Below are positions 1 to 64,000 of a DNA stretch of 64,000 bases, in pieces (the first letter of the stretch is position 1; each line of letters begins with the position of its first letter). The DNA lies in NCBI RefSeq assembly GCF_030845195.1, contig NZ_CP132543.1, forward strand, positions 1,629,501 through 1,693,500. The letters run 5' to 3'. The notes under the pieces are model-generated. The model was not told the DNA's origin and searched no databases. It saw only the letters and a list, made by a program, of their open reading frames with translations. A program made the translations under genes and the position numbers. The DNA comes from Sanyastnella coralliicola (GTDB lineage Bacteria > Bacteroidota > Bacteroidia > Flavobacteriales_D > Sanyastnellaceae).

Positions 1-206
1 TCTAAAAACACATTCGCCTGGTCACCTTTCCAGACGTGAAGAATGTACCAGAAACCTAGCTGAACCACCGTGTCTATTCGGTCGTATGGAATCTCTCTTG
101 AATCATAGCAATCAACGAGAGGAAGGTCTTCAATCGCGTAGTCGAATTCTTGAGTGTGGGCGACTATGCTTGGCAGAAGCAAGAAGATGAACAGGAGTTT
201 TCGCAT
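1..206 (-). CDS. Secreted protein of unknown function, C-terminal part outside window
   Basis: Reading the minus strand from the ATG at 206 gives an open frame of 68 codons that runs off the left edge. It begins MRKLLFIFLLLPSIVAHTQE, a clear signal peptide with a probable cleavage near A-H-T-Q, followed by a soluble stretch (FDYAIEDLPLVDCYDSRE). The visible part resembles no family I can name, and its length is unknown because the stop lies outside. It is on the same strand as the aldehyde dehydrogenase upstream, with about 85 bp between them, so it could be the last gene of that transcription unit. Confidence 0.7.
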   Translation of the reverse strand, partial: MRKLLFIFLLLPSIVAHTQEFDYAIEDLPLVDCYDSREIPYDRIDTVVQLGFWYILHVWKGDQANVFL

Positions 207-291
207 GATGCAATAAACGCTGCTAAAACTACCTAGAAGAAAGAATCCATTAGTTGTGTCTGACGACCATGAATCCGCTTCGAATCAGAGA

Positions 292-1644
292 TTATTTGAT
301 CACTACGGCTTTACGATTTACAAAGCTCAAGATGCCATCTCTTCCCAGTTCACGGCCATATCCAGAAATCTTAACCCCGCCGAACGGTACACGAGGGTCT
401 GACTTAACGAAATCGTTGATAAATACCGCCCCCTCAGCAAACGATGAGATGTGCTCACGGATAGACTCCTTGTCAGTTGTGAATACGCTCACTCCAAGCC
501 CGAACTTGCTGTTGTTCGACAAGGCGATGGCTTCATCTAACGTCTCAAACACCGTCACCGCTGCTAATGGACCAAAGGTTTCTTCTTTAAAAACATCCAT
601 TTCTGGCGTGACCTTCGCTAAGACGGTAGGTTCAAATAAGGCTTTGTTTCGCGTTCCTCCTACCAAGAGTTCTGCGCCTTGAGCTATGGATGATGTCATT
701 TGTTGTTCTAACTCAATCGCCAAATCTTCGCGGGCCATTGGGCCAATGTCAGTGTCTAATTGGTTTGGATCACCCACCTTCAATTGTTGTACACGACCGA
801 CAAGCGCTTCTAGAAATGAATCATGAATATCTGACTGCAACAAGAGTCGTTTAGCGGCGATACAGCTTTGTCCGTTGTTCTGGAACCGCCCTGTCGTGAA
901 AGCTTCCAGAGCTTGTTCCAGATCAGCATCGTTGAGTACAATGAATGCATTGCTCCCTCCTAGTTCTAAAAGGCTTGGCTTGATATGTTTTCCTGCAAGC
1001 ATGGCTATGTTGGCGCCCGCTTTTTCACTTCCTGTTAAGGTAACTGCGTTGATTCTAGGGTCACTCAAAATGCTGTCCATAGAAGCACCTGAGACTTTCA
1101 ATGCTTGAAGCGCGTAAGATGGAAATCCGGCGTCTTCCAAGAGATTCGTCATCGATTCCGCGCTAGCGAAAACGTTAGAAGCATGCTTTAAGACACACAC
1201 ATTACCCGCAGCCAATGCAGGAATGATGAAGCGGAAGACTTGCCAGAGAGGATAATTCCATGGCATCACACCCAAAACAACACCGAGCGGATCAAAGCGT
1301 ACGAAGGTCTCTTGTCCTTCAATATCGATGGTTTCATCTGCTAGCATGGTAGCCGCTTCTTCAGCGTAATACCGACACAACCAAGCACATTTCTCAACTT
1401 CCGCGACTCCTTGTTGGAATGGTTTGCCCATTTCTTTGGTCATCGTCGTGGCCAAGGAACTTTTCCGCTCAAGTAAAAGACTTGACAACGAACGTATAAG
1501 GGCCGTGCGTTGTTTTAGTGGAGTTCGATGCCATGCAGCTTTTCCTTCGTCGGCTCGAGAAAGAATGCCATCGAGCTCTTCGCTGCTATGAGGTTCGTAG
1601 CTAGCCCACTGTTCTTGTGTGTATGGATCGGTTGAATTAAACAT
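292..1644 (-). CDS. NAD(P)-dependent aldehyde dehydrogenase, succinate-semialdehyde dehydrogenase-like
   Basis: 450 residues covering one complete aldehyde dehydrogenase fold. The Asn motif PWNYPLWQ, the general-base Glu in LELGGSNAF and the nucleophilic Cys in NNGQSCIAAKR are all present. The short length and the PWNYPLWQVFR context resemble the YneI/Sad-type semialdehyde dehydrogenases; the exact substrate is not fixed by sequence. It should oxidise an aldehyde to the acid with NAD(P)+ in the cytoplasm. Its ATG (1642-1644) overlaps the stop of the M28 peptidase gene by one base, so the two are co-transcribed. A copy of the 13-bp word (1156-1168) sits in it and encodes F-A-S-A-E-S where other ALDHs have an ordinary helix, without changing the length. 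Confidence 0.9.
   Translation of the reverse strand: MFNSTDPYTQEQWASYEPHSSEELDGILSRADEGKAAWHRTPLKQRTALIRSLSSLLLERKSSLATTMTKEMGKPFQQGVAEVEKCAWLCRYYAEEAATMLADETIDIEGQETFVRFDPLGVVLGVMPWNYPLWQVFRFIIPALAAGNVCVLKHASNVFASAESMTNLLEDAGFPSYALQALKVSGASMDSILSDPRINAVTLTGSEKAGANIAMLAGKHIKPSLLELGGSNAFIVLNDADLEQALEAFTTGRFQNNGQSCIAAKRLLLQSDIHDSFLEALVGRVQQLKVGDPNQLDTDIGPMAREDLAIELEQQMTSSIAQGAELLVGGTRNKALFEPTVLAKVTPEMDVFKEETFGPLAAVTVFETLDEAIALSNNSKFGLGVSVFTTDKESIREHISSFAEGAVFINDFVKSDPRVPFGGVKISGYGRELGRDGILSFVNRKAVVIK
1156..1168 (-). repeat. 13-bp word, exact copy
   Basis: CGCTAGCGCGGAA on the minus strand, inside the aldehyde dehydrogenase gene; extended match TTTTCGC before and TCGAT after. Confidence 0.9.
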
Positions 1645-2951
1645 TAGTCCCAGATTACGTCAAAGGACTTCTCCGTTCCCTCGCGCATGACTTTTACTAC
1701 TGTGGTGTCTCCTTCTTCAAAAATGCCAAGACCTTCCATGTATGTATTCATGTCGGTCACGGCGTGGTCACCCATTTGGGTAACTACATCTCCTTTGATG
1801 ATGCCAGCGTTGAAGGCCGGACGATCCTCAGAAACACCATCGATGCGCATTCCTTCCCCATCAAACATATAATCAGGAACCACGCCTAGCGTCACATTAA
1901 ACCGAGGTGAATCGTCTTTTGATTGATCTTTTGTCTTGGTGAATTCTAGCTTCGCTTCATCATCTAATTCCAACACAATTCTTTCCACAAAATCAGCGAC
2001 CATTAGTATGCCTTCATAATTAATCTTCTCTGGATCATCTGTAGGCTTGTGGTAGTCTTCGTGTTGCCCCGTAAAGAAATGGAGTACTGGCATGTCGGCT
2101 AGGTAAAAGCTTGTGTGATCAGACGGACCCACTCCTGATTCATGGAAAACAAGGGCAAGGCTATCAATATTCACTTGATTCACCAGATCATTCCAAACAG
2201 GAGAAGTTCCTGTACCGTATACCGCCAATGAACTGTCTTCTTTCATACGTCCGACCATATCCATATTGATCATATAATTGACCGTATTCAAATCTATGGT
2301 TGGGTTATCTACAAAGTGGTTTGAGCCGTAAAGTCCTTTCTCTTCTCCACTGAACGACATGAACAGCACATTGTAATTCAATGGTTGTGCGCTCAAACGT
2401 TCTGCTAGTAGAATCAAAGCGGAAATTCCTGAAGCATTGTCATCCGCACCGTTGTGGATTTCTGAATCCCCAATAAATAGTGAGTTCTCATCTCCCATCC
2501 CGAGGTGATCATGGTGGGCTCCGATGATGATTGTTTCTGACGCGCCATTATCCAACATTCCAATTACGTTCTTCCCTGTTAGATTCTGTACAAGTGCCAT
2601 TCCGATGCTTGTTGAATCACCTGATCCATGGCGTTGGATTGGTGGATGCGGTCTAAAAGAAAACGCTTGAAAGAAGCTACTGCTATCACCAAATGGCTTC
2701 AGTCCTAACTCTTCGAATCGAGATGCAACATATGCTGCTGCTTTTGCTTCTCCTTCGGTTCCTGTGCCTCGTCCTTCAAGTGAATCACTTGCCATGAACT
2801 CGATAATTGCTTGTAGTTCTGCGATATCTCTTCCGTGTTCATCTCTGACTGGTGAGCATGAAGAAAACCAAGCTGTGATCATGGCTAGCGCCGAAAAGAT
2901 GACAGAGGTGCGGAACGCCAAGGTCTCACTTAATTGAGGTATTCTGATCAT
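1644..2951 (-). CDS. M28 family zinc aminopeptidase lipoprotein with C-terminal PDZ domain
   Basis: 435 residues from the ATG at 2951, chosen because it starts directly before a lipoprotein signal (hydrophobic run ending F-S-S-C). A TTG further upstream is possible but adds only a short polar extension. M28 metal ligands are visible in order: H and D in GAHHDHLGMG, D in HNGADDNASG, the Glu pair in SGEEKGLYGS, D in NMDMVGR and H in GPSDHTSFY. The last ~90 residues form a PDZ domain (GVVPDYMF, then AGIIKGDVVTQMG). The family cleaves N-terminal residues from peptides; the lipid anchor places it in the envelope. It is followed with one-base overlap by the aldehyde dehydrogenase. Confidence 0.9.
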   Translation of the reverse strand: MIRIPQLSETLAFRTSVIFSALAMITAWFSSCSPVRDEHGRDIAELQAIIEFMASDSLEGRGTGTEGEAKAAAYVASRFEELGLKPFGDSSSFFQAFSFRPHPPIQRHGSGDSTSIGMALVQNLTGKNVIGMLDNGASETIIIGAHHDHLGMGDENSLFIGDSEIHNGADDNASGISALILLAERLSAQPLNYNVLFMSFSGEEKGLYGSNHFVDNPTIDLNTVNYMINMDMVGRMKEDSSLAVYGTGTSPVWNDLVNQVNIDSLALVFHESGVGPSDHTSFYLADMPVLHFFTGQHEDYHKPTDDPEKINYEGILMVADFVERIVLELDDEAKLEFTKTKDQSKDDSPRFNVTLGVVPDYMFDGEGMRIDGVSEDRPAFNAGIIKGDVVTQMGDHAVTDMNTYMEGLGIFEEGDTTVVKVMREGTEKSFDVIWD

Positions 2952-3012
2952 TTTTGAAACTGTTGAGGAGGTCAATTGTTACCTTCGCACGAAACTAAGG
3001 AGGAAGCGTGAT

Positions 3013-4179
3013 ATGAAAAAGCTATTCGGCTTATTTGCACTGGCATTGTTAGTAAGTGCTTGCAATAACGGAAACCCAACTGCTACGGAAGAAACCACAG
3101 CTGAAGTGGAGGCAGCCAACCCACATGAAGGTCATCACGGGGAGCACCACGGACACCATGGAATGGAGGCTGAGGAAGAAGAACGAGTTCATTACGATGA
3201 AGAGGTTCACCTCAAAAATGTACGTCAGCTAACCTATGGTGGAGATAATGCAGAAGCATACTGGAGCTTTGATGATCAATCATTGGTGTTCCAGGCCAAC
3301 AACCCGGCCTGGGGAACAAGCTGTGATCAGATCTATGTGATGAACCTTGCAGATGGAACTCCTGATAGCATCCCTCCTGCCATGGTTTCGACGAGTCTTG
3401 GACGTACAACATGTGCTTACTTCATGCCTGGAGACACCACAATCATCTACGCTTCTACCCACCTAGGGGACGACGAATGTCCTCCAGTACCAGAGCGTAA
3501 AGAAGGACGTTATGTATGGCCTATCTACGATAGCTATGACATTTTCGTAGCTGATCTTGAAGGTAACATCGTTAGTCAATACACTGACAACCCAGGTTAC
3601 GATGCTGAGGCAACACTTTCACCTAACGGAGACAAAATCGTGTTTACAAGCACGCGCAGTGGTGACCTTGAACTCTACGTGATGAATGTTGACGGAACCG
3701 AAGTAACGCAGATCACGAATGAATTGGGCTACGATGGCGGGGCGTTCTTTTCACCTGACGGAAGCAAGATCGTATGGCGTGCTAGTCGTCCGACGACAGC
3801 TGAAGAAGTTGAAAAGTACAAAGGCCTGCTATCAGAAGGATTGGTTGAGCCAACGAACATGGAGCTTTTCGTAGCCAATGCAGATGGAAGCGATGCTCGT
3901 CAGATCACTGAGTTAGGAAACGCGAATTGGGCGCCATTCTTCCACCCGAGCGGTGAGAAGATCTTGTTCTCATCAAACCACATGAGTGAACGCGGCTTCC
4001 CTTTCAACTTGTTCATGATCAATCTTGACGGAACAGGACTAGAGCAAGTGACATTTGATAGTGCGTTTGACAGTTTCCCAATGTTCTCGAATGACGGGAA
4101 GTACTTGGTGTTTGGTAGTAACCGAAACAACGGACGCACACGTTCAACGAACCTTTTCTTGGCTGAATGGGTTGATTAG
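3013..4179 (+). CDS. TolB-like beta-propeller (PD40) lipoprotein with His-rich N-terminus
   Basis: 388 residues. The signal peptide ends in a clear lipobox (LVSAC). Residues ~38-50 are a histidine-rich stretch (HEGHHGEHHGHHG), followed by an acidic linker. The rest consists of repeated PD40/WD40-like blades with motifs such as ATLSPNGDKIVFTSTRSGD and FFSPDGSKIVWRAS, as in TolB-type propellers. It lacks the TolB N-terminal domain, so it is a propeller lipoprotein and not true TolB. Unusually for this window a good Shine-Dalgarno (aaggagg) lies about 12 bases before the ATG. It is divergent from the M28 peptidase, with a shared 60-bp promoter region. The His-rich segment may bind metal (inference). 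Confidence 0.85.
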   Translation: MKKLFGLFALALLVSACNNGNPTATEETTAEVEAANPHEGHHGEHHGHHGMEAEEEERVHYDEEVHLKNVRQLTYGGDNAEAYWSFDDQSLVFQANNPAWGTSCDQIYVMNLADGTPDSIPPAMVSTSLGRTTCAYFMPGDTTIIYASTHLGDDECPPVPERKEGRYVWPIYDSYDIFVADLEGNIVSQYTDNPGYDAEATLSPNGDKIVFTSTRSGDLELYVMNVDGTEVTQITNELGYDGGAFFSPDGSKIVWRASRPTTAEEVEKYKGLLSEGLVEPTNMELFVANADGSDARQITELGNANWAPFFHPSGEKILFSSNHMSERGFPFNLFMINLDGTGLEQVTFDSAFDSFPMFSNDGKYLVFGSNRNNGRTRSTNLFLAEWVD

Positions 4180-4209
4180 GCTTTAGGCCTTAGGCCATAG
4201 GCGTTAGAT

Positions 4210-4350
4210 ATGACTGAGGAGAATAACAAGAAGGGACTTATTGCTTGGATCAAGCGGATTGGAATCTGGGCCTTTCTGTTCTTTCTATTGAAAGGAATAG
4301 GCTGGCTACTGTTGATCTATTTTGGAATAGACCTTTTTGGATGTAATTAA
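4210..4350 (+). CDS. Small single-pass membrane protein (46 aa)
   Basis: ATG at 4210, stop TAA at 4348-4350. The product starts MTEENNKKGLIAWIKRIG and continues with a hydrophobic span (WAFLFFLLKGIGWLLLIYFG). Positive residues before the span predict the N-terminus in the cytoplasm. Tiny proteins of this shape recur in Flavobacteriales genomes, but I know of no function. It ends exactly at a strong terminator (4353-4377). It may be read through from the propeller lipoprotein gene 30 bp upstream; the gap holds short TTAGGC-like repeats. Confidence 0.65.
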   Translation: MTEENNKKGLIAWIKRIGIWAFLFFLLKGIGWLLLIYFGIDLFGCN

Positions 4351-4352
4351 AA

Positions 4353-4377
4353 AAAGGCGCCTTACGGGCGCCTTTCT
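4353..4377. terminator. Bidirectional rho-independent terminator
   Basis: Perfect 9-bp stem AAAGGCGCC / GGCGCCTTT with a short loop, flanked by an A-run on the left and a T-run on the right. It serves the plus-strand small membrane gene and the minus-strand DUF4870 gene, which converge here. Confidence 0.85.
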
Positions 4378-4396
4378 TTTTATCTAGAGATCTCAA

Positions 4397-4747
4397 TTAT
4401 GAGATAAAGCGAATAGTCATTGGGTACTTGTAATCTTTACCACCTGAAGCGGCGATCGTTGCAAGGATTACGAAGACAAACGCGGCAATTCCGAGGGCAA
4501 TCGCCAAGAATACACCGATCACAATAACGGCTAATATGATGCAAACAACCATATAGATCATAACACTGATCTGAAAATTCAATGATTCCTTTGCATGACG
4601 TGCGATAAAGTCGCTTTCATCCTTCTTCACTAGCCAGATAACTAGAGGTACAATCCAGGCTCCGATGAGGGTTCCAATGTGTGCAAGAAGCGCCACCGTT
4701 TTCTCATCTTGACTTGGTGGCTCTGTAATTTGATCTAATGATTCCAT
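4397..4747 (-). CDS. DUF4870 domain membrane protein
   Basis: 116 residues from the ATG at 4747 (MESLDQITEPPSQDEK). An in-frame ATG at 4801 would add 18 residues, but that stretch reads as promoter (TATCTTTA), so the inner start is preferred. The body is a DUF4870/Tic20-like domain: the motif LLAHIGTLIGAWIVPLVIWL, a charged loop KKDESDFIARHAKESLNFQ, then two further hydrophobic spans. The HAKESLNFQ motif is the family hallmark. The function of the family is not established. The gene stands alone between a glycosyltransferase and the convergent terminator. Confidence 0.85.
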   Translation of the reverse strand: MESLDQITEPPSQDEKTVALLAHIGTLIGAWIVPLVIWLVKKDESDFIARHAKESLNFQISVMIYMVVCIILAVIVIGVFLAIALGIAAFVFVILATIAASGGKDYKYPMTIRFIS

Positions 4748-4835
4748 AGTGTTTTTTTGTTGGTATAAAGATACTTCCGAAACAGGCGCGAAGTTGACCA
4801 TTTAATACGAACTTCTGTACGCTCGCCACAATTTT

Positions 4836-5558
4836 TCAGTCTTTCGGGTGTTTTAAGAGGCTGAAATAGCGCTCCTTTATTAATTCTGGAGCTACTCCCT
4901 CCTTCCACATTTTATAGGCTTTATAGTTCGCGCGCTGCACTTGTAGGTAGCTGTTTGCTTTGTACTTGCGTGGACTCACTTTTACGCTTCCGGGTAATCT
5001 GTGGTAGTGAATACTGATCGATTCCGCGCGAGCGAAAAGATCATACTCCTCCATAATACAGTGACTCTCTGAAAATCCTTCAAGACGATCAAAGGCATCA
5101 CGAAGAATAAAGACCGTTTGATCACCACCCCTACATACCATTTTATTGAATCTTGTGAACATTGAATTCAGCTTCAATAAAGGACGAGCAGATTGAAAGT
5201 CGAATGCATAGCCTCCCAGTTGATGTCCTGATTCTACAGCCTTGTGAATATCATTAAAGAATGTGAGCGGCGGCAAGGTGTCCGCGTGCACAAACCAAAG
5301 GATTGGGGCTTGAGCAGCACGAGCACCCAAATTCATCTGAACAGCCCGAGACCGTTGTGTTTCATTTTCAATTGAGATCAATTTCACATTCACGAAGGAA
5401 GCTACAACCTGTGCAGTGCGGTCTGAAGACATGGCATCAACTACGATAACCTCACAGTTTGAAATAGCCGGTGACTGTTCTAAATGAGTCAAAAGCACAC
5501 CGATGTACTTCTCCTCATTTAAGGTAGGTATGACGATACTAATCTTTGGTAGAGGCAT
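4836..5558 (-). CDS. Family 2 glycosyltransferase, TIGR04283-type
   Basis: 240 residues from the ATG at 5558. A GTG at 5597 would add 13 unlikely residues that overlap the divergent gene's control region. GT-A fold motifs are present: IVIPTLNEEKYIG at the N-terminus, IVVDAMSSDRT, and the metal-site segment WFVHADT. Overall length and the GGYAFDFQSARPLL segment fit the TIGR04283 group of family 2 transferases. Donor and acceptor cannot be read from sequence. It contains a one-mismatch copy of the 13-bp word (5022-5034) encoding F-A-R-A-E-S. It is divergent from the DUF547 gene. Confidence 0.87.
   Translation of the reverse strand: MPLPKISIVIPTLNEEKYIGVLLTHLEQSPAISNCEVIVVDAMSSDRTAQVVASFVNVKLISIENETQRSRAVQMNLGARAAQAPILWFVHADTLPPLTFFNDIHKAVESGHQLGGYAFDFQSARPLLKLNSMFTRFNKMVCRGGDQTVFILRDAFDRLEGFSESHCIMEEYDLFARAESISIHYHRLPGSVKVSPRKYKANSYLQVQRANYKAYKMWKEGVAPELIKERYFSLLKHPKD
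5022..5034 (-). repeat. 13-bp word, one mismatch (CGCTcGCGCGGAA)
   Basis: Inside the glycosyltransferase gene. The flanks are as conserved as in exact copies (TTTT before, TCGAT after), so the mismatch at the fifth base does not weaken the call. Confidence 0.85.
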
Positions 5559-5629
5559 CTGTCCAAATTTGCAATATCTCTGGGATGAATTTGTCACAAA
5601 GTCCTCGCATCTTTGGAAAAATCATCCAT

Positions 5630-6379
5630 ATGCTTAGAATCTCTGCGCTTATATTCCTTGGTTACATTATACTTGGCTGCGGTGTGGGTCAAGTTCATTC
5701 AGACTCCCCTCCCTTCCGTCATGACCGATGGAACAGCCTGGTAGAGAAGCACGTCTCCGAAGATGGATGGGTCAATTATGACGGGTTCATTGCAGATAGC
5801 GTCTTACTCAATTCCTACTTAGATCTAGTGGAAACCCACCACCCCAATCAGAAGTGGAGCATCACAGAGCAAAAAGCTTATTGGATTAACGCTTACAACG
5901 CATTTACCGTGCGATTAATCATTCGAAATTATCCCACGGAGAGCATTAAAGATTTGGGTGGTTCGCTATATAAGATCAATACCCCTTGGGATATCCGGTT
6001 TATTATGATCGAAGGACAAGACTATGATCTGAATAACATCGAGCACGATATTCTACGCAAACAATGGGATGACCCACGTATTCATTTCGCGATCAACTGC
6101 GCTAGCGTGAGCTGTCCGAAACTACTGAACCATTCATTTAGTAGCGATGTCTTGAACGTTCAGTTAGATCAAGCTGCACGTGATTTCATCAATGACCCTT
6201 CTCGTAATACGATAACCGCTGAACGTGCTGAGCTGAGCCGAATTTTTAAGTGGTTCAAAGGCGACTTCACTAAAGAAATGGAGCTCTGGGAGTACATTAA
6301 TCAGTTCAGCGTGGTTAAGATCACAGCTGATACAAAGATCTCATTCAAGGAGTACGACTGGAACTTGAATAGTCAATAA
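5630..6379 (+). CDS. DUF547 domain lipoprotein
   Basis: 249 residues from the ATG at 5630, chosen because it gives a compact lipoprotein signal (MLRISALIFLGYIILGC) and lies 14 bases after a TTTG promoter box. Earlier in-frame starts at 5585 or 5546 would put extra polar residues before the signal. The DUF547 core is recognised by QKAYWINAYNAFTVRLI and by HFAINCASVSCP, with conserved Asn, His and Cys. The family's activity is unknown to me, although the conserved H/C pattern suggests an enzyme fold. The downstream Omp85-like gene is 33 bp away but has its own promoter box. Confidence 0.87.
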   Translation: MLRISALIFLGYIILGCGVGQVHSDSPPFRHDRWNSLVEKHVSEDGWVNYDGFIADSVLLNSYLDLVETHHPNQKWSITEQKAYWINAYNAFTVRLIIRNYPTESIKDLGGSLYKINTPWDIRFIMIEGQDYDLNNIEHDILRKQWDDPRIHFAINCASVSCPKLLNHSFSSDVLNVQLDQAARDFINDPSRNTITAERAELSRIFKWFKGDFTKEMELWEYINQFSVVKITADTKISFKEYDWNLNSQ

Positions 6380-6385
6380 TGGGCT

Positions 6386-6393
6386 TACCTTTG
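6386..6393 (+). promoter_or_regulatory. Bacteroidota -7 promoter box TACCTTTG
   Basis: Exact match to TAnnTTTG, 19 bases before the TTG start of the Omp85-like gene. Confidence 0.55.
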
Positions 6394-6412
6394 TTCTAGA
6401 AGACCTTACGAC

Positions 6413-7483
6413 TTGCGCCGAATTCTACTTTTTCTTGTCCTGGCTCTGCCTTTGATTTCTTCTGGTCAGTCTGATCCAGAGGCGAGAAAGAACACCTTCT
6501 TCCCCATCCCAGTGGCGTTTTGGACGCCTGAAACCAGAATTGGTGTGGGAGCCGCGCTCATTTACAACTTTTACCTCGACAAGTCAGACACCATCTCCCC
6601 TCCTAGCCAACTGCAAGGTGGTTTTGCCATTACTCAAGAACGACAACAGTTGTATTATTTACCCTACAAACTTTGGTGGGGTGAGCGGCAGAATTACGCC
6701 TTTGGAGAAGTTGGTTATTACAAGTACAACTACTTCTTCTACGGTGTAGGTAATGATGACGCTAACGCGGAAGAGCGATACGGAGTTGATTTCACAAGAA
6801 TTCGAGTGAACTACTTAAGGCAAGTGCTGAAAACGAATCGCGGCGGATGGAGCTTAGGTGCACGTGCCTGGATTGAAGACTGGACCTTCACTGAATTTGA
6901 AGACGAAGGAGCGCTGGCTTCAGGGAGAATTAACGGAGCTGAAGGAGGTCTGACCATTGACCCGGGCTTTATCATCTTCGGAGACTATCGTGACAACGTT
7001 TACAACCCTAGTCGTGGTAGTTACCTCGAGCTTGTCACCCAACATAGCACCGGAGACTTTCGATTTCATCGATACCGTGTAGATGCGCGTGTCTATAACA
7101 AGATCGCGAAACCCGTTCTCTGGGCAAATCAAGTCTTTGTGGATGTAACCACTGGAGACACTCCCTTCTACATGATGACTATGCTCGGTGGCACAAAACG
7201 TATGCGAGGGTATTACGAAGGACGTTTTCGAGATAAGTCAGGTGTGCTCTATCAAACAGAGTTAAGAGCCAAGATTTGGCGAAGATGGGGAGCAGTAGCT
7301 TTCTTTTCTGCCGGAATTGTCGATCGTAATCCGAACTATTGGTCAATCGCCAATTTGAGAAATGCAGGCGGAGCTGGAATACGATTCCTACTTGACCCTG
7401 AAAAGAACATCAACGTGCGATTTGACGTGGCTGCAGGTCCAGGAAGCACACAATTCTACTTCACTGTAGGCGAAGCCTTTTAA
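6413..7483 (+). CDS. Omp85/D15-type outer-membrane beta-barrel protein without POTRA domains
   Basis: 356 residues with a TTG start; no ATG is available and the signal peptide (RRILLFLVLALPLISSGQS) begins right there. The mature protein is only the barrel: alternating aromatic strands from residue ~30 onward, then the L6-type motif GGTKRMRGYYEGRFRDK near residue 265 and a terminal aromatic strand FYFTVGEAF, as in bacterial surface antigen D15 proteins. No POTRA repeats precede it, so a BamA role is unlikely; Bacteroidota carry many such short barrels of unclear function. A variant 13-bp word lies at 6760-6772 (D-A-N-A-E-E). Confidence 0.85.
   Translation: MRRILLFLVLALPLISSGQSDPEARKNTFFPIPVAFWTPETRIGVGAALIYNFYLDKSDTISPPSQLQGGFAITQERQQLYYLPYKLWWGERQNYAFGEVGYYKYNYFFYGVGNDDANAEERYGVDFTRIRVNYLRQVLKTNRGGWSLGARAWIEDWTFTEFEDEGALASGRINGAEGGLTIDPGFIIFGDYRDNVYNPSRGSYLELVTQHSTGDFRFHRYRVDARVYNKIAKPVLWANQVFVDVTTGDTPFYMMTMLGGTKRMRGYYEGRFRDKSGVLYQTELRAKIWRRWGAVAFFSAGIVDRNPNYWSIANLRNAGGAGIRFLLDPEKNINVRFDVAAGPGSTQFYFTVGEAF
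6760..6772 (+). repeat. 13-bp word, one mismatch (CGCTAaCGCGGAA)
   Basis: Inside the Omp85-like gene, co-oriented with it and read D-A-N-A-E-E. Confidence 0.7.
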
Positions 7484-7490
7484 AAAAGAA

Positions 7491-7514
7491 AGGGCCCGCA
7501 ATCTGACGGGCCCT
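7491..7514. terminator. Convergent terminator hairpin
   Basis: 8-bp stem AGGGCCCG / CGGGCCCT with an 8-base loop, preceded by an A-run on the plus strand. It lies between the Omp85-like gene and the convergent giant repeat gene. Confidence 0.75.
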
Positions 7515-7538
7515 CTCCTCCTTACAATCCAAACAATC

Positions 7539-10500
7539 CTATTCCTTAATAAAGGAAGTTGTCAGGGCTCTGTTAGAAGTGATCAAACGGATCACATAGT
7601 TTCCAGTCTCTAGTTGAGACAGGTCTAGCTCTAAGCTATTCGAACCTTCAGCGAACTGAAGCGTTTGCATCGATTTTACTACTCGTCCAGTGACATCATA
7701 GATCTCCAGCTGAGCGTTTGTCGTTGAGGCTGCATCCACTTGAAGCGTGATGTTACCTACCGTTGGGTTCGGATATACGTTGATTGCAAACAGGTCTGCC
7801 GGTCCATTCTGTAAGTCGTATTCCGTGATGATTTGCTCGATCACACGTGGGTCAGTTGGAACATCTCCACGGAAGAACTGCCATAGGAAGTCGCAGATCC
7901 ACTGATCAACCGCAATCAACAGCGCTCCGTACACATCAAGAGAACCACAAACCTCTCCTCCACCTTGGGTGAGTAAGTCGTTGACATCAAAACCTGTTGT
8001 TACTCCGAGTTCAACAGCTCCTAGGTTCAGCGTTTCTGGGTTATACACAAGAGTGTGGATTCGGTAGAATCCGAACTGTGTCACCTCGAACGTTGGTTCT
8101 GAATTCACGTCTAGGATGGTCAAGTTGTATGCGTTTGTCAACACATATAGCAATTCGTATCCTTCGGGAACAATCGCGTCGCCATCAGCTACTGCTGTAA
8201 GCACAGTTGGTTCATCGCTCAAACAGTTCAAGAAGTTTTCTGGGTAAAGCGTTCCTGCACTTGGGTTTTCAATGACAACTGGTGCACCAGCTACGTCAAG
8301 TGAAGCGCAGATCTCTCCACCTCCTTGGATGAGCAGTCCGTTCACATCAAAACCAGTGGTTACTCCTAGTTCAACGATTCCAAGGTCAAGCGTTGTCGGA
8401 TCAAACACCAATGAGTGGATAGTGTACAGTCCACCGCCTTCTACTTCGAATGATGGTTCAGCACCTGCATTCACAATGACGAGTCCGTCTCCCTGAGTCA
8501 ATACATACACTTGTGCGTATCCTTCTGGGATAAACGGCATCTGATCTGTTGAAGCGCTAATTGTGGTTACTCCACTTGAACATACCGTTGAAGCATCAGC
8601 AACCAAGCTTCCAGCATCTGCTACACATGCACATTCTACTACTGAGAATGCAGCTCCTGGAACGTCAAGTGAAGCACAGATCGCTCCACCGCCTTGAACT
8701 AATAGTCCGTTCACATCGAATCCAGTAGTTACACCTGTCTCAACGATTCCAAGATCAAGTGTCTCAGGATTGTAAACTAGAGTGTGGATCGTGTAGTTTC
8801 CTGCTTCAGTTACTTCGAACGAAGGTTCCGCGCCAGCGTTAATGATCGTCAGACCATCACCTTGTGTCAACACGTAAACTGTTGAGTAGCCTGAAGGAAC
8901 GTTCGCGTCACCATTTGGAGTCGCTGAAAGCGCAGCTGAGCCACCTGCCAAACATGCTTCACCGCCACCAGACAATGTTCCGGCGTCAGGGTTCTGCACC
9001 ATGATCGGCGCTCCTGCTACGTCAAGATCTGCGCAGACAGACCCTCCTCCTGGAGCGATCAATCCAAACACATCGAATCCAGTGGTTACGCCAAGTTCAA
9101 CGATTCCGAGATCTAGCGTCTCTGCATCGTATACTAGCGTGTGGATCGTGTATAGTCCAGGTTCAGTCACTTCGAATGAAGGCTCTGCTCCAGCGTTTAC
9201 GATAACGAGTCCTTCACCTTGAGTAAGGACAAACACTGAAGAGTACCCTTCAGGAATCATCGCATCACCATTGGCTGTTGCTGAGATGGTGTTCATGCCG
9301 TTTGAGCACACCATAGACTCAACTGCAGTCAAGGTTCCTGCGCTTGGTGCTACTACATTGAATGCGGCACCAGGTACGTCAAGTGAAGCACAGATCGCTC
9401 CGCCACCTTGAACTAATAGTCCATTTACGTCGAATCCTGTTGTTACACCTAGCTCAACGATTCCGAGATCAAGCGTCTCAGGGTTGTAAACTAGAGTGTG
9501 GATGGTGTAGTTTCCTGCTTCGGTCACTTCGAACGAAGGTTCCGCGCCAGCGTTAATGATTGTCAGGCCATCGCCTTGTGTCAGCACGTATACTGTTGAG
9601 TAGCCTGAAGGCACATTCGCATCTCCGTTTGGAGTCGCGGTCAATGTAGCCGCTCCGCCTGCTGCACAAGCCTCATCGCCACCAGACAACGTTCCGGCGT
9701 CAGGGTTCTGCACCATGATTGGTGCACCAGCTACGTCAAGATCTGCACAAATAGACCCTCCTCCTGGAGCGATCAATCCAAACACATCGAATCCAGTGGT
9801 TACGCCAAGTTCAACGATTCCGAGATCTAGCGTCTCTGCATCGTATACTAGCGTGTGAATCGTGTATAGTCCTGGTTCAGCCACTTCAAATGAAGGCTCT
9901 GCTCCAGCGTTTACGATAACGAGTCCTTCACCTTGAGTGAGGACAAATACGGAAGAGTATCCTTCAGGAATCATCGCATCACCATTGGCTATTGCTGAGA
10001 TGGTGTTCATGCCGTTTGAGCACACCATTGACTCAACTGCAGTCAAAGTTCCTGCGCTTGGTGCTACTACATTGAATGCGGCACCAGGTACGTCAAGTGA
10101 AGCACAGATCGCTCCGCCACCTTGAACTAATAGTCCGTTTACATCGAATCCTGTTGTTACACCTAGCTCAACGATTCCGAGATCAAGCGTCTCAGGGTTG
10201 TAAACTAGAGTGTGGATGGTGTAGTTTCCTGCTTCGGTCACATCGAACGAAGGTTCCGCGCCAGCGTTAATGATTGTCAGGCCATCGCCTTGTGTCAGCA
10301 CGTATACTGTTGAGTAGCCTGAAGGCACATTCGCATCTCCGTTTGGAGTCGCGGTCAATGCAGCCGCTCCGCCTGCTGCACAAGCCTCACCGCCACCAGA
10401 CAACGTTCCGGCGTCAGGGTTCTGCACCATGATTGGTGCACCCGCTACGTCAAGATCTGCACAAATAGACCCTCCTCCTGGAGCGATCAATCCAAACACA

Positions 10501-11291
10501 TCGAATCCAGTGGTTACGCCAAGTTCAACGATTCCGAGATCTAGCGTCTCTGCATCGTATACTAGCGTGTGAATCGTGTATAGTCCTGGTTCAGCCACTT
10601 CAAATGAAGGCTCTGCTCCAGCGTTTACGATAACGAGTCCTTCACCTTGAGTGAGGACAAATACGGAAGAGTACCCTTCAGGAATCATCGCATCACCATT
10701 GGCTGTTGCTGAGATGGTATTCATGCCGTTTGAGCATACCATAGACTCAACTGCGGTCAAGGTTCCTGCGAATGCCTCACAGCCTCCGTTGATGTTAACT
10801 GTGTAATCTTCAACTTCTCCATAGTTGAAGTGAGCACAAGGTCCTTGAAAGTGGTAGGCATCCATGGAGATGCGCAGACGCGTTTCTCCGCCTAGTGCGT
10901 CTTCTGGTACGTATATAGAGGCATACTCATTTCCATAACCTGATTGGTGAACCACCAGCTCATCCTCGTCGAACGTACCATTCTGATCATAATCGATCCA
11001 AGCTGTCCAACGGAAGCGGATCCACCAAGGACCTCCGGGGTTGAGTACAATGTCGTTGTAAGAATCTACTTCAAGATCGGTACTTAGGTCAGTGAAGTCA
11101 CCGTAGCCATCGTTATCACCTGAATAGTTGTAGATATCACCGAATGTGATTGATTCGATGTTCGGGTAGCCGTCGCCTCCGTCTGATTCACAGTATTGTG
11201 CCGTCAGGTTCGAAGTGAATGCGAAAAGCCCCATCAATGAAAGGAAAGCGATCATTGCGCTTTGCTTCCAGCGAATAAGCGTAGTGTTCAT
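7539..11291 (-). CDS. Giant T9SS-secreted repeat protein with GEVED domain
   Basis: 1,250 residues. The signal peptide ends near NLTAQ. Residues ~32-170 are a GEVED domain (YCESDGGDGYPNIESITFGD through NYGEVEDYTVNI). Eight repeats of about 119 residues follow, each containing a variant of GYSTVYVLTQGDGL, AGAEPSFEV, YTIHTLVYNPETLDLG and ELGVTTGFDVNGLL. They are arranged (A-B) three times, then two divergent units. The C-terminus is a T9SS type A sorting domain (INVYPNPTVGNITLQ, then LETGNYVIRL). It should be exported across the outer membrane and attached to or released from the surface. The function of the repeats is unknown; an adhesin role is a guess. The gene is preceded by a 207-bp divergent intergenic region. 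Confidence 0.85.
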   Translation of the reverse strand: MNTTLIRWKQSAMIAFLSLMGLFAFTSNLTAQYCESDGGDGYPNIESITFGDIYNYSGDNDGYGDFTDLSTDLEVDSYNDIVLNPGGPWWIRFRWTAWIDYDQNGTFDEDELVVHQSGYGNEYASIYVPEDALGGETRLRISMDAYHFQGPCAHFNYGEVEDYTVNINGGCEAFAGTLTAVESMVCSNGMNTISATANGDAMIPEGYSSVFVLTQGEGLVIVNAGAEPSFEVAEPGLYTIHTLVYDAETLDLGIVELGVTTGFDVFGLIAPGGGSICADLDVAGAPIMVQNPDAGTLSGGGEACAAGGAAALTATPNGDANVPSGYSTVYVLTQGDGLTIINAGAEPSFDVTEAGNYTIHTLVYNPETLDLGIVELGVTTGFDVNGLLVQGGGAICASLDVPGAAFNVVAPSAGTLTAVESMVCSNGMNTISAIANGDAMIPEGYSSVFVLTQGEGLVIVNAGAEPSFEVAEPGLYTIHTLVYDAETLDLGIVELGVTTGFDVFGLIAPGGGSICADLDVAGAPIMVQNPDAGTLSGGDEACAAGGAATLTATPNGDANVPSGYSTVYVLTQGDGLTIINAGAEPSFEVTEAGNYTIHTLVYNPETLDLGIVELGVTTGFDVNGLLVQGGGAICASLDVPGAAFNVVAPSAGTLTAVESMVCSNGMNTISATANGDAMIPEGYSSVFVLTQGEGLVIVNAGAEPSFEVTEPGLYTIHTLVYDAETLDLGIVELGVTTGFDVFGLIAPGGGSVCADLDVAGAPIMVQNPDAGTLSGGGEACLAGGSAALSATPNGDANVPSGYSTVYVLTQGDGLTIINAGAEPSFEVTEAGNYTIHTLVYNPETLDLGIVETGVTTGFDVNGLLVQGGGAICASLDVPGAAFSVVECACVADAGSLVADASTVCSSGVTTISASTDQMPFIPEGYAQVYVLTQGDGLVIVNAGAEPSFEVEGGGLYTIHSLVFDPTTLDLGIVELGVTTGFDVNGLLIQGGGEICASLDVAGAPVVIENPSAGTLYPENFLNCLSDEPTVLTAVADGDAIVPEGYELLYVLTNAYNLTILDVNSEPTFEVTQFGFYRIHTLVYNPETLNLGAVELGVTTGFDVNDLLTQGGGEVCGSLDVYGALLIAVDQWICDFLWQFFRGDVPTDPRVIEQIITEYDLQNGPADLFAINVYPNPTVGNITLQVDAASTTNAQLEIYDVTGRVVKSMQTLQFAEGSNSLELDLSQLETGNYVIRLITSNRALTTSFIKE
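8627..10769 (-). repeat. Three tandem 714-bp coding repeats (A-B units)
   Basis: Units begin (minus strand) at 10769, 10055 and 9341, so the period is exactly 714 bp or 238 codons. Each contains an A half (VESMVCSNGMNTIS) and a B half (ACAAGGAAALTATPNGD). Nucleotide identity is very high, especially between the first two. Two more divergent half-units follow at about 8615-8258 and 8258-7900. Confidence 0.9.
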
Positions 11292-11498
11292 CTCTGCTTA
11301 ATTTGAAGATTTTGTTTAAGGATTTGATTGAAACGTTAAACATCATGTGTGCCTAAAAGTTTCGAGCAGAGTGATTTGCACCTTGTACCAAAAATTGAAT
11401 TCGGAGTGAACAAATCGCAAAACGCTGAATATCAATGATTAAATACAGTTGTATTCAATGAGATATTGATTAACTTCAGGACTTAAACCAAAACTTCT
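11292..11498. other. Divergent intergenic region between two T9SS cargo genes
   Basis: 207 bp, AT-rich, holding the promoters of the giant repeat gene (minus) and the first Cys-rich paralogue (plus). I see no perfect TAnnTTTG box, hairpin or repeat in it. Confidence 0.4.
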
Positions 11499-14400
11499 AT
11501 GAAAAAGCTGCTAACCCTATTGGCTGTGCTTGGTGCGTTCTGTGCTGAAGCTCAGTTAAACCAGGTGGTGATTGAGCCATATACCTTTACCAACCCGCTT
11601 TCGGTTCAACCTCCAGGAACAACAACTTATCGTGTATACGCTGAAATGGGTTCAGCCACAGATATCGTAACAGCTGTTTTCGCTATTGAAGACTGCCACC
11701 CTTTGGATGTATCGACTACAACTGAATTCTATAATGATAATTTTGGCGGTATTAACCCCACCGGAATCAACCCTGCTTTTTATGCGGTTTTTCCTTTCAT
11801 AGAGGCTGACTCCTGGGTAACGATTGGTGTAGATGACACCATAGATCCTGGTGCAGCTGATATCGGACAAGCTTCGACCATTCCAGCTGATCCTTTTACG
11901 AGCTCTATGAACACTCCATCAGGAGGGAATTTAATTATGGATGATGGAGCGTGGTTCGCACTTCAAACCTCTCCTGCTGCCTTGCCATCAGGTCTGCTAA
12001 ATCGTGTGTTATTGGGGCAATTCACAACGGATGGCGCACTCTCATTCAATCTAAATCTTCAGGCTTTCTTAGGTGGAGATTTGGTAAACGGACGAGTTGA
12101 CTACGTGCACTCCTTTCCATGCGATGATGGCGGGGTGTTAACAGGGTTTGAGCAAGTGGAACCATCCTTAAGTCAAGTTTACGGCGTATTGGCCTGCGGA
12201 GACCCTGAAGCATGTAATTATAACGAAAGCGATGACAACTCAAGTTGTTGTTATGACTGTACATGTACCGACCCGAATGCCACCAACTATGGTGGTGATG
12301 TTGGATGTGACAACGTTAGTGTTTGTACTTATTCGATTTCGGGTTCTCTCGATGAGTTCTTTCAGGATGTGCCGCTAGGAAATCAAGAGGTTGTGTTGTC
12401 TCCTCTTGGTTTGACAACTACCACGGACGTGAACGGTGAATTTGAATTTACTGACCTGCCATATGGATTCTATGAAATCGAATTCACGAATAGCTTCATC
12501 GAAGACGGATTTCTTTCTGATATATCTTCAGGTTTAACCGTGTTATTAAACAACAATTACGAGCTTCAGTACTTCTTCGAACTAGATCCTGGTTGCGATG
12601 ATCCAGAAGCGTGTAATTATGTTGCGGGATCTGCGAATGATTTATGGTGCTGCTACAACTGCATTTGTACAGACCCCTTAGCATCCAACTATGGCGGAAA
12701 TGATGGCTGTGACAATCCATCTGTCTGTAATTATGATTTACACGCAAACTTCCTGAACATTAACGACCTCCAAGGAATAGAGGGATTGTCAGTTACGTTG
12801 GAGCCTTTGGGGATAGAAGCATCAACAGATGCTAGTGGTGCTGTGACTTTTGAAAACATCCCATACGGCTTATACAACTTGGATGTGCAACCTGCTCTGG
12901 TCATGCAATACTTTGTTATTGGAGAGTCGAGCCCCCTTCAATTCGTGGTTTCGAATAACACACTTGATGGGCTCAATTACTACTTCGACTTTCAATTTGG
13001 GTGTGCAAACCCTCTTGCCTGCAACTACCAAGAAGGCAATATAGTTGACGATGGCAGTTGCTCATTTGATTGTGGGTGTCTAGATCAAAACGCCTGCAAT
13101 TATGCAGAAGACCCCGAGACCATTGTAGACTGCATATATCCGAGCTGCACCAATCCGCTTGCATGTAATTATGATTCCAATGGATTATGCTACAATGATG
13201 AGTTTTGCGACTTCACCGGGAAGCTTTACGTTCAAGTCTTCCAAGACATTGACAACGATGGGGCTTTTGATGGTGGTTTTGATGATGGGGGCTTGTTCTG
13301 GAGCCTAGAACCGACACTGATCAATGTACAAGTAACCATTGAAGAACTCGGTTGGCAAGGCTTTACCAATGAAGATGGTCACATCCAATTCACTGATCTT
13401 CCATACGGTACCTATACCATTACAGTAAACCCTGACCCGGGATGGGAAACGGACACCTATAGCTACATAGTAAACATTTCAGACTGCACAGAAAATGAGA
13501 TCTTCTTTGCGCTTGACTGGCAAGGTGACGAAAGCTTCTGGTTTAACGGCCCATGTTGTATTTGGCTTCAAGACATTCATTGTGATGATGGATTTGATCC
13601 AGGTATTTGGGTAATGAATTCAGGTGGTGTGCCGCTCAGTGGTGTAGTAACAGCTTCGTTTTCTCCGCTACTACAGGCAGTTCCGATGGGTGGTGGTGCT
13701 GTAGACCCAACGACGATTAACCCTGGAGAAGTGGTCTGGGAGTTTAACAATCAACAACCAGGGCAAGACGAACTCTATCAATGCCATATCATCGGACCTG
13801 GAGTTGATTACATTGGCGTGACCTTCCCGATTGACCTGAACATTGTCTTATTCAATGACGAAGGCATTGAATACTACAACAACACCTGGACACTCTACCC
13901 AGAAGTTGTTTGTGCATATGACCCGAATGATAAGTACACGGAGTTTGAAGGGTACACTGAAGAACACCACTTCATCCTTCCAGAAGACGAGATGGAATAC
14001 CGTATTCGTTTCCAGAACACAGGAAACTTTCCAGCAGGTGATGTGATCATTCGGGATACGCTCGACATTGAGCACCTTGATCTAGACACTTTCTACCCTG
14101 CGTTCGGATCGCATGATTTCACCACGTGCATTAAGCCAGATGGTGCCATCGAATTTAACTTCGCAGATATTCAGCTTCCTGATAGTACTTGTTGTGAAGA
14201 GGAAAGCCACGGATATGTGGTATATCGCATCAAACCTCGTGAAGACGTCGAGCCGGGAGATGTGATCAACAACACGGCCTACATTTTCTTTGATGGGAAC
14301 CCACCTATCGTCACCAACACCACTTGGCATACGATCTATGAATGTACCGACGAACTCGCTGCCTATGAATTGGCTTCAGATACCCAATGTCAAGATCAAT

Positions 14401-15266
14401 TGATTCAATTCAATAGTACCGGTCAATACATCGAAGATTATTACTGGTCTCAAGACGGTCAGACCGACGGTGTGGAGTCGACATATTTCATCATGCCTGA
14501 AGAACCAGGAGACATCAATATCGGATTGATGGCTGTGAATCCGCTCTGTGAGGCGGAGTATAGCTCAGTCATTACGATTCATCCTACACCTGCTATTGAC
14601 GCAGGACTTGACCAAACTGTTTGTCCTGAAGAGCCTGTCACTTTCCTAGCGACTGGAGATGGTGATCTTCAATGGGATGGTCAAGATATGGGCGCTTCTC
14701 TAGATATTATCGCTAGCGCGGAATCGGAATACAATGTCACTGCTACCACTGAGTTTGGATGTGTAGCTACGGATCAGGTGTCCTTATTCCTTCATCCAGA
14801 ACCGGTGGCATCATTTATGGCTAACGGAAACCTATTGACCTATGATGGAGATGCGGGCATCAACTATCAATGGTACTTGAACAACGAGATGATTGATGGT
14901 GCTACTTCAGAAACCTACGAGGTGCTAGAAGACGGTAATTACGCTGTTGAAGTCACCAATGAGTTCGGTTGTAGCGACATTTCAGATGAAGACTTCATCG
15001 TGTATTCAGGTATTGAAGAATCAGACCTATGGAACATCCAGGTCTACCCTAACCCGAACGATGGAATGCTCCATATCTCCATGGAACAACAAGGTAGCTT
15101 CAACCTACAGATTATAGACAACTCAGGTAACTTGGTACATCAACAGGCTTTCCAAACAACCAAGCTTGATGTCAACACAAGCAAGCTTGCTAGCGGAATC
15201 TACACATTGCGCATATGTCATGAAGATGGTTCAGTGTGTTTGAATCGCCGAATCACGATGAGATAA
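11499..15266 (+). CDS. Large Cys-rich T9SS-secreted protein, paralogue 1
   Basis: 1,255 residues. The signal peptide is KLLTLLAVLGAFCAEAQ. An N-terminal domain of ~220 residues is shared with the next gene (AEMGSATDIVTAVFAIEDCH). Next come repeated Cys modules around ACNY (DPEACNYNESD, NPLACNYQEGN) and their TDPxAxNYGG variants, alternating with carboxypeptidase-regulatory/Cna-B-like beta domains (GEFEFTDLPYGFYEIEF). A conserved DUF7619-type region follows (DPNDKYTEFEGYTEEHHF, then RFQNTGNFPAGDVIIRDTLD), an Ig/PKD-like part, and a T9SS type A sorting domain (IQVYPNPNDGMLHIS, then LASGIYTLRI). It is exported to the cell surface; its role is unknown. The 3' end is identical to that of the next gene over 683 bp. 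Confidence 0.85.
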   Translation: MKKLLTLLAVLGAFCAEAQLNQVVIEPYTFTNPLSVQPPGTTTYRVYAEMGSATDIVTAVFAIEDCHPLDVSTTTEFYNDNFGGINPTGINPAFYAVFPFIEADSWVTIGVDDTIDPGAADIGQASTIPADPFTSSMNTPSGGNLIMDDGAWFALQTSPAALPSGLLNRVLLGQFTTDGALSFNLNLQAFLGGDLVNGRVDYVHSFPCDDGGVLTGFEQVEPSLSQVYGVLACGDPEACNYNESDDNSSCCYDCTCTDPNATNYGGDVGCDNVSVCTYSISGSLDEFFQDVPLGNQEVVLSPLGLTTTTDVNGEFEFTDLPYGFYEIEFTNSFIEDGFLSDISSGLTVLLNNNYELQYFFELDPGCDDPEACNYVAGSANDLWCCYNCICTDPLASNYGGNDGCDNPSVCNYDLHANFLNINDLQGIEGLSVTLEPLGIEASTDASGAVTFENIPYGLYNLDVQPALVMQYFVIGESSPLQFVVSNNTLDGLNYYFDFQFGCANPLACNYQEGNIVDDGSCSFDCGCLDQNACNYAEDPETIVDCIYPSCTNPLACNYDSNGLCYNDEFCDFTGKLYVQVFQDIDNDGAFDGGFDDGGLFWSLEPTLINVQVTIEELGWQGFTNEDGHIQFTDLPYGTYTITVNPDPGWETDTYSYIVNISDCTENEIFFALDWQGDESFWFNGPCCIWLQDIHCDDGFDPGIWVMNSGGVPLSGVVTASFSPLLQAVPMGGGAVDPTTINPGEVVWEFNNQQPGQDELYQCHIIGPGVDYIGVTFPIDLNIVLFNDEGIEYYNNTWTLYPEVVCAYDPNDKYTEFEGYTEEHHFILPEDEMEYRIRFQNTGNFPAGDVIIRDTLDIEHLDLDTFYPAFGSHDFTTCIKPDGAIEFNFADIQLPDSTCCEEESHGYVVYRIKPREDVEPGDVINNTAYIFFDGNPPIVTNTTWHTIYECTDELAAYELASDTQCQDQLIQFNSTGQYIEDYYWSQDGQTDGVESTYFIMPEEPGDINIGLMAVNPLCEAEYSSVITIHPTPAIDAGLDQTVCPEEPVTFLATGDGDLQWDGQDMGASLDIIASAESEYNVTATTEFGCVATDQVSLFLHPEPVASFMANGNLLTYDGDAGINYQWYLNNEMIDGATSETYEVLEDGNYAVEVTNEFGCSDISDEDFIVYSGIEESDLWNIQVYPNPNDGMLHISMEQQGSFNLQIIDNSGNLVHQQAFQTTKLDVNTSKLASGIYTLRICHEDGSVCLNRRITMR
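14553..15235 (+). repeat. 683-bp block identical to 18813-19495
   Basis: Line-by-line comparison at offset 4,260 shows no difference from 14553 to 15235. The flanking 200 bp upstream differ at a handful of sites and divergence increases further 5'. It covers the Ig-like region and the sorting domain. Confidence 0.93.
14711..14723 (+). repeat. 13-bp word, exact copy
   Basis: In Cys-rich paralogue 1, followed by TCG. It belongs to the identical block and so is not independent of the copy at 18971. Confidence 0.9.
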
Positions 15267-15341
15267 AAGAATTAGAAAAATTGACGCCCTTATCCTTTTT
15301 CCACGGAAATAGTAACTTCTGTCGATAACAACTAAGACTGC

Positions 15342-18300
15342 ATGAAGAAACTACTCACCTACATAGCGCTGCTTACTTCATTAACGATGCAAGCTCAGCT
15401 AAACGAAATTGTCGTTGAAGAATACCCTTTGCTCGGGGATGTTTCAATTCAACCTGAGGGCACAACGACCTATCGGATATACGCTGAAATGGGTTCGGCG
15501 ACAGATGTTGTCAATGCTGTTTTCGCTACTGAGGATTGCCATTCACTTGATGTTAGTACAACCACTAGTTTTTACAACGAGGTCCAATCTGGTGAAGTGC
15601 TTGGCGCTGATATTAATGCCTTTTTGCATGGGATTTTCCCATTACTTGAGGCAGATACATGGGTAACTATAGGAGCGACTAATCACTTGGAACCAGGGGC
15701 TAGTGACGTAGGATATGCTTCGCTCGATCCAGAAGGTGCATTCATATCTTCTTTCGACACCCCAGATGGTCAGAACCTCATACTCGACAATGGCGCTTGG
15801 TTCACCTTGCCAACATCTGTAACAGCACTACCTTCAGGGCCATATAACCGCGTACTTCTCGGTCAATTCACCACAGATGGTCAGCTATCTTTTAATCTAA
15901 ATATTCAAATATTCGCAGGTGGAGATCAAGCGAATGGACGCATTGACTACGTACATTCACTCCCCTGTGAAGGAAATGGCACTCCCACTGGTTTTGAGGT
16001 TCTGTCAAGCACGCTCTCTCAGATTCATGGGCTTGCTATGTGCAATGATGCAGAAGCATGTAACTATTCTGAAGAGGCATTGAATGATCTTGGCTGCTGT
16101 TACGATTGTACATGTACCGACCCAAATGCAAGTAACTACGGAGGGGACGTTGGCTGTGACAATAACTCAGTTTGCACCTACGACATCAATGGCAATCTTC
16201 ATGACGACATCTATGACCTCCCACTTGAAGGAGTTGAGATGACCATAGAACCGTTAGGAGTCAACGCCACCTCTAATAGTAATGGTGACTTTGTGTTTTA
16301 TGATGTACCCTATGGACTATTCACGTTAAACTTCGCATCTGAAGAACTAGCAAACACGCTGGTGTCGGAGACATCAAGCAGTTTGGCTCTTGATGTGGTC
16401 GAAAGCATCCCCACCCTACAGTACAATTTTGAATCCCTGGCGGGCTGCAATGATCCCAGCGCGTGCAATTATGACGCGATGGATCAGAACGATATTTGGT
16501 GCTGTTTTGAATGTGGCTGTTCTGATCCTGATGCCGTTAACTATTCAGAAGATGGAACCTGCACTAACCCCAGTGTATGTCTGTATGACATAGAAGGCAC
16601 TTTGCTGGAACCAGTTCAAAATGACCCCTTAGAAAATCAAGAGGTCATTCTACAACCAATAGGTATTACAGCTATTACAGACGAAAACGGCGTCTTCGAA
16701 TTCTCAAATGTCCCCTTTGGTATTTACAACATAGAATTTGGCAATCCAGAGCTCATTGAAGCTTTTGTCCCAATGATATCTTCTTCCTTGGAAATTGTCG
16801 TGCAGGGTGGAACAGAAGATCTGGAATACCGCTTCGAACTGGTGCCAGGGTGCAACGATTTGTCTGCATGCGTTTATATGCCTGGCACTACTAACGACTA
16901 TCTGTGTTGCTACGATTGCACTTGTACAGACCCGCTGGCTTCCAACTACGGAGGAGTCATAGGATGCGACAACCCTACCGTATGTACTTATGATATCCCG
17001 GTCAACATTTTGAGTACGATCAACGGAGGGGGCATCCCGGAAGTTGCTTTTAACATTGAACCTGGTGGCATACAGGGCATAACCGACAATAACGGAACGG
17101 CCGTTCTTTCAGACCTATCTTACGGCACATATCAAATTCAATTCGTAGATCAATCCTTAATGGAGTTCTTCAATGAAAACTATTCTAGTGCGCTTGAATT
17201 CACTGTGACAAATGAGATTGTGACAGGATTGACATACCAGTTTGACATTCCATTGGGTTGTACTGACCCTACTTCCTGCAGTTATAGTGAAGAGGCATTG
17301 ATTGACAATGGAACTTGTATTTACCTATGCGGCTGTCTAGATGAAGCGGCATGTAATTACCTCGAGAATCCCGAAATGATCGTGCCATGTGAATATGAAT
17401 CATGCCCAAACCCAAATGCATGTAATTATGATCCGAATTTCACGTGTCCGAATGAAGATTTGTGCGAATTGCAAGGTCGAATAAATATTCAGGTATTCCA
17501 TGACGAAGACGCAGATGGGGTTTTCGTGGGTGGATATGACAATTTCTTCATATTCTGGTTTGAAGAACCTGTAATCTCCAATGTGCAAGTTACCATTGAA
17601 GAATTGGGTTGGGTCGGATTTACGAATAGTCTAGGTCAAGTACAATTCGATCAATTACCATTCGGGGAATACACTATTTCAGTGGAAATGTCTGAGAACT
17701 GGCAAAACACGACTCCTGAGACGTTTACCGTCGAAATCGATAATTGCGAAGACAACCTGCTCCATTTTGGATACGATTGGCTTGGAGAAGAAGTAGCATC
17801 AGTAGAAGATGCCTCTGTTCTGTGGTTCGGGATTATTCATTGTGAAAATGGACACGACCCTGGTTTTGAAGTCACCAATTACGGCGGTGTTCCATTCAGC
17901 GGAACTGTAACCCTCACCTTCGACCCCGTTTTAACAGCCGTTCCTTTCGGCGGAGAAGCGATAGACCCAACTGCCATTAATCCTGGAGAGGTTATCTGGG
18001 AATTCACTGACCAACTTCCTGGAAGTCAGGAAACATATAAGTGTTTAATTGAAAGTCCTGGGTTAGAATATCTAGATGAAACTTTTGACGTTGTAATGCA
18101 CGCTCAACTCTACGACTCAGAAGGAATTGAGTTCTATAACATCGTTGCAACAAACCCATTGACCGTTGCGTGTGCCTATGACCCTAATGATAAATACACT
18201 GAGTTTGAAGGGTATACTGAAGAACACCATTTCATTCTTCCAGAAGACGAGATGGAATACCGTATTCGTTTTCAGAATACAGGAAACTTCCCAGCGGGTG

Positions 18301-19526
18301 ATGTGATCATTCGAGATACGCTCGATATTGAACACCTTGATCTCGATACCTTCAGCCCTTCTTTCGGTTCTCATGATTTCACAACTATCGTAAAGCCGGA
18401 TGGTGCAGTAGAGTTCATCTTCTCTGACATTCAATTGCCTGATAGTACATGCTGTGAGCAGGAAAGCCACGGGTATGTAGTATATCGAATCACGCCCCGC
18501 GATGATGTGGAACCGGGAGATGTGATCAACAACACGGCCTACATCTTCTTTGATGGAAACCCACCTATCGTTACCAACACTACTTGGCATACGATTTATG
18601 AATGTACCGACGAGCTTGCTGCCTATGAATTGGCTTCAGATACCCAATGTCAAGATCAATTGATTCAATTCAATAGTACCGGTCAATACATCGAAGACTA
18701 TTACTGGTCTCAAGACGGTCAGACCGACGGTGTGGAGTCGACATATTTCATCATGCCTGAAGAATCTGGAGACATCAATATCGGATTGATGGCCGCGAAT
18801 CCGCTCTGTGAAGCGGAGTATAGCTCAGTCATTACGATTCATCCTACACCTGCTATTGACGCAGGACTTGACCAAACTGTTTGTCCTGAAGAGCCTGTCA
18901 CTTTCCTAGCGACTGGAGATGGTGATCTTCAATGGGATGGTCAAGATATGGGCGCTTCTCTAGATATTATCGCTAGCGCGGAATCGGAATACAATGTCAC
19001 TGCTACCACTGAGTTTGGATGTGTAGCTACGGATCAGGTGTCCTTATTCCTTCATCCAGAACCGGTGGCATCATTTATGGCTAACGGAAACCTATTGACC
19101 TATGATGGAGATGCGGGCATCAACTATCAATGGTACTTGAACAACGAGATGATTGATGGTGCTACTTCAGAAACCTACGAGGTGCTAGAAGACGGTAATT
19201 ACGCTGTTGAAGTCACCAATGAGTTCGGTTGTAGCGACATTTCAGATGAAGACTTCATCGTGTATTCAGGTATTGAAGAATCAGACCTATGGAACATCCA
19301 GGTCTACCCTAACCCGAACGATGGAATGCTCCATATCTCCATGGAACAACAAGGTAGCTTCAACCTACAGATTATAGACAACTCAGGTAACTTGGTACAT
19401 CAACAGGCTTTCCAAACAACCAAGCTTGATGTCAACACAAGCAAGCTTGCTAGCGGAATCTACACATTGCGCATATGTCATGAAGATGGTTCAGTTTGTC
19501 TGAATCGTAGAATCACGAAACGATAG
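15342..19526 (+). CDS. Large Cys-rich T9SS-secreted protein, paralogue 2
   Basis: 1,394 residues with the same architecture as the preceding gene: signal peptide (KLLTYIALLTSLTMQAQ), shared N-terminal domain, ACNY-type Cys modules alternating with Cna-B-like beta domains, DUF7619-type region, Ig-like part and T9SS type A sorting domain. It is about 140 residues longer because it carries one more Cys/beta module. N-terminal and middle regions have diverged from paralogue 1, while the last ~450 residues are almost unchanged. The gene starts 75 bp after its twin and ends before a strong terminator, so they are either an operon or two adjacent units. The ACNY modules may be disulfide-bonded spacers (inference). 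Confidence 0.85.
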   Translation: MKKLLTYIALLTSLTMQAQLNEIVVEEYPLLGDVSIQPEGTTTYRIYAEMGSATDVVNAVFATEDCHSLDVSTTTSFYNEVQSGEVLGADINAFLHGIFPLLEADTWVTIGATNHLEPGASDVGYASLDPEGAFISSFDTPDGQNLILDNGAWFTLPTSVTALPSGPYNRVLLGQFTTDGQLSFNLNIQIFAGGDQANGRIDYVHSLPCEGNGTPTGFEVLSSTLSQIHGLAMCNDAEACNYSEEALNDLGCCYDCTCTDPNASNYGGDVGCDNNSVCTYDINGNLHDDIYDLPLEGVEMTIEPLGVNATSNSNGDFVFYDVPYGLFTLNFASEELANTLVSETSSSLALDVVESIPTLQYNFESLAGCNDPSACNYDAMDQNDIWCCFECGCSDPDAVNYSEDGTCTNPSVCLYDIEGTLLEPVQNDPLENQEVILQPIGITAITDENGVFEFSNVPFGIYNIEFGNPELIEAFVPMISSSLEIVVQGGTEDLEYRFELVPGCNDLSACVYMPGTTNDYLCCYDCTCTDPLASNYGGVIGCDNPTVCTYDIPVNILSTINGGGIPEVAFNIEPGGIQGITDNNGTAVLSDLSYGTYQIQFVDQSLMEFFNENYSSALEFTVTNEIVTGLTYQFDIPLGCTDPTSCSYSEEALIDNGTCIYLCGCLDEAACNYLENPEMIVPCEYESCPNPNACNYDPNFTCPNEDLCELQGRINIQVFHDEDADGVFVGGYDNFFIFWFEEPVISNVQVTIEELGWVGFTNSLGQVQFDQLPFGEYTISVEMSENWQNTTPETFTVEIDNCEDNLLHFGYDWLGEEVASVEDASVLWFGIIHCENGHDPGFEVTNYGGVPFSGTVTLTFDPVLTAVPFGGEAIDPTAINPGEVIWEFTDQLPGSQETYKCLIESPGLEYLDETFDVVMHAQLYDSEGIEFYNIVATNPLTVACAYDPNDKYTEFEGYTEEHHFILPEDEMEYRIRFQNTGNFPAGDVIIRDTLDIEHLDLDTFSPSFGSHDFTTIVKPDGAVEFIFSDIQLPDSTCCEQESHGYVVYRITPRDDVEPGDVINNTAYIFFDGNPPIVTNTTWHTIYECTDELAAYELASDTQCQDQLIQFNSTGQYIEDYYWSQDGQTDGVESTYFIMPEESGDINIGLMAANPLCEAEYSSVITIHPTPAIDAGLDQTVCPEEPVTFLATGDGDLQWDGQDMGASLDIIASAESEYNVTATTEFGCVATDQVSLFLHPEPVASFMANGNLLTYDGDAGINYQWYLNNEMIDGATSETYEVLEDGNYAVEVTNEFGCSDISDEDFIVYSGIEESDLWNIQVYPNPNDGMLHISMEQQGSFNLQIIDNSGNLVHQQAFQTTKLDVNTSKLASGIYTLRICHEDGSVCLNRRITKR
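18813..19495 (+). repeat. 683-bp block identical to 14553-15235
   Basis: Second copy of the identical 3' block, in paralogue 2. Both copies include the 13-bp word (14711-14723 and 18971-18983). Confidence 0.93.
18971..18983 (+). repeat. 13-bp word, exact copy
   Basis: In Cys-rich paralogue 2; duplicate of the copy at 14711. Confidence 0.9.
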
Positions 19527-19529
19527 TTC

Positions 19530-19557
19530 AAAACGCCCGGGTTACACCGGGCGTTTT
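19530..19557 (+). terminator. Rho-independent terminator
   Basis: 11-bp perfect stem AAAACGCCCGG / CCGGGCGTTTT, loop GTTACA, just after the second Cys-rich paralogue. Confidence 0.9.
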
Positions 19558-19587
19558 ATATTTAGCTTGCTCAACAAAATCATAGCT

Positions 19588-20169
19588 GTGTATTCGTACT
19601 ACAAACTTTACAAGCCGTTCAATATTCTTTCGCAGTTTTCTGATGAGGGAAACAAGAGAGGCTTAGGAAGCTTCTTGAATCTCCCGCAAGACGTTTACCC
19701 AATAGGTAGGCTTGACAGCGATTCCGAAGGCTTGTTGCTGCTGACAAACAACCGCACCCTAACGAATCAGATTCTAGACCCCAGGAATCGACATGTAAGA
19801 AGTTATTTGGTTCAAGTGGAAGGTGAATTCACCGATGATGCCATTGAACGGATTCAGGCTCCTATGGCGTTGAAGCACAAGAAAACACGCTATGTCTCGC
19901 TTCCGGCGGTAGCCGAAAAAATTGAAGAACCGAGTCTCCCTGATCGGAACCCTCCTATTCGATTTCGCGCCAACATCCCAACGTCTTGGATACGACTTCA
20001 ACTTAGAGAAGGTAAGAACCGTCAAGTAAGAAAAATGACAGCAGCAGTGGGCTTCCCCACCCTCAGACTCGTCCGAGAATCTATGGAAGGAATCGGTGTT
20101 GAAGGCATGGAATCTGGGCAGCTCGTTGAACTTGAAGAGCAAGAGTTTCTGCGATTACTAAATCTCTAA
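19588..20169 (+). CDS. rluE: 23S rRNA pseudouridine synthase, RluE-like
   Basis: 193 residues from a GTG at 19588. There is no ATG, and family members start with a short M-x-x-Y-Y-x-x-x-K-P-F/Y motif that matches YSYYKLYKPFNILSQFSDE here. The catalytic Asp is in GRLDSDSEGLLLLTNN, and the C-terminal motif LREGKNRQVRKMTAAVGFPT is typical of the RsuA/RluB/E/F branch. No S4 domain is present, as in RluE, which modifies U2457 of 23S rRNA. A TTG at 19567 is an alternative start. It follows a terminator, and a TATATTTA promoter-like box lies at about 19557. Confidence 0.85.
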   Translation: MYSYYKLYKPFNILSQFSDEGNKRGLGSFLNLPQDVYPIGRLDSDSEGLLLLTNNRTLTNQILDPRNRHVRSYLVQVEGEFTDDAIERIQAPMALKHKKTRYVSLPAVAEKIEEPSLPDRNPPIRFRANIPTSWIRLQLREGKNRQVRKMTAAVGFPTLRLVRESMEGIGVEGMESGQLVELEEQEFLRLLNL

Positions 20170-20189
20170 GGTCAAGGACCGAATTCGTT

Positions 20190-20197
20190 TACCTTTG
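20190..20197 (+). promoter_or_regulatory. -7 promoter box TACCTTTG directly before plsC
   Basis: The perfect box ends only five bases before the ATG at 20203. With a start point about seven bases downstream of the box, the transcript would begin at or inside the start codon. Confidence 0.6.
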
Positions 20198-20202
20198 CCG
20201 CC

Positions 20203-20928
20203 ATGCGCATTGTTGCCCTCATACTGATATACCCTTTCGTATTTCTCTGGACTTTCATCTCCGGATTAACCGGAATGATTCTATCAATCATCTTCCGAGC
20301 ACGAGAATTGACCTTGTCTTTTGTGCCTGGAAAAATGTGGGCTCCCGTCATCTTTTGGCTGATGGGAATAAAAGTCAAGCGCGAAGGACTAGAGAATATA
20401 GATCCTGACACGCCTTCTATCTTCGTCTGTAACCACGGGAGCTTTTTAGACATTCCTGCTTGTGTCATGAAGATTCCAGTGAATTTGAATTTCATCGCAA
20501 AGAAGGAATTAAAGAAAACTCCGGTTGTTGGGTGGTACATCACTGCAACAGACCAAATCTACATTGATCGTAAGAACAAAGACAGAGCTATGGAAAGCAT
20601 GGCTCAGGCGGCTGAAAAAATCAAGCAAGGCAAACATGTCTTGACTTATCCTGAAGGAACACGTTCAAAAGACGGTAGCATCAAGATGTTTCGCCGCGGG
20701 TCATTTATCATCGCTAAAGAAGGGAATATTCCGATTATCCCCGTAGCCATTAGTGGTGCAAACGCTATACTTCCTCCGGGTTCTTTTTTCGCTAAACGCG
20801 GAAACATTGAATTGTCTATTGGAGAGGCTTTCCGTCCTTCTGATTTCCCTGAGATGTCCGTTGAAGATTTGGCAAATGAAGCCCGACGTCGTGTCATTGC
20901 CATGTCAAATGACCATCAAGAGGATTGA
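20203..20928 (+). CDS. plsC: 1-acyl-sn-glycerol-3-phosphate acyltransferase family protein
   Basis: 241 residues. An N-terminal membrane segment (IVALILIYPFVFLWTFISG) is followed by the PlsC signature: H-X4-D in CNHGSFLDIPA and the phosphate-binding motif TYPEGTRSKDG, then IPIIPVAISGA. It transfers an acyl chain to lysophosphatidate at the inner membrane, making phosphatidic acid. Length and spacing are normal for the family. The ATG follows a TACCTTTG promoter box by five bases, so the mRNA is probably leaderless. Its neighbours are rRNA pseudouridine synthase genes, with no functional link visible. Confidence 0.9.
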   Translation: MRIVALILIYPFVFLWTFISGLTGMILSIIFRARELTLSFVPGKMWAPVIFWLMGIKVKREGLENIDPDTPSIFVCNHGSFLDIPACVMKIPVNLNFIAKKELKKTPVVGWYITATDQIYIDRKNKDRAMESMAQAAEKIKQGKHVLTYPEGTRSKDGSIKMFRRGSFIIAKEGNIPIIPVAISGANAILPPGSFFAKRGNIELSIGEAFRPSDFPEMSVEDLANEARRRVIAMSNDHQED

Positions 20929-20987
20929 TTCGTAGACCAGCACTTGTCTCCTAAACCTAAAACCCTGTCATTCTGGCCATTGGCTTG

Positions 20988-21010
20988 AACAATTCTAAGT
21001 CAGAATTGTT
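20988..21010. promoter_or_regulatory. Perfect 9-bp inverted repeat before membrane protein gene
   Basis: AACAATTCT / AGAATTGTT separated by AAGTC, eight bases before the ATG at 21019. It is AT-rich without a long T-run, so it may be a weak terminator for plsC or an operator or mRNA hairpin for the next gene. Confidence 0.5.
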
Positions 21011-21018
21011 TCTGCTAC

Positions 21019-21390
21019 ATGACCGCCCTACGAATCATTTTCATTCTGAACATTTTTGTTGCCGGATCCGTAGGGGTTTCTGCACTGTCTTCACCTAAAT
21101 CAGCCGCACTTCGCGTTTTTTCAAATGCCTACCCACCAAGTGAGTTAAGCCGTTTAGTTGGCGCATTATGGATTGCCATTGCACTAGTATCTATTGCCGG
21201 TGCCTTTCGTCCAATGACTTTCTCTACGGTATTAGTTATCCAACTAATCTACAAGGGGCTATGGCTCATTCTTGTCGCACTACCCGCCTTCAATACGGAG
21301 TATCCTTATCCAAGGGCTATGGCCATTTTCTTTGCGATTTGGGTATTCGTCTTACCCTTCATCATTCCTTGGAAGACTCTCTTTGCCTGA
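21019..21390 (+). CDS. Four-helix membrane protein of unknown function
   Basis: 123 residues with four predicted membrane helices (IIFILNIFVAGSVGVSAL; LVGALWIAIALVSIAGAF; STVLVIQLIYKGLWLILVAL; AMAIFFAIWVFVLPFIIP). The middle of the protein recalls small DUF4345-type proteins, but I am not certain of the family. No catalytic residues are evident. It lies between plsC and rluF on the same strand. A perfect 9-bp inverted repeat sits right at its 5' end and may control it. Confidence 0.7.
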   Translation: MTALRIIFILNIFVAGSVGVSALSSPKSAALRVFSNAYPPSELSRLVGALWIAIALVSIAGAFRPMTFSTVLVIQLIYKGLWLILVALPAFNTEYPYPRAMAIFFAIWVFVLPFIIPWKTLFA

Positions 21391-21403
21391 ATACAGAATG
21401 GCG

Positions 21404-21411
21404 TACCTTTG
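21404..21411 (+). promoter_or_regulatory. -7 promoter box TACCTTTG with TTTG upstream
   Basis: Perfect TAnnTTTG with a TTTG 18 bases upstream (21382-21385), matching the Bacteroidota -33/-7 spacing. The ATG at 21418 is six bases away. Confidence 0.7.
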
Positions 21412-21417
21412 GGCGCT

Positions 21418-22149
21418 ATGAGCGACGAAAAAGTCAGGATTAATAAGTACTTAAGTGAGATTGGATATTGTTCTCGTCGAGCAGCTGATAAGCTAATCGA
21501 TCAAGGACGTATTATGATCAATGGGAGCATTCCTGAGCTTGGCACTAAAGTGGGCGAAGACGATGAAATCGCTGTAGATGGCGAGGTGATTCACCGTCCA
21601 AAAACCAAAAAGAACGTCTACCTCGTATTCAACAAGCCGGTAGGTATTGTGTGCACTACCGATACACGTGTTGAGAAAGACAACATTATCGATTTCATCG
21701 GTTATCCAGAGCGTATATTCCCTATCGGACGTCTAGACAAACCCAGTGAAGGGTTGATTCTATTGACCAACGATGGCGATATTGTCAACAAGATTCTTCG
21801 TGCACGTAACAACCACGAGAAAGAATATATCGTGACCGTGAATCGTCCGATCGACCGTAAGTTCATTCAAGAAATGTCTAACGGTGTTCCGGTTCTTGGC
21901 CAGATTACTCGAAAGTGTAAGGTGGAACAATTAGGTAAAGACAAGTTCCGAATCATCCTTACCCAAGGATTGAACCGTCAGATTCGTCGCATGTGTGAAT
22001 ACCTTGGTTATCGAGTACGCACACTGAAACGCGTACGAATCATGAACATCAAGTTGGATGTCCCAGTTGGGAAATATCGTCACATGAAGCCTGCAGAATT
22101 CAAAGAGCTTCAGCGTTTATTGAAAGGAAGCGAGAAGACGTTTAATTGA
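21418..22149 (+). CDS. rluF: 23S rRNA pseudouridine synthase RluF-like, with S4 domain
   Basis: 243 residues from the ATG at 21418; a TTG nine bases earlier falls inside the promoter box. The N-terminal S4 RNA-binding domain is INKYLSEIGYCSRRAADKLI. The synthase domain carries the catalytic Asp in GRLDKPSEGLILLTNDGD, followed by NNHEKEYIVTV, characteristic of the RluF branch (U2604 of 23S rRNA), and the motif LTQGLNRQIRRMCEYLG. It converges with fadH with no gap: its stop at 22149 abuts the fadH stop at 22150, and no terminator hairpin separates them. Confidence 0.88.
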   Translation: MSDEKVRINKYLSEIGYCSRRAADKLIDQGRIMINGSIPELGTKVGEDDEIAVDGEVIHRPKTKKNVYLVFNKPVGIVCTTDTRVEKDNIIDFIGYPERIFPIGRLDKPSEGLILLTNDGDIVNKILRARNNHEKEYIVTVNRPIDRKFIQEMSNGVPVLGQITRKCKVEQLGKDKFRIILTQGLNRQIRRMCEYLGYRVRTLKRVRIMNIKLDVPVGKYRHMKPAEFKELQRLLKGSEKTFN

Positions 22150-28613
<6,464 letters not shown>

Positions 28614-28927
28614 ATGCTTGAGTTGGGTGTGTTGATTCAAAATTCAGCTTTCCAGAGCAGATATACAGGTGAAATTGCAATTGTTGTGCCGCAGGTTATC
28701 CACAGCATATGATCATAACGGATGAAGCACCTACGAATGTTACGTGCATTGCGGAGAAGTTCATAACATTCACCTAACCAGCATTCACGACAAACCTCCT
28801 GAAAGCCCCATCCTTTATAGGATGCGCATGACAACCAGAAGGTTACTCAGCATTACATTTTCATAACCTCAGAGCAACGTTGACCATGCAGTCTGACGAT
28901 ATGTTTGCTGCACCAAAATACTATACC
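28614..28927. other. Divergent intergenic region with a lone DnaA-box-like site
   Basis: About 310 bp between the 1,486-residue protein gene (minus) and the choice-of-anchor I gene (plus). It contains TTATCCACA at 28696-28704, a perfect DnaA-box word, but only one copy, and three TCATAAC words. No RNA gene or terminator is seen. Confidence 0.4.
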
Positions 28928-31054
28928 ATGAAGTCCCTTACTCTCTCAGTTATTGCCTTGGCAATGATCTGCCTTTCAACGACAAAGGCTACCTCTCAAA
29001 ATTTCGGAGGAGAAGTTCTTCCGACCATCTCGTTCAGTGAAGATTTCAGAAATGTGAATGAAAATGCCGGCGTTGCTTCTTTTGAAGTTGAGATTACTGA
29101 AGCTATCGCCGAAGACGTTGACTTCACTTTTGCTGTGAATCCTACTTCAACTGCCCTGGCAGGTACTAATTGGGATGTGGCTTCATTTAACGGAACGATT
29201 CCAGCAGGACAAACTTCCACTTCTATTGATTTCATCATTTATGATAACGCTAGCGCGGAAAATGAAGTGTTCGTCGCATTCGATCTAATTGCTGCTGACA
29301 ATGCCAACGTCGATCTTAGCGCAGATCCATTCTTCATCTTTATTCAAGACGACGAAGTGATGGAAGTTGAACAACAGGAAAGCATCACATTGGAGTACCT
29401 AAACAGCTACCTCGTAGAAGACGGCGGTTCTGCTGAGATTGTCGCTTACGAACCGAACGTAAAACGCCTCTATGTCTTGAACTCTGAGTCGACTACGGTG
29501 AACATCCTTGATTTCTCTGACCCTTCTAACATTAGCGAAATCAGCGCTATTGATATGAGTCAGTTTGGTGATGGTGCAACGTCTATTGATGTAAGAAACG
29601 GAGTGGTTGCAGCTACCGTTGAAGGAGATATGACGGTAGAAGGATCTGTTGTATTCCTTGACCTCGATGGAAACATTATTTCAAGTGTTGATGTAGGCGC
29701 ACTCCCTGACATGCTTGTTTTCACTCCAGATGGAAACTCAGTTCTAGTGGCCAATGAAGGTGAGCCAAATGATGATTACACCCTTGATCCAGAAGGTAGC
29801 ATCTCTCGTATCGACATTTCTGGAGGAGTTGAGAACGTGACGCAAGATGACGTCATTACCATGACATTTAACGTCTTTGATAATCAAATCGAAAGCTTGC
29901 GAGAGGCAGGCGTTCGAATCTTCGGTCTCAACGCTACAGTTTCACGTGATCTCGAACCGGAGTATATCACTGTAGCAGAAGATGGTTTGTCAGCATGGGT
30001 TTCGTTGCAGGAGAACAATGCGATTGCAACGATTGATCTCGTGAATAACGAGATCACTTCAATCATTCCTCTAGGAGTGAAGAATCACAACCTTCCTGAG
30101 AATGCTCTGGACGTATCAGATCGCAACGACGAAATCTTCTTCGCGAACTGGGACATCTACAGTATGTACCAACCGGATGCCATTGCTTCATACGAAGTGA
30201 ACGGCGTTCCTTACGTTGTGACAGCGAATGAAGGAGATCAACGAGAATTTGGCCCCATAAACGAAGATGTTGACGTAGATACCGACAGCTACATTCTAGA
30301 TGCCGAAGCCTACCCATATGCTGATGAATTCAAACTAGATCATTTGCTCGGACGAATCGCGGTATCACCATACACTGGAGATACAGATGGAGACGGAGAC
30401 ATCGATCAGATTCATGTATTCGGTGGACGTTCATTCTCTATCTGGAATGGCCTAACTGGAGACTTGGTTTACGACAGCGGGTCTGATTTCGAACGTATTA
30501 CTGCAGCTGACCCTGTATTTGGGGAGTTGTTCAATGCAAGTAACTCGAACAACAATTTCAAGAACCGTTCAGACAACAAAGGTCCTGAACCGGAAGGTGT
30601 AACTGTAGCGACAATTGGACAACGCACCTACGCGTTCGTCACGCTAGAGAGAGTGGGTGGTGTGATGACATATGACATTACTGACCCTGCCAATGCCATT
30701 TTCGTAGGCTACGATAACAGCAGAACACTTGGCGAAGGTGAAGACGAAGGTGGAGATCTTGGTCCGGAAGGAATCATCTACATCTCTCCTGCTGACTCAC
30801 CAAACGGACATGGCATGGTCATTATGGCTAACGAAGTCAGCGCAACGCTTTCTATCTACACAGTCGATCCTTCTGCTTGCTTTCTCGCGGATCTTGATAA
30901 CGATGGTGTTGTTGACGCAGCAGACTTGCTGATCATGTTGGCCAACTTTGGTTGTCAAGAAAACTGTATTGTAGGCGACTTTAACAACGACGGAGTTGTG
31001 GCTATTGCTGATCTACTAATCTTCCTCTCTGGATACGGAGAGACTTGTAACTAA
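28928..31054 (+). CDS. Choice-of-anchor I domain protein with Calx-beta and dockerin-like repeats
   Basis: 708 residues from the ATG at 28928, which starts the signal peptide (KSLTLSVIALAMICLSTTKA). In-frame ATGs upstream exist but add a polar extension. Residues ~25-140 are a Calx-beta-like domain (ISFSEDFRNVNENAGVASFE). Then comes a long beta-propeller of the choice-of-anchor I family (VLVANEGEPNDDYTLDPEGS; VTANEGDQREFG; GPEPEGVTVATIGQRTYAFV). The C-terminus has two Ca-binding dockerin-like repeats (DLDNDGVVDAADLLIMLANF and DFNNDGVVAIADLLIFLSGY) in place of a T9SS sorting domain. It is probably an extracellular or periplasmic esterase/phosphatase-like protein; activity is unproven. It contains an exact 13-bp word at 29248-29260. 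Confidence 0.82.
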   Translation: MKSLTLSVIALAMICLSTTKATSQNFGGEVLPTISFSEDFRNVNENAGVASFEVEITEAIAEDVDFTFAVNPTSTALAGTNWDVASFNGTIPAGQTSTSIDFIIYDNASAENEVFVAFDLIAADNANVDLSADPFFIFIQDDEVMEVEQQESITLEYLNSYLVEDGGSAEIVAYEPNVKRLYVLNSESTTVNILDFSDPSNISEISAIDMSQFGDGATSIDVRNGVVAATVEGDMTVEGSVVFLDLDGNIISSVDVGALPDMLVFTPDGNSVLVANEGEPNDDYTLDPEGSISRIDISGGVENVTQDDVITMTFNVFDNQIESLREAGVRIFGLNATVSRDLEPEYITVAEDGLSAWVSLQENNAIATIDLVNNEITSIIPLGVKNHNLPENALDVSDRNDEIFFANWDIYSMYQPDAIASYEVNGVPYVVTANEGDQREFGPINEDVDVDTDSYILDAEAYPYADEFKLDHLLGRIAVSPYTGDTDGDGDIDQIHVFGGRSFSIWNGLTGDLVYDSGSDFERITAADPVFGELFNASNSNNNFKNRSDNKGPEPEGVTVATIGQRTYAFVTLERVGGVMTYDITDPANAIFVGYDNSRTLGEGEDEGGDLGPEGIIYISPADSPNGHGMVIMANEVSATLSIYTVDPSACFLADLDNDGVVDAADLLIMLANFGCQENCIVGDFNNDGVVAIADLLIFLSGYGETCN
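29248..29260 (+). repeat. 13-bp word, exact copy
   Basis: In the choice-of-anchor I gene (N-A-S-A-E-N); flanks diverge from the extended consensus. Confidence 0.88.
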
Positions 31055-31076
31055 CTTACCTTTAGATCGATTTGAA

Positions 31077-31097
31077 GGGGGCCTAGCCCCCCTTTTT
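31077..31097 (+). terminator. Rho-independent terminator
   Basis: 6-bp GC stem GGGGGC / GCCCCC with loop CTA followed by CTTTTTC. It separates the choice-of-anchor I gene from the acetate locus. Confidence 0.8.
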
Positions 31098-31098
31098 C

Positions 31099-31127
31099 TT
31101 GCTAAATTATTATCGTTTTGCTAAATT
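31099..31127 (+). promoter_or_regulatory. Two direct repeats TTGCTAAATT, 19 bp apart
   Basis: Copies at 31099-31108 and 31118-31127 lie immediately before the ATG (31133) of the zinc-ribbon/HTH gene. A centre spacing of about two helical turns suits a dimeric binding protein. Looser TGCTAT words recur at 31556 and 31570 before the porin gene. Confidence 0.45.
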
Positions 31128-31132
31128 CATAT

Positions 31133-31552
31133 ATGCAACGAACGATATGTCCAAAATGCAGTCATGATTCTTCCACGAAAGCCGGAATTATTAATGGGAG
31201 GCAGCGTTACAAATGCCGTAATTGCGGATATCATTTCACAATAAATAAAGTCGGTAAAAGGATCGACCAATACTACGTAACCAAAGCCCTACAACTCTAT
31301 CTGGAAGGACTCTCATATCGTGAAATTGAAAGGATCATTGGGGTTAGTCATGTCTCAGTCATGAACTGGGTCAAACAATACGGTATCAAAAGAGTCGAAA
31401 CCGGACAATACCACCCTAATTACCGCATAGTTAGCCACGAAGAGTTGGCTTCATATTTTTCCGACAAAAGTGAAGTTCAAGGGAAGGGAATGCTTATCAC
31501 TGAACTCGGTGACAAATTCATGGTAATTCGGTGGGAGAGATTTCGTGAATAA
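31133..31552 (+). CDS. IS1 InsA-like zinc-ribbon / helix-turn-helix DNA-binding protein
   Basis: 139 residues from the ATG at 31133; a TTG at 31118 lies inside a putative operator. The N-terminus is a zinc ribbon with C6-x2-C9 and C28-x2-C31 (ICPKCSHDSS and YKCRNCGYHFTIN), as in IS1 InsA. A helix-turn-helix follows at residues ~52-81 (LSYREIERIIGVSHVSVMNW). The last ~50 residues match no nuclease domain: the DDE catalytic part is absent. No InsB-like frame, terminal inverted repeats or target duplication surround it. It heads an acetate-use gene cluster in the same direction. I infer a domesticated transposase N-domain acting as a transcription factor of this locus; the alternative is a solo IS remnant. 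Confidence 0.8.
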   Translation: MQRTICPKCSHDSSTKAGIINGRQRYKCRNCGYHFTINKVGKRIDQYYVTKALQLYLEGLSYREIERIIGVSHVSVMNWVKQYGIKRVETGQYHPNYRIVSHEELASYFSDKSEVQGKGMLITELGDKFMVIRWERFRE

Positions 31553-31584
31553 CTATGCTATTAACAATTTGCTATATCATTTTG

Positions 31585-31609
31585 GTGAGATAGCTTCTTG
31601 ATATCTCAC
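31585..31609. promoter_or_regulatory. 8-bp perfect inverted repeat upstream of porin gene
   Basis: GTGAGATA / TATCTCAC with a 9-base spacer, 40 bp before the porin ATG and overlapping a CACATTTG promoter-like box (31607-31614). It could be an operator for the acetate cluster. Confidence 0.5.
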
Positions 31610-31648
31610 ATTTGGGTCATTGCCAAAGGGCAATTAACACCTTACACT

Positions 31649-32905
31649 ATGACCCAAATCAAAACTTTACTTCTAACGGGAGCTTTATGTTTCCTTATGA
31701 TAGGGCTACATGCTCAGGACTCTCCTACCGTGCCCGAACCATACAATGGAGGGCTCAAAGTCAAGCTGAACGATTCTGGCAGCAAATACTTCCGACTTAT
31801 TACCTGGCATCAATTCCAACTTCTAGCCAGTGATGAATTCGACGAAAACTTCGACGTTTCAGCACAATTGCGACGATCACGCATGCTGATGTTTGCCCAA
31901 CTCAGTGATCGTTTTCTAGTCTTGACTCATTTCGGACTGAACAATCTGACAAGCGCGGGATTGCACCCCACTGGGCAATCGTCGCAAGCACAGCTTTTCA
32001 TGCATGACGCTTGGGTTGAATACAAACTAGCAAACAATGTTTACATGGGCGGCGGACTCCATTATTGGAATGGAATTAGTCGACTTAACAATCAGAGCAC
32101 ACTCAATATGATGCCCCTTGACAACCCGAGGTTCGCTTGGGCTACCATTGGAACATCAGATCAGTTCGCACGCCACATCGGCCTTTACGTTAAAGGAACA
32201 GTAAAGAATAAATTGAACTATCGTTTTGCGTGGAATCAGCCCATGACAAACAGCATCGACTTAGGTGATGAACTTACTCCAGACGCTGCAAGCTATCAAG
32301 GAGCTTTCTACGAAGGACATAAAGACGCAGGGCACGCCTTCTCGGGATATGTGAACTACGAAGTGTTCGATTCAGAATCTACCAAACTCCCCTATTTCGT
32401 TGGCACCTATTTAGGAGCGAAGAAAGTTCTGAGCGTAGGTGGTGGATTCTTCTATCACCCTAAGGGATCTGTCTCGTTGAATTCAGAGTCAACTGAAATC
32501 ATCTCACATGATGTCCTACTGTTCTCAGCAGACGTATTCTACGATGCCCCTCTAGGAGATAATGGATCAGCCATCTCTGCTTACGCAGGATATTTCAACT
32601 ATGATTTTGGGCCGAATTACGCTCTAGGCGGAACCAGCGTAGATATCAACACAAGTAACACCATCTACACCCAGATTGGCTACTTGCTACCGAAGTTTTC
32701 GGAAAAAATGAGAGTTCAGCCCTATGTAACAGCATCCACAAGAGATGCGGACGCATTTGGGGACAACTTGATTCAGGATGTAAACCTCGGCGCCAACTTC
32801 TTTATCAATGGACACAACGCGAAATACACAATCCAATACGGGTATCGTCAAGTAGGAACGGCTCCAACTGACGGAATCACCGTTCAAGCCCACATTTTCC
32901 TCTAA
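31649..32905 (+). CDS. Outer-membrane porin-like protein
   Basis: 418 residues from the ATG at 31649 (MTQIKTLLLTGALCFLMIGL, cleavage near HAQ). A longer TTG-started reading (from 31598) would bury the signal peptide. The mature chain has the alternating pattern of a 16-strand-type barrel, with features of the phosphate-selective porin O/P family (KVKLNDSGSKYFRLITWHQF, AQLRRSRMLMFAQLSDRFLV) and a C-terminal strand ending in aromatic/hydrophobic residues (ITVQAHIFL). Its position directly before the symporter genes suggests it admits acetate or a related short acid through the outer membrane. Substrate choice is inferred from context only. Confidence 0.82.
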   Translation: MTQIKTLLLTGALCFLMIGLHAQDSPTVPEPYNGGLKVKLNDSGSKYFRLITWHQFQLLASDEFDENFDVSAQLRRSRMLMFAQLSDRFLVLTHFGLNNLTSAGLHPTGQSSQAQLFMHDAWVEYKLANNVYMGGGLHYWNGISRLNNQSTLNMMPLDNPRFAWATIGTSDQFARHIGLYVKGTVKNKLNYRFAWNQPMTNSIDLGDELTPDAASYQGAFYEGHKDAGHAFSGYVNYEVFDSESTKLPYFVGTYLGAKKVLSVGGGFFYHPKGSVSLNSESTEIISHDVLLFSADVFYDAPLGDNGSAISAYAGYFNYDFGPNYALGGTSVDINTSNTIYTQIGYLLPKFSEKMRVQPYVTASTRDADAFGDNLIQDVNLGANFFINGHNAKYTIQYGYRQVGTAPTDGITVQAHIFL

Positions 32906-32915
32906 ACCTACGATC

Positions 32916-33167
32916 ATGAATGAAAAGCATAAACAATATTGGAAGACTAATCTCCGGTTGATGGGGATTCTGCTAGTCATCTGGTTCATCGTGTCATATG
33001 GTTGCGGCATCCTATTCCGTGACGCACTTGACAATATCAAAATCGGAGGTTTCGGTCTTGGGTTTTGGTTCGCACAACAAGGAAGCATCTATGTCTTCGT
33101 TGTGCTCATCTTCTACTACGTAAAACGAATGAACAAAATCGACCACCAGTTCGGTGTCGACGAATAA
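32916..33167 (+). CDS. DUF4212 small subunit of a sodium:substrate symporter
   Basis: 83 residues with two membrane helices (LMGILLVIWFIVSYGCGILF and FWFAQQGSIYVFVVLIFYYV). The N-terminal EKHKQYWKTNLRL and the central GFGLGFWFAQQGSIYVFV are hallmarks of DUF4212, found next to SSS-family transporters as a probable small subunit. It lies 10 bp after the porin and 17 bp before the symporter gene, so it is translated from the same mRNA. Its exact role is not known. Confidence 0.9.
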   Translation: MNEKHKQYWKTNLRLMGILLVIWFIVSYGCGILFRDALDNIKIGGFGLGFWFAQQGSIYVFVVLIFYYVKRMNKIDHQFGVDE

Positions 33168-33184
33168 CCCTTAATCGAACGAAC

Positions 33185-34924
33185 ATGGATATTCAAGTTT
33201 GGACCTTTATCATCGTCGGCATCACCTTCGCGATTTACATTGGAATAGCGATTTGGTCTAGAGCTGGCTCTACAAAAGAATTCTACGTTGCAGGAGGAGG
33301 TGTTCCCCCTCTTGCTAACGGATTAGCTACTGCAGCTGATTGGATGTCAGCCGCATCTTTCCTTGGAATGGCCGGGCTTATCTCATTTATGGGATATGAC
33401 GGATCTGTTTTTCTCATGGGATGGACTGGAGGTTACGTTCTCCTTGCACTCTTACTGGCACCATACCTCAGAAAATTTGGGAAATTTACAGTACCTGATT
33501 TTATCGGTGACAGATACTATTCAAACGTCGCAAGAACAGTAGCCATTCTTGCAGCTCTTTTCGTATCCTTCACTTACGTAGCAGGACAAATGCGAGGAGT
33601 TGGAGTCGTATTCGCTCGATTCTTGGAAGTAGATGTTGATACTGGAGTATACATCGGTATGGCCATTGTATTCATCTACGCTACGCTAGGTGGAATGAAA
33701 GGTATTACATACACCCAAGTAGCTCAATACTGCATATTGATTTTTGCCTTCATGGTGCCTGCATTCTTTATTTCGATGCAGTTGACTGGAAACCCACTTC
33801 CTCAGATTGGAATGGGCGGAAAAGGTGAAGACGGAATGTACCTATTGGACAAAATAAATCAGCTTCACACAGACCTAGGTTTCAAAGAATACACTGCTAG
33901 CTCAAAGAGCATGACGGATGTACTGTTTATCACCGCAGCATTAATGGTAGGTACAGCAGGACTACCTCACGTGATTGTTCGATTCTTCACGGTTCCTAAA
34001 GTTCGAGATGCGAGAAAGTCTGCTGGGTGGGCTTTATTATTCATTGCCATCCTCTACACTACAGCTCCTGCTATAGCTGTGTTCGCTAAAACGAATCTCC
34101 TTTCAACGGTAAACAACAAACCAGCTGAAGAACTCCCTGCTTGGGTAGGAAATTGGCAAGAAACCGGACTTCTTTCTTGGGAAGACCACAACGAAGATGG
34201 AGTGGTTCAGTACTACAACGACAAGAACCCGGAATACGTTGCAAACGTCGCTGATCCAGCTGGTTTAAAAGGAAATGAGTTGACGATTGATCGTGACATC
34301 ATGGTGCTTGCAAACCCTGAAATCGCAGGGCTCCCCAATTGGGTTATTGCACTAGTTGCTGCCGGAGGATTAGCAGCTGCGCTTTCGACTGCAGCTGGTC
34401 TACTATTGGTCATTTCGACTTCAGTTTCTCACGATTTGATCAAGAAACAAATTGCGCCAAACATCAGTGACAAAGGCGAGTTGTTATGGGCCCGCGTAGC
34501 TGCGGTAGCTGCGGTTGTGGTTGCCGGATATTTTGGAATTAACCCACCAGGATTCGTCGCCTCGGTAGTAGCACTGGCCTTTGGCTTAGCTGCCGCAAGT
34601 TTCTTCCCTGCTATTATTTTGGGAATCTTCAACAAGCGAATGAACAAAGAAGGTGCTATCGCTGGAATGGTCGGTGGTTTGCTCATCACCTGTTATTACA
34701 TCGCTCGATTCAAGCTGCATTGGATTGGTGATCCTGAAACTTCAGGAGCCGACCACTGGTGGTTTGGTATTTCACCTGAAGGATTCGGTACCATTGGTAT
34801 GTTTGTGAACTTCGCCATCGCACTGACGGTCAGCAGATTCACCCCTGCCCCTCCTCAACAAGTTCAGGATATGGTGGAAGATATCCGTATCCCAAAAGGA
34901 GCCGGTGCTGCACAGGAACATTGA
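33185..34924 (+). CDS. actP: Sodium:solute symporter, ActP-type acetate permease
   Basis: 579 residues from the ATG at 33185. An open frame extends 120 bp upstream, but that overlaps DUF4212. SSS/SLC5 fold with about 13 helices. The motif STKEFYVAGGGVPPLANGLATAADWMS is highly typical of the acetate symporter branch, and it carries AALSTAAGLLLVISTSVSHD in the sodium-site helix. A soluble insert (~residues 315-380, GNWQETGLLSWEDHN) is also usual in the DUF4212-linked type. It should import acetate or another short monocarboxylate with sodium. The acs gene four genes downstream supports acetate. A long hairpin follows its stop. Confidence 0.88.
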   Translation: MDIQVWTFIIVGITFAIYIGIAIWSRAGSTKEFYVAGGGVPPLANGLATAADWMSAASFLGMAGLISFMGYDGSVFLMGWTGGYVLLALLLAPYLRKFGKFTVPDFIGDRYYSNVARTVAILAALFVSFTYVAGQMRGVGVVFARFLEVDVDTGVYIGMAIVFIYATLGGMKGITYTQVAQYCILIFAFMVPAFFISMQLTGNPLPQIGMGGKGEDGMYLLDKINQLHTDLGFKEYTASSKSMTDVLFITAALMVGTAGLPHVIVRFFTVPKVRDARKSAGWALLFIAILYTTAPAIAVFAKTNLLSTVNNKPAEELPAWVGNWQETGLLSWEDHNEDGVVQYYNDKNPEYVANVADPAGLKGNELTIDRDIMVLANPEIAGLPNWVIALVAAGGLAAALSTAAGLLLVISTSVSHDLIKKQIAPNISDKGELLWARVAAVAAVVVAGYFGINPPGFVASVVALAFGLAAASFFPAIILGIFNKRMNKEGAIAGMVGGLLITCYYIARFKLHWIGDPETSGADHWWFGISPEGFGTIGMFVNFAIALTVSRFTPAPPQQVQDMVEDIRIPKGAGAAQEH

Positions 34925-34932
34925 TATATCTC

Positions 34933-34965
34933 AAGAAGGGGGAAGCCATTTGGTTCCCCCTTCTT
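34933..34965 (+). terminator. Long perfect hairpin after actP, possible attenuator
   Basis: AAGAAGGGGGAAxCC pairs with GGxTTCCCCCTTCTT around a 4-5-base loop. No clean T-run follows, so partial termination or mRNA protection between the transporter and the sensor genes is more likely than a full stop. Confidence 0.6.
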
Positions 34966-34980
34966 CACTATTTTAAGACG

Positions 34981-35163
34981 ATGAAACTCGGAAAGTCATT
35001 TCTCTTCTTTATCCTGTTGATTCTAGTTGTTGGATTAGGGTATCCAGTGTTGTCACTATTCAGTAGCGCTGTTGCTCTCCTCGCATTCATTTTGACTTTG
35101 TGGATTCTACTCGTCGTTACTATGTGGTTATGGAGTTCTAAAACAAAGGAACAAGACCATTGA
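34981..35163 (+). CDS. Small two-helix membrane protein (60 aa)
   Basis: Starts MKLGKSFLFFILLILVVGLG and has a second span (VALLAFILTLWILLVVTMWL) and a charged tail (SSKTKEQDH). It lies between actP and the symporter-kinase gene and overlaps the latter by four bases (TTGA), which implies translational coupling. Short proteins of this kind are seen next to CbrA/CrbS-type kinases; a role in assembly or stability of the kinase is a plausible guess. It carries no family motif that I recognise. Confidence 0.72.
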   Translation: MKLGKSFLFFILLILVVGLGYPVLSLFSSAVALLAFILTLWILLVVTMWLWSSKTKEQDH

Positions 35164-37850
35164 GCACCCTCCTTCTCATATTAATTGCACTCTTGTATTT
35201 AGGAGGATTATTCTTTGTTGCTCAACGAGCAGAGAATAAAAAGCTTCCTAAACTGCTTCATCGCCCCGGAGTTATTTATGCTCTTTCCCTAGGCGTATAT
35301 TGCACTGCGTGGACTTTTTATGGATCCATCGGTCGAGCAGCAGACCACGGCATTGACTTCTTGACAATTTACATTGGCCCAATTCTAATGATGCCGCTGT
35401 GGTGGATTGTAACCAGAAAAGTGATTCGCATAGTCAACTACCAACACATCGCGTCTTTAGCAGATTTCCTCGCTGCGCGATACGGCAAAGATCAGCGTAT
35501 TGGAAGCATCGTAGCTTCAATTTGCCTATTAGCAATTACACCCTATATCGCTCTTCAAATCAAAGCAATTTCAGACACCATTGTCTTAAGTAGTGGTTCT
35601 CAATCTTTGGTAGAAGGTTTCGATGCAGGGCTTATTACCGCCGTCTTTTTATGTCTGTTCACTATTCTCTACGGAGCGCGTTTCGTTGGACAACATCAAA
35701 AACGCAAAGGAATGGTCACGGTTGTGGCGTTAGAATCTGTCATTAAGCTAGTGGCGTTTCTCATCGCTGGCATCGTTATCCTGGTTTCAATGAAGCCTGA
35801 TTTAACGACCCTTTGCTCTCAATCTGAAGTCATAAAGAATTTCACTTTTGAGCAAGGAACTGGCATGGGGAATTGGATCATTCTAACCGTCATTTCGGGT
35901 TTTGCAATGATTCTGCTCCCAAGACAGTTTCAAGTAGGGGTTGTAGAAGTAAAGAAGGAAGAACATCTAAAGACAGCCATGTGGATGTTCCCTTTATACC
36001 TGCTCTTGATTAACATTCTAGTGATTCCCATTGCATTGCTGGGGAATAGTATCATCGCCGATTCTCCTTCTGACTACTACATGTTATCTCTAGCCGCCAT
36101 TAGCGGCAATGACTTCCTCATGCCATTAATATATCTGGGAGGTTTCTCCGCTGCGACGTCAATGATCATTGTAAGTAGTATCGCTCTTGGAGGTATGGTT
36201 TCAACGAATCTGGTGATCCCTGCCATTATTCAAAAAGACGCTCCTGAAGATTATTCAAAACGAATACTCAATTCAAAAAGACTGAGCATTCTTCTGGTAT
36301 TCGTACTTGCGTACACATACCAACACTATTTGTCAGAGCGAACAGCCCTAGTGTCGGTTGGTATGACTTCCTTCATTGGTATCGCACAATTAGCCCCGGC
36401 GTTCATAGGAGCGATTTATTGGCGAAACGGAACTAAAACAGGCGCCATTAGTGGACTATTGGTTGGATTCATCACTTGGAGTGCCTTACTGATTATCCCC
36501 GGTTTGATCATTGATCCTGAGCTAGCCACCACTGGAGAAGCCACTCTATTTGGTCAGTGGATCTTTGATGCGATAGGTCTCGATCGAATTCCAGGAACAG
36601 CCCTCATTAGTATTACCGCGAATGCCTTGACATTTGTAGGGGTTTCATTGCTGACAACTCAATCTCAAACAGAGGTGAATCAGGCCAACATCTTTTCGAA
36701 TATTATGAAGATCGAGAAGTCAAAGTTTGATAGTACAGGGATATGGGCAACAAGCGCCTCTTTTCCGGATCTTAAGTCTTTGTTGATTCAGTTCCTTGGA
36801 GATCGTAGAACGGAAGAGGTATTGGACCGTTATGCTCGTATAAATGACATTGACTTCTCGAAGCAAGACAAGGCTGACCCTAGAGTCATTTCATATGCTG
36901 AACGCCTCTTAACCGGAGCTATTGGCCCTGCATCAGCACGAATCATGATCTCTCATGTCACTCAGAATGAGGAAATTAGCATCGAAGAAATCGTTGATAT
37001 TTTGACCGAGTCTAGGCAGGTTCACCGTCTGAACAGAAAACTCCAGCAACAACAAGACGCCTTAATTAAAGCAGGAGATCAACTCAAATCTGCGAATCGA
37101 CAATTGCAAGAGTATGCTGAGCTCAAGAATGAATTCTTGTATACGGTAACTCATGAGCTTCGCACTCCCCTCACTGCTATCCGTTCTCAAGCTGAAATGC
37201 TCGCAGAAGAAGAGATCCCAGAAGAAGACCAGCAGCGCTTTTTAGAGAATATCGTCTCAGACTGTGAGCGACTCACACAGCTGATCACCAACGTATTAGA
37301 CTTAGAACGTTATGAGTCAGGCAACTTCCAAACGGACTTTGAGACGATTGAAATTTCCAAAATAATCGACGATGCGGTTCGTAGTATGCTTTCGCTAGCG
37401 CGGAATAGGAATCTCGAAATAAACTATTGGTCTCATACCCTTCCTAAGATAAAAGGAGACGAAGGCCGTTTAATTCAAGTCCTGATTAACCTGATCTCTA
37501 ACGCGATAAAATTCTCTTCAACAGATAGTGCTGCCGTAGCCATAGAAACAGAATTACATAATGGCTACATACATATTGATGTATGTAATAACGGTGGAGG
37601 CATTGCTGCAGACGAACGTGATCTTATCTTCGAAAAATTCTATCAATCGAAACACCAGACGAGGAGAAAAAAAGCAGGAAGCGGATTAGGTCTTGCCATA
37701 TGTAAGAATATAATCTCTGTGCATAATGGAACCATCGAGGTAAGCGAACATGATGACTATAATACTTGCATACGAGTTAAACTTCCTGTCAAGAACGAAT
37801 TGAAAACCCCTGAGAAACTAGATTATGAAACGCATTTTGATAGTGGATGA
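35160..37850 (+). CDS. SLC5 symporter-histidine kinase fusion (CrbS/CbrA-like sensor)
   Basis: 896 residues with a TTG start that overlaps the preceding stop (TTGA). Residues ~1-500 are a complete SSS/SLC5 transporter-like membrane domain (YCTAWTFYGSIGRAADHGID). Residues ~520-600 fit the STAC linker (LIQFLGDRRTEEVLDRYA; AERLLTGAIGPASARIMI). A coiled coil follows, then HisKA with the phospho-acceptor His in TVTHELRTPLTAI (~residue 665), the N box NLISNAIKFSS and the G box GSGLGLAICKNI. No PAS domain is obvious. In Vibrio and Pseudomonas such sensors control acetate or nutrient genes including acs. It overlaps the response regulator gene by 26 bp. An exact 13-bp word at 37393-37405 is read in a second frame (S-L-A-R-N). 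Confidence 0.9.
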   Translation: MSTLLLILIALLYLGGLFFVAQRAENKKLPKLLHRPGVIYALSLGVYCTAWTFYGSIGRAADHGIDFLTIYIGPILMMPLWWIVTRKVIRIVNYQHIASLADFLAARYGKDQRIGSIVASICLLAITPYIALQIKAISDTIVLSSGSQSLVEGFDAGLITAVFLCLFTILYGARFVGQHQKRKGMVTVVALESVIKLVAFLIAGIVILVSMKPDLTTLCSQSEVIKNFTFEQGTGMGNWIILTVISGFAMILLPRQFQVGVVEVKKEEHLKTAMWMFPLYLLLINILVIPIALLGNSIIADSPSDYYMLSLAAISGNDFLMPLIYLGGFSAATSMIIVSSIALGGMVSTNLVIPAIIQKDAPEDYSKRILNSKRLSILLVFVLAYTYQHYLSERTALVSVGMTSFIGIAQLAPAFIGAIYWRNGTKTGAISGLLVGFITWSALLIIPGLIIDPELATTGEATLFGQWIFDAIGLDRIPGTALISITANALTFVGVSLLTTQSQTEVNQANIFSNIMKIEKSKFDSTGIWATSASFPDLKSLLIQFLGDRRTEEVLDRYARINDIDFSKQDKADPRVISYAERLLTGAIGPASARIMISHVTQNEEISIEEIVDILTESRQVHRLNRKLQQQQDALIKAGDQLKSANRQLQEYAELKNEFLYTVTHELRTPLTAIRSQAEMLAEEEIPEEDQQRFLENIVSDCERLTQLITNVLDLERYESGNFQTDFETIEISKIIDDAVRSMLSLARNRNLEINYWSHTLPKIKGDEGRLIQVLINLISNAIKFSSTDSAAVAIETELHNGYIHIDVCNNGGGIAADERDLIFEKFYQSKHQTRRKKAGSGLGLAICKNIISVHNGTIEVSEHDDYNTCIRVKLPVKNELKTPEKLDYETHFDSG
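37393..37405 (+). repeat. 13-bp word, exact copy in a second reading frame
   Basis: In the symporter-kinase gene, preceded by TTT and read S-L-A-R-N, so the peptide differs from the usual A-S-A-E. Confidence 0.92.
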
Positions 37851-38187
37851 TGAACCAAACATCGTCATGTCTCTAGAATACTACTTCCGTAAAAAGGGGT
37901 TTGATGTATTCATTGCTCGTAACGGAACGGAGGCCTTGGATGCTGTTGATCAGCATCAACCAGAACTCGTAATTCTTGACATTATGATGCCAGACATTGA
38001 TGGATATGAAGTGTGCGAAAGAATCAAATCCAACGAGACGAGCAAAAACACCAAGATCATATTCCTTTCTGCTAAAAGCCGGAAAGAAGATATCGAGAAG
38101 GGATACGCTTCTGGAGCAAACCTATACATGCAAAAACCCTTCAAAAACAAAGAACTATACACAGAAGTCACCCAACTTCTAGAATAA
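37825..38187 (+). CDS. Single-domain response regulator
   Basis: 120 residues, essentially only a receiver domain. The acidic pocket is DDEP (8-10), the phospho-acceptor D52 lies in LVILDIMMPD, the Ser switch is in IFLSAKS, and the Lys is in MQKPF. There is no DNA-binding or enzymatic output domain, unlike CrbR of Vibrio, which has a LuxR-type HTH. It overlaps the kinase gene by 26 bp and lies 9 bp before acs. The output must pass through another protein; the zinc-ribbon/HTH protein at the head of this locus is a candidate (inference). Confidence 0.92.
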   Translation: MKRILIVDDEPNIVMSLEYYFRKKGFDVFIARNGTEALDAVDQHQPELVILDIMMPDIDGYEVCERIKSNETSKNTKIIFLSAKSRKEDIEKGYASGANLYMQKPFKNKELYTEVTQLLE

Positions 38188-38196
38188 AATATTCCC

Positions 38197-40122
38197 ATGG
38201 AAACTTTAGAACAAACAACCATGAATACGCCATATCAAATCACCTCTTTCGACGACTATAAACGTTCATACCAACAAAGTGTAGACGACCCTGAAACGTT
38301 CTGGGCAAACATTGCAATGAACTTTAAATGGTCTCGTCCTTGGAAGAAGGTTCTAGACTATAACTTCAGAGAGCCAAGTATCAAATGGTTCGATGGGGCT
38401 CAAACGAATATCACCATCAATTGTCTCGACAGACATCTACGGGAGCGCGGAAACAAACTCGCCGTTATATGGGAGCCAAATGATCCTAAGGAGCGATTCA
38501 TTCGATTGACCTACAGAGAATTATACGAACGTGTTTGTCAGTACGCTAACATATTGAAGAAGCACGGAGCCAAGAAGGGAGATCGTATCGCGATCTATAT
38601 GCCCATGGTACCAGAATTGGCGATCGCTGCGTTAGCATGTGCGCGAATTGGGGCTATTCACTCTGTGGTATTCGCAGGGTTTTCAGCTCAGGCACTTGCC
38701 GACAGAATAAACGACGCTGAAGCAAAGATGGTCTTGACTGCAGATGGTCTATACCGTGGAGCAAAGGAGATCCCGGTAAAACGCGTGGTAGACGAAGCTC
38801 TAGAGTCCTGCCCTAGCGTTCAAAAAGTCATCGTTACAGAGAGAACAAAATGGGCTGTGAATATGAAAGAAGGCCGGGACGTCTGGCTTCATGAAGAGCT
38901 CCCAACGGTAGATAAAGAATGTCCCGCAGAGCCTATGGATGCGGAAGATATGCTATTCATTCTCTACACAAGTGGATCTACAGGGAAGCCAAAAGGCGTG
39001 GTTCATACTGTGGGAGGCTACATGGTTTACGCAGGCTACACATTTAAGAACGTATTCCAATTAAATGAATCTGATGTTTATTGGTGTACAGCTGATATCG
39101 GCTGGATTACTGGCCACAGCTATATTATTTACGGACCACTCCTAAATGGAGCAACCACCTTGATGTTTGAAGGGGTTCCTTCTTGGCCAGACTATGGCCG
39201 ATTCTGGCAGGTATGTGATAAATATGGTGTGACTCAATTCTATACAGCTCCTACGGCAATTAGAGCGTTAATGGCGGCTGGTGATGATCATGTTTTGAGT
39301 TACTCTCTTGATTCACTCAAGGTACTAGGATCTGTGGGAGAACCAATTAATGAAGAGGCATGGCAATGGTATAATATCCACGTAGGAAAAGAGAAGTGTC
39401 CGATAGTTGACACTTGGTGGCAAACAGAAACTGGTGGAATTATGATCTCAGGACTAGGTGGTCATAGCCCTCAAAAGCCAAGTCATGCAGGATATCCTCT
39501 TCCAGGAATTCAGCCCGTATTGTTAGACTCTGATGGTAACGAAATCAAAGAGAACGAACGAGAGGGCTACCTCTGTATCAGACACCCCTGGCCTGGTATG
39601 CTTCGAACTACATACGGAGATCACGAACGATGTAAGAACGTGTATTTCTCAAATTACGAAGGCTATTACTTCACAGGCGATGGCGCACGAAGAGATGAAA
39701 ACGGTATGTACAGAATTATCGGTCGAGTTGATGACGTGATTAACGTTTCAGGACATCGTTTCGGTACCGCTGAAATCGAAAATGCCATTAATTCTAACGA
39801 TAAGGTGGCTGAATCGGCAGTCGTTGGCTATCCACATGATATAAAGGGGCAAGGAATCTATGCCTACGTTATTTGTAAAGATGCCGATGTAGACGATGAT
39901 ATCCTCAGAGCCGAAATCACAGAAAGTGTGGTTCAAGAGATCGGTAAAATTGCAAAACCAGATAAGATTCAAATAGTTCCTGGTCTTCCAAAAACGCGCA
40001 GTGGGAAAATCATGCGTCGAATTCTACGAAAAGTTGCGGAAGGAGACACCTCAAACTTAGGTGACACCTCTACCCTTCTAGATCCAGAAGTCGTGACGAT
40101 CATTAAGGAGAATGCACTCTAA
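38197..40122 (+). CDS. acs: Acetyl-CoA synthetase (acetate-CoA ligase, AMP-forming)
   Basis: 641 residues, full length for Acs. The N-terminal motif FWANIAMNFKWSRPWKKVLD is typical. The P-loop-like TSGSTGKPKG, the WWQTETGG motif, YFTGDGARRDENG and the C-terminal catalytic Lys in PKTRSGKIMRRILR are all intact; that Lys is the one controlled by reversible acetylation in other bacteria. It makes acetyl-CoA from acetate, ATP and CoA in the cytoplasm. It is the last gene of the porin-DUF4212-symporter-sensor-regulator cluster, which defines the locus as acetate scavenging. An internal ATG (MNTPYQITSF, 27 bp downstream) is an alternative start. Confidence 0.95.
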   Translation: METLEQTTMNTPYQITSFDDYKRSYQQSVDDPETFWANIAMNFKWSRPWKKVLDYNFREPSIKWFDGAQTNITINCLDRHLRERGNKLAVIWEPNDPKERFIRLTYRELYERVCQYANILKKHGAKKGDRIAIYMPMVPELAIAALACARIGAIHSVVFAGFSAQALADRINDAEAKMVLTADGLYRGAKEIPVKRVVDEALESCPSVQKVIVTERTKWAVNMKEGRDVWLHEELPTVDKECPAEPMDAEDMLFILYTSGSTGKPKGVVHTVGGYMVYAGYTFKNVFQLNESDVYWCTADIGWITGHSYIIYGPLLNGATTLMFEGVPSWPDYGRFWQVCDKYGVTQFYTAPTAIRALMAAGDDHVLSYSLDSLKVLGSVGEPINEEAWQWYNIHVGKEKCPIVDTWWQTETGGIMISGLGGHSPQKPSHAGYPLPGIQPVLLDSDGNEIKENEREGYLCIRHPWPGMLRTTYGDHERCKNVYFSNYEGYYFTGDGARRDENGMYRIIGRVDDVINVSGHRFGTAEIENAINSNDKVAESAVVGYPHDIKGQGIYAYVICKDADVDDDILRAEITESVVQEIGKIAKPDKIQIVPGLPKTRSGKIMRRILRKVAEGDTSNLGDTSTLLDPEVVTIIKENAL

Positions 40123-40142
40123 CGCATTCTGTTTTGGGCGAA

Positions 40143-40169
40143 AAGGTCGGGGGTTCCCGGCCTTTTTTT
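40143..40169. terminator. Bidirectional terminator after acs
   Basis: Imperfect stem AAGGTCGGG / CCCGGCCTT followed by a run of seven T. The minus-strand gene that converges on it stops inside the T-run. Confidence 0.82.
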
Positions 40170-40791
40170 AGACCGCCAATTTTGCAATTAGAGAGAAATA
40201 CTGTGTCCAGGGCCTTCGTTCACCAGCTGAATAAACCTGTCCGTGCCTTTCATAAATAACTTCTTCATATCCAGACTCAAACATGCTCTCAGAGCGAATT
40301 CCAATACCGAGGCCTGAATCCCACTCCTTCATCACACCGAATTGAGAAGAAAACGACACATATACGGAGGGGTAATCTGATTCTGAGAACTGTTTTTCAA
40401 GATCATACCACAGGCCTACTCTCACACCATAAACAATACTCAACCCTCGTAGTAAAGGAATTTGAACCGACGGACCAACGGCAGCACCAACTAAGACGCG
40501 ATTCTTTAGCCCGCTTTGCCTCAATGATCCCTTCAGGCCTATAAAGTGAATTCGATCTTCGAATCTTCGCTGAAACTCAACCTCTAGTGTCGATGAAGTG
40601 TAATGAACCTCTCTAGACTCTATTCTTCTGAATGGATTGAGCACACTTAAAGAACTTGACTCTCCATCAGCATAGAACTGAGATACCGAAGTGCCAAATC
40701 CAACGGAAGGTTCCATTACCCATTCAGACTGAGCTCGGCTGGTATTGGTAATAATTGCGAGTAGAAGTAAAAGAGCGAGAGTACATCTCAT
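40168..40791 (-). CDS. Predicted outer-membrane beta-barrel protein
   Basis: 207 residues. A signal peptide (RCTLALLLLLAIITNTSRAQ) is followed by amphipathic strands with aromatic girdles (VEFQRRFEDRIHFIGLKGSL; RVGLWYDLEKQF; VYVSFSSQFGVM) and a hydrophobic C-terminal strand (YFSLIAKLAV). The size fits an 8- to 10-stranded barrel of the outer-membrane-protein-beta-barrel type common in Bacteroidota. No specific family was recognised and the role is unknown. It lies downstream of an alpha/beta hydrolase gene on the same strand. Confidence 0.7.
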   Translation of the reverse strand: MRCTLALLLLLAIITNTSRAQSEWVMEPSVGFGTSVSQFYADGESSSLSVLNPFRRIESREVHYTSSTLEVEFQRRFEDRIHFIGLKGSLRQSGLKNRVLVGAAVGPSVQIPLLRGLSIVYGVRVGLWYDLEKQFSESDYPSVYVSFSSQFGVMKEWDSGLGIGIRSESMFESGYEEVIYERHGQVYSAGERRPWTQYFSLIAKLAV

Positions 40792-40847
40792 GATTTTAGT
40801 ACAGTACGAGTGGCTGACTCCCGAATAAAAAGTGACTAGAAAATCAT

Positions 40848-41528
40848 TTAAGCATTAAAGAACCCCAAAGTCATCGTAGCCAAGAAGCCGGCATTTACCC
40901 TTTCAATCGGGTGCTGAAAACCTTCTAGTATCTTGAACTCACTGTTGGATAAAGACGCTGCTGCACGTTTCGATTCTTCAATCGATACCATGGTGTCTTC
41001 ATCACCTACCGTGATCAATACACGATGATTAATGCTCGACAACACTTCTGAAGTAAGATTAGGAGCCTCTCCCAGATCGATCATCATTTGTGCGGTGCTT
41101 CGCATTACTCCTTTCCACTTTGCACCATGTGTGCTTTCCAAATGAGCTGCGAACTTTGGCACCTTTTGCTCAATCACTTCTGGATTCAACATCTTCACTT
41201 CTTTCTGAGCTGATTCCGGTGTCCAATTGAACTTGGTCCCATAGGTCGCAATTCGGTTTACCCTATGTTCGTGGTGATGCGCGAGATTCAACGCTACATA
41301 GCCTCCCATACTATATCCGAAGATATTCACCTGATCAAGTCCATTCTCATCGAGAAAATGAACAACATCTGATGTGAACTGATCAATTGCGAAGGAAAGC
41401 TCGGTGCGATTATCTCCATGTCCGCTGAAGTCCAACGAATAAACCTCACTGTGTTCTTGCAGTGCTTCTTTAACCTTGAAAAGTTGACGCTGGCTGCCTA
41501 AAGCGCCGTGTAGGAGTAGTATGGACAT
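40848..41528 (-). CDS. Alpha/beta hydrolase
   Basis: 226 residues. An oxyanion region (LLLHGALGSQRQ) and SGHGDN come early. The nucleophile elbow GYSMGG has Ser73, the acid Asp lies in VGDEDTMV, and the His in GFQHPIERV. These give a complete catalytic triad in a compact fold with a small lid. Substrate is unknown; the family includes MenH-like and carboxylesterase-like enzymes. It is the last gene after a response regulator and kinase on the same strand (23-bp gap), so it may belong to their operon. Confidence 0.85.
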   Translation of the reverse strand: MSILLLHGALGSQRQLFKVKEALQEHSEVYSLDFSGHGDNRTELSFAIDQFTSDVVHFLDENGLDQVNIFGYSMGGYVALNLAHHHEHRVNRIATYGTKFNWTPESAQKEVKMLNPEVIEQKVPKFAAHLESTHGAKWKGVMRSTAQMMIDLGEAPNLTSEVLSSINHRVLITVGDEDTMVSIEESKRAAASLSNSEFKILEGFQHPIERVNAGFLATMTLGFFNA

Positions 41529-41551
41529 GACTAAAGATTCAGTCTAGCAAT

Positions 41552-41917
41552 CTACGAATCACCCTTGAGGGCAGCGTTAATTCGCTTAAAGTTTGCGGGT
41601 TTTTCGAAGAAACCGTTAATCAGCTTTGAATCGAGTGCCTCTTTAATCTCCTTGTTTAAGGAATGACCCGAGAGGATGAAATATCTCTTTCCGGTATGGC
41701 GCTTTTGAGCTTCTTGAATAAACTCCAATCCAGACATCACAGGCATGTGAAGATCACTAATGATTAATTGGATCTCAGGATCGGATTCAAGAGACTCTAA
41801 TCCTTGTGGTCCGCTTTCTACAGAGATTACGTCATATTCTTTCCCAAGAATACTCGAGATGATGTGCCTGTTGATAGGTTCGTCATCGACGTAAAGAACT
41901 TTCCTTTTCTCCCCCAT
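41552..41917 (-). CDS. Single-domain response regulator
   Basis: 121 residues, receiver domain only. The acidic pair is in YVDDEP, phospho-acceptor D55 lies in LIISDLHMP, the switch Ser in FILSGHS and the Lys in FFEKPANFKRI. It starts 3 bp after the histidine kinase gene, so the two form a pair. It lacks an output domain, like the regulator of the acetate locus. Signalling probably continues through protein contact or a phosphorelay. Confidence 0.92.
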   Translation of the reverse strand: MGEKRKVLYVDDEPINRHIISSILGKEYDVISVESGPQGLESLESDPEIQLIISDLHMPVMSGLEFIQEAQKRHTGKRYFILSGHSLNKEIKEALDSKLINGFFEKPANFKRINAALKGDS

Positions 41918-41919
41918 AA

Positions 41920-43896
41920 TTACAACATCGGAATGCTCAGAGTAACGGTTGTTCCTTTGCCAAGTTCCGATTCAAAATCGATGGTTCCTCCATGTTCTTG
42001 AACGATTGAATTGACAATAGACAAGCCTAGTCCTGTGCCTTCACCAGGAGCTTTGGTTGTGAAAAAGGGATCCAAGATTTTTTCAAGGTCCTCCTTCGCA
42101 ATTCCTGCCCCGGTATCGACGATCCGAATTACCGCTTTATCGTTTTTAGTTTCAGTGCTGATCTTTACGACCCCGTCTTCCTCAATAGAATCAATGGCAT
42201 TGCCGATAAGATTGAGTACGACTTGATGCAATTTGCCACTATTTCCCTTCACCACTCCCAAGTCACTCGAGAATTCCTTCTCTAGGGAAATCTGGTCTTT
42301 CGTTTTGTATTGTAGAATCGACAAACATCCATCAATGATCTCATGAAGATCACACTCTTCAGTAAAGTCGTCATTGGTTCTGCTATAGATATTCAGGCTC
42401 TTGACGATCTGACTAGCCTTTTCGACGCCAACATTGATCCATCGTAAGTACTCACGAAGCTCTTCCTTGTTTACTTCTTCGTTTTCTAATTCTGCGTTGA
42501 TCGCTGCTGAACCACCATGAATGAAATTCAACGGATTGTTGATTTCATGTGCCACACCAGCTGTCAAGACACCTAGGGAAGCCATTTTCTCTGATTGTAC
42601 CAGCTGTGTCTGCGTCTCCTTGAGATTCTCAAGCGTATTTTTCAATTCATTGTTCGCCCCTTGCAACTCTTCTGTTCGCGATTGTACCTTCTCTTCAAGG
42701 ATTACATTCTGTTCCCGGATAATCCGTTCGTTTTCCCGGGCCATTTCTAAAGCCTTCTCTTGAGACTCTTCCGTCTCCTTGCGTAATGCATTGATTCGAT
42801 CGGCTAACGCAATTGAGAGTAAGACGACCTCAATGCTTGAGCCAAACAAGATTGCCCCTAAGAAGTAAGGCTTGTACGGAATCACACCAAGATTTGTCAT
42901 GGCAAAAATAGCCACTGTTACGATCAAGATGCTCCATGCGATGAGTAGGAATTTCGCCGGTTTAAAGCCATTACGTGACAACTTAAGCGCTGCAGCAATA
43001 ACAATGCAAGACCCATACAAGGAAGCCACATTAGCGGTATGATAAGCGGCTACATCTAAATCGAATATTAATTGGGTAATGGCAACGAAATCTAGCAGCA
43101 CCGTGCCATATAATGGGATCAGAAATTTTGGTGCCTTCAGTTTGAGTTGAAGGAAATTTGTCACAAAAATCACCGTGGCAATTCCAACGACGGCTCCGGT
43201 CAAAACAGTGAATTTCTGATTCAATGCAGGCCAATCAGCTAGCAAATATCGATCAGTATATCCGAATAGAGCGTACTGAGCAGTTAGAATACACACCAAA
43301 AAGATGATGTAGAAACCATAGCTATTATCACGAGTAATGAAGGTCAGAACCAGGTTATACAGGAACATAACCATCATCGCTCCTCCATATATTCCAAAGA
43401 GAAAATCTTTGAAGGTTAACTCTCTGACAAGTTCTCCCTTCTCTAAAAGCTTAAATGGAAGAACTACGGGCTTGGTGCTAAAGACCCTTAAATAATACTC
43501 TTCTGATGTCCCATCAAGAGGAAATACGAAACTAGAATTCTCATAAGGACGTGTATCAAAGGCGAATGCTTGACCGGTTTGACAAACTAGTTCCAGTTGC
43601 CCATTGACATCAGCTTTCCACAATTCAACCGTGTCGAGCAAAGCATAGTCAAGATGAATAGAGTTCTCGCTACTAATAGCATCTTCTCGGACTTCCAATT
43701 TGACAGCTACGTGCGTCCCATTATCAAGCGTGGCAACTTCGTTTTGATTGAAAGTGTAATCTAGCTGATCAAGTTTCTCGCCATTCGTAGTGTTATCAAT
43801 GATAGAGATGGAGACCCCAAGGGCTTCCTTTTCCGACTGAGAAAGAAGAATTTGAGTGCAGAAAACAAAAAAACAAATGACCAGAAGGCTTCTCAT
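41920..43896 (-). CDS. 7TMR-DISM sensor histidine kinase
   Basis: 658 residues. A signal peptide ([17 protein letters not shown]) precedes a periplasmic 7TMR-DISM extracellular domain (~25-170). Seven membrane helices follow (~180-375; [20 protein letters not shown] begins the first), then a coiled coil (~385-440). HisKA has His near residue 450 in [16 protein letters not shown]. HATPase has N box [12 protein letters not shown] and G boxes [14 protein letters not shown] and [12 protein letters not shown]. It is a membrane sensor for an unknown, possibly carbohydrate-like ligand. It is paired with the receiver protein 3 bp downstream. Confidence 0.92.
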
Positions 43897-44032
43897 ACGA
43901 ACTAAAGTAGTCTATTCCAGCCTTCACTAATCTTGCTTCAAGGCCATTGTTTTCCAAAGAACGATGTCAATTCAGCCTAGCAGCTAGTCTCATGTACCCA
44001 AAAGATTATAGGAATTGTCCTACCATGAGAAC

Positions 44033-44488
44033 TTAGTCTTGCACTCGAACCATTTCAATGGTCGTGAACCCTAATAGGGTGTCAGGATCTTCAAGATAAT
44101 TGTGAAAAATGATAGGGTAAGTCACCTCCCCAGTGAAGGTCAAATGAGTTTGACTCATTGAGTACCGCGACATTTGCGGAAGTAGACTCATCAAGCTTCT
44201 TTCGTCGTCTGTATCACAGCAAGCTTCGGTACAATCCGCAGAGCTGAATCGAATACTATCTCGAGATAAAAGCTCGAAGGAACCAAAACACTTGTTGACT
44301 TCGAAATTGGAGTACCCGTAGTGTCCACCTGAGTGAATATTCAAATACACAGGACGTTGCAGCTTCACATCGTCGCCATCTTCAGATGACATAATGACGT
44401 AGCTCCATTTCGATTTTTCGACTTGATCAAGCGGATTGAGACCGCCGGAAAGACATGATAGAATGAATGCAAGGAACAACTGGTTCAT
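44033..44488 (-). CDS. META/HslJ-like small exported protein
   Basis: 151 residues. A short hydrophobic N-terminus (NQLFLAFILSC) looks like a lipoprotein signal with Cys at ~12. The central part has the pattern of the META/HslJ domain: a G-rich strand before N-K-C-F-G, then I-R-F-S-S-A-D-C-T-E-A-C-C. Two Cys pairs could form disulfides. It has no enzyme motif. It is separated from the kinase by 136 bp without recognisable features and sits just downstream of prmA. Confidence 0.6.
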   Translation of the reverse strand: MNQLFLAFILSCLSGGLNPLDQVEKSKWSYVIMSSEDGDDVKLQRPVYLNIHSGGHYGYSNFEVNKCFGSFELLSRDSIRFSSADCTEACCDTDDERSLMSLLPQMSRYSMSQTHLTFTGEVTYPIIFHNYLEDPDTLLGFTTIEMVRVQD

Positions 44489-44545
44489 GACATGTACAGA
44501 TTTACATGACTGTACACGAAACTCAATTTATTGTTCAAGCCTGCC

Positions 44546-45373
44546 TTATTTGATAAAACGCATGCTTCCCCAACCATTACGCTCCCATTCCCCTTGCCAA
44601 GTGAGACCGTTCTCTTCCGCGCTAGCGCGAATAATTGGAAAATCAGTTGGGAAAAAGCCGCTAAATTGGATCGTAGCCCCGTCATTCATAGAAGCAGAAT
44701 ACACCGGCATATCACTGGTTAGAACGTTTCGATTGATGTTCGCTAGAATCACGTCATACTGCCTTCCATTCAACATCGTGCCATCGCCTTGATACGCACA
44801 AATATTAGTGCACCCATTTAATTCGGCGTTTTCATCGCAGTTTTCTTTGGCCCAATCGTCTATGTCAATGGCATCAACTTTTGAAGCACCAAGCTTTTCA
44901 GCCAAGATCGCCAGCACGCCCGTTCCACTGCCCATATCCAACACCTCTTTCTCCTTGAGGTCTTGGTCCAACATCAACTTCAGCATGAGCCAGGTGGTGT
45001 CATGGTGCCCTGTACCAAAGCTCATTTTGGGTTGAATCACAATGTCAAATCGTGCGGAACTCTGATCGTGAAAAGGAGCGCGGATGCACACATCGTCATC
45101 CACAAAGATCATCTCGAAGTCTGACTCCCACTTTGCGTTCCAGTTCTCTCGGGCTACAGATTTACGTTGATAAACAACGGTAGCCCCTTCAATGCCGAAT
45201 GCACTTAATTCGCTGATTTCAATGTCACTAGGCCCCTCTCCTTCAATGTATGCGTCAAGACCATCTTCACGTTCAACGAAGCTCTCAAAGCCAAGCTCTG
45301 CTAATTCCGCAATGAGGATTTCTCGTGCCGGTAATACCGGTTTTAATTGAAAACTTAGCTCGCAGTAGTCCAT
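44546..45373 (-). CDS. prmA: Ribosomal protein L11 methyltransferase
   Basis: 275 residues. It starts with the N-terminal substrate-recruitment domain (residues ~1-65), then the conserved IQPKMSFGTGHHDTTWLML linker and the SAM-binding motif EVLDMGSGTGVLAILAEKLG, with VDAIDID and VILANINRNVL. It trimethylates L11. The gene overlaps the 3' end of tpiA by 19 bp, so translation is coupled. An exact 13-bp word (44615-44627) lies near the 3' end and encodes R-A-S-A-E-E. Confidence 0.93.
   Translation of the reverse strand: MDYCELSFQLKPVLPAREILIAELAELGFESFVEREDGLDAYIEGEGPSDIEISELSAFGIEGATVVYQRKSVARENWNAKWESDFEMIFVDDDVCIRAPFHDQSSARFDIVIQPKMSFGTGHHDTTWLMLKLMLDQDLKEKEVLDMGSGTGVLAILAEKLGASKVDAIDIDDWAKENCDENAELNGCTNICAYQGDGTMLNGRQYDVILANINRNVLTSDMPVYSASMNDGATIQFSGFFPTDFPIIRASAEENGLTWQGEWERNGWGSMRFIK
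44615..44627 (-). repeat. 13-bp word, exact copy
   Basis: In prmA. The surrounding bases extend it to the 12-bp palindrome CGCGCTAGCGCG. Confidence 0.9.
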
Positions 45374-46128
45374 TCGCTATTGGCTTCAATGATCGCCATA
45401 AAATCTTCAGCTTTCAGTGAAGCTCCACCTATCAAGCCGCCATCTACGTCTTCTCCTTGGAAGATTCCAGCAGCATTGCCCGGCTTCACGCTTCCTCCGT
45501 ATAGGATGCTGATATCACTAGCCACCTCTCCGTATGCTTCATCCAGCAAAGAGCGAATATGCGCATGCATTTCTTGTGCTTGCTCATCTGACGCTGTTTT
45601 ACCCGTTCCAATCGCCCAAACTGGTTCATATGCCACCACAACGTGGTTTGCCTCTTCTTTCCCGATTTGAGCGGTAAATGCTGCCTCAATTTGAGTCTTT
45701 ACTACATCGAAATGACGTCCTGACTCACGTTCTTCAAGGCTCTCACCGACACAAAGAATCGCGTAAAGCCCAGCATCAAGAACCTGACGCACCTTTTGCG
45801 CAACAACTTCATCAGTTTCATTATACATCGCACGACGCTCAGAATGTCCTACGATAACGTACTTCACTCCTACGCTAGCTAACATCCCAGCTGTGTATTC
45901 TCCAGTGAATGCACCCGTATCATTTGCGCTGCAGTTCTGCGCTGCAAGGGCGATCATTGGCGGCAACCCGCTTCGGATAGCAGCTAAATAAGGTGTAGGA
46001 GGTGCGATAACTACGCGTGTATTGATATCTTGTCCGGTAGTCATGCGGCTCAACTCTTCAACAAGTTGCTTAGCCTCTGTCCAAGTAGTGTTACTTTTCC
46101 AGTTACCGGCGATGATTCTTCTTTTCAT
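45355..46128 (-). CDS. tpiA: Triosephosphate isomerase
   Basis: 257 residues, full length. The catalytic residues are all visible: Lys11 in AGNWKSN, His in YVIVGHSERRA and Glu in VAYEPVWAIGTGKTA, plus the phosphate loop ILYGGSVKPGNAAGI. It interconverts dihydroxyacetone phosphate and glyceraldehyde 3-phosphate. It is first in an operon with prmA and is divergent from recQ over a 123-bp promoter region. Confidence 0.97.
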   Translation of the reverse strand: MKRRIIAGNWKSNTTWTEAKQLVEELSRMTTGQDINTRVVIAPPTPYLAAIRSGLPPMIALAAQNCSANDTGAFTGEYTAGMLASVGVKYVIVGHSERRAMYNETDEVVAQKVRQVLDAGLYAILCVGESLEERESGRHFDVVKTQIEAAFTAQIGKEEANHVVVAYEPVWAIGTGKTASDEQAQEMHAHIRSLLDEAYGEVASDISILYGGSVKPGNAAGIFQGEDVDGGLIGGASLKAEDFMAIIEANSEWTTAS

Positions 46129-46233
46129 AAGAATGGTTTCAAGCGATCTGCAAACTTTTGGCTCACATTTGCAAAATCAGCAGGTTTAATACCCCAAAGG
46201 TAGGACACAAATTGGAACGCACTTACGTAATAT

Positions 46234-46241
46234 TGTCTTTG
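46234..46241 (+). promoter_or_regulatory. -7-like promoter box TGTCTTTG before recQ
   Basis: One mismatch to TAnnTTTG; ends ten bases before the recQ ATG. Confidence 0.4.
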
Positions 46242-46251
46242 ATACACTTAG

Positions 46252-48150
46252 ATGCAAGCTGACCCGCTCGAAATACTTGAACAGTACTGGGGATTCACGT
46301 CTTTCAGGACCAAGCAATCTGACATCATCAACGCAGTGATGCTCGGGCAAGATACCTTAGCCCTGATGCCCACTGGAGGGGGTAAGTCACTGTGCTTTCA
46401 AGTTCCGGCGTTAGCCAAAGAAGGAATCTGCGTAGTCATTTCTCCTTTGGTTGCCTTGATGAAGGATCAAGTAGATCGATTGAAAAGCATGGATGTACGT
46501 GCCGCATATATTACAGCGGCTCAAAGCAGAAAGGAGATTGATCACTTGCTTGATTCCGCTATTTATGGGAATATGAAGTTCCTATATGTATCTCCAGAGC
46601 GCCTCAAGAGTGAGCTTTTCATCGAGCGCTTTAAGAAGATGCCGGTGAACTTGATTGCGGTAGATGAAGCACATTGTATTTCTCAATGGGGGCATGATTT
46701 TCGTCCGGCATACAGGGAAATCAGTGGTATTCGTGAACATCATCCGAACGTTCCAATCATTGCTGTTACGGCATCTGCCACACCTGAAGTTGCAGATGAT
46801 ATTGTAGCGCAACTTGAACTAAATGATCCTGCCCGTTTCGAATCTTCGATGGTTCGAAAGAACCTCAACTATGTGGTTCTTGACGAAGTAGAACCCCTGG
46901 GTCGATTGCTTCGTGCTTGTAAGCGAATTGGCGGTAGTGGTATTGTGTATGCCCCTACACGTAAGCAGGTTCGCGCTACCGCGGAATTCTTGAACTCGCA
47001 TGGTGTTCAGGCTGGTTACTATCATGCGGGTATTGATGCTGCCACGAAGGAGAAACTCCAGAAAGACTGGTTGAAGAATAAGTTCTCAGTGATGGTAGCA
47101 ACCAATGCCTTTGGAATGGGAATCGATAAACCTGACGTTCGTTTTGTAGTGCATATTCAACCGCCTCAAAACTTAGAGAACTACGTTCAAGAAGCAGGAA
47201 GAGCAGGACGAGATGGAGACGAAAGTTGGGCCATTCTTATGTGGAACACCAAGATGGTGGAACGTCTTACTTCTCAACTACATGATCGCTTTTCGCCGAA
47301 AGATCAAGTCAAAGACACCTATCATCAGCTGAATTCGTTCTTCCAAATTGCCTTTGCAGCAGGACTTAACGAGCAGTTCACTTTTGATCTATCTGCTTTT
47401 AGCAAGCAATATAACCGGCATCCTAGAGATGTTTACTTCGATATTGAGACGCTTGAGATGTCTGGGTACCTATCTATGTCCGAAGGCGCCATGCTCCCTT
47501 CCAGAGTGATGTTCCAAATGCAGGCGCAAGAGCTGTACAACTTCCAAGTTCGGAACGAACAGCATGATGCCTTTATCCGTTTGTTGCTCAGAACTTACGG
47601 TGGCTTGTTTGAGACCTATTCGCGCATTGATGAGCACTTCCTCGCTCGCAAAACTGGATGGAGCACAGGACAGGTGCGTGAGACACTCGCAAGACTAGAC
47701 AACATGCAGGTGCTCTCTTATCGTCCAAGAACCGAGCACCCGACTATCACCTTCTTAACTGGAAGACAGCAAAAAGAAAACTTGATCATCCCACCTGGAG
47801 CTTACGAGGAACGAATCGAAAGAAGTGTTTCTCGTTGGGAGGCAATGATGCGTTACTTGCATCACGACGGATGCAGAAGTCAGTTCGTTGCCACCTACTT
47901 TGGAGACGACGAATCTGCATTATGTGGAGTTTGTGATTGGTGCCGCAAAGAGAAGATTGTGGCCTATGACGTTCGTGAGCTGATCAAAGAAAGCCTCCTC
48001 TCCGCTCCTACCGACCTCAGCGGATTGATAGACCAACACAGTGAGGTTCCAAGAGAGGAAATCATCACCCAACTCAATCGTTCGATAGACGATGGAGAGG
48101 TCTCGCGTGATGAAGAAGATCTATTGCATTGGACAGAAGAACGCAACTAG
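46252..48150 (+). CDS. recQ: ATP-dependent DNA helicase RecQ
   Basis: 632 residues. Helicase motifs: Walker A MPTGGGKSLCFQ with Lys45, DEAHCISQWGHDFRP, ITASATP-like VTASATPEV, and motif VI QEAGRAGRDGDE. A zinc subdomain follows (CRSQFVATYFGDDE, then CGVCDWC), with a winged-helix RQC region. There is no clear HRDC domain at the C-terminus, which is common in this branch. It unwinds DNA in recombination and repair. A one-mismatch 13-bp word (46974-46986) in motif-IV territory encodes R-A-T-A-E-F. It is followed by rlmI after 15 bp, which has its own promoter box. Confidence 0.95.
   Translation: MQADPLEILEQYWGFTSFRTKQSDIINAVMLGQDTLALMPTGGGKSLCFQVPALAKEGICVVISPLVALMKDQVDRLKSMDVRAAYITAAQSRKEIDHLLDSAIYGNMKFLYVSPERLKSELFIERFKKMPVNLIAVDEAHCISQWGHDFRPAYREISGIREHHPNVPIIAVTASATPEVADDIVAQLELNDPARFESSMVRKNLNYVVLDEVEPLGRLLRACKRIGGSGIVYAPTRKQVRATAEFLNSHGVQAGYYHAGIDAATKEKLQKDWLKNKFSVMVATNAFGMGIDKPDVRFVVHIQPPQNLENYVQEAGRAGRDGDESWAILMWNTKMVERLTSQLHDRFSPKDQVKDTYHQLNSFFQIAFAAGLNEQFTFDLSAFSKQYNRHPRDVYFDIETLEMSGYLSMSEGAMLPSRVMFQMQAQELYNFQVRNEQHDAFIRLLLRTYGGLFETYSRIDEHFLARKTGWSTGQVRETLARLDNMQVLSYRPRTEHPTITFLTGRQQKENLIIPPGAYEERIERSVSRWEAMMRYLHHDGCRSQFVATYFGDDESALCGVCDWCRKEKIVAYDVRELIKESLLSAPTDLSGLIDQHSEVPREEIITQLNRSIDDGEVSRDEEDLLHWTEERN
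46974..46986 (+). repeat. 13-bp word, one mismatch (CGCTAcCGCGGAA)
   Basis: In recQ, read A-T-A-E, with TTCG before it. Confidence 0.75.
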
Positions 48151-48158
48151 TACCTTTG
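48151..48158 (+). promoter_or_regulatory. -7 promoter box TACCTTTG before rlmI
   Basis: Perfect box overlapping the end of recQ, with TTG 19 bases upstream in GCATTGGACA, and only seven bases before the rlmI ATG. Confidence 0.7.
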
Positions 48159-48165
48159 CCGTCCC

Positions 48166-49365
48166 ATGGAAGTAACAGCCAACATTGCCCTTAAGCCAAA
48201 GAAAACGCGATCTATCCAACGATTCCACCCGTGGATTTTCTCCGGAGCGATTGCCTTCATTGATGGAGAACCTGAGAATGGAGATTTCGTCCAAGTCACG
48301 GATACGAAGGGCAAAATCCTAGGACATGGCTTCTTCACCCCTGATGCTTCCATTGCGGTGCGCATGACTCATTTCGGAAAAGAAAAAGTCATTGAGCGCT
48401 GGTGGCATGAACGTTTGCAGCGTGCTTACGACCTGCGCAATGACCTTGGTTTTGTCGCTAACGCGGAAACTACGGCATACCGTCTCATCCATGGTGAAGG
48501 CGATGGGTTCCCAGGGCTGATTATTGACCATTACGATGGTGTTTTGGTCATGCAGGTTCATGCTCCTGGAATGTGGATGATCAAAGACGAGCTCGTGGCT
48601 AGTTTAGTCGAGATCTATGGCGACAACTTAAAAGCAGTCTACAATAAGAGTCGCGACACGCTACCAAATGCTGAAGCGATGCAGGTCGAGAACTACTATG
48701 CACATGGTTCCGATTCCGCGCTAGCGAAAATGACCGCCAAAGAATACGGACTAGAATTCAACATCGATTGGGAGAAGGGTCAGAAGACAGGTTTCTTTAT
48801 TGACCAACGCGAAAACAGGAAGCTCTTAGGCGATTTATCAAAGGGAAAAAAGGTGTTGAATACCTTCTCGTACACGGCAGGATTCTCAGTGTTCGCGCTT
48901 CAAGCAGGCGCAACGTTAGTGCACAGCTTAGATAGTTCAGCACGTGCACTAGAAGTTGGTGAGAACAACGTAGCGCTGAATTCTTTGGACGACGGACGAC
49001 ACAAAAGCATTCAAGCAGATGCGGTACAATACCTCAAGCAGCTAGAAGAGGATTACGACATCATTGTGTTGGACCCACCAGCCTTTGCGAAGCATCAACG
49101 CGCCAGACATCGCGCGGTTCAGGGATACAAGCGAATTAATATGCAGGCCATCAAGCACATCAAACCAGGAGGCTTGATTTTCACCTTCTCATGTTCACAA
49201 GCCGTAGATAAAGAGCTCTTCAACAACACAGTGATTGCTTCAGCAATTGAAGCGGGTAGAAAGGTGCGTATCTTGCATCAATTGCATCAACCTGCTGATC
49301 ACCCAGTGAATGCCTTTCATCCTGAAGGTGAATACCTTAAAGGGCTTGTTCTTCGCGTAGACTAG
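48166..49365 (+). CDS. rlmI: 23S rRNA (cytosine1962-C5)-methyltransferase RlmI-like
   Basis: 399 residues. The N-terminal PUA-like domain contains RSIQRFHPWIFSGAI. The Rossmann methyltransferase follows with KVLNTFSYTAGFSVFALQAG, the acidic SAM residue in HSLDSS, catalytic motif IVLDPPAFAKH and Cys in FTFSCSQAV, as in the COG1092 m5C methyltransferases. It carries two copies of the 13-bp word only 260 bp apart: 48456-48468 (V-A-N-A-E-T, one mismatch) and 48714-48726 (exact, opposite orientation, read as S-A-L-A-K). The ATG lies seven bases after a promoter box, so the mRNA is probably leaderless. Confidence 0.93.
   Translation: MEVTANIALKPKKTRSIQRFHPWIFSGAIAFIDGEPENGDFVQVTDTKGKILGHGFFTPDASIAVRMTHFGKEKVIERWWHERLQRAYDLRNDLGFVANAETTAYRLIHGEGDGFPGLIIDHYDGVLVMQVHAPGMWMIKDELVASLVEIYGDNLKAVYNKSRDTLPNAEAMQVENYYAHGSDSALAKMTAKEYGLEFNIDWEKGQKTGFFIDQRENRKLLGDLSKGKKVLNTFSYTAGFSVFALQAGATLVHSLDSSARALEVGENNVALNSLDDGRHKSIQADAVQYLKQLEEDYDIIVLDPPAFAKHQRARHRAVQGYKRINMQAIKHIKPGGLIFTFSCSQAVDKELFNNTVIASAIEAGRKVRILHQLHQPADHPVNAFHPEGEYLKGLVLRVD
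48456..48468 (+). repeat. 13-bp word, one mismatch (CGCTAaCGCGGAA)
   Basis: In rlmI, first of two copies in that gene; read A-N-A-E. Confidence 0.75.
48714..48726 (-). repeat. 13-bp word, exact copy, antisense to its gene
   Basis: In rlmI, opposite orientation to the gene and read S-A-L-A-K; full TTTT and TCGG flanks. Confidence 0.92.
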
Positions 49366-49430
49366 AATGACCACTATCTTCATTCTTGCACTTGGAATGA
49401 AAGCTTATTTTTACCTCAAATTCAGACCAA

Positions 49431-52385
49431 ATGCGCTACTTGCTCCTGCTCGTGCTATGCGCAACTCTTTGGAGTTGTTCAACTAGTTCATCCTTAGAAA
49501 ACAAGCCTTTGTGCGAATGGGTTGATCCATTCATTGGCACTGGCGGACATGGCCACACCTACCCTGGTGCAACACGTCCGTTCGGTATGGTGCAGCTGAG
49601 CCCAGACTCTCGGCTTACTGGTTGGGATGGATGTGGTGGTTATCACTTCACAGACAGCATAATCTATGGGTTCTCGCACACCCATTTGCAAGGAACTGGA
49701 ATTTCGGATTATGGTGATATCCTGATCATGCCAACCAATAATGAAGTTCATACCGGAAACAACTGGGGTGAGCGCTACCGCTCTTCTTTCAGAAAAGAAA
49801 CTGAGCGTGCTCATGCAGGATACTACTCTGTGCATTTGGATGATCACAATGTCACTGCTGAGTTGACTGCTACAGAACGCGTGGGCATCCATCGATATAT
49901 CTATGACCAACCAGATAGCTCTGTGTTATTTATTGACATGCAGCACCGCGATGAGCTGATTTCTTATCAATTCGAACCAATGGGCGATAGTATGATCGTG
50001 GGGCTTCGTCAATCCAAGGAATGGGCTCAAAATCAGCTAGTATACTTCGCTATGAAGTTTGACAAGCCTTTCGAGTACTTAGATCAGACTTACGAACTCT
50101 ACCAGGCCTATGATTCTACTTTGGGTGAGTATGTTGAGGTAACTGAGTATGTTCCTGTTTTCCCGTTGAAATTTGGCGTTGTTGACACCTTGAATGTGAA
50201 GGTGGCACTCGCAGTGTCTGGAATTGACGCGGCTATTGAAAATCTTAATACCGAAGCTCCTCACTGGAATTTCGATGAATATCTCGCTAGCGCGGAATCG
50301 GCATGGAACAACGAACTAAAGGCGATAGAAATTGAAACTTCCAATGCAGAAGACAAGACCATTTTCTATACCTCCCTATATCACAGCTTGACAGTTCCGA
50401 ACGCATTTGATGATGTAAACGGAAACTTCAGAAGCACAGATGGAAATGCCTACACCACTGATGGACACAGACATTATACGGTATTCAGCTTGTGGGATAC
50501 TTTCCGGGCAACGCATCCGTTGTACACCATCATTCAACGTGAGCGTACCAGTGATTTCATTCACACCTTTCTTGACATGTACCAAAAAGGTGGTGAACTG
50601 CCCATGTGGGAATTGGGCGGAAACTACACCGGATGTATGATAGGATATCACGCCATTCCAGTGATTACGGATGCGTACAAAAAAGGAATCACCGATTTTG
50701 ATGCTGAACTAGCTCTTGAAGCCATGGTGGCCGAAGCTACAATGGATGAATTGGGTAAACGTGAATACGAATCGCAGGCCTTTCTTTCATCTGAAATTGA
50801 GCATGAAAGTGTTTCTAAGACGTTGGAATATGCTTACAACGACTGGTGTATTGCTGATTTCGCACGTTCGTTGAACGGCAATGACGACCCGATCGTAAAG
50901 CGCTTTAGTCGACGTGCTTTGAATTACCGCAACCTCTATGACCCAGAGACTGGCTTTATCCGTCCAAAACGAGGAGGAAGCTTTATCCCTGGATTTGACC
51001 CAAGAGAAGTCAACTTCAATTACACAGAAGCCAACGGCTGGCAATACAACTTCTTCACCCCACAAGATGTGAACGGACATATCGAATTGATGGGAGGAGA
51101 CGAAGCTTTTGGACAAAAGCTCGATTCACTGTTTTACTCAAGTAGTCAGCTTATGGGTCGAAACCAAGCTGATATTACGGGGCTCATCGGCCAATATGCT
51201 CATGGAAATGAGCCAAGCCATCACATGGCCTACCTCTACCCTTACATTGGACAAGCTTGGAAGACGCAAACGCTTGTCGACAGCATAATGAGTCATCTTT
51301 ATCATGCCAAGCCTAATGGACTTTCAGGGAATGAAGATTGCGGCCAAATGTCGAGTTGGTATGTCCTTTCAGCCATGGGCTTCTACCCAGTAACTCCTGG
51401 AAGTGACATCTATGTTTTCGGAACTCCTCGATTTGACGAGGCATCGATCAATCTAGAAAATGGTAACACCTTTAAGATTGTAGCAAACGGTGACGCAGAC
51501 GACATCTTCATTCAATCCGTGACCTTAAATGGAGTTGATCATACACGTGCCTACATCAAGCATGACGACATCATGAAAGGCGGTGTGCTAGAATTCAATA
51601 TGGGTTCAACTCCGAACAAATCATTCGGACAAGGGCAGTCTGATCGTCCATATCAGAAGGTACGAAACGACCGTTTCTTCCCTACACCGATCATTCGTGC
51701 TCCTCGCACGTTCAAGGATGAAACGGAGATTACTATTGACATTGCCGCAGACGAATCGTTGATTTATTACCGATTCCTTGCTCCAGACACCACTGATTGG
51801 TTGGCCTACAAGCATCCGTTGAAAGTGACTGAGAGCTGTATCATTGAGACCTATTCAGAAAGTGGAAGAAGACACAGCAAACCAGTCCGCTCTGAGATTA
51901 AGAAAATCGACCATGACTATAAGGTCTTTGTCAAGTCAGCATACGACAACCAGTACCACGCAGGCGGAGATCAAGCCTTGATGGATGGCATCACAGGTGG
52001 ACCAAACTTCAAAACTGGCGAATGGCAGGGCTACTACGGTAAAGACGTTGAAGTATGGATTGACCTTGGTAGTGTCCAGTCTGTATCCAAGGTGAGTATT
52101 GGCGCGCTGCAAGATGTCAAGCCGTGGATTTGGCTTCCACCAGCTGTTGAGTTCTATGCTGCCAATGACACCGCTACCTTCAACCTCTTTGATACTGTGT
52201 CACATGACATCGCAGTTGATGACTATGAAGTTCAGACGCACGATTTTGTCAGTACTAAAGGCGCTGAAGCTCGCTGGATTAAGGTTGTTGCAAAGAACTA
52301 TGGCCTCATTCCCCCTTGGCATCTAGGTGTTGGTAATCCTTCATGGCTCTTCTTAGATGAGATTGAAATCGAGCTCGCTGAATAA
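49431..52385 (+). CDS. GH92 family alpha-1,2-mannosidase-like lipoprotein
   Basis: 984 residues. The lipoprotein signal ends ATLWSC. The N-terminal GH92 beta-sandwich starts at VDPFIGTGGHGHTYPGATRP, with the substrate/calcium region GFSHTHLQGTG. The alpha/alpha barrel has YTSLYHSLTVPN, FSLWDTFRATHPL and GNEDCGQMSSWYV. Beyond residue ~760 are a chitobiase-C-like beta domain and an F5/8-type (discoidin) domain (~850-984). Family members release mannose from alpha-mannosides using calcium. Surface location fits a Bacteroidota glycan degrader, although no SusC/SusD pair is in view. An exact 13-bp word is at 50285-50297 (Y-L-A-S-A-E-S). Confidence 0.94.
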   Translation: MRYLLLLVLCATLWSCSTSSSLENKPLCEWVDPFIGTGGHGHTYPGATRPFGMVQLSPDSRLTGWDGCGGYHFTDSIIYGFSHTHLQGTGISDYGDILIMPTNNEVHTGNNWGERYRSSFRKETERAHAGYYSVHLDDHNVTAELTATERVGIHRYIYDQPDSSVLFIDMQHRDELISYQFEPMGDSMIVGLRQSKEWAQNQLVYFAMKFDKPFEYLDQTYELYQAYDSTLGEYVEVTEYVPVFPLKFGVVDTLNVKVALAVSGIDAAIENLNTEAPHWNFDEYLASAESAWNNELKAIEIETSNAEDKTIFYTSLYHSLTVPNAFDDVNGNFRSTDGNAYTTDGHRHYTVFSLWDTFRATHPLYTIIQRERTSDFIHTFLDMYQKGGELPMWELGGNYTGCMIGYHAIPVITDAYKKGITDFDAELALEAMVAEATMDELGKREYESQAFLSSEIEHESVSKTLEYAYNDWCIADFARSLNGNDDPIVKRFSRRALNYRNLYDPETGFIRPKRGGSFIPGFDPREVNFNYTEANGWQYNFFTPQDVNGHIELMGGDEAFGQKLDSLFYSSSQLMGRNQADITGLIGQYAHGNEPSHHMAYLYPYIGQAWKTQTLVDSIMSHLYHAKPNGLSGNEDCGQMSSWYVLSAMGFYPVTPGSDIYVFGTPRFDEASINLENGNTFKIVANGDADDIFIQSVTLNGVDHTRAYIKHDDIMKGGVLEFNMGSTPNKSFGQGQSDRPYQKVRNDRFFPTPIIRAPRTFKDETEITIDIAADESLIYYRFLAPDTTDWLAYKHPLKVTESCIIETYSESGRRHSKPVRSEIKKIDHDYKVFVKSAYDNQYHAGGDQALMDGITGGPNFKTGEWQGYYGKDVEVWIDLGSVQSVSKVSIGALQDVKPWIWLPPAVEFYAANDTATFNLFDTVSHDIAVDDYEVQTHDFVSTKGAEARWIKVVAKNYGLIPPWHLGVGNPSWLFLDEIEIELAE
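50285..50297 (+). repeat. 13-bp word, exact copy
   Basis: In the GH92 gene, followed by TCGG. Confidence 0.9.
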
Positions 52386-53575
52386 TGCCTGAAAATCATT
52401 CATTCTTTGATCAGCATTTAGCGCAAACAACCCCGTTTCCGTTTGGTTTAGAAATCGAACGGGCTGAAGGAGTCTGGCTTTATGATCCTTCCGGTAAACG
52501 ATACATGGATCTCATTTCTGGCGTTGGCGTCTCGGCCCTAGGACATGGTCATCCGAAAGTGATCAAGGCCATCAAAGACCAAGCAGAGAAACACCTACAT
52601 GTGATGGTGTACGGGGAATTCATGCAGGCTCCTCAACGTGAACTGGCTCATAAACTCACTTCACTCATTCCCTCGTCATTAGACACATGCTACTTTGTCA
52701 ACAGCGGAGCTGAAGCGATTGAAGCTGCTTTGAAACTAGCCAAAAGGGTTACCGGTCGATCTAAGCTGGTTTCTTGTCGTGGAGCATACCACGGAAGCAC
52801 GCATGGGGCCATGAGTGTCAGCGGAAATGAAGTCAAAAAGCAAGCATTCAGGCCGTTACTTCCAGATGTCTATTTCATGACCTTCAACGACTTCTCAAGT
52901 CTCGATCTCATTGATAAAAACACGGCCGGAGTTATCATCGAAACCGTTCAAGGTGACGCTGGAGTTCGCATTCCATCGAAGGAATGGATCCAAGCATTGA
53001 GAAAGCGATGCACCGATCATGGAGTTCTTCTTATCCTTGATGAAATTCAGGCTGGCCTAGGCAGAACAGGGAAGCTCTTTGCATTCGAACACTTCGATGT
53101 GGTTCCGGACATACTTGTTCTAGGCAAAGCATTAGGAGCCGGAATGCCCATCGGAGCCATTGTAGCTTCAAAGCACCACATGGCTCAATTCTCCACTGAC
53201 CCTATGCTCGGTCACATCACCACCTTCGGTGGACATCCTCTTATCTGCGCTGCGGCAAAAGCAGGATTAGACGTATTGACCGAGGAGGTCGACTTGAATC
53301 TTGTCAGTCAACGTGGAAAGAAACTGGCTGATTCTCTACGGAAGCACCCCAAGGTCAAAGAAGTCCGTCAAATCGGCTATTACTTTGCCATAGACATGGA
53401 AACACGTGCTGACGTAGAACATGTTGTCAATTATGGCATGGAGCACGGCTACATTGGGTTCTGGTTCTTGAGTTGTCCGAACTCGTTCAGAATAGCCCCA
53501 CCTCTCGTTATATCAGATGAAGAATTGTCTTGGGCGGAAGATCAATTAATCAATGCGCTTAATGGCCTTCGATAG
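52385..53575 (+). CDS. Class III PLP-dependent aminotransferase
   Basis: 396 residues. Its ATG overlaps the GH92 stop (TAATG). Class III motifs: YMDLISGVGVSALGHGHPKV, FVNSGAEAIEAALKLAK, LILDEIQAGLGRTGKLFAFE, and the PLP Lys near residue 248 in LVLGKALGAGMPIGA. It is the size of the acetylornithine/4-aminobutyrate group but the substrate cannot be chosen. It is followed by a methyltransferase gene overlapping its 3' end. Coupling with GH92 appears positional and not metabolic. Confidence 0.92.
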   Translation: MPENHSFFDQHLAQTTPFPFGLEIERAEGVWLYDPSGKRYMDLISGVGVSALGHGHPKVIKAIKDQAEKHLHVMVYGEFMQAPQRELAHKLTSLIPSSLDTCYFVNSGAEAIEAALKLAKRVTGRSKLVSCRGAYHGSTHGAMSVSGNEVKKQAFRPLLPDVYFMTFNDFSSLDLIDKNTAGVIIETVQGDAGVRIPSKEWIQALRKRCTDHGVLLILDEIQAGLGRTGKLFAFEHFDVVPDILVLGKALGAGMPIGAIVASKHHMAQFSTDPMLGHITTFGGHPLICAAAKAGLDVLTEEVDLNLVSQRGKKLADSLRKHPKVKEVRQIGYYFAIDMETRADVEHVVNYGMEHGYIGFWFLSCPNSFRIAPPLVISDEELSWAEDQLINALNGLR

Positions 53576-54278
53576 TAAATACACTAAACAGGTCGTGAAC
53601 GACATCTTCGAATGGGATGTAGTCAACTGGAGTTCAGCTCTTCCACTATGGGCGAAGGCCTTGGAGTCTAAAGAGAAATCAGGCCAAGCGATTGAAATTG
53701 GCGGCCGTAGAGGCGGTTTGAGTCTATTCGCGGCACTAGAAGGATATGACGTATCATGCACCGATTTAGAGTCTTCAGAATCTTCTGCCAAGCCACTTCA
53801 TGAATCTCATGGTATTGCAACTAAGGTAGATTACAGGGCACTCAATGCCACCGACTGGAATGAATTGGAGAAGTACGACGTCATTCTTTTCAAGAGCGTC
53901 TTAGGTGGAATTGGGCGTGATGACAATAAAGCCGCGCAACTTCAAGCCATTCAAAATATGAAACAAGCCTTGAAGCCAGGTGGTTTGCTACTGTTCGCTG
54001 AAAACCTTGATGGTTCAAAGGGACATCAATTCTTTCGAAGACGATTTACGAAATGGGGTGCTTACTGGCGTTACATGTCTTATTCTGAGATTGAGGAGTG
54101 TCTCGGAGACGGCGAACTTGAGCTTCGTCGCTTTGGTTTCCTTGGTGCCTTTGGCAGGAATGAATGGCAGAGGAGATTGCTTGGGAAGGTGGATCGAATG
54201 GTGTTTTCGAGGGTGGTTCCAGAGGGATGGAAATATGGAGTTGCGGGAAGCTATCGAAAGCCAAAGAACAACGATTAA
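53553..54278 (+). CDS. Class I SAM-dependent methyltransferase
   Basis: 241 residues (an ATG at 53562 is an equally good start). SAM-binding motif AIEIGGRRGGLSLFAALEG and acidic SCTDLESSE near residues 45-75, motif VILFKSVLGGIG, and post-motif QALKPGGLLLFAENLDGS. It resembles small-molecule methyltransferases, but the substrate is unknown. It overlaps the aminotransferase by about 20 bp and ends at a GC-rich intergenic patch. Confidence 0.85.
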   Translation: MRLMAFDSKYTKQVVNDIFEWDVVNWSSALPLWAKALESKEKSGQAIEIGGRRGGLSLFAALEGYDVSCTDLESSESSAKPLHESHGIATKVDYRALNATDWNELEKYDVILFKSVLGGIGRDDNKAAQLQAIQNMKQALKPGGLLLFAENLDGSKGHQFFRRRFTKWGAYWRYMSYSEIEECLGDGELELRRFGFLGAFGRNEWQRRLLGKVDRMVFSRVVPEGWKYGVAGSYRKPKNND

Positions 54279-54365
54279 CTCCTCATCGAGAACGACGGGG
54301 GCCCCACCCCCACCACCGCCGCCATGAGAGAGGCTTCGAAGCGAAGTTCGGCGGAATTTCGTAGC
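54279..54365. other. GC-rich low-complexity intergenic patch
   Basis: Contains GGGGGCCCC followed by repeated CCACC/CCGCC words (about 54294-54325), then GCTTCGAAGCGAAG and CGGCGGAATTTCG. Composition is unlike its surroundings, and no plausible gene is present. It may be a dispersed non-coding repeat or a structured 3' region. Confidence 0.4.
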
Positions 54366-54423
54366 CCACCAAAGAAACACTCAATGACTTTGTAGGCGTT
54401 AGACTATCCTTTATTTTCGTCAA

Positions 54424-54918
54424 GTGAAACGTACCATCTTCATCTACATCGGTGCCATATTCCTAGGATTCATACTTGGAGTATCGCTCGAAACAAGCTT
54501 CTTTCCTATCTCAGTAAAAGACGGTGCGTCATCTTCTGTACCTGGGTATGTCTTTGAAGAAATTGCAGACACGCGTTCTCTAGCAATCATGCTCTGTTGT
54601 TCAGGCACCCTGTATTTTGCGGCTCTAATTGATCTCATTCAATCTGGTTGGAGATCAGTAGCTGGGGCAGTGGTGAATTTTGTCTGCGCAGCTTTCTTTC
54701 TCTGGGCGTACTTCAGAACAACGTTTCAAAGTGCTCTACTGAATTCTATTGCAGAGCAACGCGATTCTGAATTTGACACATATATGATCACTTCAGATTT
54801 CGTAGAATCGAGTTACCTGGTTCCTGTTTTCATTACCGTGGCATCCGTAGCTCTTTTTGCGTTGTTCCGTTACATCGGTAAAGTTCTTGCCGAAGAGCGC
54901 AAAGAACAACAAGCCTAA
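54424..54918 (+). CDS. Membrane protein of unknown function
   Basis: 164 residues with a GTG start at 54424; there is no ATG nearby, and the first helix (TIFIYIGAIFLGFILGVSL) begins at residue 4. Four membrane spans: the first helix, SLAIMLCCSGTLYFAALI, VAGAVVNFVCAAFFLWAYF and YLVPVFITVASVALFALF. The C-terminal tail is charged (KVLAEERKEQQA). The family was not recognised and no motif suggests a function. It is isolated between two non-coding stretches. Confidence 0.72.
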   Translation: MKRTIFIYIGAIFLGFILGVSLETSFFPISVKDGASSSVPGYVFEEIADTRSLAIMLCCSGTLYFAALIDLIQSGWRSVAGAVVNFVCAAFFLWAYFRTTFQSALLNSIAEQRDSEFDTYMITSDFVESSYLVPVFITVASVALFALFRYIGKVLAEERKEQQA

Positions 54919-55196
54919 ATCTCTTCAATTAATCCTAAAGCAAACTCTACTTAAAGCTGAGTTAATAGTGCGTCGGTTTCTTGCACTCGGATTAAGGAAT
55001 GAACAATCGCAGTTCTCTTCTCTCAGTCTGGAGGTTCTCAGCAAGATGAAGCAAAGGCTTCATCGTTGGTCTAACTTGACACAACTATTGCATTATCCCA
55101 AGGCATTAGGCCGTCGCTAACGAGTGATGGCCTTTTGTATTTTTAGGGCGGAACAATTTTGCTTGCACCTCGTAAGTGTGCTTGAAATACGACCTC
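54919..55196 (+). other. 278-bp intergenic region, possible small RNA
   Basis: No credible protein. It contains a perfect hairpin GATGAAGC-AAAG-GCTTCATC at 55045-55064 and ends with a terminator (55108-55133), while the preceding gene stops 190 bp earlier. Hairpin plus terminator far from a stop codon could mark an sRNA or a long structured 3' UTR. Confidence 0.35.
55108..55133 (+). terminator. Rho-independent terminator
   Basis: 10-bp stem AGGCCGTCGC / GTGATGGCCT (two G-U pairs), 6-base loop, followed by TTTTGTATTTTT. Confidence 0.75.
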
Positions 55197-55775
55197 ATGA
55201 AAAAGACCATCCTCTTCCCTTTGTGTGCACTGCTATTCGCGTGCAGCACTCCAGACCCTCAGAAAGAAGCACTTGGTAACGAAGCTGTTACCTATGAAGA
55301 ACAAGAAGCGATTGAAGAGGTCGTTGAAGAGCAACAAGAAGTAGTGGAACAAGCTGCTCCTGAAGCTCGACGTGTTTCCATGGGTAATGTTCAAGGAGAA
55401 GCCAAGGGGTTTTATAACAATGGAGCTCTCGCTAAAGCAGACCTGTATCTAGAGACCGAAACTGGACCTGAGGAGGATACATTTATTTTCGATGAGTCTG
55501 GAAAACTGATCTTTAGCACACATCGTTCGCTAACGCGGAACTTTGCGGGGAAAGACGGCGCCTATGTGATTGAGCACAAATTGTACTACGATGACAACCA
55601 GCAAATCGTGAGTGCATTGATCCGACACGGAAAGCCTATCTCTGAAAATGAACTGACGCTTCAAGGAAAGGAGTTTGAAAACGATAATCCAGATATGGAG
55701 GCGATGAATGACACCTATCTTCCTCGATTGAAAGAGTGTCTATCTAGCCTTGGACAGGAGTCGTTGCTGAAATAA
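55197..55775 (+). CDS. Lipoprotein of unknown function
   Basis: 192 residues from the ATG at 55197, chosen for its lipoprotein signal (MKKTILFPLCALLFAC). The start 21 bp upstream would add MCLKYDL. An acidic, glutamate/valine-rich linker follows (residues ~30-65, probably coiled or disordered), then a globular part with GEAKGFYNNGALAKADLYLE, which resembles MORN-like or repeat-variant beta strands, though not convincingly. A variant 13-bp word (55528-55540) is read as S-L-T-R-N. The 3' end overlaps the convergent hydrolase gene by 32 bp. Confidence 0.75.
   Translation: MKKTILFPLCALLFACSTPDPQKEALGNEAVTYEEQEAIEEVVEEQQEVVEQAAPEARRVSMGNVQGEAKGFYNNGALAKADLYLETETGPEEDTFIFDESGKLIFSTHRSLTRNFAGKDGAYVIEHKLYYDDNQQIVSALIRHGKPISENELTLQGKEFENDNPDMEAMNDTYLPRLKECLSSLGQESLLK
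55528..55540 (+). repeat. 13-bp word, one mismatch (CGCTAaCGCGGAA), second frame
   Basis: In the lipoprotein gene, preceded by TT and read S-L-T-R-N. Confidence 0.8.
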
Positions 55776-56652
55776 ACTCAGCTGCCTTTTCAAGCGAACG
55801 TTTTGCTTCCGGGACAAAATCCGGGAAGAGCTGCCAGCTGTGGAATAAATGAGGCTCTACTTGCATCTCCACATCTACCTTTGCCTTTACTAGCGCTTCA
55901 GAGAAACGAAGCGAATCAAAGTACAGAAGCTCATTTTCCGCTACCTGAATCAGGGTTTCCGGGAATCCCTTCAGATCTGCATTTATAGGCGATATCGCTG
56001 ATGAATTCGGATTCAAATCACCAACGTACATGCGGCTATAATGAATGAGGTCATTCTTATCGAACAAACTGTCTTCATCGCGATTCTTTTGGGCACTTTC
56101 AGATTCAGGAGATAAGTCTAACCACGGCGACATCAAGATGAACTTATCTGGTGCCTTTTTTCCTTTTCTGAGAATTTCAAGTACCGTTTCTGTAGCAAGG
56201 TTCCCTCCTGCTGAATCACCCAGAAGAATGATTTTTCTTCCTGGGTGACGCTCTATCATTCCTTCGTAGGCAGCAACGCAATCTTCTAAAGGAATCGGAT
56301 ATGGATGCTCAGGGGTCAATCGGTACTCTGGGATGTAGCCTGTGAAGCCGGTCATTTTGCATAAATGGGCTACCGCCGAACGGTGTGTATTCACTGAGCC
56401 AAAAGCAAAACCTCCACCATGAATAAACATGAGAACGCCTTCATCATTTGGAGTGCGGTAGGTGATTTTTCCCGTTGGGACACCCTCAAGCTGGGTTCGT
56501 TCTAACTTCGTGCCCATAGGCATTGGAGAAACAGAACCTACGCGGTCTGCCGCTAAACGGAGATGTCTCGGCGAAGGATCTACCCCAGCATTTCTGAGTT
56601 TGCGAATAAGCCAGTAGTAGGCCATCACAACTTGATAATGTACCTTTCCCAT
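55744..56652 (-). CDS. Alpha/beta hydrolase of the hormone-sensitive lipase type
   Basis: 302 residues. The HGG oxyanion motif is FIHGGGFAFGS, the nucleophile elbow is LGDSAGGNLA, the acid lies near AENELLYFDS and the His in EPHLFHSWQL, so the triad is complete. Such enzymes hydrolyse short-chain esters in the cytoplasm. The N-terminus is short and has no signal peptide. It converges with the upstream lipoprotein gene (32-bp overlap) and is divergent from the ABM-domain gene over only 18 bp. Confidence 0.9.
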   Translation of the reverse strand: MGKVHYQVVMAYYWLIRKLRNAGVDPSPRHLRLAADRVGSVSPMPMGTKLERTQLEGVPTGKITYRTPNDEGVLMFIHGGGFAFGSVNTHRSAVAHLCKMTGFTGYIPEYRLTPEHPYPIPLEDCVAAYEGMIERHPGRKIILLGDSAGGNLATETVLEILRKGKKAPDKFILMSPWLDLSPESESAQKNRDEDSLFDKNDLIHYSRMYVGDLNPNSSAISPINADLKGFPETLIQVAENELLYFDSLRFSEALVKAKVDVEMQVEPHLFHSWQLFPDFVPEAKRSLEKAAEFISATTPVQG

Positions 56653-56670
56653 GATTACAAAGTTAAACGT

Positions 56671-57009
56671 ATGCCTGCAGTGAAACCATTAAAAATCTCA
56701 AAACTTAACGAATACATTGCTGTCATCTTTACAACGACAACAAGAGCAGATTGTGATTTAGATGAATACGGAAAGTGGGCAGAGCGTATGGAAGAACTCG
56801 TTCAAAACCAACCAGGGTACCTAGGAATGGACCATGCGCGCTCAGAAGTAGGCATTACCATTTCCTACTGGAAGGATGAAGAATCAGTGAACCAGTGGCG
56901 TCAACATCCAGAACATTCAGAGGCACAAAAGAACGGAATCAACAAGTTCTACGAGAGCTATGCCCTTCATGTATGTAAGGTGTACAGGAACAACTACTTT
57001 GAAAGTTGA
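56671..57009 (+). CDS. Antibiotic biosynthesis monooxygenase (ABM) domain protein
   Basis: 112 residues from the ATG at 56671. A longer open frame extends back to 56563 but would overlap the divergent hydrolase gene, and its extra residues look random. The ABM fold is recognised by YIAVIFTTTTRADCDLDEYG, MEELVQNQPGYLGMDHARSE and ITISYWKDEESVNQWRQHPE. Members are small dimeric cofactor-free oxygenases or heme-degrading proteins; this one has no diagnostic heme-binding residues that I can point to. It overlaps the M14 peptidase gene tail-to-tail by 16 bp. Confidence 0.85.
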   Translation: MPAVKPLKISKLNEYIAVIFTTTTRADCDLDEYGKWAERMEELVQNQPGYLGMDHARSEVGITISYWKDEESVNQWRQHPEHSEAQKNGINKFYESYALHVCKVYRNNYFES

Positions 57010-58718
57010 CCTTCCCAACGATACACGGGGTAACGATTCACTGTTCCTTCGAAGTACGGTGAATTAATGTAAATCCAGTAGAGCTGCCTTGAAGGACTAT
57101 CAGCCATCTCGGGATCTTCTTTTTTGGCTGCTTCGAACCTTTGCTTGAGATCAAGGTCAGTCTTGAGAAGCTCCGCTGCCGTATCTTCAAAAACGTAATC
57201 GCTGTACCACTCCTTCTGCTGCATCGCGCTATCGAAGAAGTTCCAGACGAAGAAGGCGTCAGCTGAAAGTGGCTCGAGCGTTTCTACGATGTATCTGTTG
57301 ACTGTCTGGTCAACCGTGATAACCATGTCACCTTGGTAAAATCTCACCTCTTCCGACACCTTATCGATCTTCTTGGCTTCATTCATATGATGGCCTTCGT
57401 ATACACGAGAAGACGAACTAAAATCGCGGATGTAATAGGCTTCAACAACCATAATGGTATCTCGTGGTAAGGGTGTCATTTCTACATGATTCTCCTGAAG
57501 TCGTTGAATCACGCCTACCCAAGCCTGAGGTACAATGTAACTTTTCGGAGCCTCTACTTCATTCGTGGCGGTGTATGTGTCGTAGTAAGGGATTTGAATG
57601 GTTTGAGGTTTTGCTCTGTTATAGCGTAAACGTTCACCTCCTGTCACCTCACTTTCGATGTACTCCGCCTTAAATCCTTTAAAAGGAATCATACGGAAAG
57701 AGGTTGTATCCAATTCCCACGATAGTTCAAATTTTGTTTGCGTTGTAACCGCTTGATCAGCTTGACGTTTTAATTCGATTAACGCTCCATTGTGCTCGTG
57801 CATGTATTCCGCGCTAGCGAGAATAAACTGATACGTACTTTCAACTCGCTGAGCAAAAGGCTTCAGCATATGCGTCTCACTCGTGAAGCCTATGGTATTG
57901 AATAAAGCTGCATACCCTGTGCTATATCGGGGAGTTTCGAGAAAGTCTTTGATCCCATTGTCTGGTGTTTTGCCCAACGAATAAACGTAAGGCGTCATAC
58001 CAAATCCACGTTCCTCCATCGACTCAAACAATGCCGGACTCATCTCCTCCTTCACATAGTTACCCATCAACTCTCCAGCTTTATCTGGCTGTGTGTTTAT
58101 CATGGTCATAACATACTGATAGTCTGCACCATTAGATGTGTGCGTATCAATAAACACATGAGGGTTTAACGCATGGAAGATCGAATAGAACGTATGAGCA
58201 TTTCGAGAGTCAGACTTGATGAAATCTCGATTCAAATCAAGGTTTCGTGCGTTCCCTCGGAAACCATATTCTTCAGGTCCGTTTTGATTTGCTCGAACGC
58301 AGCAATTGCGCATCAATGCCCCACCAACGTTGTAAATCGGAATGATACCAATGACCACTGAATCGAGCAATTCGCTATTTGAAGCCAAGAGCCTTTCGGC
58401 TAATTGGATGCTTGCATCAACCCCACAAGGTTCACCTGGGTGGATGCCATTGTTAATAAGAAGGACAGAACGTTCAGAGGAGATGTCAAAGGGATCTTGC
58501 GCTCCTTTGTTTAAAACGAACAAATGGATCGGTTTGCCCACATCACTCTTTCCCATTTCCATGAAGAAGGCGTCAGATGAAGAGGCAGCTAGACTGTCAT
58601 AAGAAGCTATAGCCTCTTCCCAAGTAACAGATTGATTACCCTGAAAAGGCTGCACAGTCTGTGAATTAATAGCACATGACGACAAAAATATCGCCGCCAA
58701 AAACACCAATAGTCTCAT
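56994..58718 (-). CDS. M14 family zinc carboxypeptidase-like lipoprotein
   Basis: 574 residues from the ATG at 58718, which begins a lipoprotein signal (MRLLVFLAAIFLSSC). The upstream extension to 58781 is unlikely. Zinc ligands: His and Glu in NNGIHPGEPCG (~residue 90) and His in FIDTHTSNG; the substrate-binding region is NLDLNRDFIKSDSRN. The C-terminal 250 residues form beta-rich accessory domains (VVEAYYIRDFSSSSRVYEGH). The family removes C-terminal residues from peptides. An exact 13-bp word (57807-57819) encodes L-A-S-A-E-Y after the catalytic domain. Confidence 0.9.
   Translation of the reverse strand: MRLLVFLAAIFLSSCAINSQTVQPFQGNQSVTWEEAIASYDSLAASSSDAFFMEMGKSDVGKPIHLFVLNKGAQDPFDISSERSVLLINNGIHPGEPCGVDASIQLAERLLASNSELLDSVVIGIIPIYNVGGALMRNCCVRANQNGPEEYGFRGNARNLDLNRDFIKSDSRNAHTFYSIFHALNPHVFIDTHTSNGADYQYVMTMINTQPDKAGELMGNYVKEEMSPALFESMEERGFGMTPYVYSLGKTPDNGIKDFLETPRYSTGYAALFNTIGFTSETHMLKPFAQRVESTYQFILASAEYMHEHNGALIELKRQADQAVTTQTKFELSWELDTTSFRMIPFKGFKAEYIESEVTGGERLRYNRAKPQTIQIPYYDTYTATNEVEAPKSYIVPQAWVGVIQRLQENHVEMTPLPRDTIMVVEAYYIRDFSSSSRVYEGHHMNEAKKIDKVSEEVRFYQGDMVITVDQTVNRYIVETLEPLSADAFFVWNFFDSAMQQKEWYSDYVFEDTAAELLKTDLDLKQRFEAAKKEDPEMADSPSRQLYWIYINSPYFEGTVNRYPVYRWEGQLSK
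57807..57819 (-). repeat. 13-bp word, exact copy
   Basis: In the M14 peptidase gene, read A-S-A-E-Y. Confidence 0.9.
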
Positions 58719-58881
58719 TCCATCCGATTTCACTGCAAGATCGTACAATTTCAGACTAATTGACAAGCTGTAAAATGTCATTCCTAAAGACCTAAATGAT
58801 TGAAAATCGGACCTAATTTATCTGATTCCTAAGTCGATAGCCTTAGAAAACGGCGCGATTCCGATTTACCAACGAAAATTG

Positions 58882-58889
58882 CACCTTTG
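58882..58889 (+). promoter_or_regulatory. -7-like promoter box CACCTTTG before yqgE
   Basis: One mismatch to TAnnTTTG, 21 bases before the ATG at 58911, so this gene keeps a short leader. Confidence 0.45.
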
Positions 58890-58910
58890 TATAGAACGAC
58901 TAACTAGACA

Positions 58911-59486
58911 ATGCTCAAGTTCACTCCGAACGACAAAGAACAACCTCAGAAAGGAGATATTCTTCTTGCTGAACCATTCATGGAAGACCCGTACTTCCGT
59001 CGGACGGTTATTCTTTTGTGTGAGCATAATGAAGAAGGCTCGTTTGGCTTCGTCCTCAATAACTATATCGATGCGAGCCTTGAAGATATCATGGATGATC
59101 TATCCATGTTCCAATCACGAATTTCCGTTGGAGGTCCTGTCAAGCATAACAACCTCTACTACCTGCACACCTTAGGTGATACGCTGTCAGATAGCATTCA
59201 CGTGACTGAAGGAATCTACATGGGTGGAAATTTCGAGGAACTAAAGGAATTAGCTCTAGCCGGCAAAGTAACCGACGATCATGTACGATTCTTTGTGGGT
59301 TATGCCGGTTGGTCTCCTGATCAACTCATGAGTGAAGTCAAATCTAAAAGCTGGTTCATCAGTAGTTCTGATCAACGCACTTTGATGGATACGACCAACG
59401 AAACGCTTTGGAACAGCCTCATCAAGAAACTAGGAAAGGAGTACAGCCATTTGGCCGACCTCCCTCCTAACCCAAGTCTAAACTAG
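58911..59486 (+). CDS. YqgE/AlgH family protein
   Basis: 191 residues. Family motifs: KGDILLAEPFMEDPYFRRTV near the N-terminus, VILLCEHNEEGSFGFVLNNY, VGGPVKHNNLYYLHT, and VRFFVGYAGWSPDQLMSE. The length is normal. The biochemical role of YqgE/AlgH is not settled. It is convergent with the DUF1501 gene, with two bases between stops, and has no terminator hairpin. Confidence 0.92.
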   Translation: MLKFTPNDKEQPQKGDILLAEPFMEDPYFRRTVILLCEHNEEGSFGFVLNNYIDASLEDIMDDLSMFQSRISVGGPVKHNNLYYLHTLGDTLSDSIHVTEGIYMGGNFEELKELALAGKVTDDHVRFFVGYAGWSPDQLMSEVKSKSWFISSSDQRTLMDTTNETLWNSLIKKLGKEYSHLADLPPNPSLN

Positions 59487-59488
59487 AT

Positions 59489-60685
59489 CTAGACGATATC
59501 TAGTCGTTCGAATTTCTTGAATAACACATCTTCCGACGGCGTCTGCAGCCAATCTTCCAATACATTCCGATAAACACTACGGAAATCAATGCTGTGCTTC
59601 AAATCGCCATCATCTAAGTCAGATAATGATGGAATATCGTTGTAAACGCCTTGGTTCTTCAACTTACCTCCTAACAGCATCATGGTCCCGGCTGTTCCAT
59701 GGTCTGTTCCTCTTCCAGCGTTTTGCTTTACTCGTCGTCCAAACTCACTGAATACCATCACGAGCGTGTCGTCTAGTCGTCCGGATGCTTTCAGGTCGAG
59801 TACAAAAGCCTTCAAGGCATTGCTCAAATCTCCCAATAACCGGGCATGTCCGCCTAATTGATTCGCATGGGTGTCATAGCTTCCTTGACTCATGTAGTAC
59901 ACTTGCGTATCAGCATCAGCGTTGATCAAGCCTGCAACAGTCTTCAGGCGATGTGCCAATGCAGTTGCAGGATAAATCATTTGATTACTGGCGCTACGTG
60001 CTTTGGCAGCAATGTAATCCACTGAATTCACAGTCTCATCAAGTGTTTCATGCAAGAAATCTACTTGCGGATGATGATGATGTCCGTGATTATGATCAGC
60101 TACTTGACGAATGAACGGGTGATTTACCACCTTCTTCAATCGCGCTGGATCAGCGGCGGCAAGTCCGCTATGCTCATTTCCTTGCATAACGAGACTCAAG
60201 GCATCTTCCATTTCAATTGCTGAATAGGGGTGCACCAAGGTTGAAGGCTGTGTATCCAGGAATCTTCCTACCCATCCACTCTGTAGCGTTTGGTCACTAT
60301 CGCTCGCTGTTTGCCATATCTCCATCGAACGGAAGTGTGATCGATTGGGATTTGGATAACCTACGCCATTGATGAGCGTCAAATATCCCTGGTCATAGAG
60401 CTCTTGAAGTCCTGTCATTGCTGGATTCAATCCAACTTCACTGGTCAATCGGAGTACGTCTTTGGCAGCGATCGCTATCTTTGGTCGCTCTTTGTAGTAA
60501 GTGTCATTTCGGAATGGCACCAACATATTCAGGCTGTCGTTTCCACCCGAAAGCTGGATGACTACCAATCGCTTTCCTTTTGCACCAATCGCAGACAATA
60601 CTGGATTCGATGCGCTTAAGAATTGCGGCATCAATGTAGCACCGGTGGCTACTGCTGAGAAACGTAAAAAATCTCTTCTTTTCAT
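59489..60685 (-). CDS. DUF1501 domain exported protein
   Basis: 398 residues. The N-terminus MKRRDFLRFSAVATGATLMP has a twin-arginine-type motif (RRDFL), so export by the Tat route is likely. The body matches DUF1501/sulfatase-like proteins: LVVIQLSGGNDSLNMLVPF, VGRFLDTQPS, YMSQGSYDTHANQLGGHARL, VMVFSEFGRRVKQNAGRGTDHGT (quoted over two motifs). A His-rich stretch DHNHGHHHHP lies near residue 200. It is the partner of the DUF1800 gene 6 bp upstream, a pair found across Bacteroidota and Planctomycetes. Its enzymatic role is unproven. Confidence 0.92.
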   Translation of the reverse strand: MKRRDFLRFSAVATGATLMPQFLSASNPVLSAIGAKGKRLVVIQLSGGNDSLNMLVPFRNDTYYKERPKIAIAAKDVLRLTSEVGLNPAMTGLQELYDQGYLTLINGVGYPNPNRSHFRSMEIWQTASDSDQTLQSGWVGRFLDTQPSTLVHPYSAIEMEDALSLVMQGNEHSGLAAADPARLKKVVNHPFIRQVADHNHGHHHHPQVDFLHETLDETVNSVDYIAAKARSASNQMIYPATALAHRLKTVAGLINADADTQVYYMSQGSYDTHANQLGGHARLLGDLSNALKAFVLDLKASGRLDDTLVMVFSEFGRRVKQNAGRGTDHGTAGTMMLLGGKLKNQGVYNDIPSLSDLDDGDLKHSIDFRSVYRNVLEDWLQTPSEDVLFKKFERLDIV

Positions 60686-60691
60686 GTCTGC

Positions 60692-62080
60692 TTATTTTAG
60701 TTGGTACTCAGGCAAGGCCATTGTTCGTGTCACCGTCCATTTGATTTGGTCTTTTTTCGCTAGCGCGGAAACGGTCTTCCGCATTTCAGCTTTTGGCACC
60801 TTATCGGTTGGAACGATGAGCATGTGAGAAGTCACTGCCCCAACGATGTCTTTACTCTGAGAAAACATCTCAGACATCGCATTCCAATTGGTACTGACCT
60901 TGAGTTTCTTAAGTTGCCTTTCTTCCTGCTTCGACAAGAAACGATCAGAGTTCTTGTCGAGTGATGGAATGTCTTTTGGGCTTCCGAACAAAAGCATTGG
61001 AAGGCGCATACGCATGAGTAGACTACTTGAATTAATCCAGTGCCTTCCTCCTTTCCAACCCGCTACATTCGGTGGCATAAAGAGAGTCTGCCCCATGACT
61101 TGTTGCATTTTCAAAGTCACTCGCGATTCCGCGGTAGCGAATTTCAAATGACGCTTGTAGCCCACTAGAAGATCAACTGGACTCTTAACCAACACTCCTA
61201 CGTTGCGTTGGTCATAAAACCAAGAACTTGTGAAGATGTCCATCATCAAGCTTTCAATATTGTAGTTGTTCTTGAAGAACCGTCTTGCCAACCCATTCAC
61301 GATGGATTGATCCGCATCTTCATTCACGAAGTATTTGTAGACTTTTTCAGTGATGTACTTGGCCGTTTGTGGATTGTCAAGGAGCATGTCCAAGACATCC
61401 TCTCCTCCAAAGAATCCAGACTGACCGAAAATGGTCTTCTCTCCTACATCATGTGCGTTGGCGTTGAATTCGAACTCACCGCGTTTACTGATGTGCCAAC
61501 CTGTAAAGGCGCGTGCTGCTTCCTTGATATCATCTTCCGTATATCCATTCCCTTCACCTAAGGTGAAAAGCTCCATCACCTCACGAGCGAAATTCTCATT
61601 TGGCGCTTGCTTGCGATTCTGTTGATTGTTGAGATATAGAATCATCGCAGGGTCTTTTGCGATGGCATGCAGCATATCCCGAAAGCTGCCCAAAGCATGC
61701 GTCCGAAGCATGTTGTTCTGCTCCTGCATCAAGATCCCAAAGGGTGCTGAACATGCAAAATGATCATGCCAGAAGACCGTCATCTGCTCACGGAAAACAG
61801 ATTGAGTATCTCCCATCTTATCAATCCAGGCGTTGTTCAAGCGCACGAGGTCTTTCTTAGACCTCAAGACCATTAGAAGTGCCTTTAGATTCTTGACATC
61901 CCCATGTTTCGGACGCGGGTCAGGAAGTGTGCTTAGTGGCTTGTACTTACGTGTAGAACGAAAGATAGAAGCAATGTGCTCTTCGAGTGTTTGAGAAGAT
62001 AGCTTTGCCTGTGTGGGCACCCACCCGAAGGACGTTCGGTGGTACAGGTGTTTAATCTGTTGTTCAACATTAGGCTTCAT
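60692..62080 (-). CDS. DUF1800 domain protein
   Basis: 462 residues. DUF1800 features: IKHLYHRTSFGWVPTQAKL at the start, MTVFWHDHFACSAPFG, NENFAREVMELFTLGEGNGY, YTEDDIKEAARAFTGWHI, and MPPNVAGWKGGRHWINSSSL. No signal peptide is obvious. It is the first gene of a DUF1800-DUF1501 operon. It holds two 13-bp words: 61127-61139 (F-A-T-A-E-S, one mismatch) and 60758-60770 (exact, inverted relative to the gene, read as S-A-L-A-K). Confidence 0.93.
   Translation of the reverse strand: MKPNVEQQIKHLYHRTSFGWVPTQAKLSSQTLEEHIASIFRSTRKYKPLSTLPDPRPKHGDVKNLKALLMVLRSKKDLVRLNNAWIDKMGDTQSVFREQMTVFWHDHFACSAPFGILMQEQNNMLRTHALGSFRDMLHAIAKDPAMILYLNNQQNRKQAPNENFAREVMELFTLGEGNGYTEDDIKEAARAFTGWHISKRGEFEFNANAHDVGEKTIFGQSGFFGGEDVLDMLLDNPQTAKYITEKVYKYFVNEDADQSIVNGLARRFFKNNYNIESLMMDIFTSSWFYDQRNVGVLVKSPVDLLVGYKRHLKFATAESRVTLKMQQVMGQTLFMPPNVAGWKGGRHWINSSSLLMRMRLPMLLFGSPKDIPSLDKNSDRFLSKQEERQLKKLKVSTNWNAMSEMFSQSKDIVGAVTSHMLIVPTDKVPKAEMRKTVSALAKKDQIKWTVTRTMALPEYQLK
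60758..60770 (+). repeat. 13-bp word, exact copy, antisense to its gene
   Basis: In the DUF1800 gene, opposite orientation and read S-A-L-A-K; preceded by TTTTTT. Confidence 0.92.
61127..61139 (-). repeat. 13-bp word, one mismatch (CGCTAcCGCGGAA)
   Basis: In the DUF1800 gene, 370 bp from the exact copy and in the opposite orientation; followed by TCG. Confidence 0.8.
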
Positions 62081-62132
62081 ATCAGTCGTTTTGTATACGA
62101 CTTCAATGAACGTGCCAAGGATTAATTAGCGC

Positions 62133-62951
62133 TTAATATTCGAGTGTTACTTCATAGCCGGCTTGACTGCGAATATTGATGACCCTTCCATTGTCAAATA
62201 TCAAGTACTGCCCTTTGATTCCCATGAGCTTACCTTCAATGATAGGCAGTTTTTCAAACTTCATACTAACCACCTTTATCGGGTATTCAATCACCGGATA
62301 TTCAATGTGCGTCACCTCGTCGTCGTCGCTAATGAAATCATGATACTCTTCATCCATCCAATCGATCACTTGATCTTTTAAATCTTCGAGATCGACCGAA
62401 TCATCGTGTGCGTTTTTGAGCATGTTTCGCCAATTGGTCTTATCGGCCATGTAGTCTTTCAGAGATACTTCGATTAATCCAGCCAGTTGGCGGTAAGGCG
62501 TGTAGGCCAGCTTGATTGCCCGCACAGCTCCTTGATCAATCCACCGACTAGGAATATTCGTCTCGCGAGTTACTCCAACTTTCACATCGGATGTGAGCGA
62601 GAGATAGACATAGTGAGGCTTGTTATGGTGTTCTTCTTCCCACTCTTTATCACGAAGGGCAATGCCTTCATGAATTCGACTCAATTCAGGACGAACGATG
62701 CTTTCCACCGACATTGGAGAAGTTCTCCAAGCGTCAAAGCTCATTCCTTCTCCATAAGTCTTCTTAATTGACTTCCCGGTAACAACACAATGGATCTTGT
62801 TGTCCCAGCTTAGTTTGATTTCTTGACCAACTAAATCGTTCATGTACACTTCTTCAGATGGCTCGAGCACATGGAAGAATCGCATGTGGTATTTTGCTTG
62901 TCCATCTTCAAGCGCCACGCGCATCTTACGAAGGTTCCCTTTCACTTGCAT
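62133..62951 (-). CDS. DUF2797 domain protein
   Basis: 272 residues. Conserved family stretches: YVYLSLTSDVKVGVTRETNI, PSRWIDQGAVRAIKLAYTPY and DKTNWRNMLKNA, a GIY-YIG-like core. Many DUF2797 proteins carry a four-Cys zinc ribbon before this core; here the corresponding region (HCVVTGKSIKKTYGEGMSFD) retains one Cys only, so the metal site appears lost. Its function is unknown. It is divergent from the thioredoxin-fold gene over 73 bp. Confidence 0.87.
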   Translation of the reverse strand: MQVKGNLRKMRVALEDGQAKYHMRFFHVLEPSEEVYMNDLVGQEIKLSWDNKIHCVVTGKSIKKTYGEGMSFDAWRTSPMSVESIVRPELSRIHEGIALRDKEWEEEHHNKPHYVYLSLTSDVKVGVTRETNIPSRWIDQGAVRAIKLAYTPYRQLAGLIEVSLKDYMADKTNWRNMLKNAHDDSVDLEDLKDQVIDWMDEEYHDFISDDDEVTHIEYPVIEYPIKVVSMKFEKLPIIEGKLMGIKGQYLIFDNGRVINIRSQAGYEVTLEY

Positions 62952-63009
62952 GTTCCAAAGCTAAATGGATTTTGGACAACTGTGTGACCTTCTTGTGACA
63001 TCAAGTATC

Positions 63010-63017
63010 GATCTTTG
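63010..63017 (+). promoter_or_regulatory. -7-like box GATCTTTG before thioredoxin-fold gene
   Basis: One mismatch to TAnnTTTG, seven bases before the ATG at 63025. It argues for that start instead of an in-frame ATG at 62965. Confidence 0.5.
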
Positions 63018-63024
63018 TACTGTT

Positions 63025-63651
63025 ATGAAAAACACCATCAAATACATCAATCAAGGCATGCCAGGATCTATGAGCTACGACGAGTTCATGGCTCTTGTAG
63101 AACAGTTGGTTGCTGAAGGAAAAACTTCCGGAGAGAATCAGTCGGAATTCTTGGTGAACATCACCAAGGTCAATGCTCACCGCATGAAGCGACTGAATAA
63201 GACTACTCGGCTTACACCAGAGCTCGAGGAGCTTGTAAAATCACTTGGCAAACAAACGTGGCTAGTGATTGACGAAGCATGGTGTGGTGATGGAGCACAG
63301 AATATGCCCCTCATGAATACCATGGCGCAATTGAACCCAAACATTGATTTACGAATCATACTTCGTGATCAACATCTCGACATAATGGACGAGCACCTAA
63401 CCAATGGCGGACGCAGCGTTCCAAAGTTGGTAGCGTTGTCTGAAGAAAATGAACTCGTTTTCGACTGGGGACCTCGTCCTGTGCCTGTACAAGCAATGGT
63501 GATGGATTACAAGGCCAAACCAGAACCGAAACAGGCGTATCCAGAATTCCAGATTGAAATTCAGAAATGGTACAATGCGGACAAAACGGAGACATTTCAG
63601 AACGAAATGACGGAAGTATTGAAGAAAGCTTTACATAAGCAACAAGCTTAG
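63025..63651 (+). CDS. Thioredoxin-fold family protein with a single active-site Cys
   Basis: 208 residues from the ATG at 63025; the open frame reaches back to 62965, but a promoter-like box lies inside. The thioredoxin fold is seen as TWLVIDEAWCGDGAQNMPLM, with W-C-G-D in place of W-C-G-P-C, then LRIILRDQHLDIMDEHL and cis-Pro region GGRSVPKLVALSE. The second Cys of CxxC is absent, as in the common Thioredoxin_9-type proteins, so dithiol redox chemistry is unlikely. The N-terminal ~60 residues are helical. The gene is followed by a terminator. Confidence 0.88.
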   Translation: MKNTIKYINQGMPGSMSYDEFMALVEQLVAEGKTSGENQSEFLVNITKVNAHRMKRLNKTTRLTPELEELVKSLGKQTWLVIDEAWCGDGAQNMPLMNTMAQLNPNIDLRIILRDQHLDIMDEHLTNGGRSVPKLVALSEENELVFDWGPRPVPVQAMVMDYKAKPEPKQAYPEFQIEIQKWYNADKTETFQNEMTEVLKKALHKQQA

Positions 63652-63683
63652 GGTTAATACATTATCTATATCCTTCATTTATT

Positions 63684-63705
63684 AAGAGCGCCATTGTGCG
63701 CTCTT
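63684..63705 (+). terminator. Rho-independent terminator
   Basis: 8-bp perfect stem AAGAGCGC / GCGCTCTT, 6-base loop, followed by a T-run. Confidence 0.9.
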
Positions 63706-63755
63706 TTTTATTGGAATTGGTATCTTGGAGCGTTTCGAACCCTAAACCTTACATT

Positions 63756-64000
63756 ATGAGAAAAGCTCTACTATTGGCAGGGGCATGTGCCTTTGCATTA
63801 TCTATTAACGCGCAAACCGTCATCTATTCAGATGATTTCGAAAGCTACACAGCTGGAAGTGGTATTGCAGAACAAGCTGACAACTGGTACGTATGGAACG
63901 AAGGCCTCGATGTAGATGGCGAAGTTTCAACTGACTATGCAGCAAGCGGAAGTAACTCTGTTCTTCTTGATCAAGCGAACGATGATGATATCGTATACGA
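63756..64000 (+). CDS. Secreted protein, N-terminal part only
   Basis: ATG at 63756; the open frame continues past the right edge (at least 81 codons). The signal peptide is RKALLLAGACAFALSINAQ. The mature part starts TVIYSDDFESYTAGSGIAEQ and NWYVWNEGLDVDGEVSTDYA, the opening of a lectin/LamG-like or carbohydrate-binding beta-sandwich seen in many Bacteroidota T9SS cargo proteins. The C-terminus, and any sorting domain, is outside. A TATCTTGG promoter-like box lies 28 bp upstream. Confidence 0.8.
   Translation, partial: MRKALLLAGACAFALSINAQTVIYSDDFESYTAGSGIAEQADNWYVWNEGLDVDGEVSTDYAASGSNSVLLDQANDDDIVY

Follow-up and report, generated by a model that had tools for sequence, protein, structure and literature searches.

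We found that a short gene heading an acetate locus of Sanyastnella coralliicola probably encodes a domesticated InsA repressor of the insertion sequence IS1, kept together with the cores of the IS1 ends and predicted to control both its own expression and the adjoining porin/acetate operon. The gene (31133..31552, + strand) is numbered within the window, the whole 64,000-nucleotide stretch of DNA that was analysed, and by sequence evidence it belongs to a conserved family of gene-control proteins present in many Bacteroidota. Because a repeat at its start matches IS1 ends and recurs at relocated porin operons, the two halves of an IS1 recognition pair, InsA repressor and IS-end target, appear to have entered host service jointly, one as regulator and the other as operator.

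The open reading frame runs from the ATG at 31133 to the stop codon at 31550-31552 and encodes 139 amino acids. An earlier note on this DNA had proposed that the product keeps the InsA-like C2C2 ribbon and helix-turn-helix (HTH) of IS1 and has no catalytic partner, and family matches bear out both points. A zinc ribbon occupies residues 6-36 (31148..31240, + strand; NCBIfam NF050000), with cysteines at 6, 9, 28 and 31, and the NCBIfam model for the IS1/IS1595 N-terminal zinc domain scores 37.3 bits (cut-off 28). The HTH covers residues 46-86 (31268..31390, + strand); most of its Pfam and NCBIfam matches lie below curated cut-offs, and an AlphaFold model places helices at 46-57, 62-69 and 73-83. 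The IS1 transposase model matches residues 6-117 only and stays below its cut-off (79.8 bits, cut-off 100). The product stops at residue 139, with no insB and no DDE catalytic domain. The AlphaFold model, which shows ribbon, HTH and a beta-alpha-beta-beta tail, is of moderate quality (pLDDT 78.6, pTM 0.51); a PDB fold search with it gave no match at E <= 0.001, and a PDB sequence search gave weak matches only, the best to an HTH at E 0.0011. The multiple copies and mobility of an IS1 member were not seen: the gene is single in its own 4.1-Mb genome, with no second related gene at E 0.001, and sits in a conserved place. The upstream gene (28922-31054) encodes a choice-of-anchor I protein with a weakly dockerin-like C terminus.

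Comparison with IS1 elements indicates where the protein came from. Its tail, residues 97-135 (31421..31537, + strand), aligns, as do the tails of the other family proteins, with the start of the DDE domain in 14 IS1 frame-0 ORFs. In that alignment the first Asp of the DE motif, which we take to be the first catalytic Asp, is present in 14/14 IS1 but in only 1/80 family members, and the tail is thus read as a truncated DDE-domain start with its first Asp replaced. All four zinc cysteines are present in 80/80. Because the frame-0 products of the three nearest IS1 (L202-L204) are 144-150 amino acids long, the 139-residue gene corresponds to an InsA-type product; on this alignment it is an IS1 transposase cut short, the counterpart of the InsA repressor product. 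A tree places 77 distinct family proteins on one side of a branch (96/96) and the 14 IS1 on the other; it is built from few columns, its IS1 branches are long and its bootstrap had not settled. The median dN/dS of 0.027 across 46 family pairs indicates purifying selection.

The gene lies directly 5' of, and on the same strand as, the porin-DUF4212-symporter-kinase-regulator-acs series to which the earlier note had assigned it, as the ORF map and family matches confirm. All on the + strand, the series comprises a porin-like outer-membrane protein, the presumed first target (31649..32905; named from synteny and an ExtI-porin match below cut-off, with a porin query that began at 31658 and so lacked the first three residues); a DUF4212 small symporter subunit (32916..33167; family profile matches); a VC_2705-family sodium/solute symporter (33185..34924; TIGR03648, 878.6 bits); a membrane sensor histidine kinase (35160..37850; Pfam and NCBIfam matches); a receiver-only response regulator (37825..38187); and acetate--CoA ligase, acs (38197..40122; TIGR02188, 967.2 bits). 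The kinase carries Pfam HisKA and HATPase_c, with no receiver and no SSF match at E 0.1, and its first 600 residues appear by eye to be membrane-embedded. Just before it lies a 60-residue ORF (34981-35163) with no family match above cut-off, and small ORFs of 64-74 residues occupy the equivalent place in several relatives. The regulator, at 120 residues, consists in Pfam and NCBIfam of the receiver alone, again as the earlier note had held. In the porin leader, folding predicts a hairpin (31610..31659, + strand) whose 3' arm contains the porin ATG (31649-31651). Among relatives, 48/69 porin leaders have z < -2 against mononucleotide shuffles (mean z -2.59), and the sequence of the hairpin arms differs from genus to genus; this hairpin is possibly a second control, at the RNA level. 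An Rfam search over 30900-40300 gave no match at E 1.

This arrangement is widespread. A genome-contig scan yielded 259 relatives of the 139-residue gene, of which the best 80 were retained by similarity to that gene, neighbours playing no part. By title or tree label all of these best 80 are Bacteroidota, chiefly Flavobacteriaceae and Cyclobacteriaceae, plus some sphingobacterial and other MAGs. Locus L014, identical to L013 over 20 kb, was excluded from the operator, selection, tree, acs and quoted synteny counts. Among named loci with enough sequence, the same-strand downstream genes include the porin in 70/75, DUF4212 in 64/74, the symporter in 62/72, and the kinase, the receiver and acs in 69/72 each. 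Thus the linkage to acetate genes holds in most loci outside the window genome, and the homologues are not the randomly scattered IS fragments that the earlier note had named as the contrary outcome: they form one group apart from the 14 IS1 compared, mostly with one copy per genome. Of the five loci without a porin match, four are from Lutibacter and the fifth is another Flavobacteriaceae MAG; L064 and L070, the two that were examined, have an ORF of 391-398 residues in the porin's place. Ten loci lack DUF4212 and the symporter, and in the three of them examined (L015, L023 and L062) an MFS metabolite/H+ symporter replaces the pair in the same position, accompanied in L023 and L062 by DUF6814. 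Some loci also carry a second acs-like gene between the receiver gene and acs (L023:17072-18988, for example). Three loci (L062, L073 and L080) have no linked kinase; the kinase is elsewhere in the genome with receiver and acs, and no tandem site (described below) is found there.

Genome samples gave the same picture. In a 60-genome sample (own genome included), the gene was found at high similarity in its own genome, G010 and G030, and the kinase in the first two; the G030 contig stops within the porin. Of 399 genomes of the order, 31 had a match at 1e-20, mostly one per genome, and none of the 32 matches contained internal stops. A sample of 395 genomes of the phylum (own included) also gave 32 matches at 1e-20, of which two contained internal stops and 30 were free of them, one of the latter being an intact gene from another class (G686). 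The weak relatives with internal stops, G576 and G588, come from other classes and are probably decayed IS1. The kinase was found in 41 genomes of the phylum sample, in a census that scored two candidates per genome and so may miss carriers. Within the class, all 28 kinase carriers (own included) have the 139-residue gene, and in 27 of these the kinase follows the gene on the same strand at a distance of 2.1-4.5 kb, the remaining one being on another contig; the class has 29 gene carriers, G562 being the one without a kinase match. In the 13 kinase carriers of other classes in this sample, the gene is absent.

These 13 loci bear on the suggestion that the gene supplies the DNA-binding part that the receiver lacks. 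Near the kinase, ORF picking found a receiver protein of 122-164 residues in nine, and the one of these tested with Pfam is receiver-only; in the other four the receiver may be absent or hidden by overlapping ORFs. Because receiver-only proteins occur without the gene, a receiver with no DNA-binding domain does not alone call for it, and this part of the earlier note's reasoning is weakened by loci that pair such receivers with the kinase and do without the gene. Among the kinase loci of other Bacteroidota classes without the HTH gene (L187-L199), some have PAS proteins after the receiver, exonucleases occur among the neighbours, and an ArsR-type HTH precedes the kinase in some (Pfam-tested in L191).

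The proposed role as a transcription factor fared better: operator-like repeats support it strongly. Immediately 5' of the start codon, 80/80 loci (79 named loci plus the window) have TGCTAAATTRRTATAT in two direct copies. In the window, candidate operator unit 1, TGCTAAATTATTATCG, is at 31100..31115 (+ strand; matrix score 14.1 bits) and unit 2, TGCTAAATTCATATAT, at 31119..31134 (+ strand; 19.2 bits), 19 bp from unit 1 and overlapping the start codon by 2 nt. With periods of 17-23 allowed, the best pair has period 19 in 80/80 training loci, in 73 of which the site sequences are distinct, and 79/80 exceed a threshold of 24 bits with both units above 6. No further pair passed this threshold elsewhere in the 1.54 Mb of training loci or in Markov copies. 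The own genome contains one match to the tandem pattern at up to three mismatches, and zero to a reversed control pattern. Between loci the tandem site is 77% identical and the adjoining 35 nt upstream 35%. The matrix was also applied to 54 held-out genes outside its training, some with identical sites (L129, already in training, L157, too short, and L200 and L201, sequence duplicates, were left out). With periods of 15-26 allowed, 51/54 chose 19, one of these at only -3.4 bits; 48/54 reached at least 24 bits. Three loci had no period-19 optimum and six fell short of 24 bits. The best of 1,600 mononucleotide shuffles scored 11.7 bits, and 16 porin or kinase control loci without the gene scored at most -0.7 bits. 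Because both sets contain close relatives and the relocated loci described below come from two genera, locus counts are not counts of independent events. Outside the two flanks of the gene, the 80 loci contain 34 single units of at least 10 bits and one Markov copy contains 59; there is no enrichment that would point to a regulon elsewhere.

Consistent with an IS1 origin of the repeat, the sequence at the gene's start is of the terminal-repeat type, as in an InsA-type repressor. A Tenacibaculum IS1 among the nearest elements ends in GGCATTGCTAATTTAATATAG, and others of the nearest IS1 are similar. We scored 15 IS1 elements with the host operator matrix (L206, the same IS1 as L203, was not used). 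The Tenacibaculum ends ranked 1 and 2 of 5,484 positions (19.9 and 4.6 bits), the Methylobacter ends 3rd and 1st of 5,526 (1.4 and 10.6 bits), the Methanomethylovorans ends 9th and 4th of 5,490 (-2.3 and 0.6 bits), the Microcystis ends, which are less certain, 1st and 4th of 5,526 (7.0 and 0.9 bits) and the Pseudanabaena ends 3rd and 2nd of 5,316 (about 0 bits). In the remaining ten elements the ends ranked 12th or worse, and a Hymenobacter IS1 (L205) showed no convincing ends and no high-scoring unit. In L202-L204 the left IS1 end lies 49-59 nt 5' of the gene, roughly where the tandem lies in host loci. The GGCAT tip of the related IS1 ends precedes unit 1 in 0/80 loci. The earlier note's statement that there are no IS ends is therefore right for transposition-competent ends, but an inverted-repeat core appears to survive as the tandem at 31100-31134. 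Past the stop codon, many relatives carry an IRR-like reverse-complement unit, whose place in the window (31553..31590, - strand) is degenerate. A reverse-complement unit of at least 4 bits follows the stop in 59/79 loci (one locus with a short downstream stretch left out), against 3/79 for forward units and 3.9% of Markov copies, and in only 8/54 held-out loci; it stands out chiefly among the nearer relatives of the window.

Sites of the same kind are found where the operon has moved away from the gene. In nine genomes of the order the gene is followed by an MFS transporter, with DUF6814 in eight, and the porin-kinase-receiver-acs operon, where seen, is on the opposite strand. In all seven with a readable porin start (7/7), the relocated porin has a tandem of its own, with period 19 when 15-26 was left free, 209-241 bp 5' of the estimated porin start; it scores 16.6-29.8 bits and ranks 1st or 2nd of about 36,000-38,000 locus positions. 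This set leaves out L221 (porin start unreadable) and L222 (no porin in the stretch). Among the other loci annotated, L227 and L233 are cut stretches and L234 gave no HTH ORF. Coming from two genera of one family, these tandems represent one or two events; they cannot be mere remnants of a resident element's ends. In L015 and in L241-L243, acs is preceded at 62-68 nt by one reverse unit scoring 13.5-14.5 bits; L241-L243 are closely related to each other and represent one event. A tandem shared with a divergent acs-type gene occurs in L228-L231 and L233. Overall, a reverse unit of 8 bits was found upstream of acs in 6/74 cases (0.2 expected) and upstream of acs2 in 4/43 (0.6 expected), five of these ten being a shared tandem. 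The receiver gene had an 8-bit site upstream in 2/88 (0.7 expected), and zero such sites were found upstream of the kinase, symporter, DUF4212 and MFS genes; any control of these genes would have to go through the first promoter.

These observations suggest the following account. An IS1 element would have lost insB, the catalytic aspartate and the cleavage tips, and retained the zinc-ribbon/HTH protein with the core of the terminal inverted repeat that it bound. The protein would bind the tandem cores, 19 bp apart, where its own gene starts; corresponding sites would serve the porin/acetate operon or, in a small number of genomes, acs. Like InsA in IS1, it would most likely repress its own promoter and, acting at that site or at another, would also repress the porin-transporter-kinase-receiver-acs operon; we infer both the negative autoregulation and the operon repression by analogy with InsA. 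Release from DNA would come when a carbon source is present. Synteny and co-occurrence make acetate the obvious candidate signal, perhaps relayed by the kinase and receiver. A more far-reaching version, in which the IS1 circuit of InsA and end was captured once before spreading through the Bacteroidia, became the DNA-binding output of the kinase and receiver, and had its operator placed at each new promoter of the acetate pathway when the genes moved, falls somewhat short of an even chance.

The strongest competing explanation, although we consider it unlikely, is that the protein, joined with the phosphorylated receiver as its DNA-binding component, activates the porin operon. The constant company of kinase and gene within the class, the receiver's lack of a DNA-binding domain and the remote position of the site at relocated porins would all fit such a role. 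However, InsA is a repressor (PMC12428005), the main site overlaps the start region, and similar receivers adjoin the kinase where the gene is absent. Repression by an InsA-like protein is the reading that we favour.

Less probable still is a local autoregulator that merely preserves a fossil IS promoter, with the acetate genes answering to the kinase and receiver through another factor. The strongest and most constant site is indeed that at the start of the gene itself, the unit past the stop codon scores low in many loci, and no tandem is present at the unlinked kinase-receiver-acs locus of L241-L243. Yet a purely local role would not lead one to expect separate tandems at all readable relocated porins, the lone reverse units at acs in L015 and L241-L243 or the tandem common to divergent acs-type genes, each of which argues for control that reaches the acetate operon.

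The tandem could in principle be another protein's site or, in part, a core promoter. TAnnTTTG is the consensus of the Bacteroidota -7 promoter element, and the tandem centre lies within one mismatch of it in 79/80 loci and is exact in 8. That resemblance, together with the overlap of tandem and presumed promoter, favours an improbable reading, slightly more doubtful than the preceding one, in which the gene, a conserved part of the operon, has some other function and the repeat serves a different regulator or is a core promoter element of an alternative sigma factor. A sigma-factor signal would not be expected at a single site in the genome, however, and none of the 16 control loci that have kinase or porin but lack the gene carries the tandem. 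Moreover, the unit resembles the terminal repeats of the nearest IS1, which InsA binds in E. coli IS1 according to PMC12428005. Finally, a decaying IS1 fragment lying beside acetate genes by chance, although compatible with the IS1 model and zinc-ribbon matches and the missing catalytic half, is rejected as extremely improbable given the synteny and co-occurrence, a dN/dS of 0.027, the near absence of internal stops and the separate grouping of the family from IS1 (bootstrap unsettled).

Among known systems the closest is IS1 itself, in which, according to PMC12428005, E. coli InsA binds the IS1 ends via a zinc finger and HTH and represses a promoter overlapping IRL. As judged from its sequence, the host protein shares with InsA the zinc ribbon and HTH, the single-frame product and a terminal-repeat-type sequence at its own start, and the nearest IS1 ends fit the host operator matrix. 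Unlike IS1, the host gene has no insB, first Asp or GGCAT tips; its unit is doubled in tandem with a 19-bp period at a fixed chromosomal place; and extra sites occur at porin and acs promoters. The locus also resembles the acetate switch CrbS/CrbR (MxtR/ErdR), another pairing of a membrane histidine kinase with a response regulator that is linked to acetate genes, acs among them. The CrbS kinase of that switch has SLC5 and STAC domains. According to PMC5715377, it bears a C-terminal receiver domain, and CrbR, a member of the LuxR family, goes with an imperfect inverted-repeat motif, ACTU. By contrast, Pfam shows no receiver in the window kinase, the window regulator consists of a receiver with no LuxR-type domain, and the candidate operator is a direct repeat.

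TldR offers a parallel of another kind: it is described, in PMC13418256, as an inactivated transposon-encoded protein that serves as a transcription factor beside non-transposon genes. It differs in being RNA-guided and derived from TnpB, whereas here the N-terminal part of an IS1 protein seems to read the transposon end directly. The window protein matches the IS1 type over residues 6-117, its match to the Cas12f1-like TNB zinc ribbon is below cut-off (E 0.045), and no Rfam match was found at 30900-40300. SfsB, a relative of phage Mu Ner, is a further mobile-element-type DNA-binding protein with a part in carbon metabolism; unlike the present protein it is an Xre-type phage repressor and no transposase, and the excerpt of PMC8987985 describes no transposon-end operator for it. 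Among the matches listed in open-licence PubMed Central, no paper described acetate genes under an IS1-derived regulator or with operators taken from IS ends. Host regulators derived from transposons are already known; what apparently sets this case apart is that both the protein and the transposon end have been kept, and because both halves of the recognition pair seem to survive, the origin of the operator can be read from sequence. Since the gene is easily mistaken for IS1 scrap, a regulator of carbon uptake may be overlooked in many Bacteroidota. The pairing of an InsA-like protein with IS-end operators offers a directly testable answer to how a system with a receiver-only regulator could reach its promoters.
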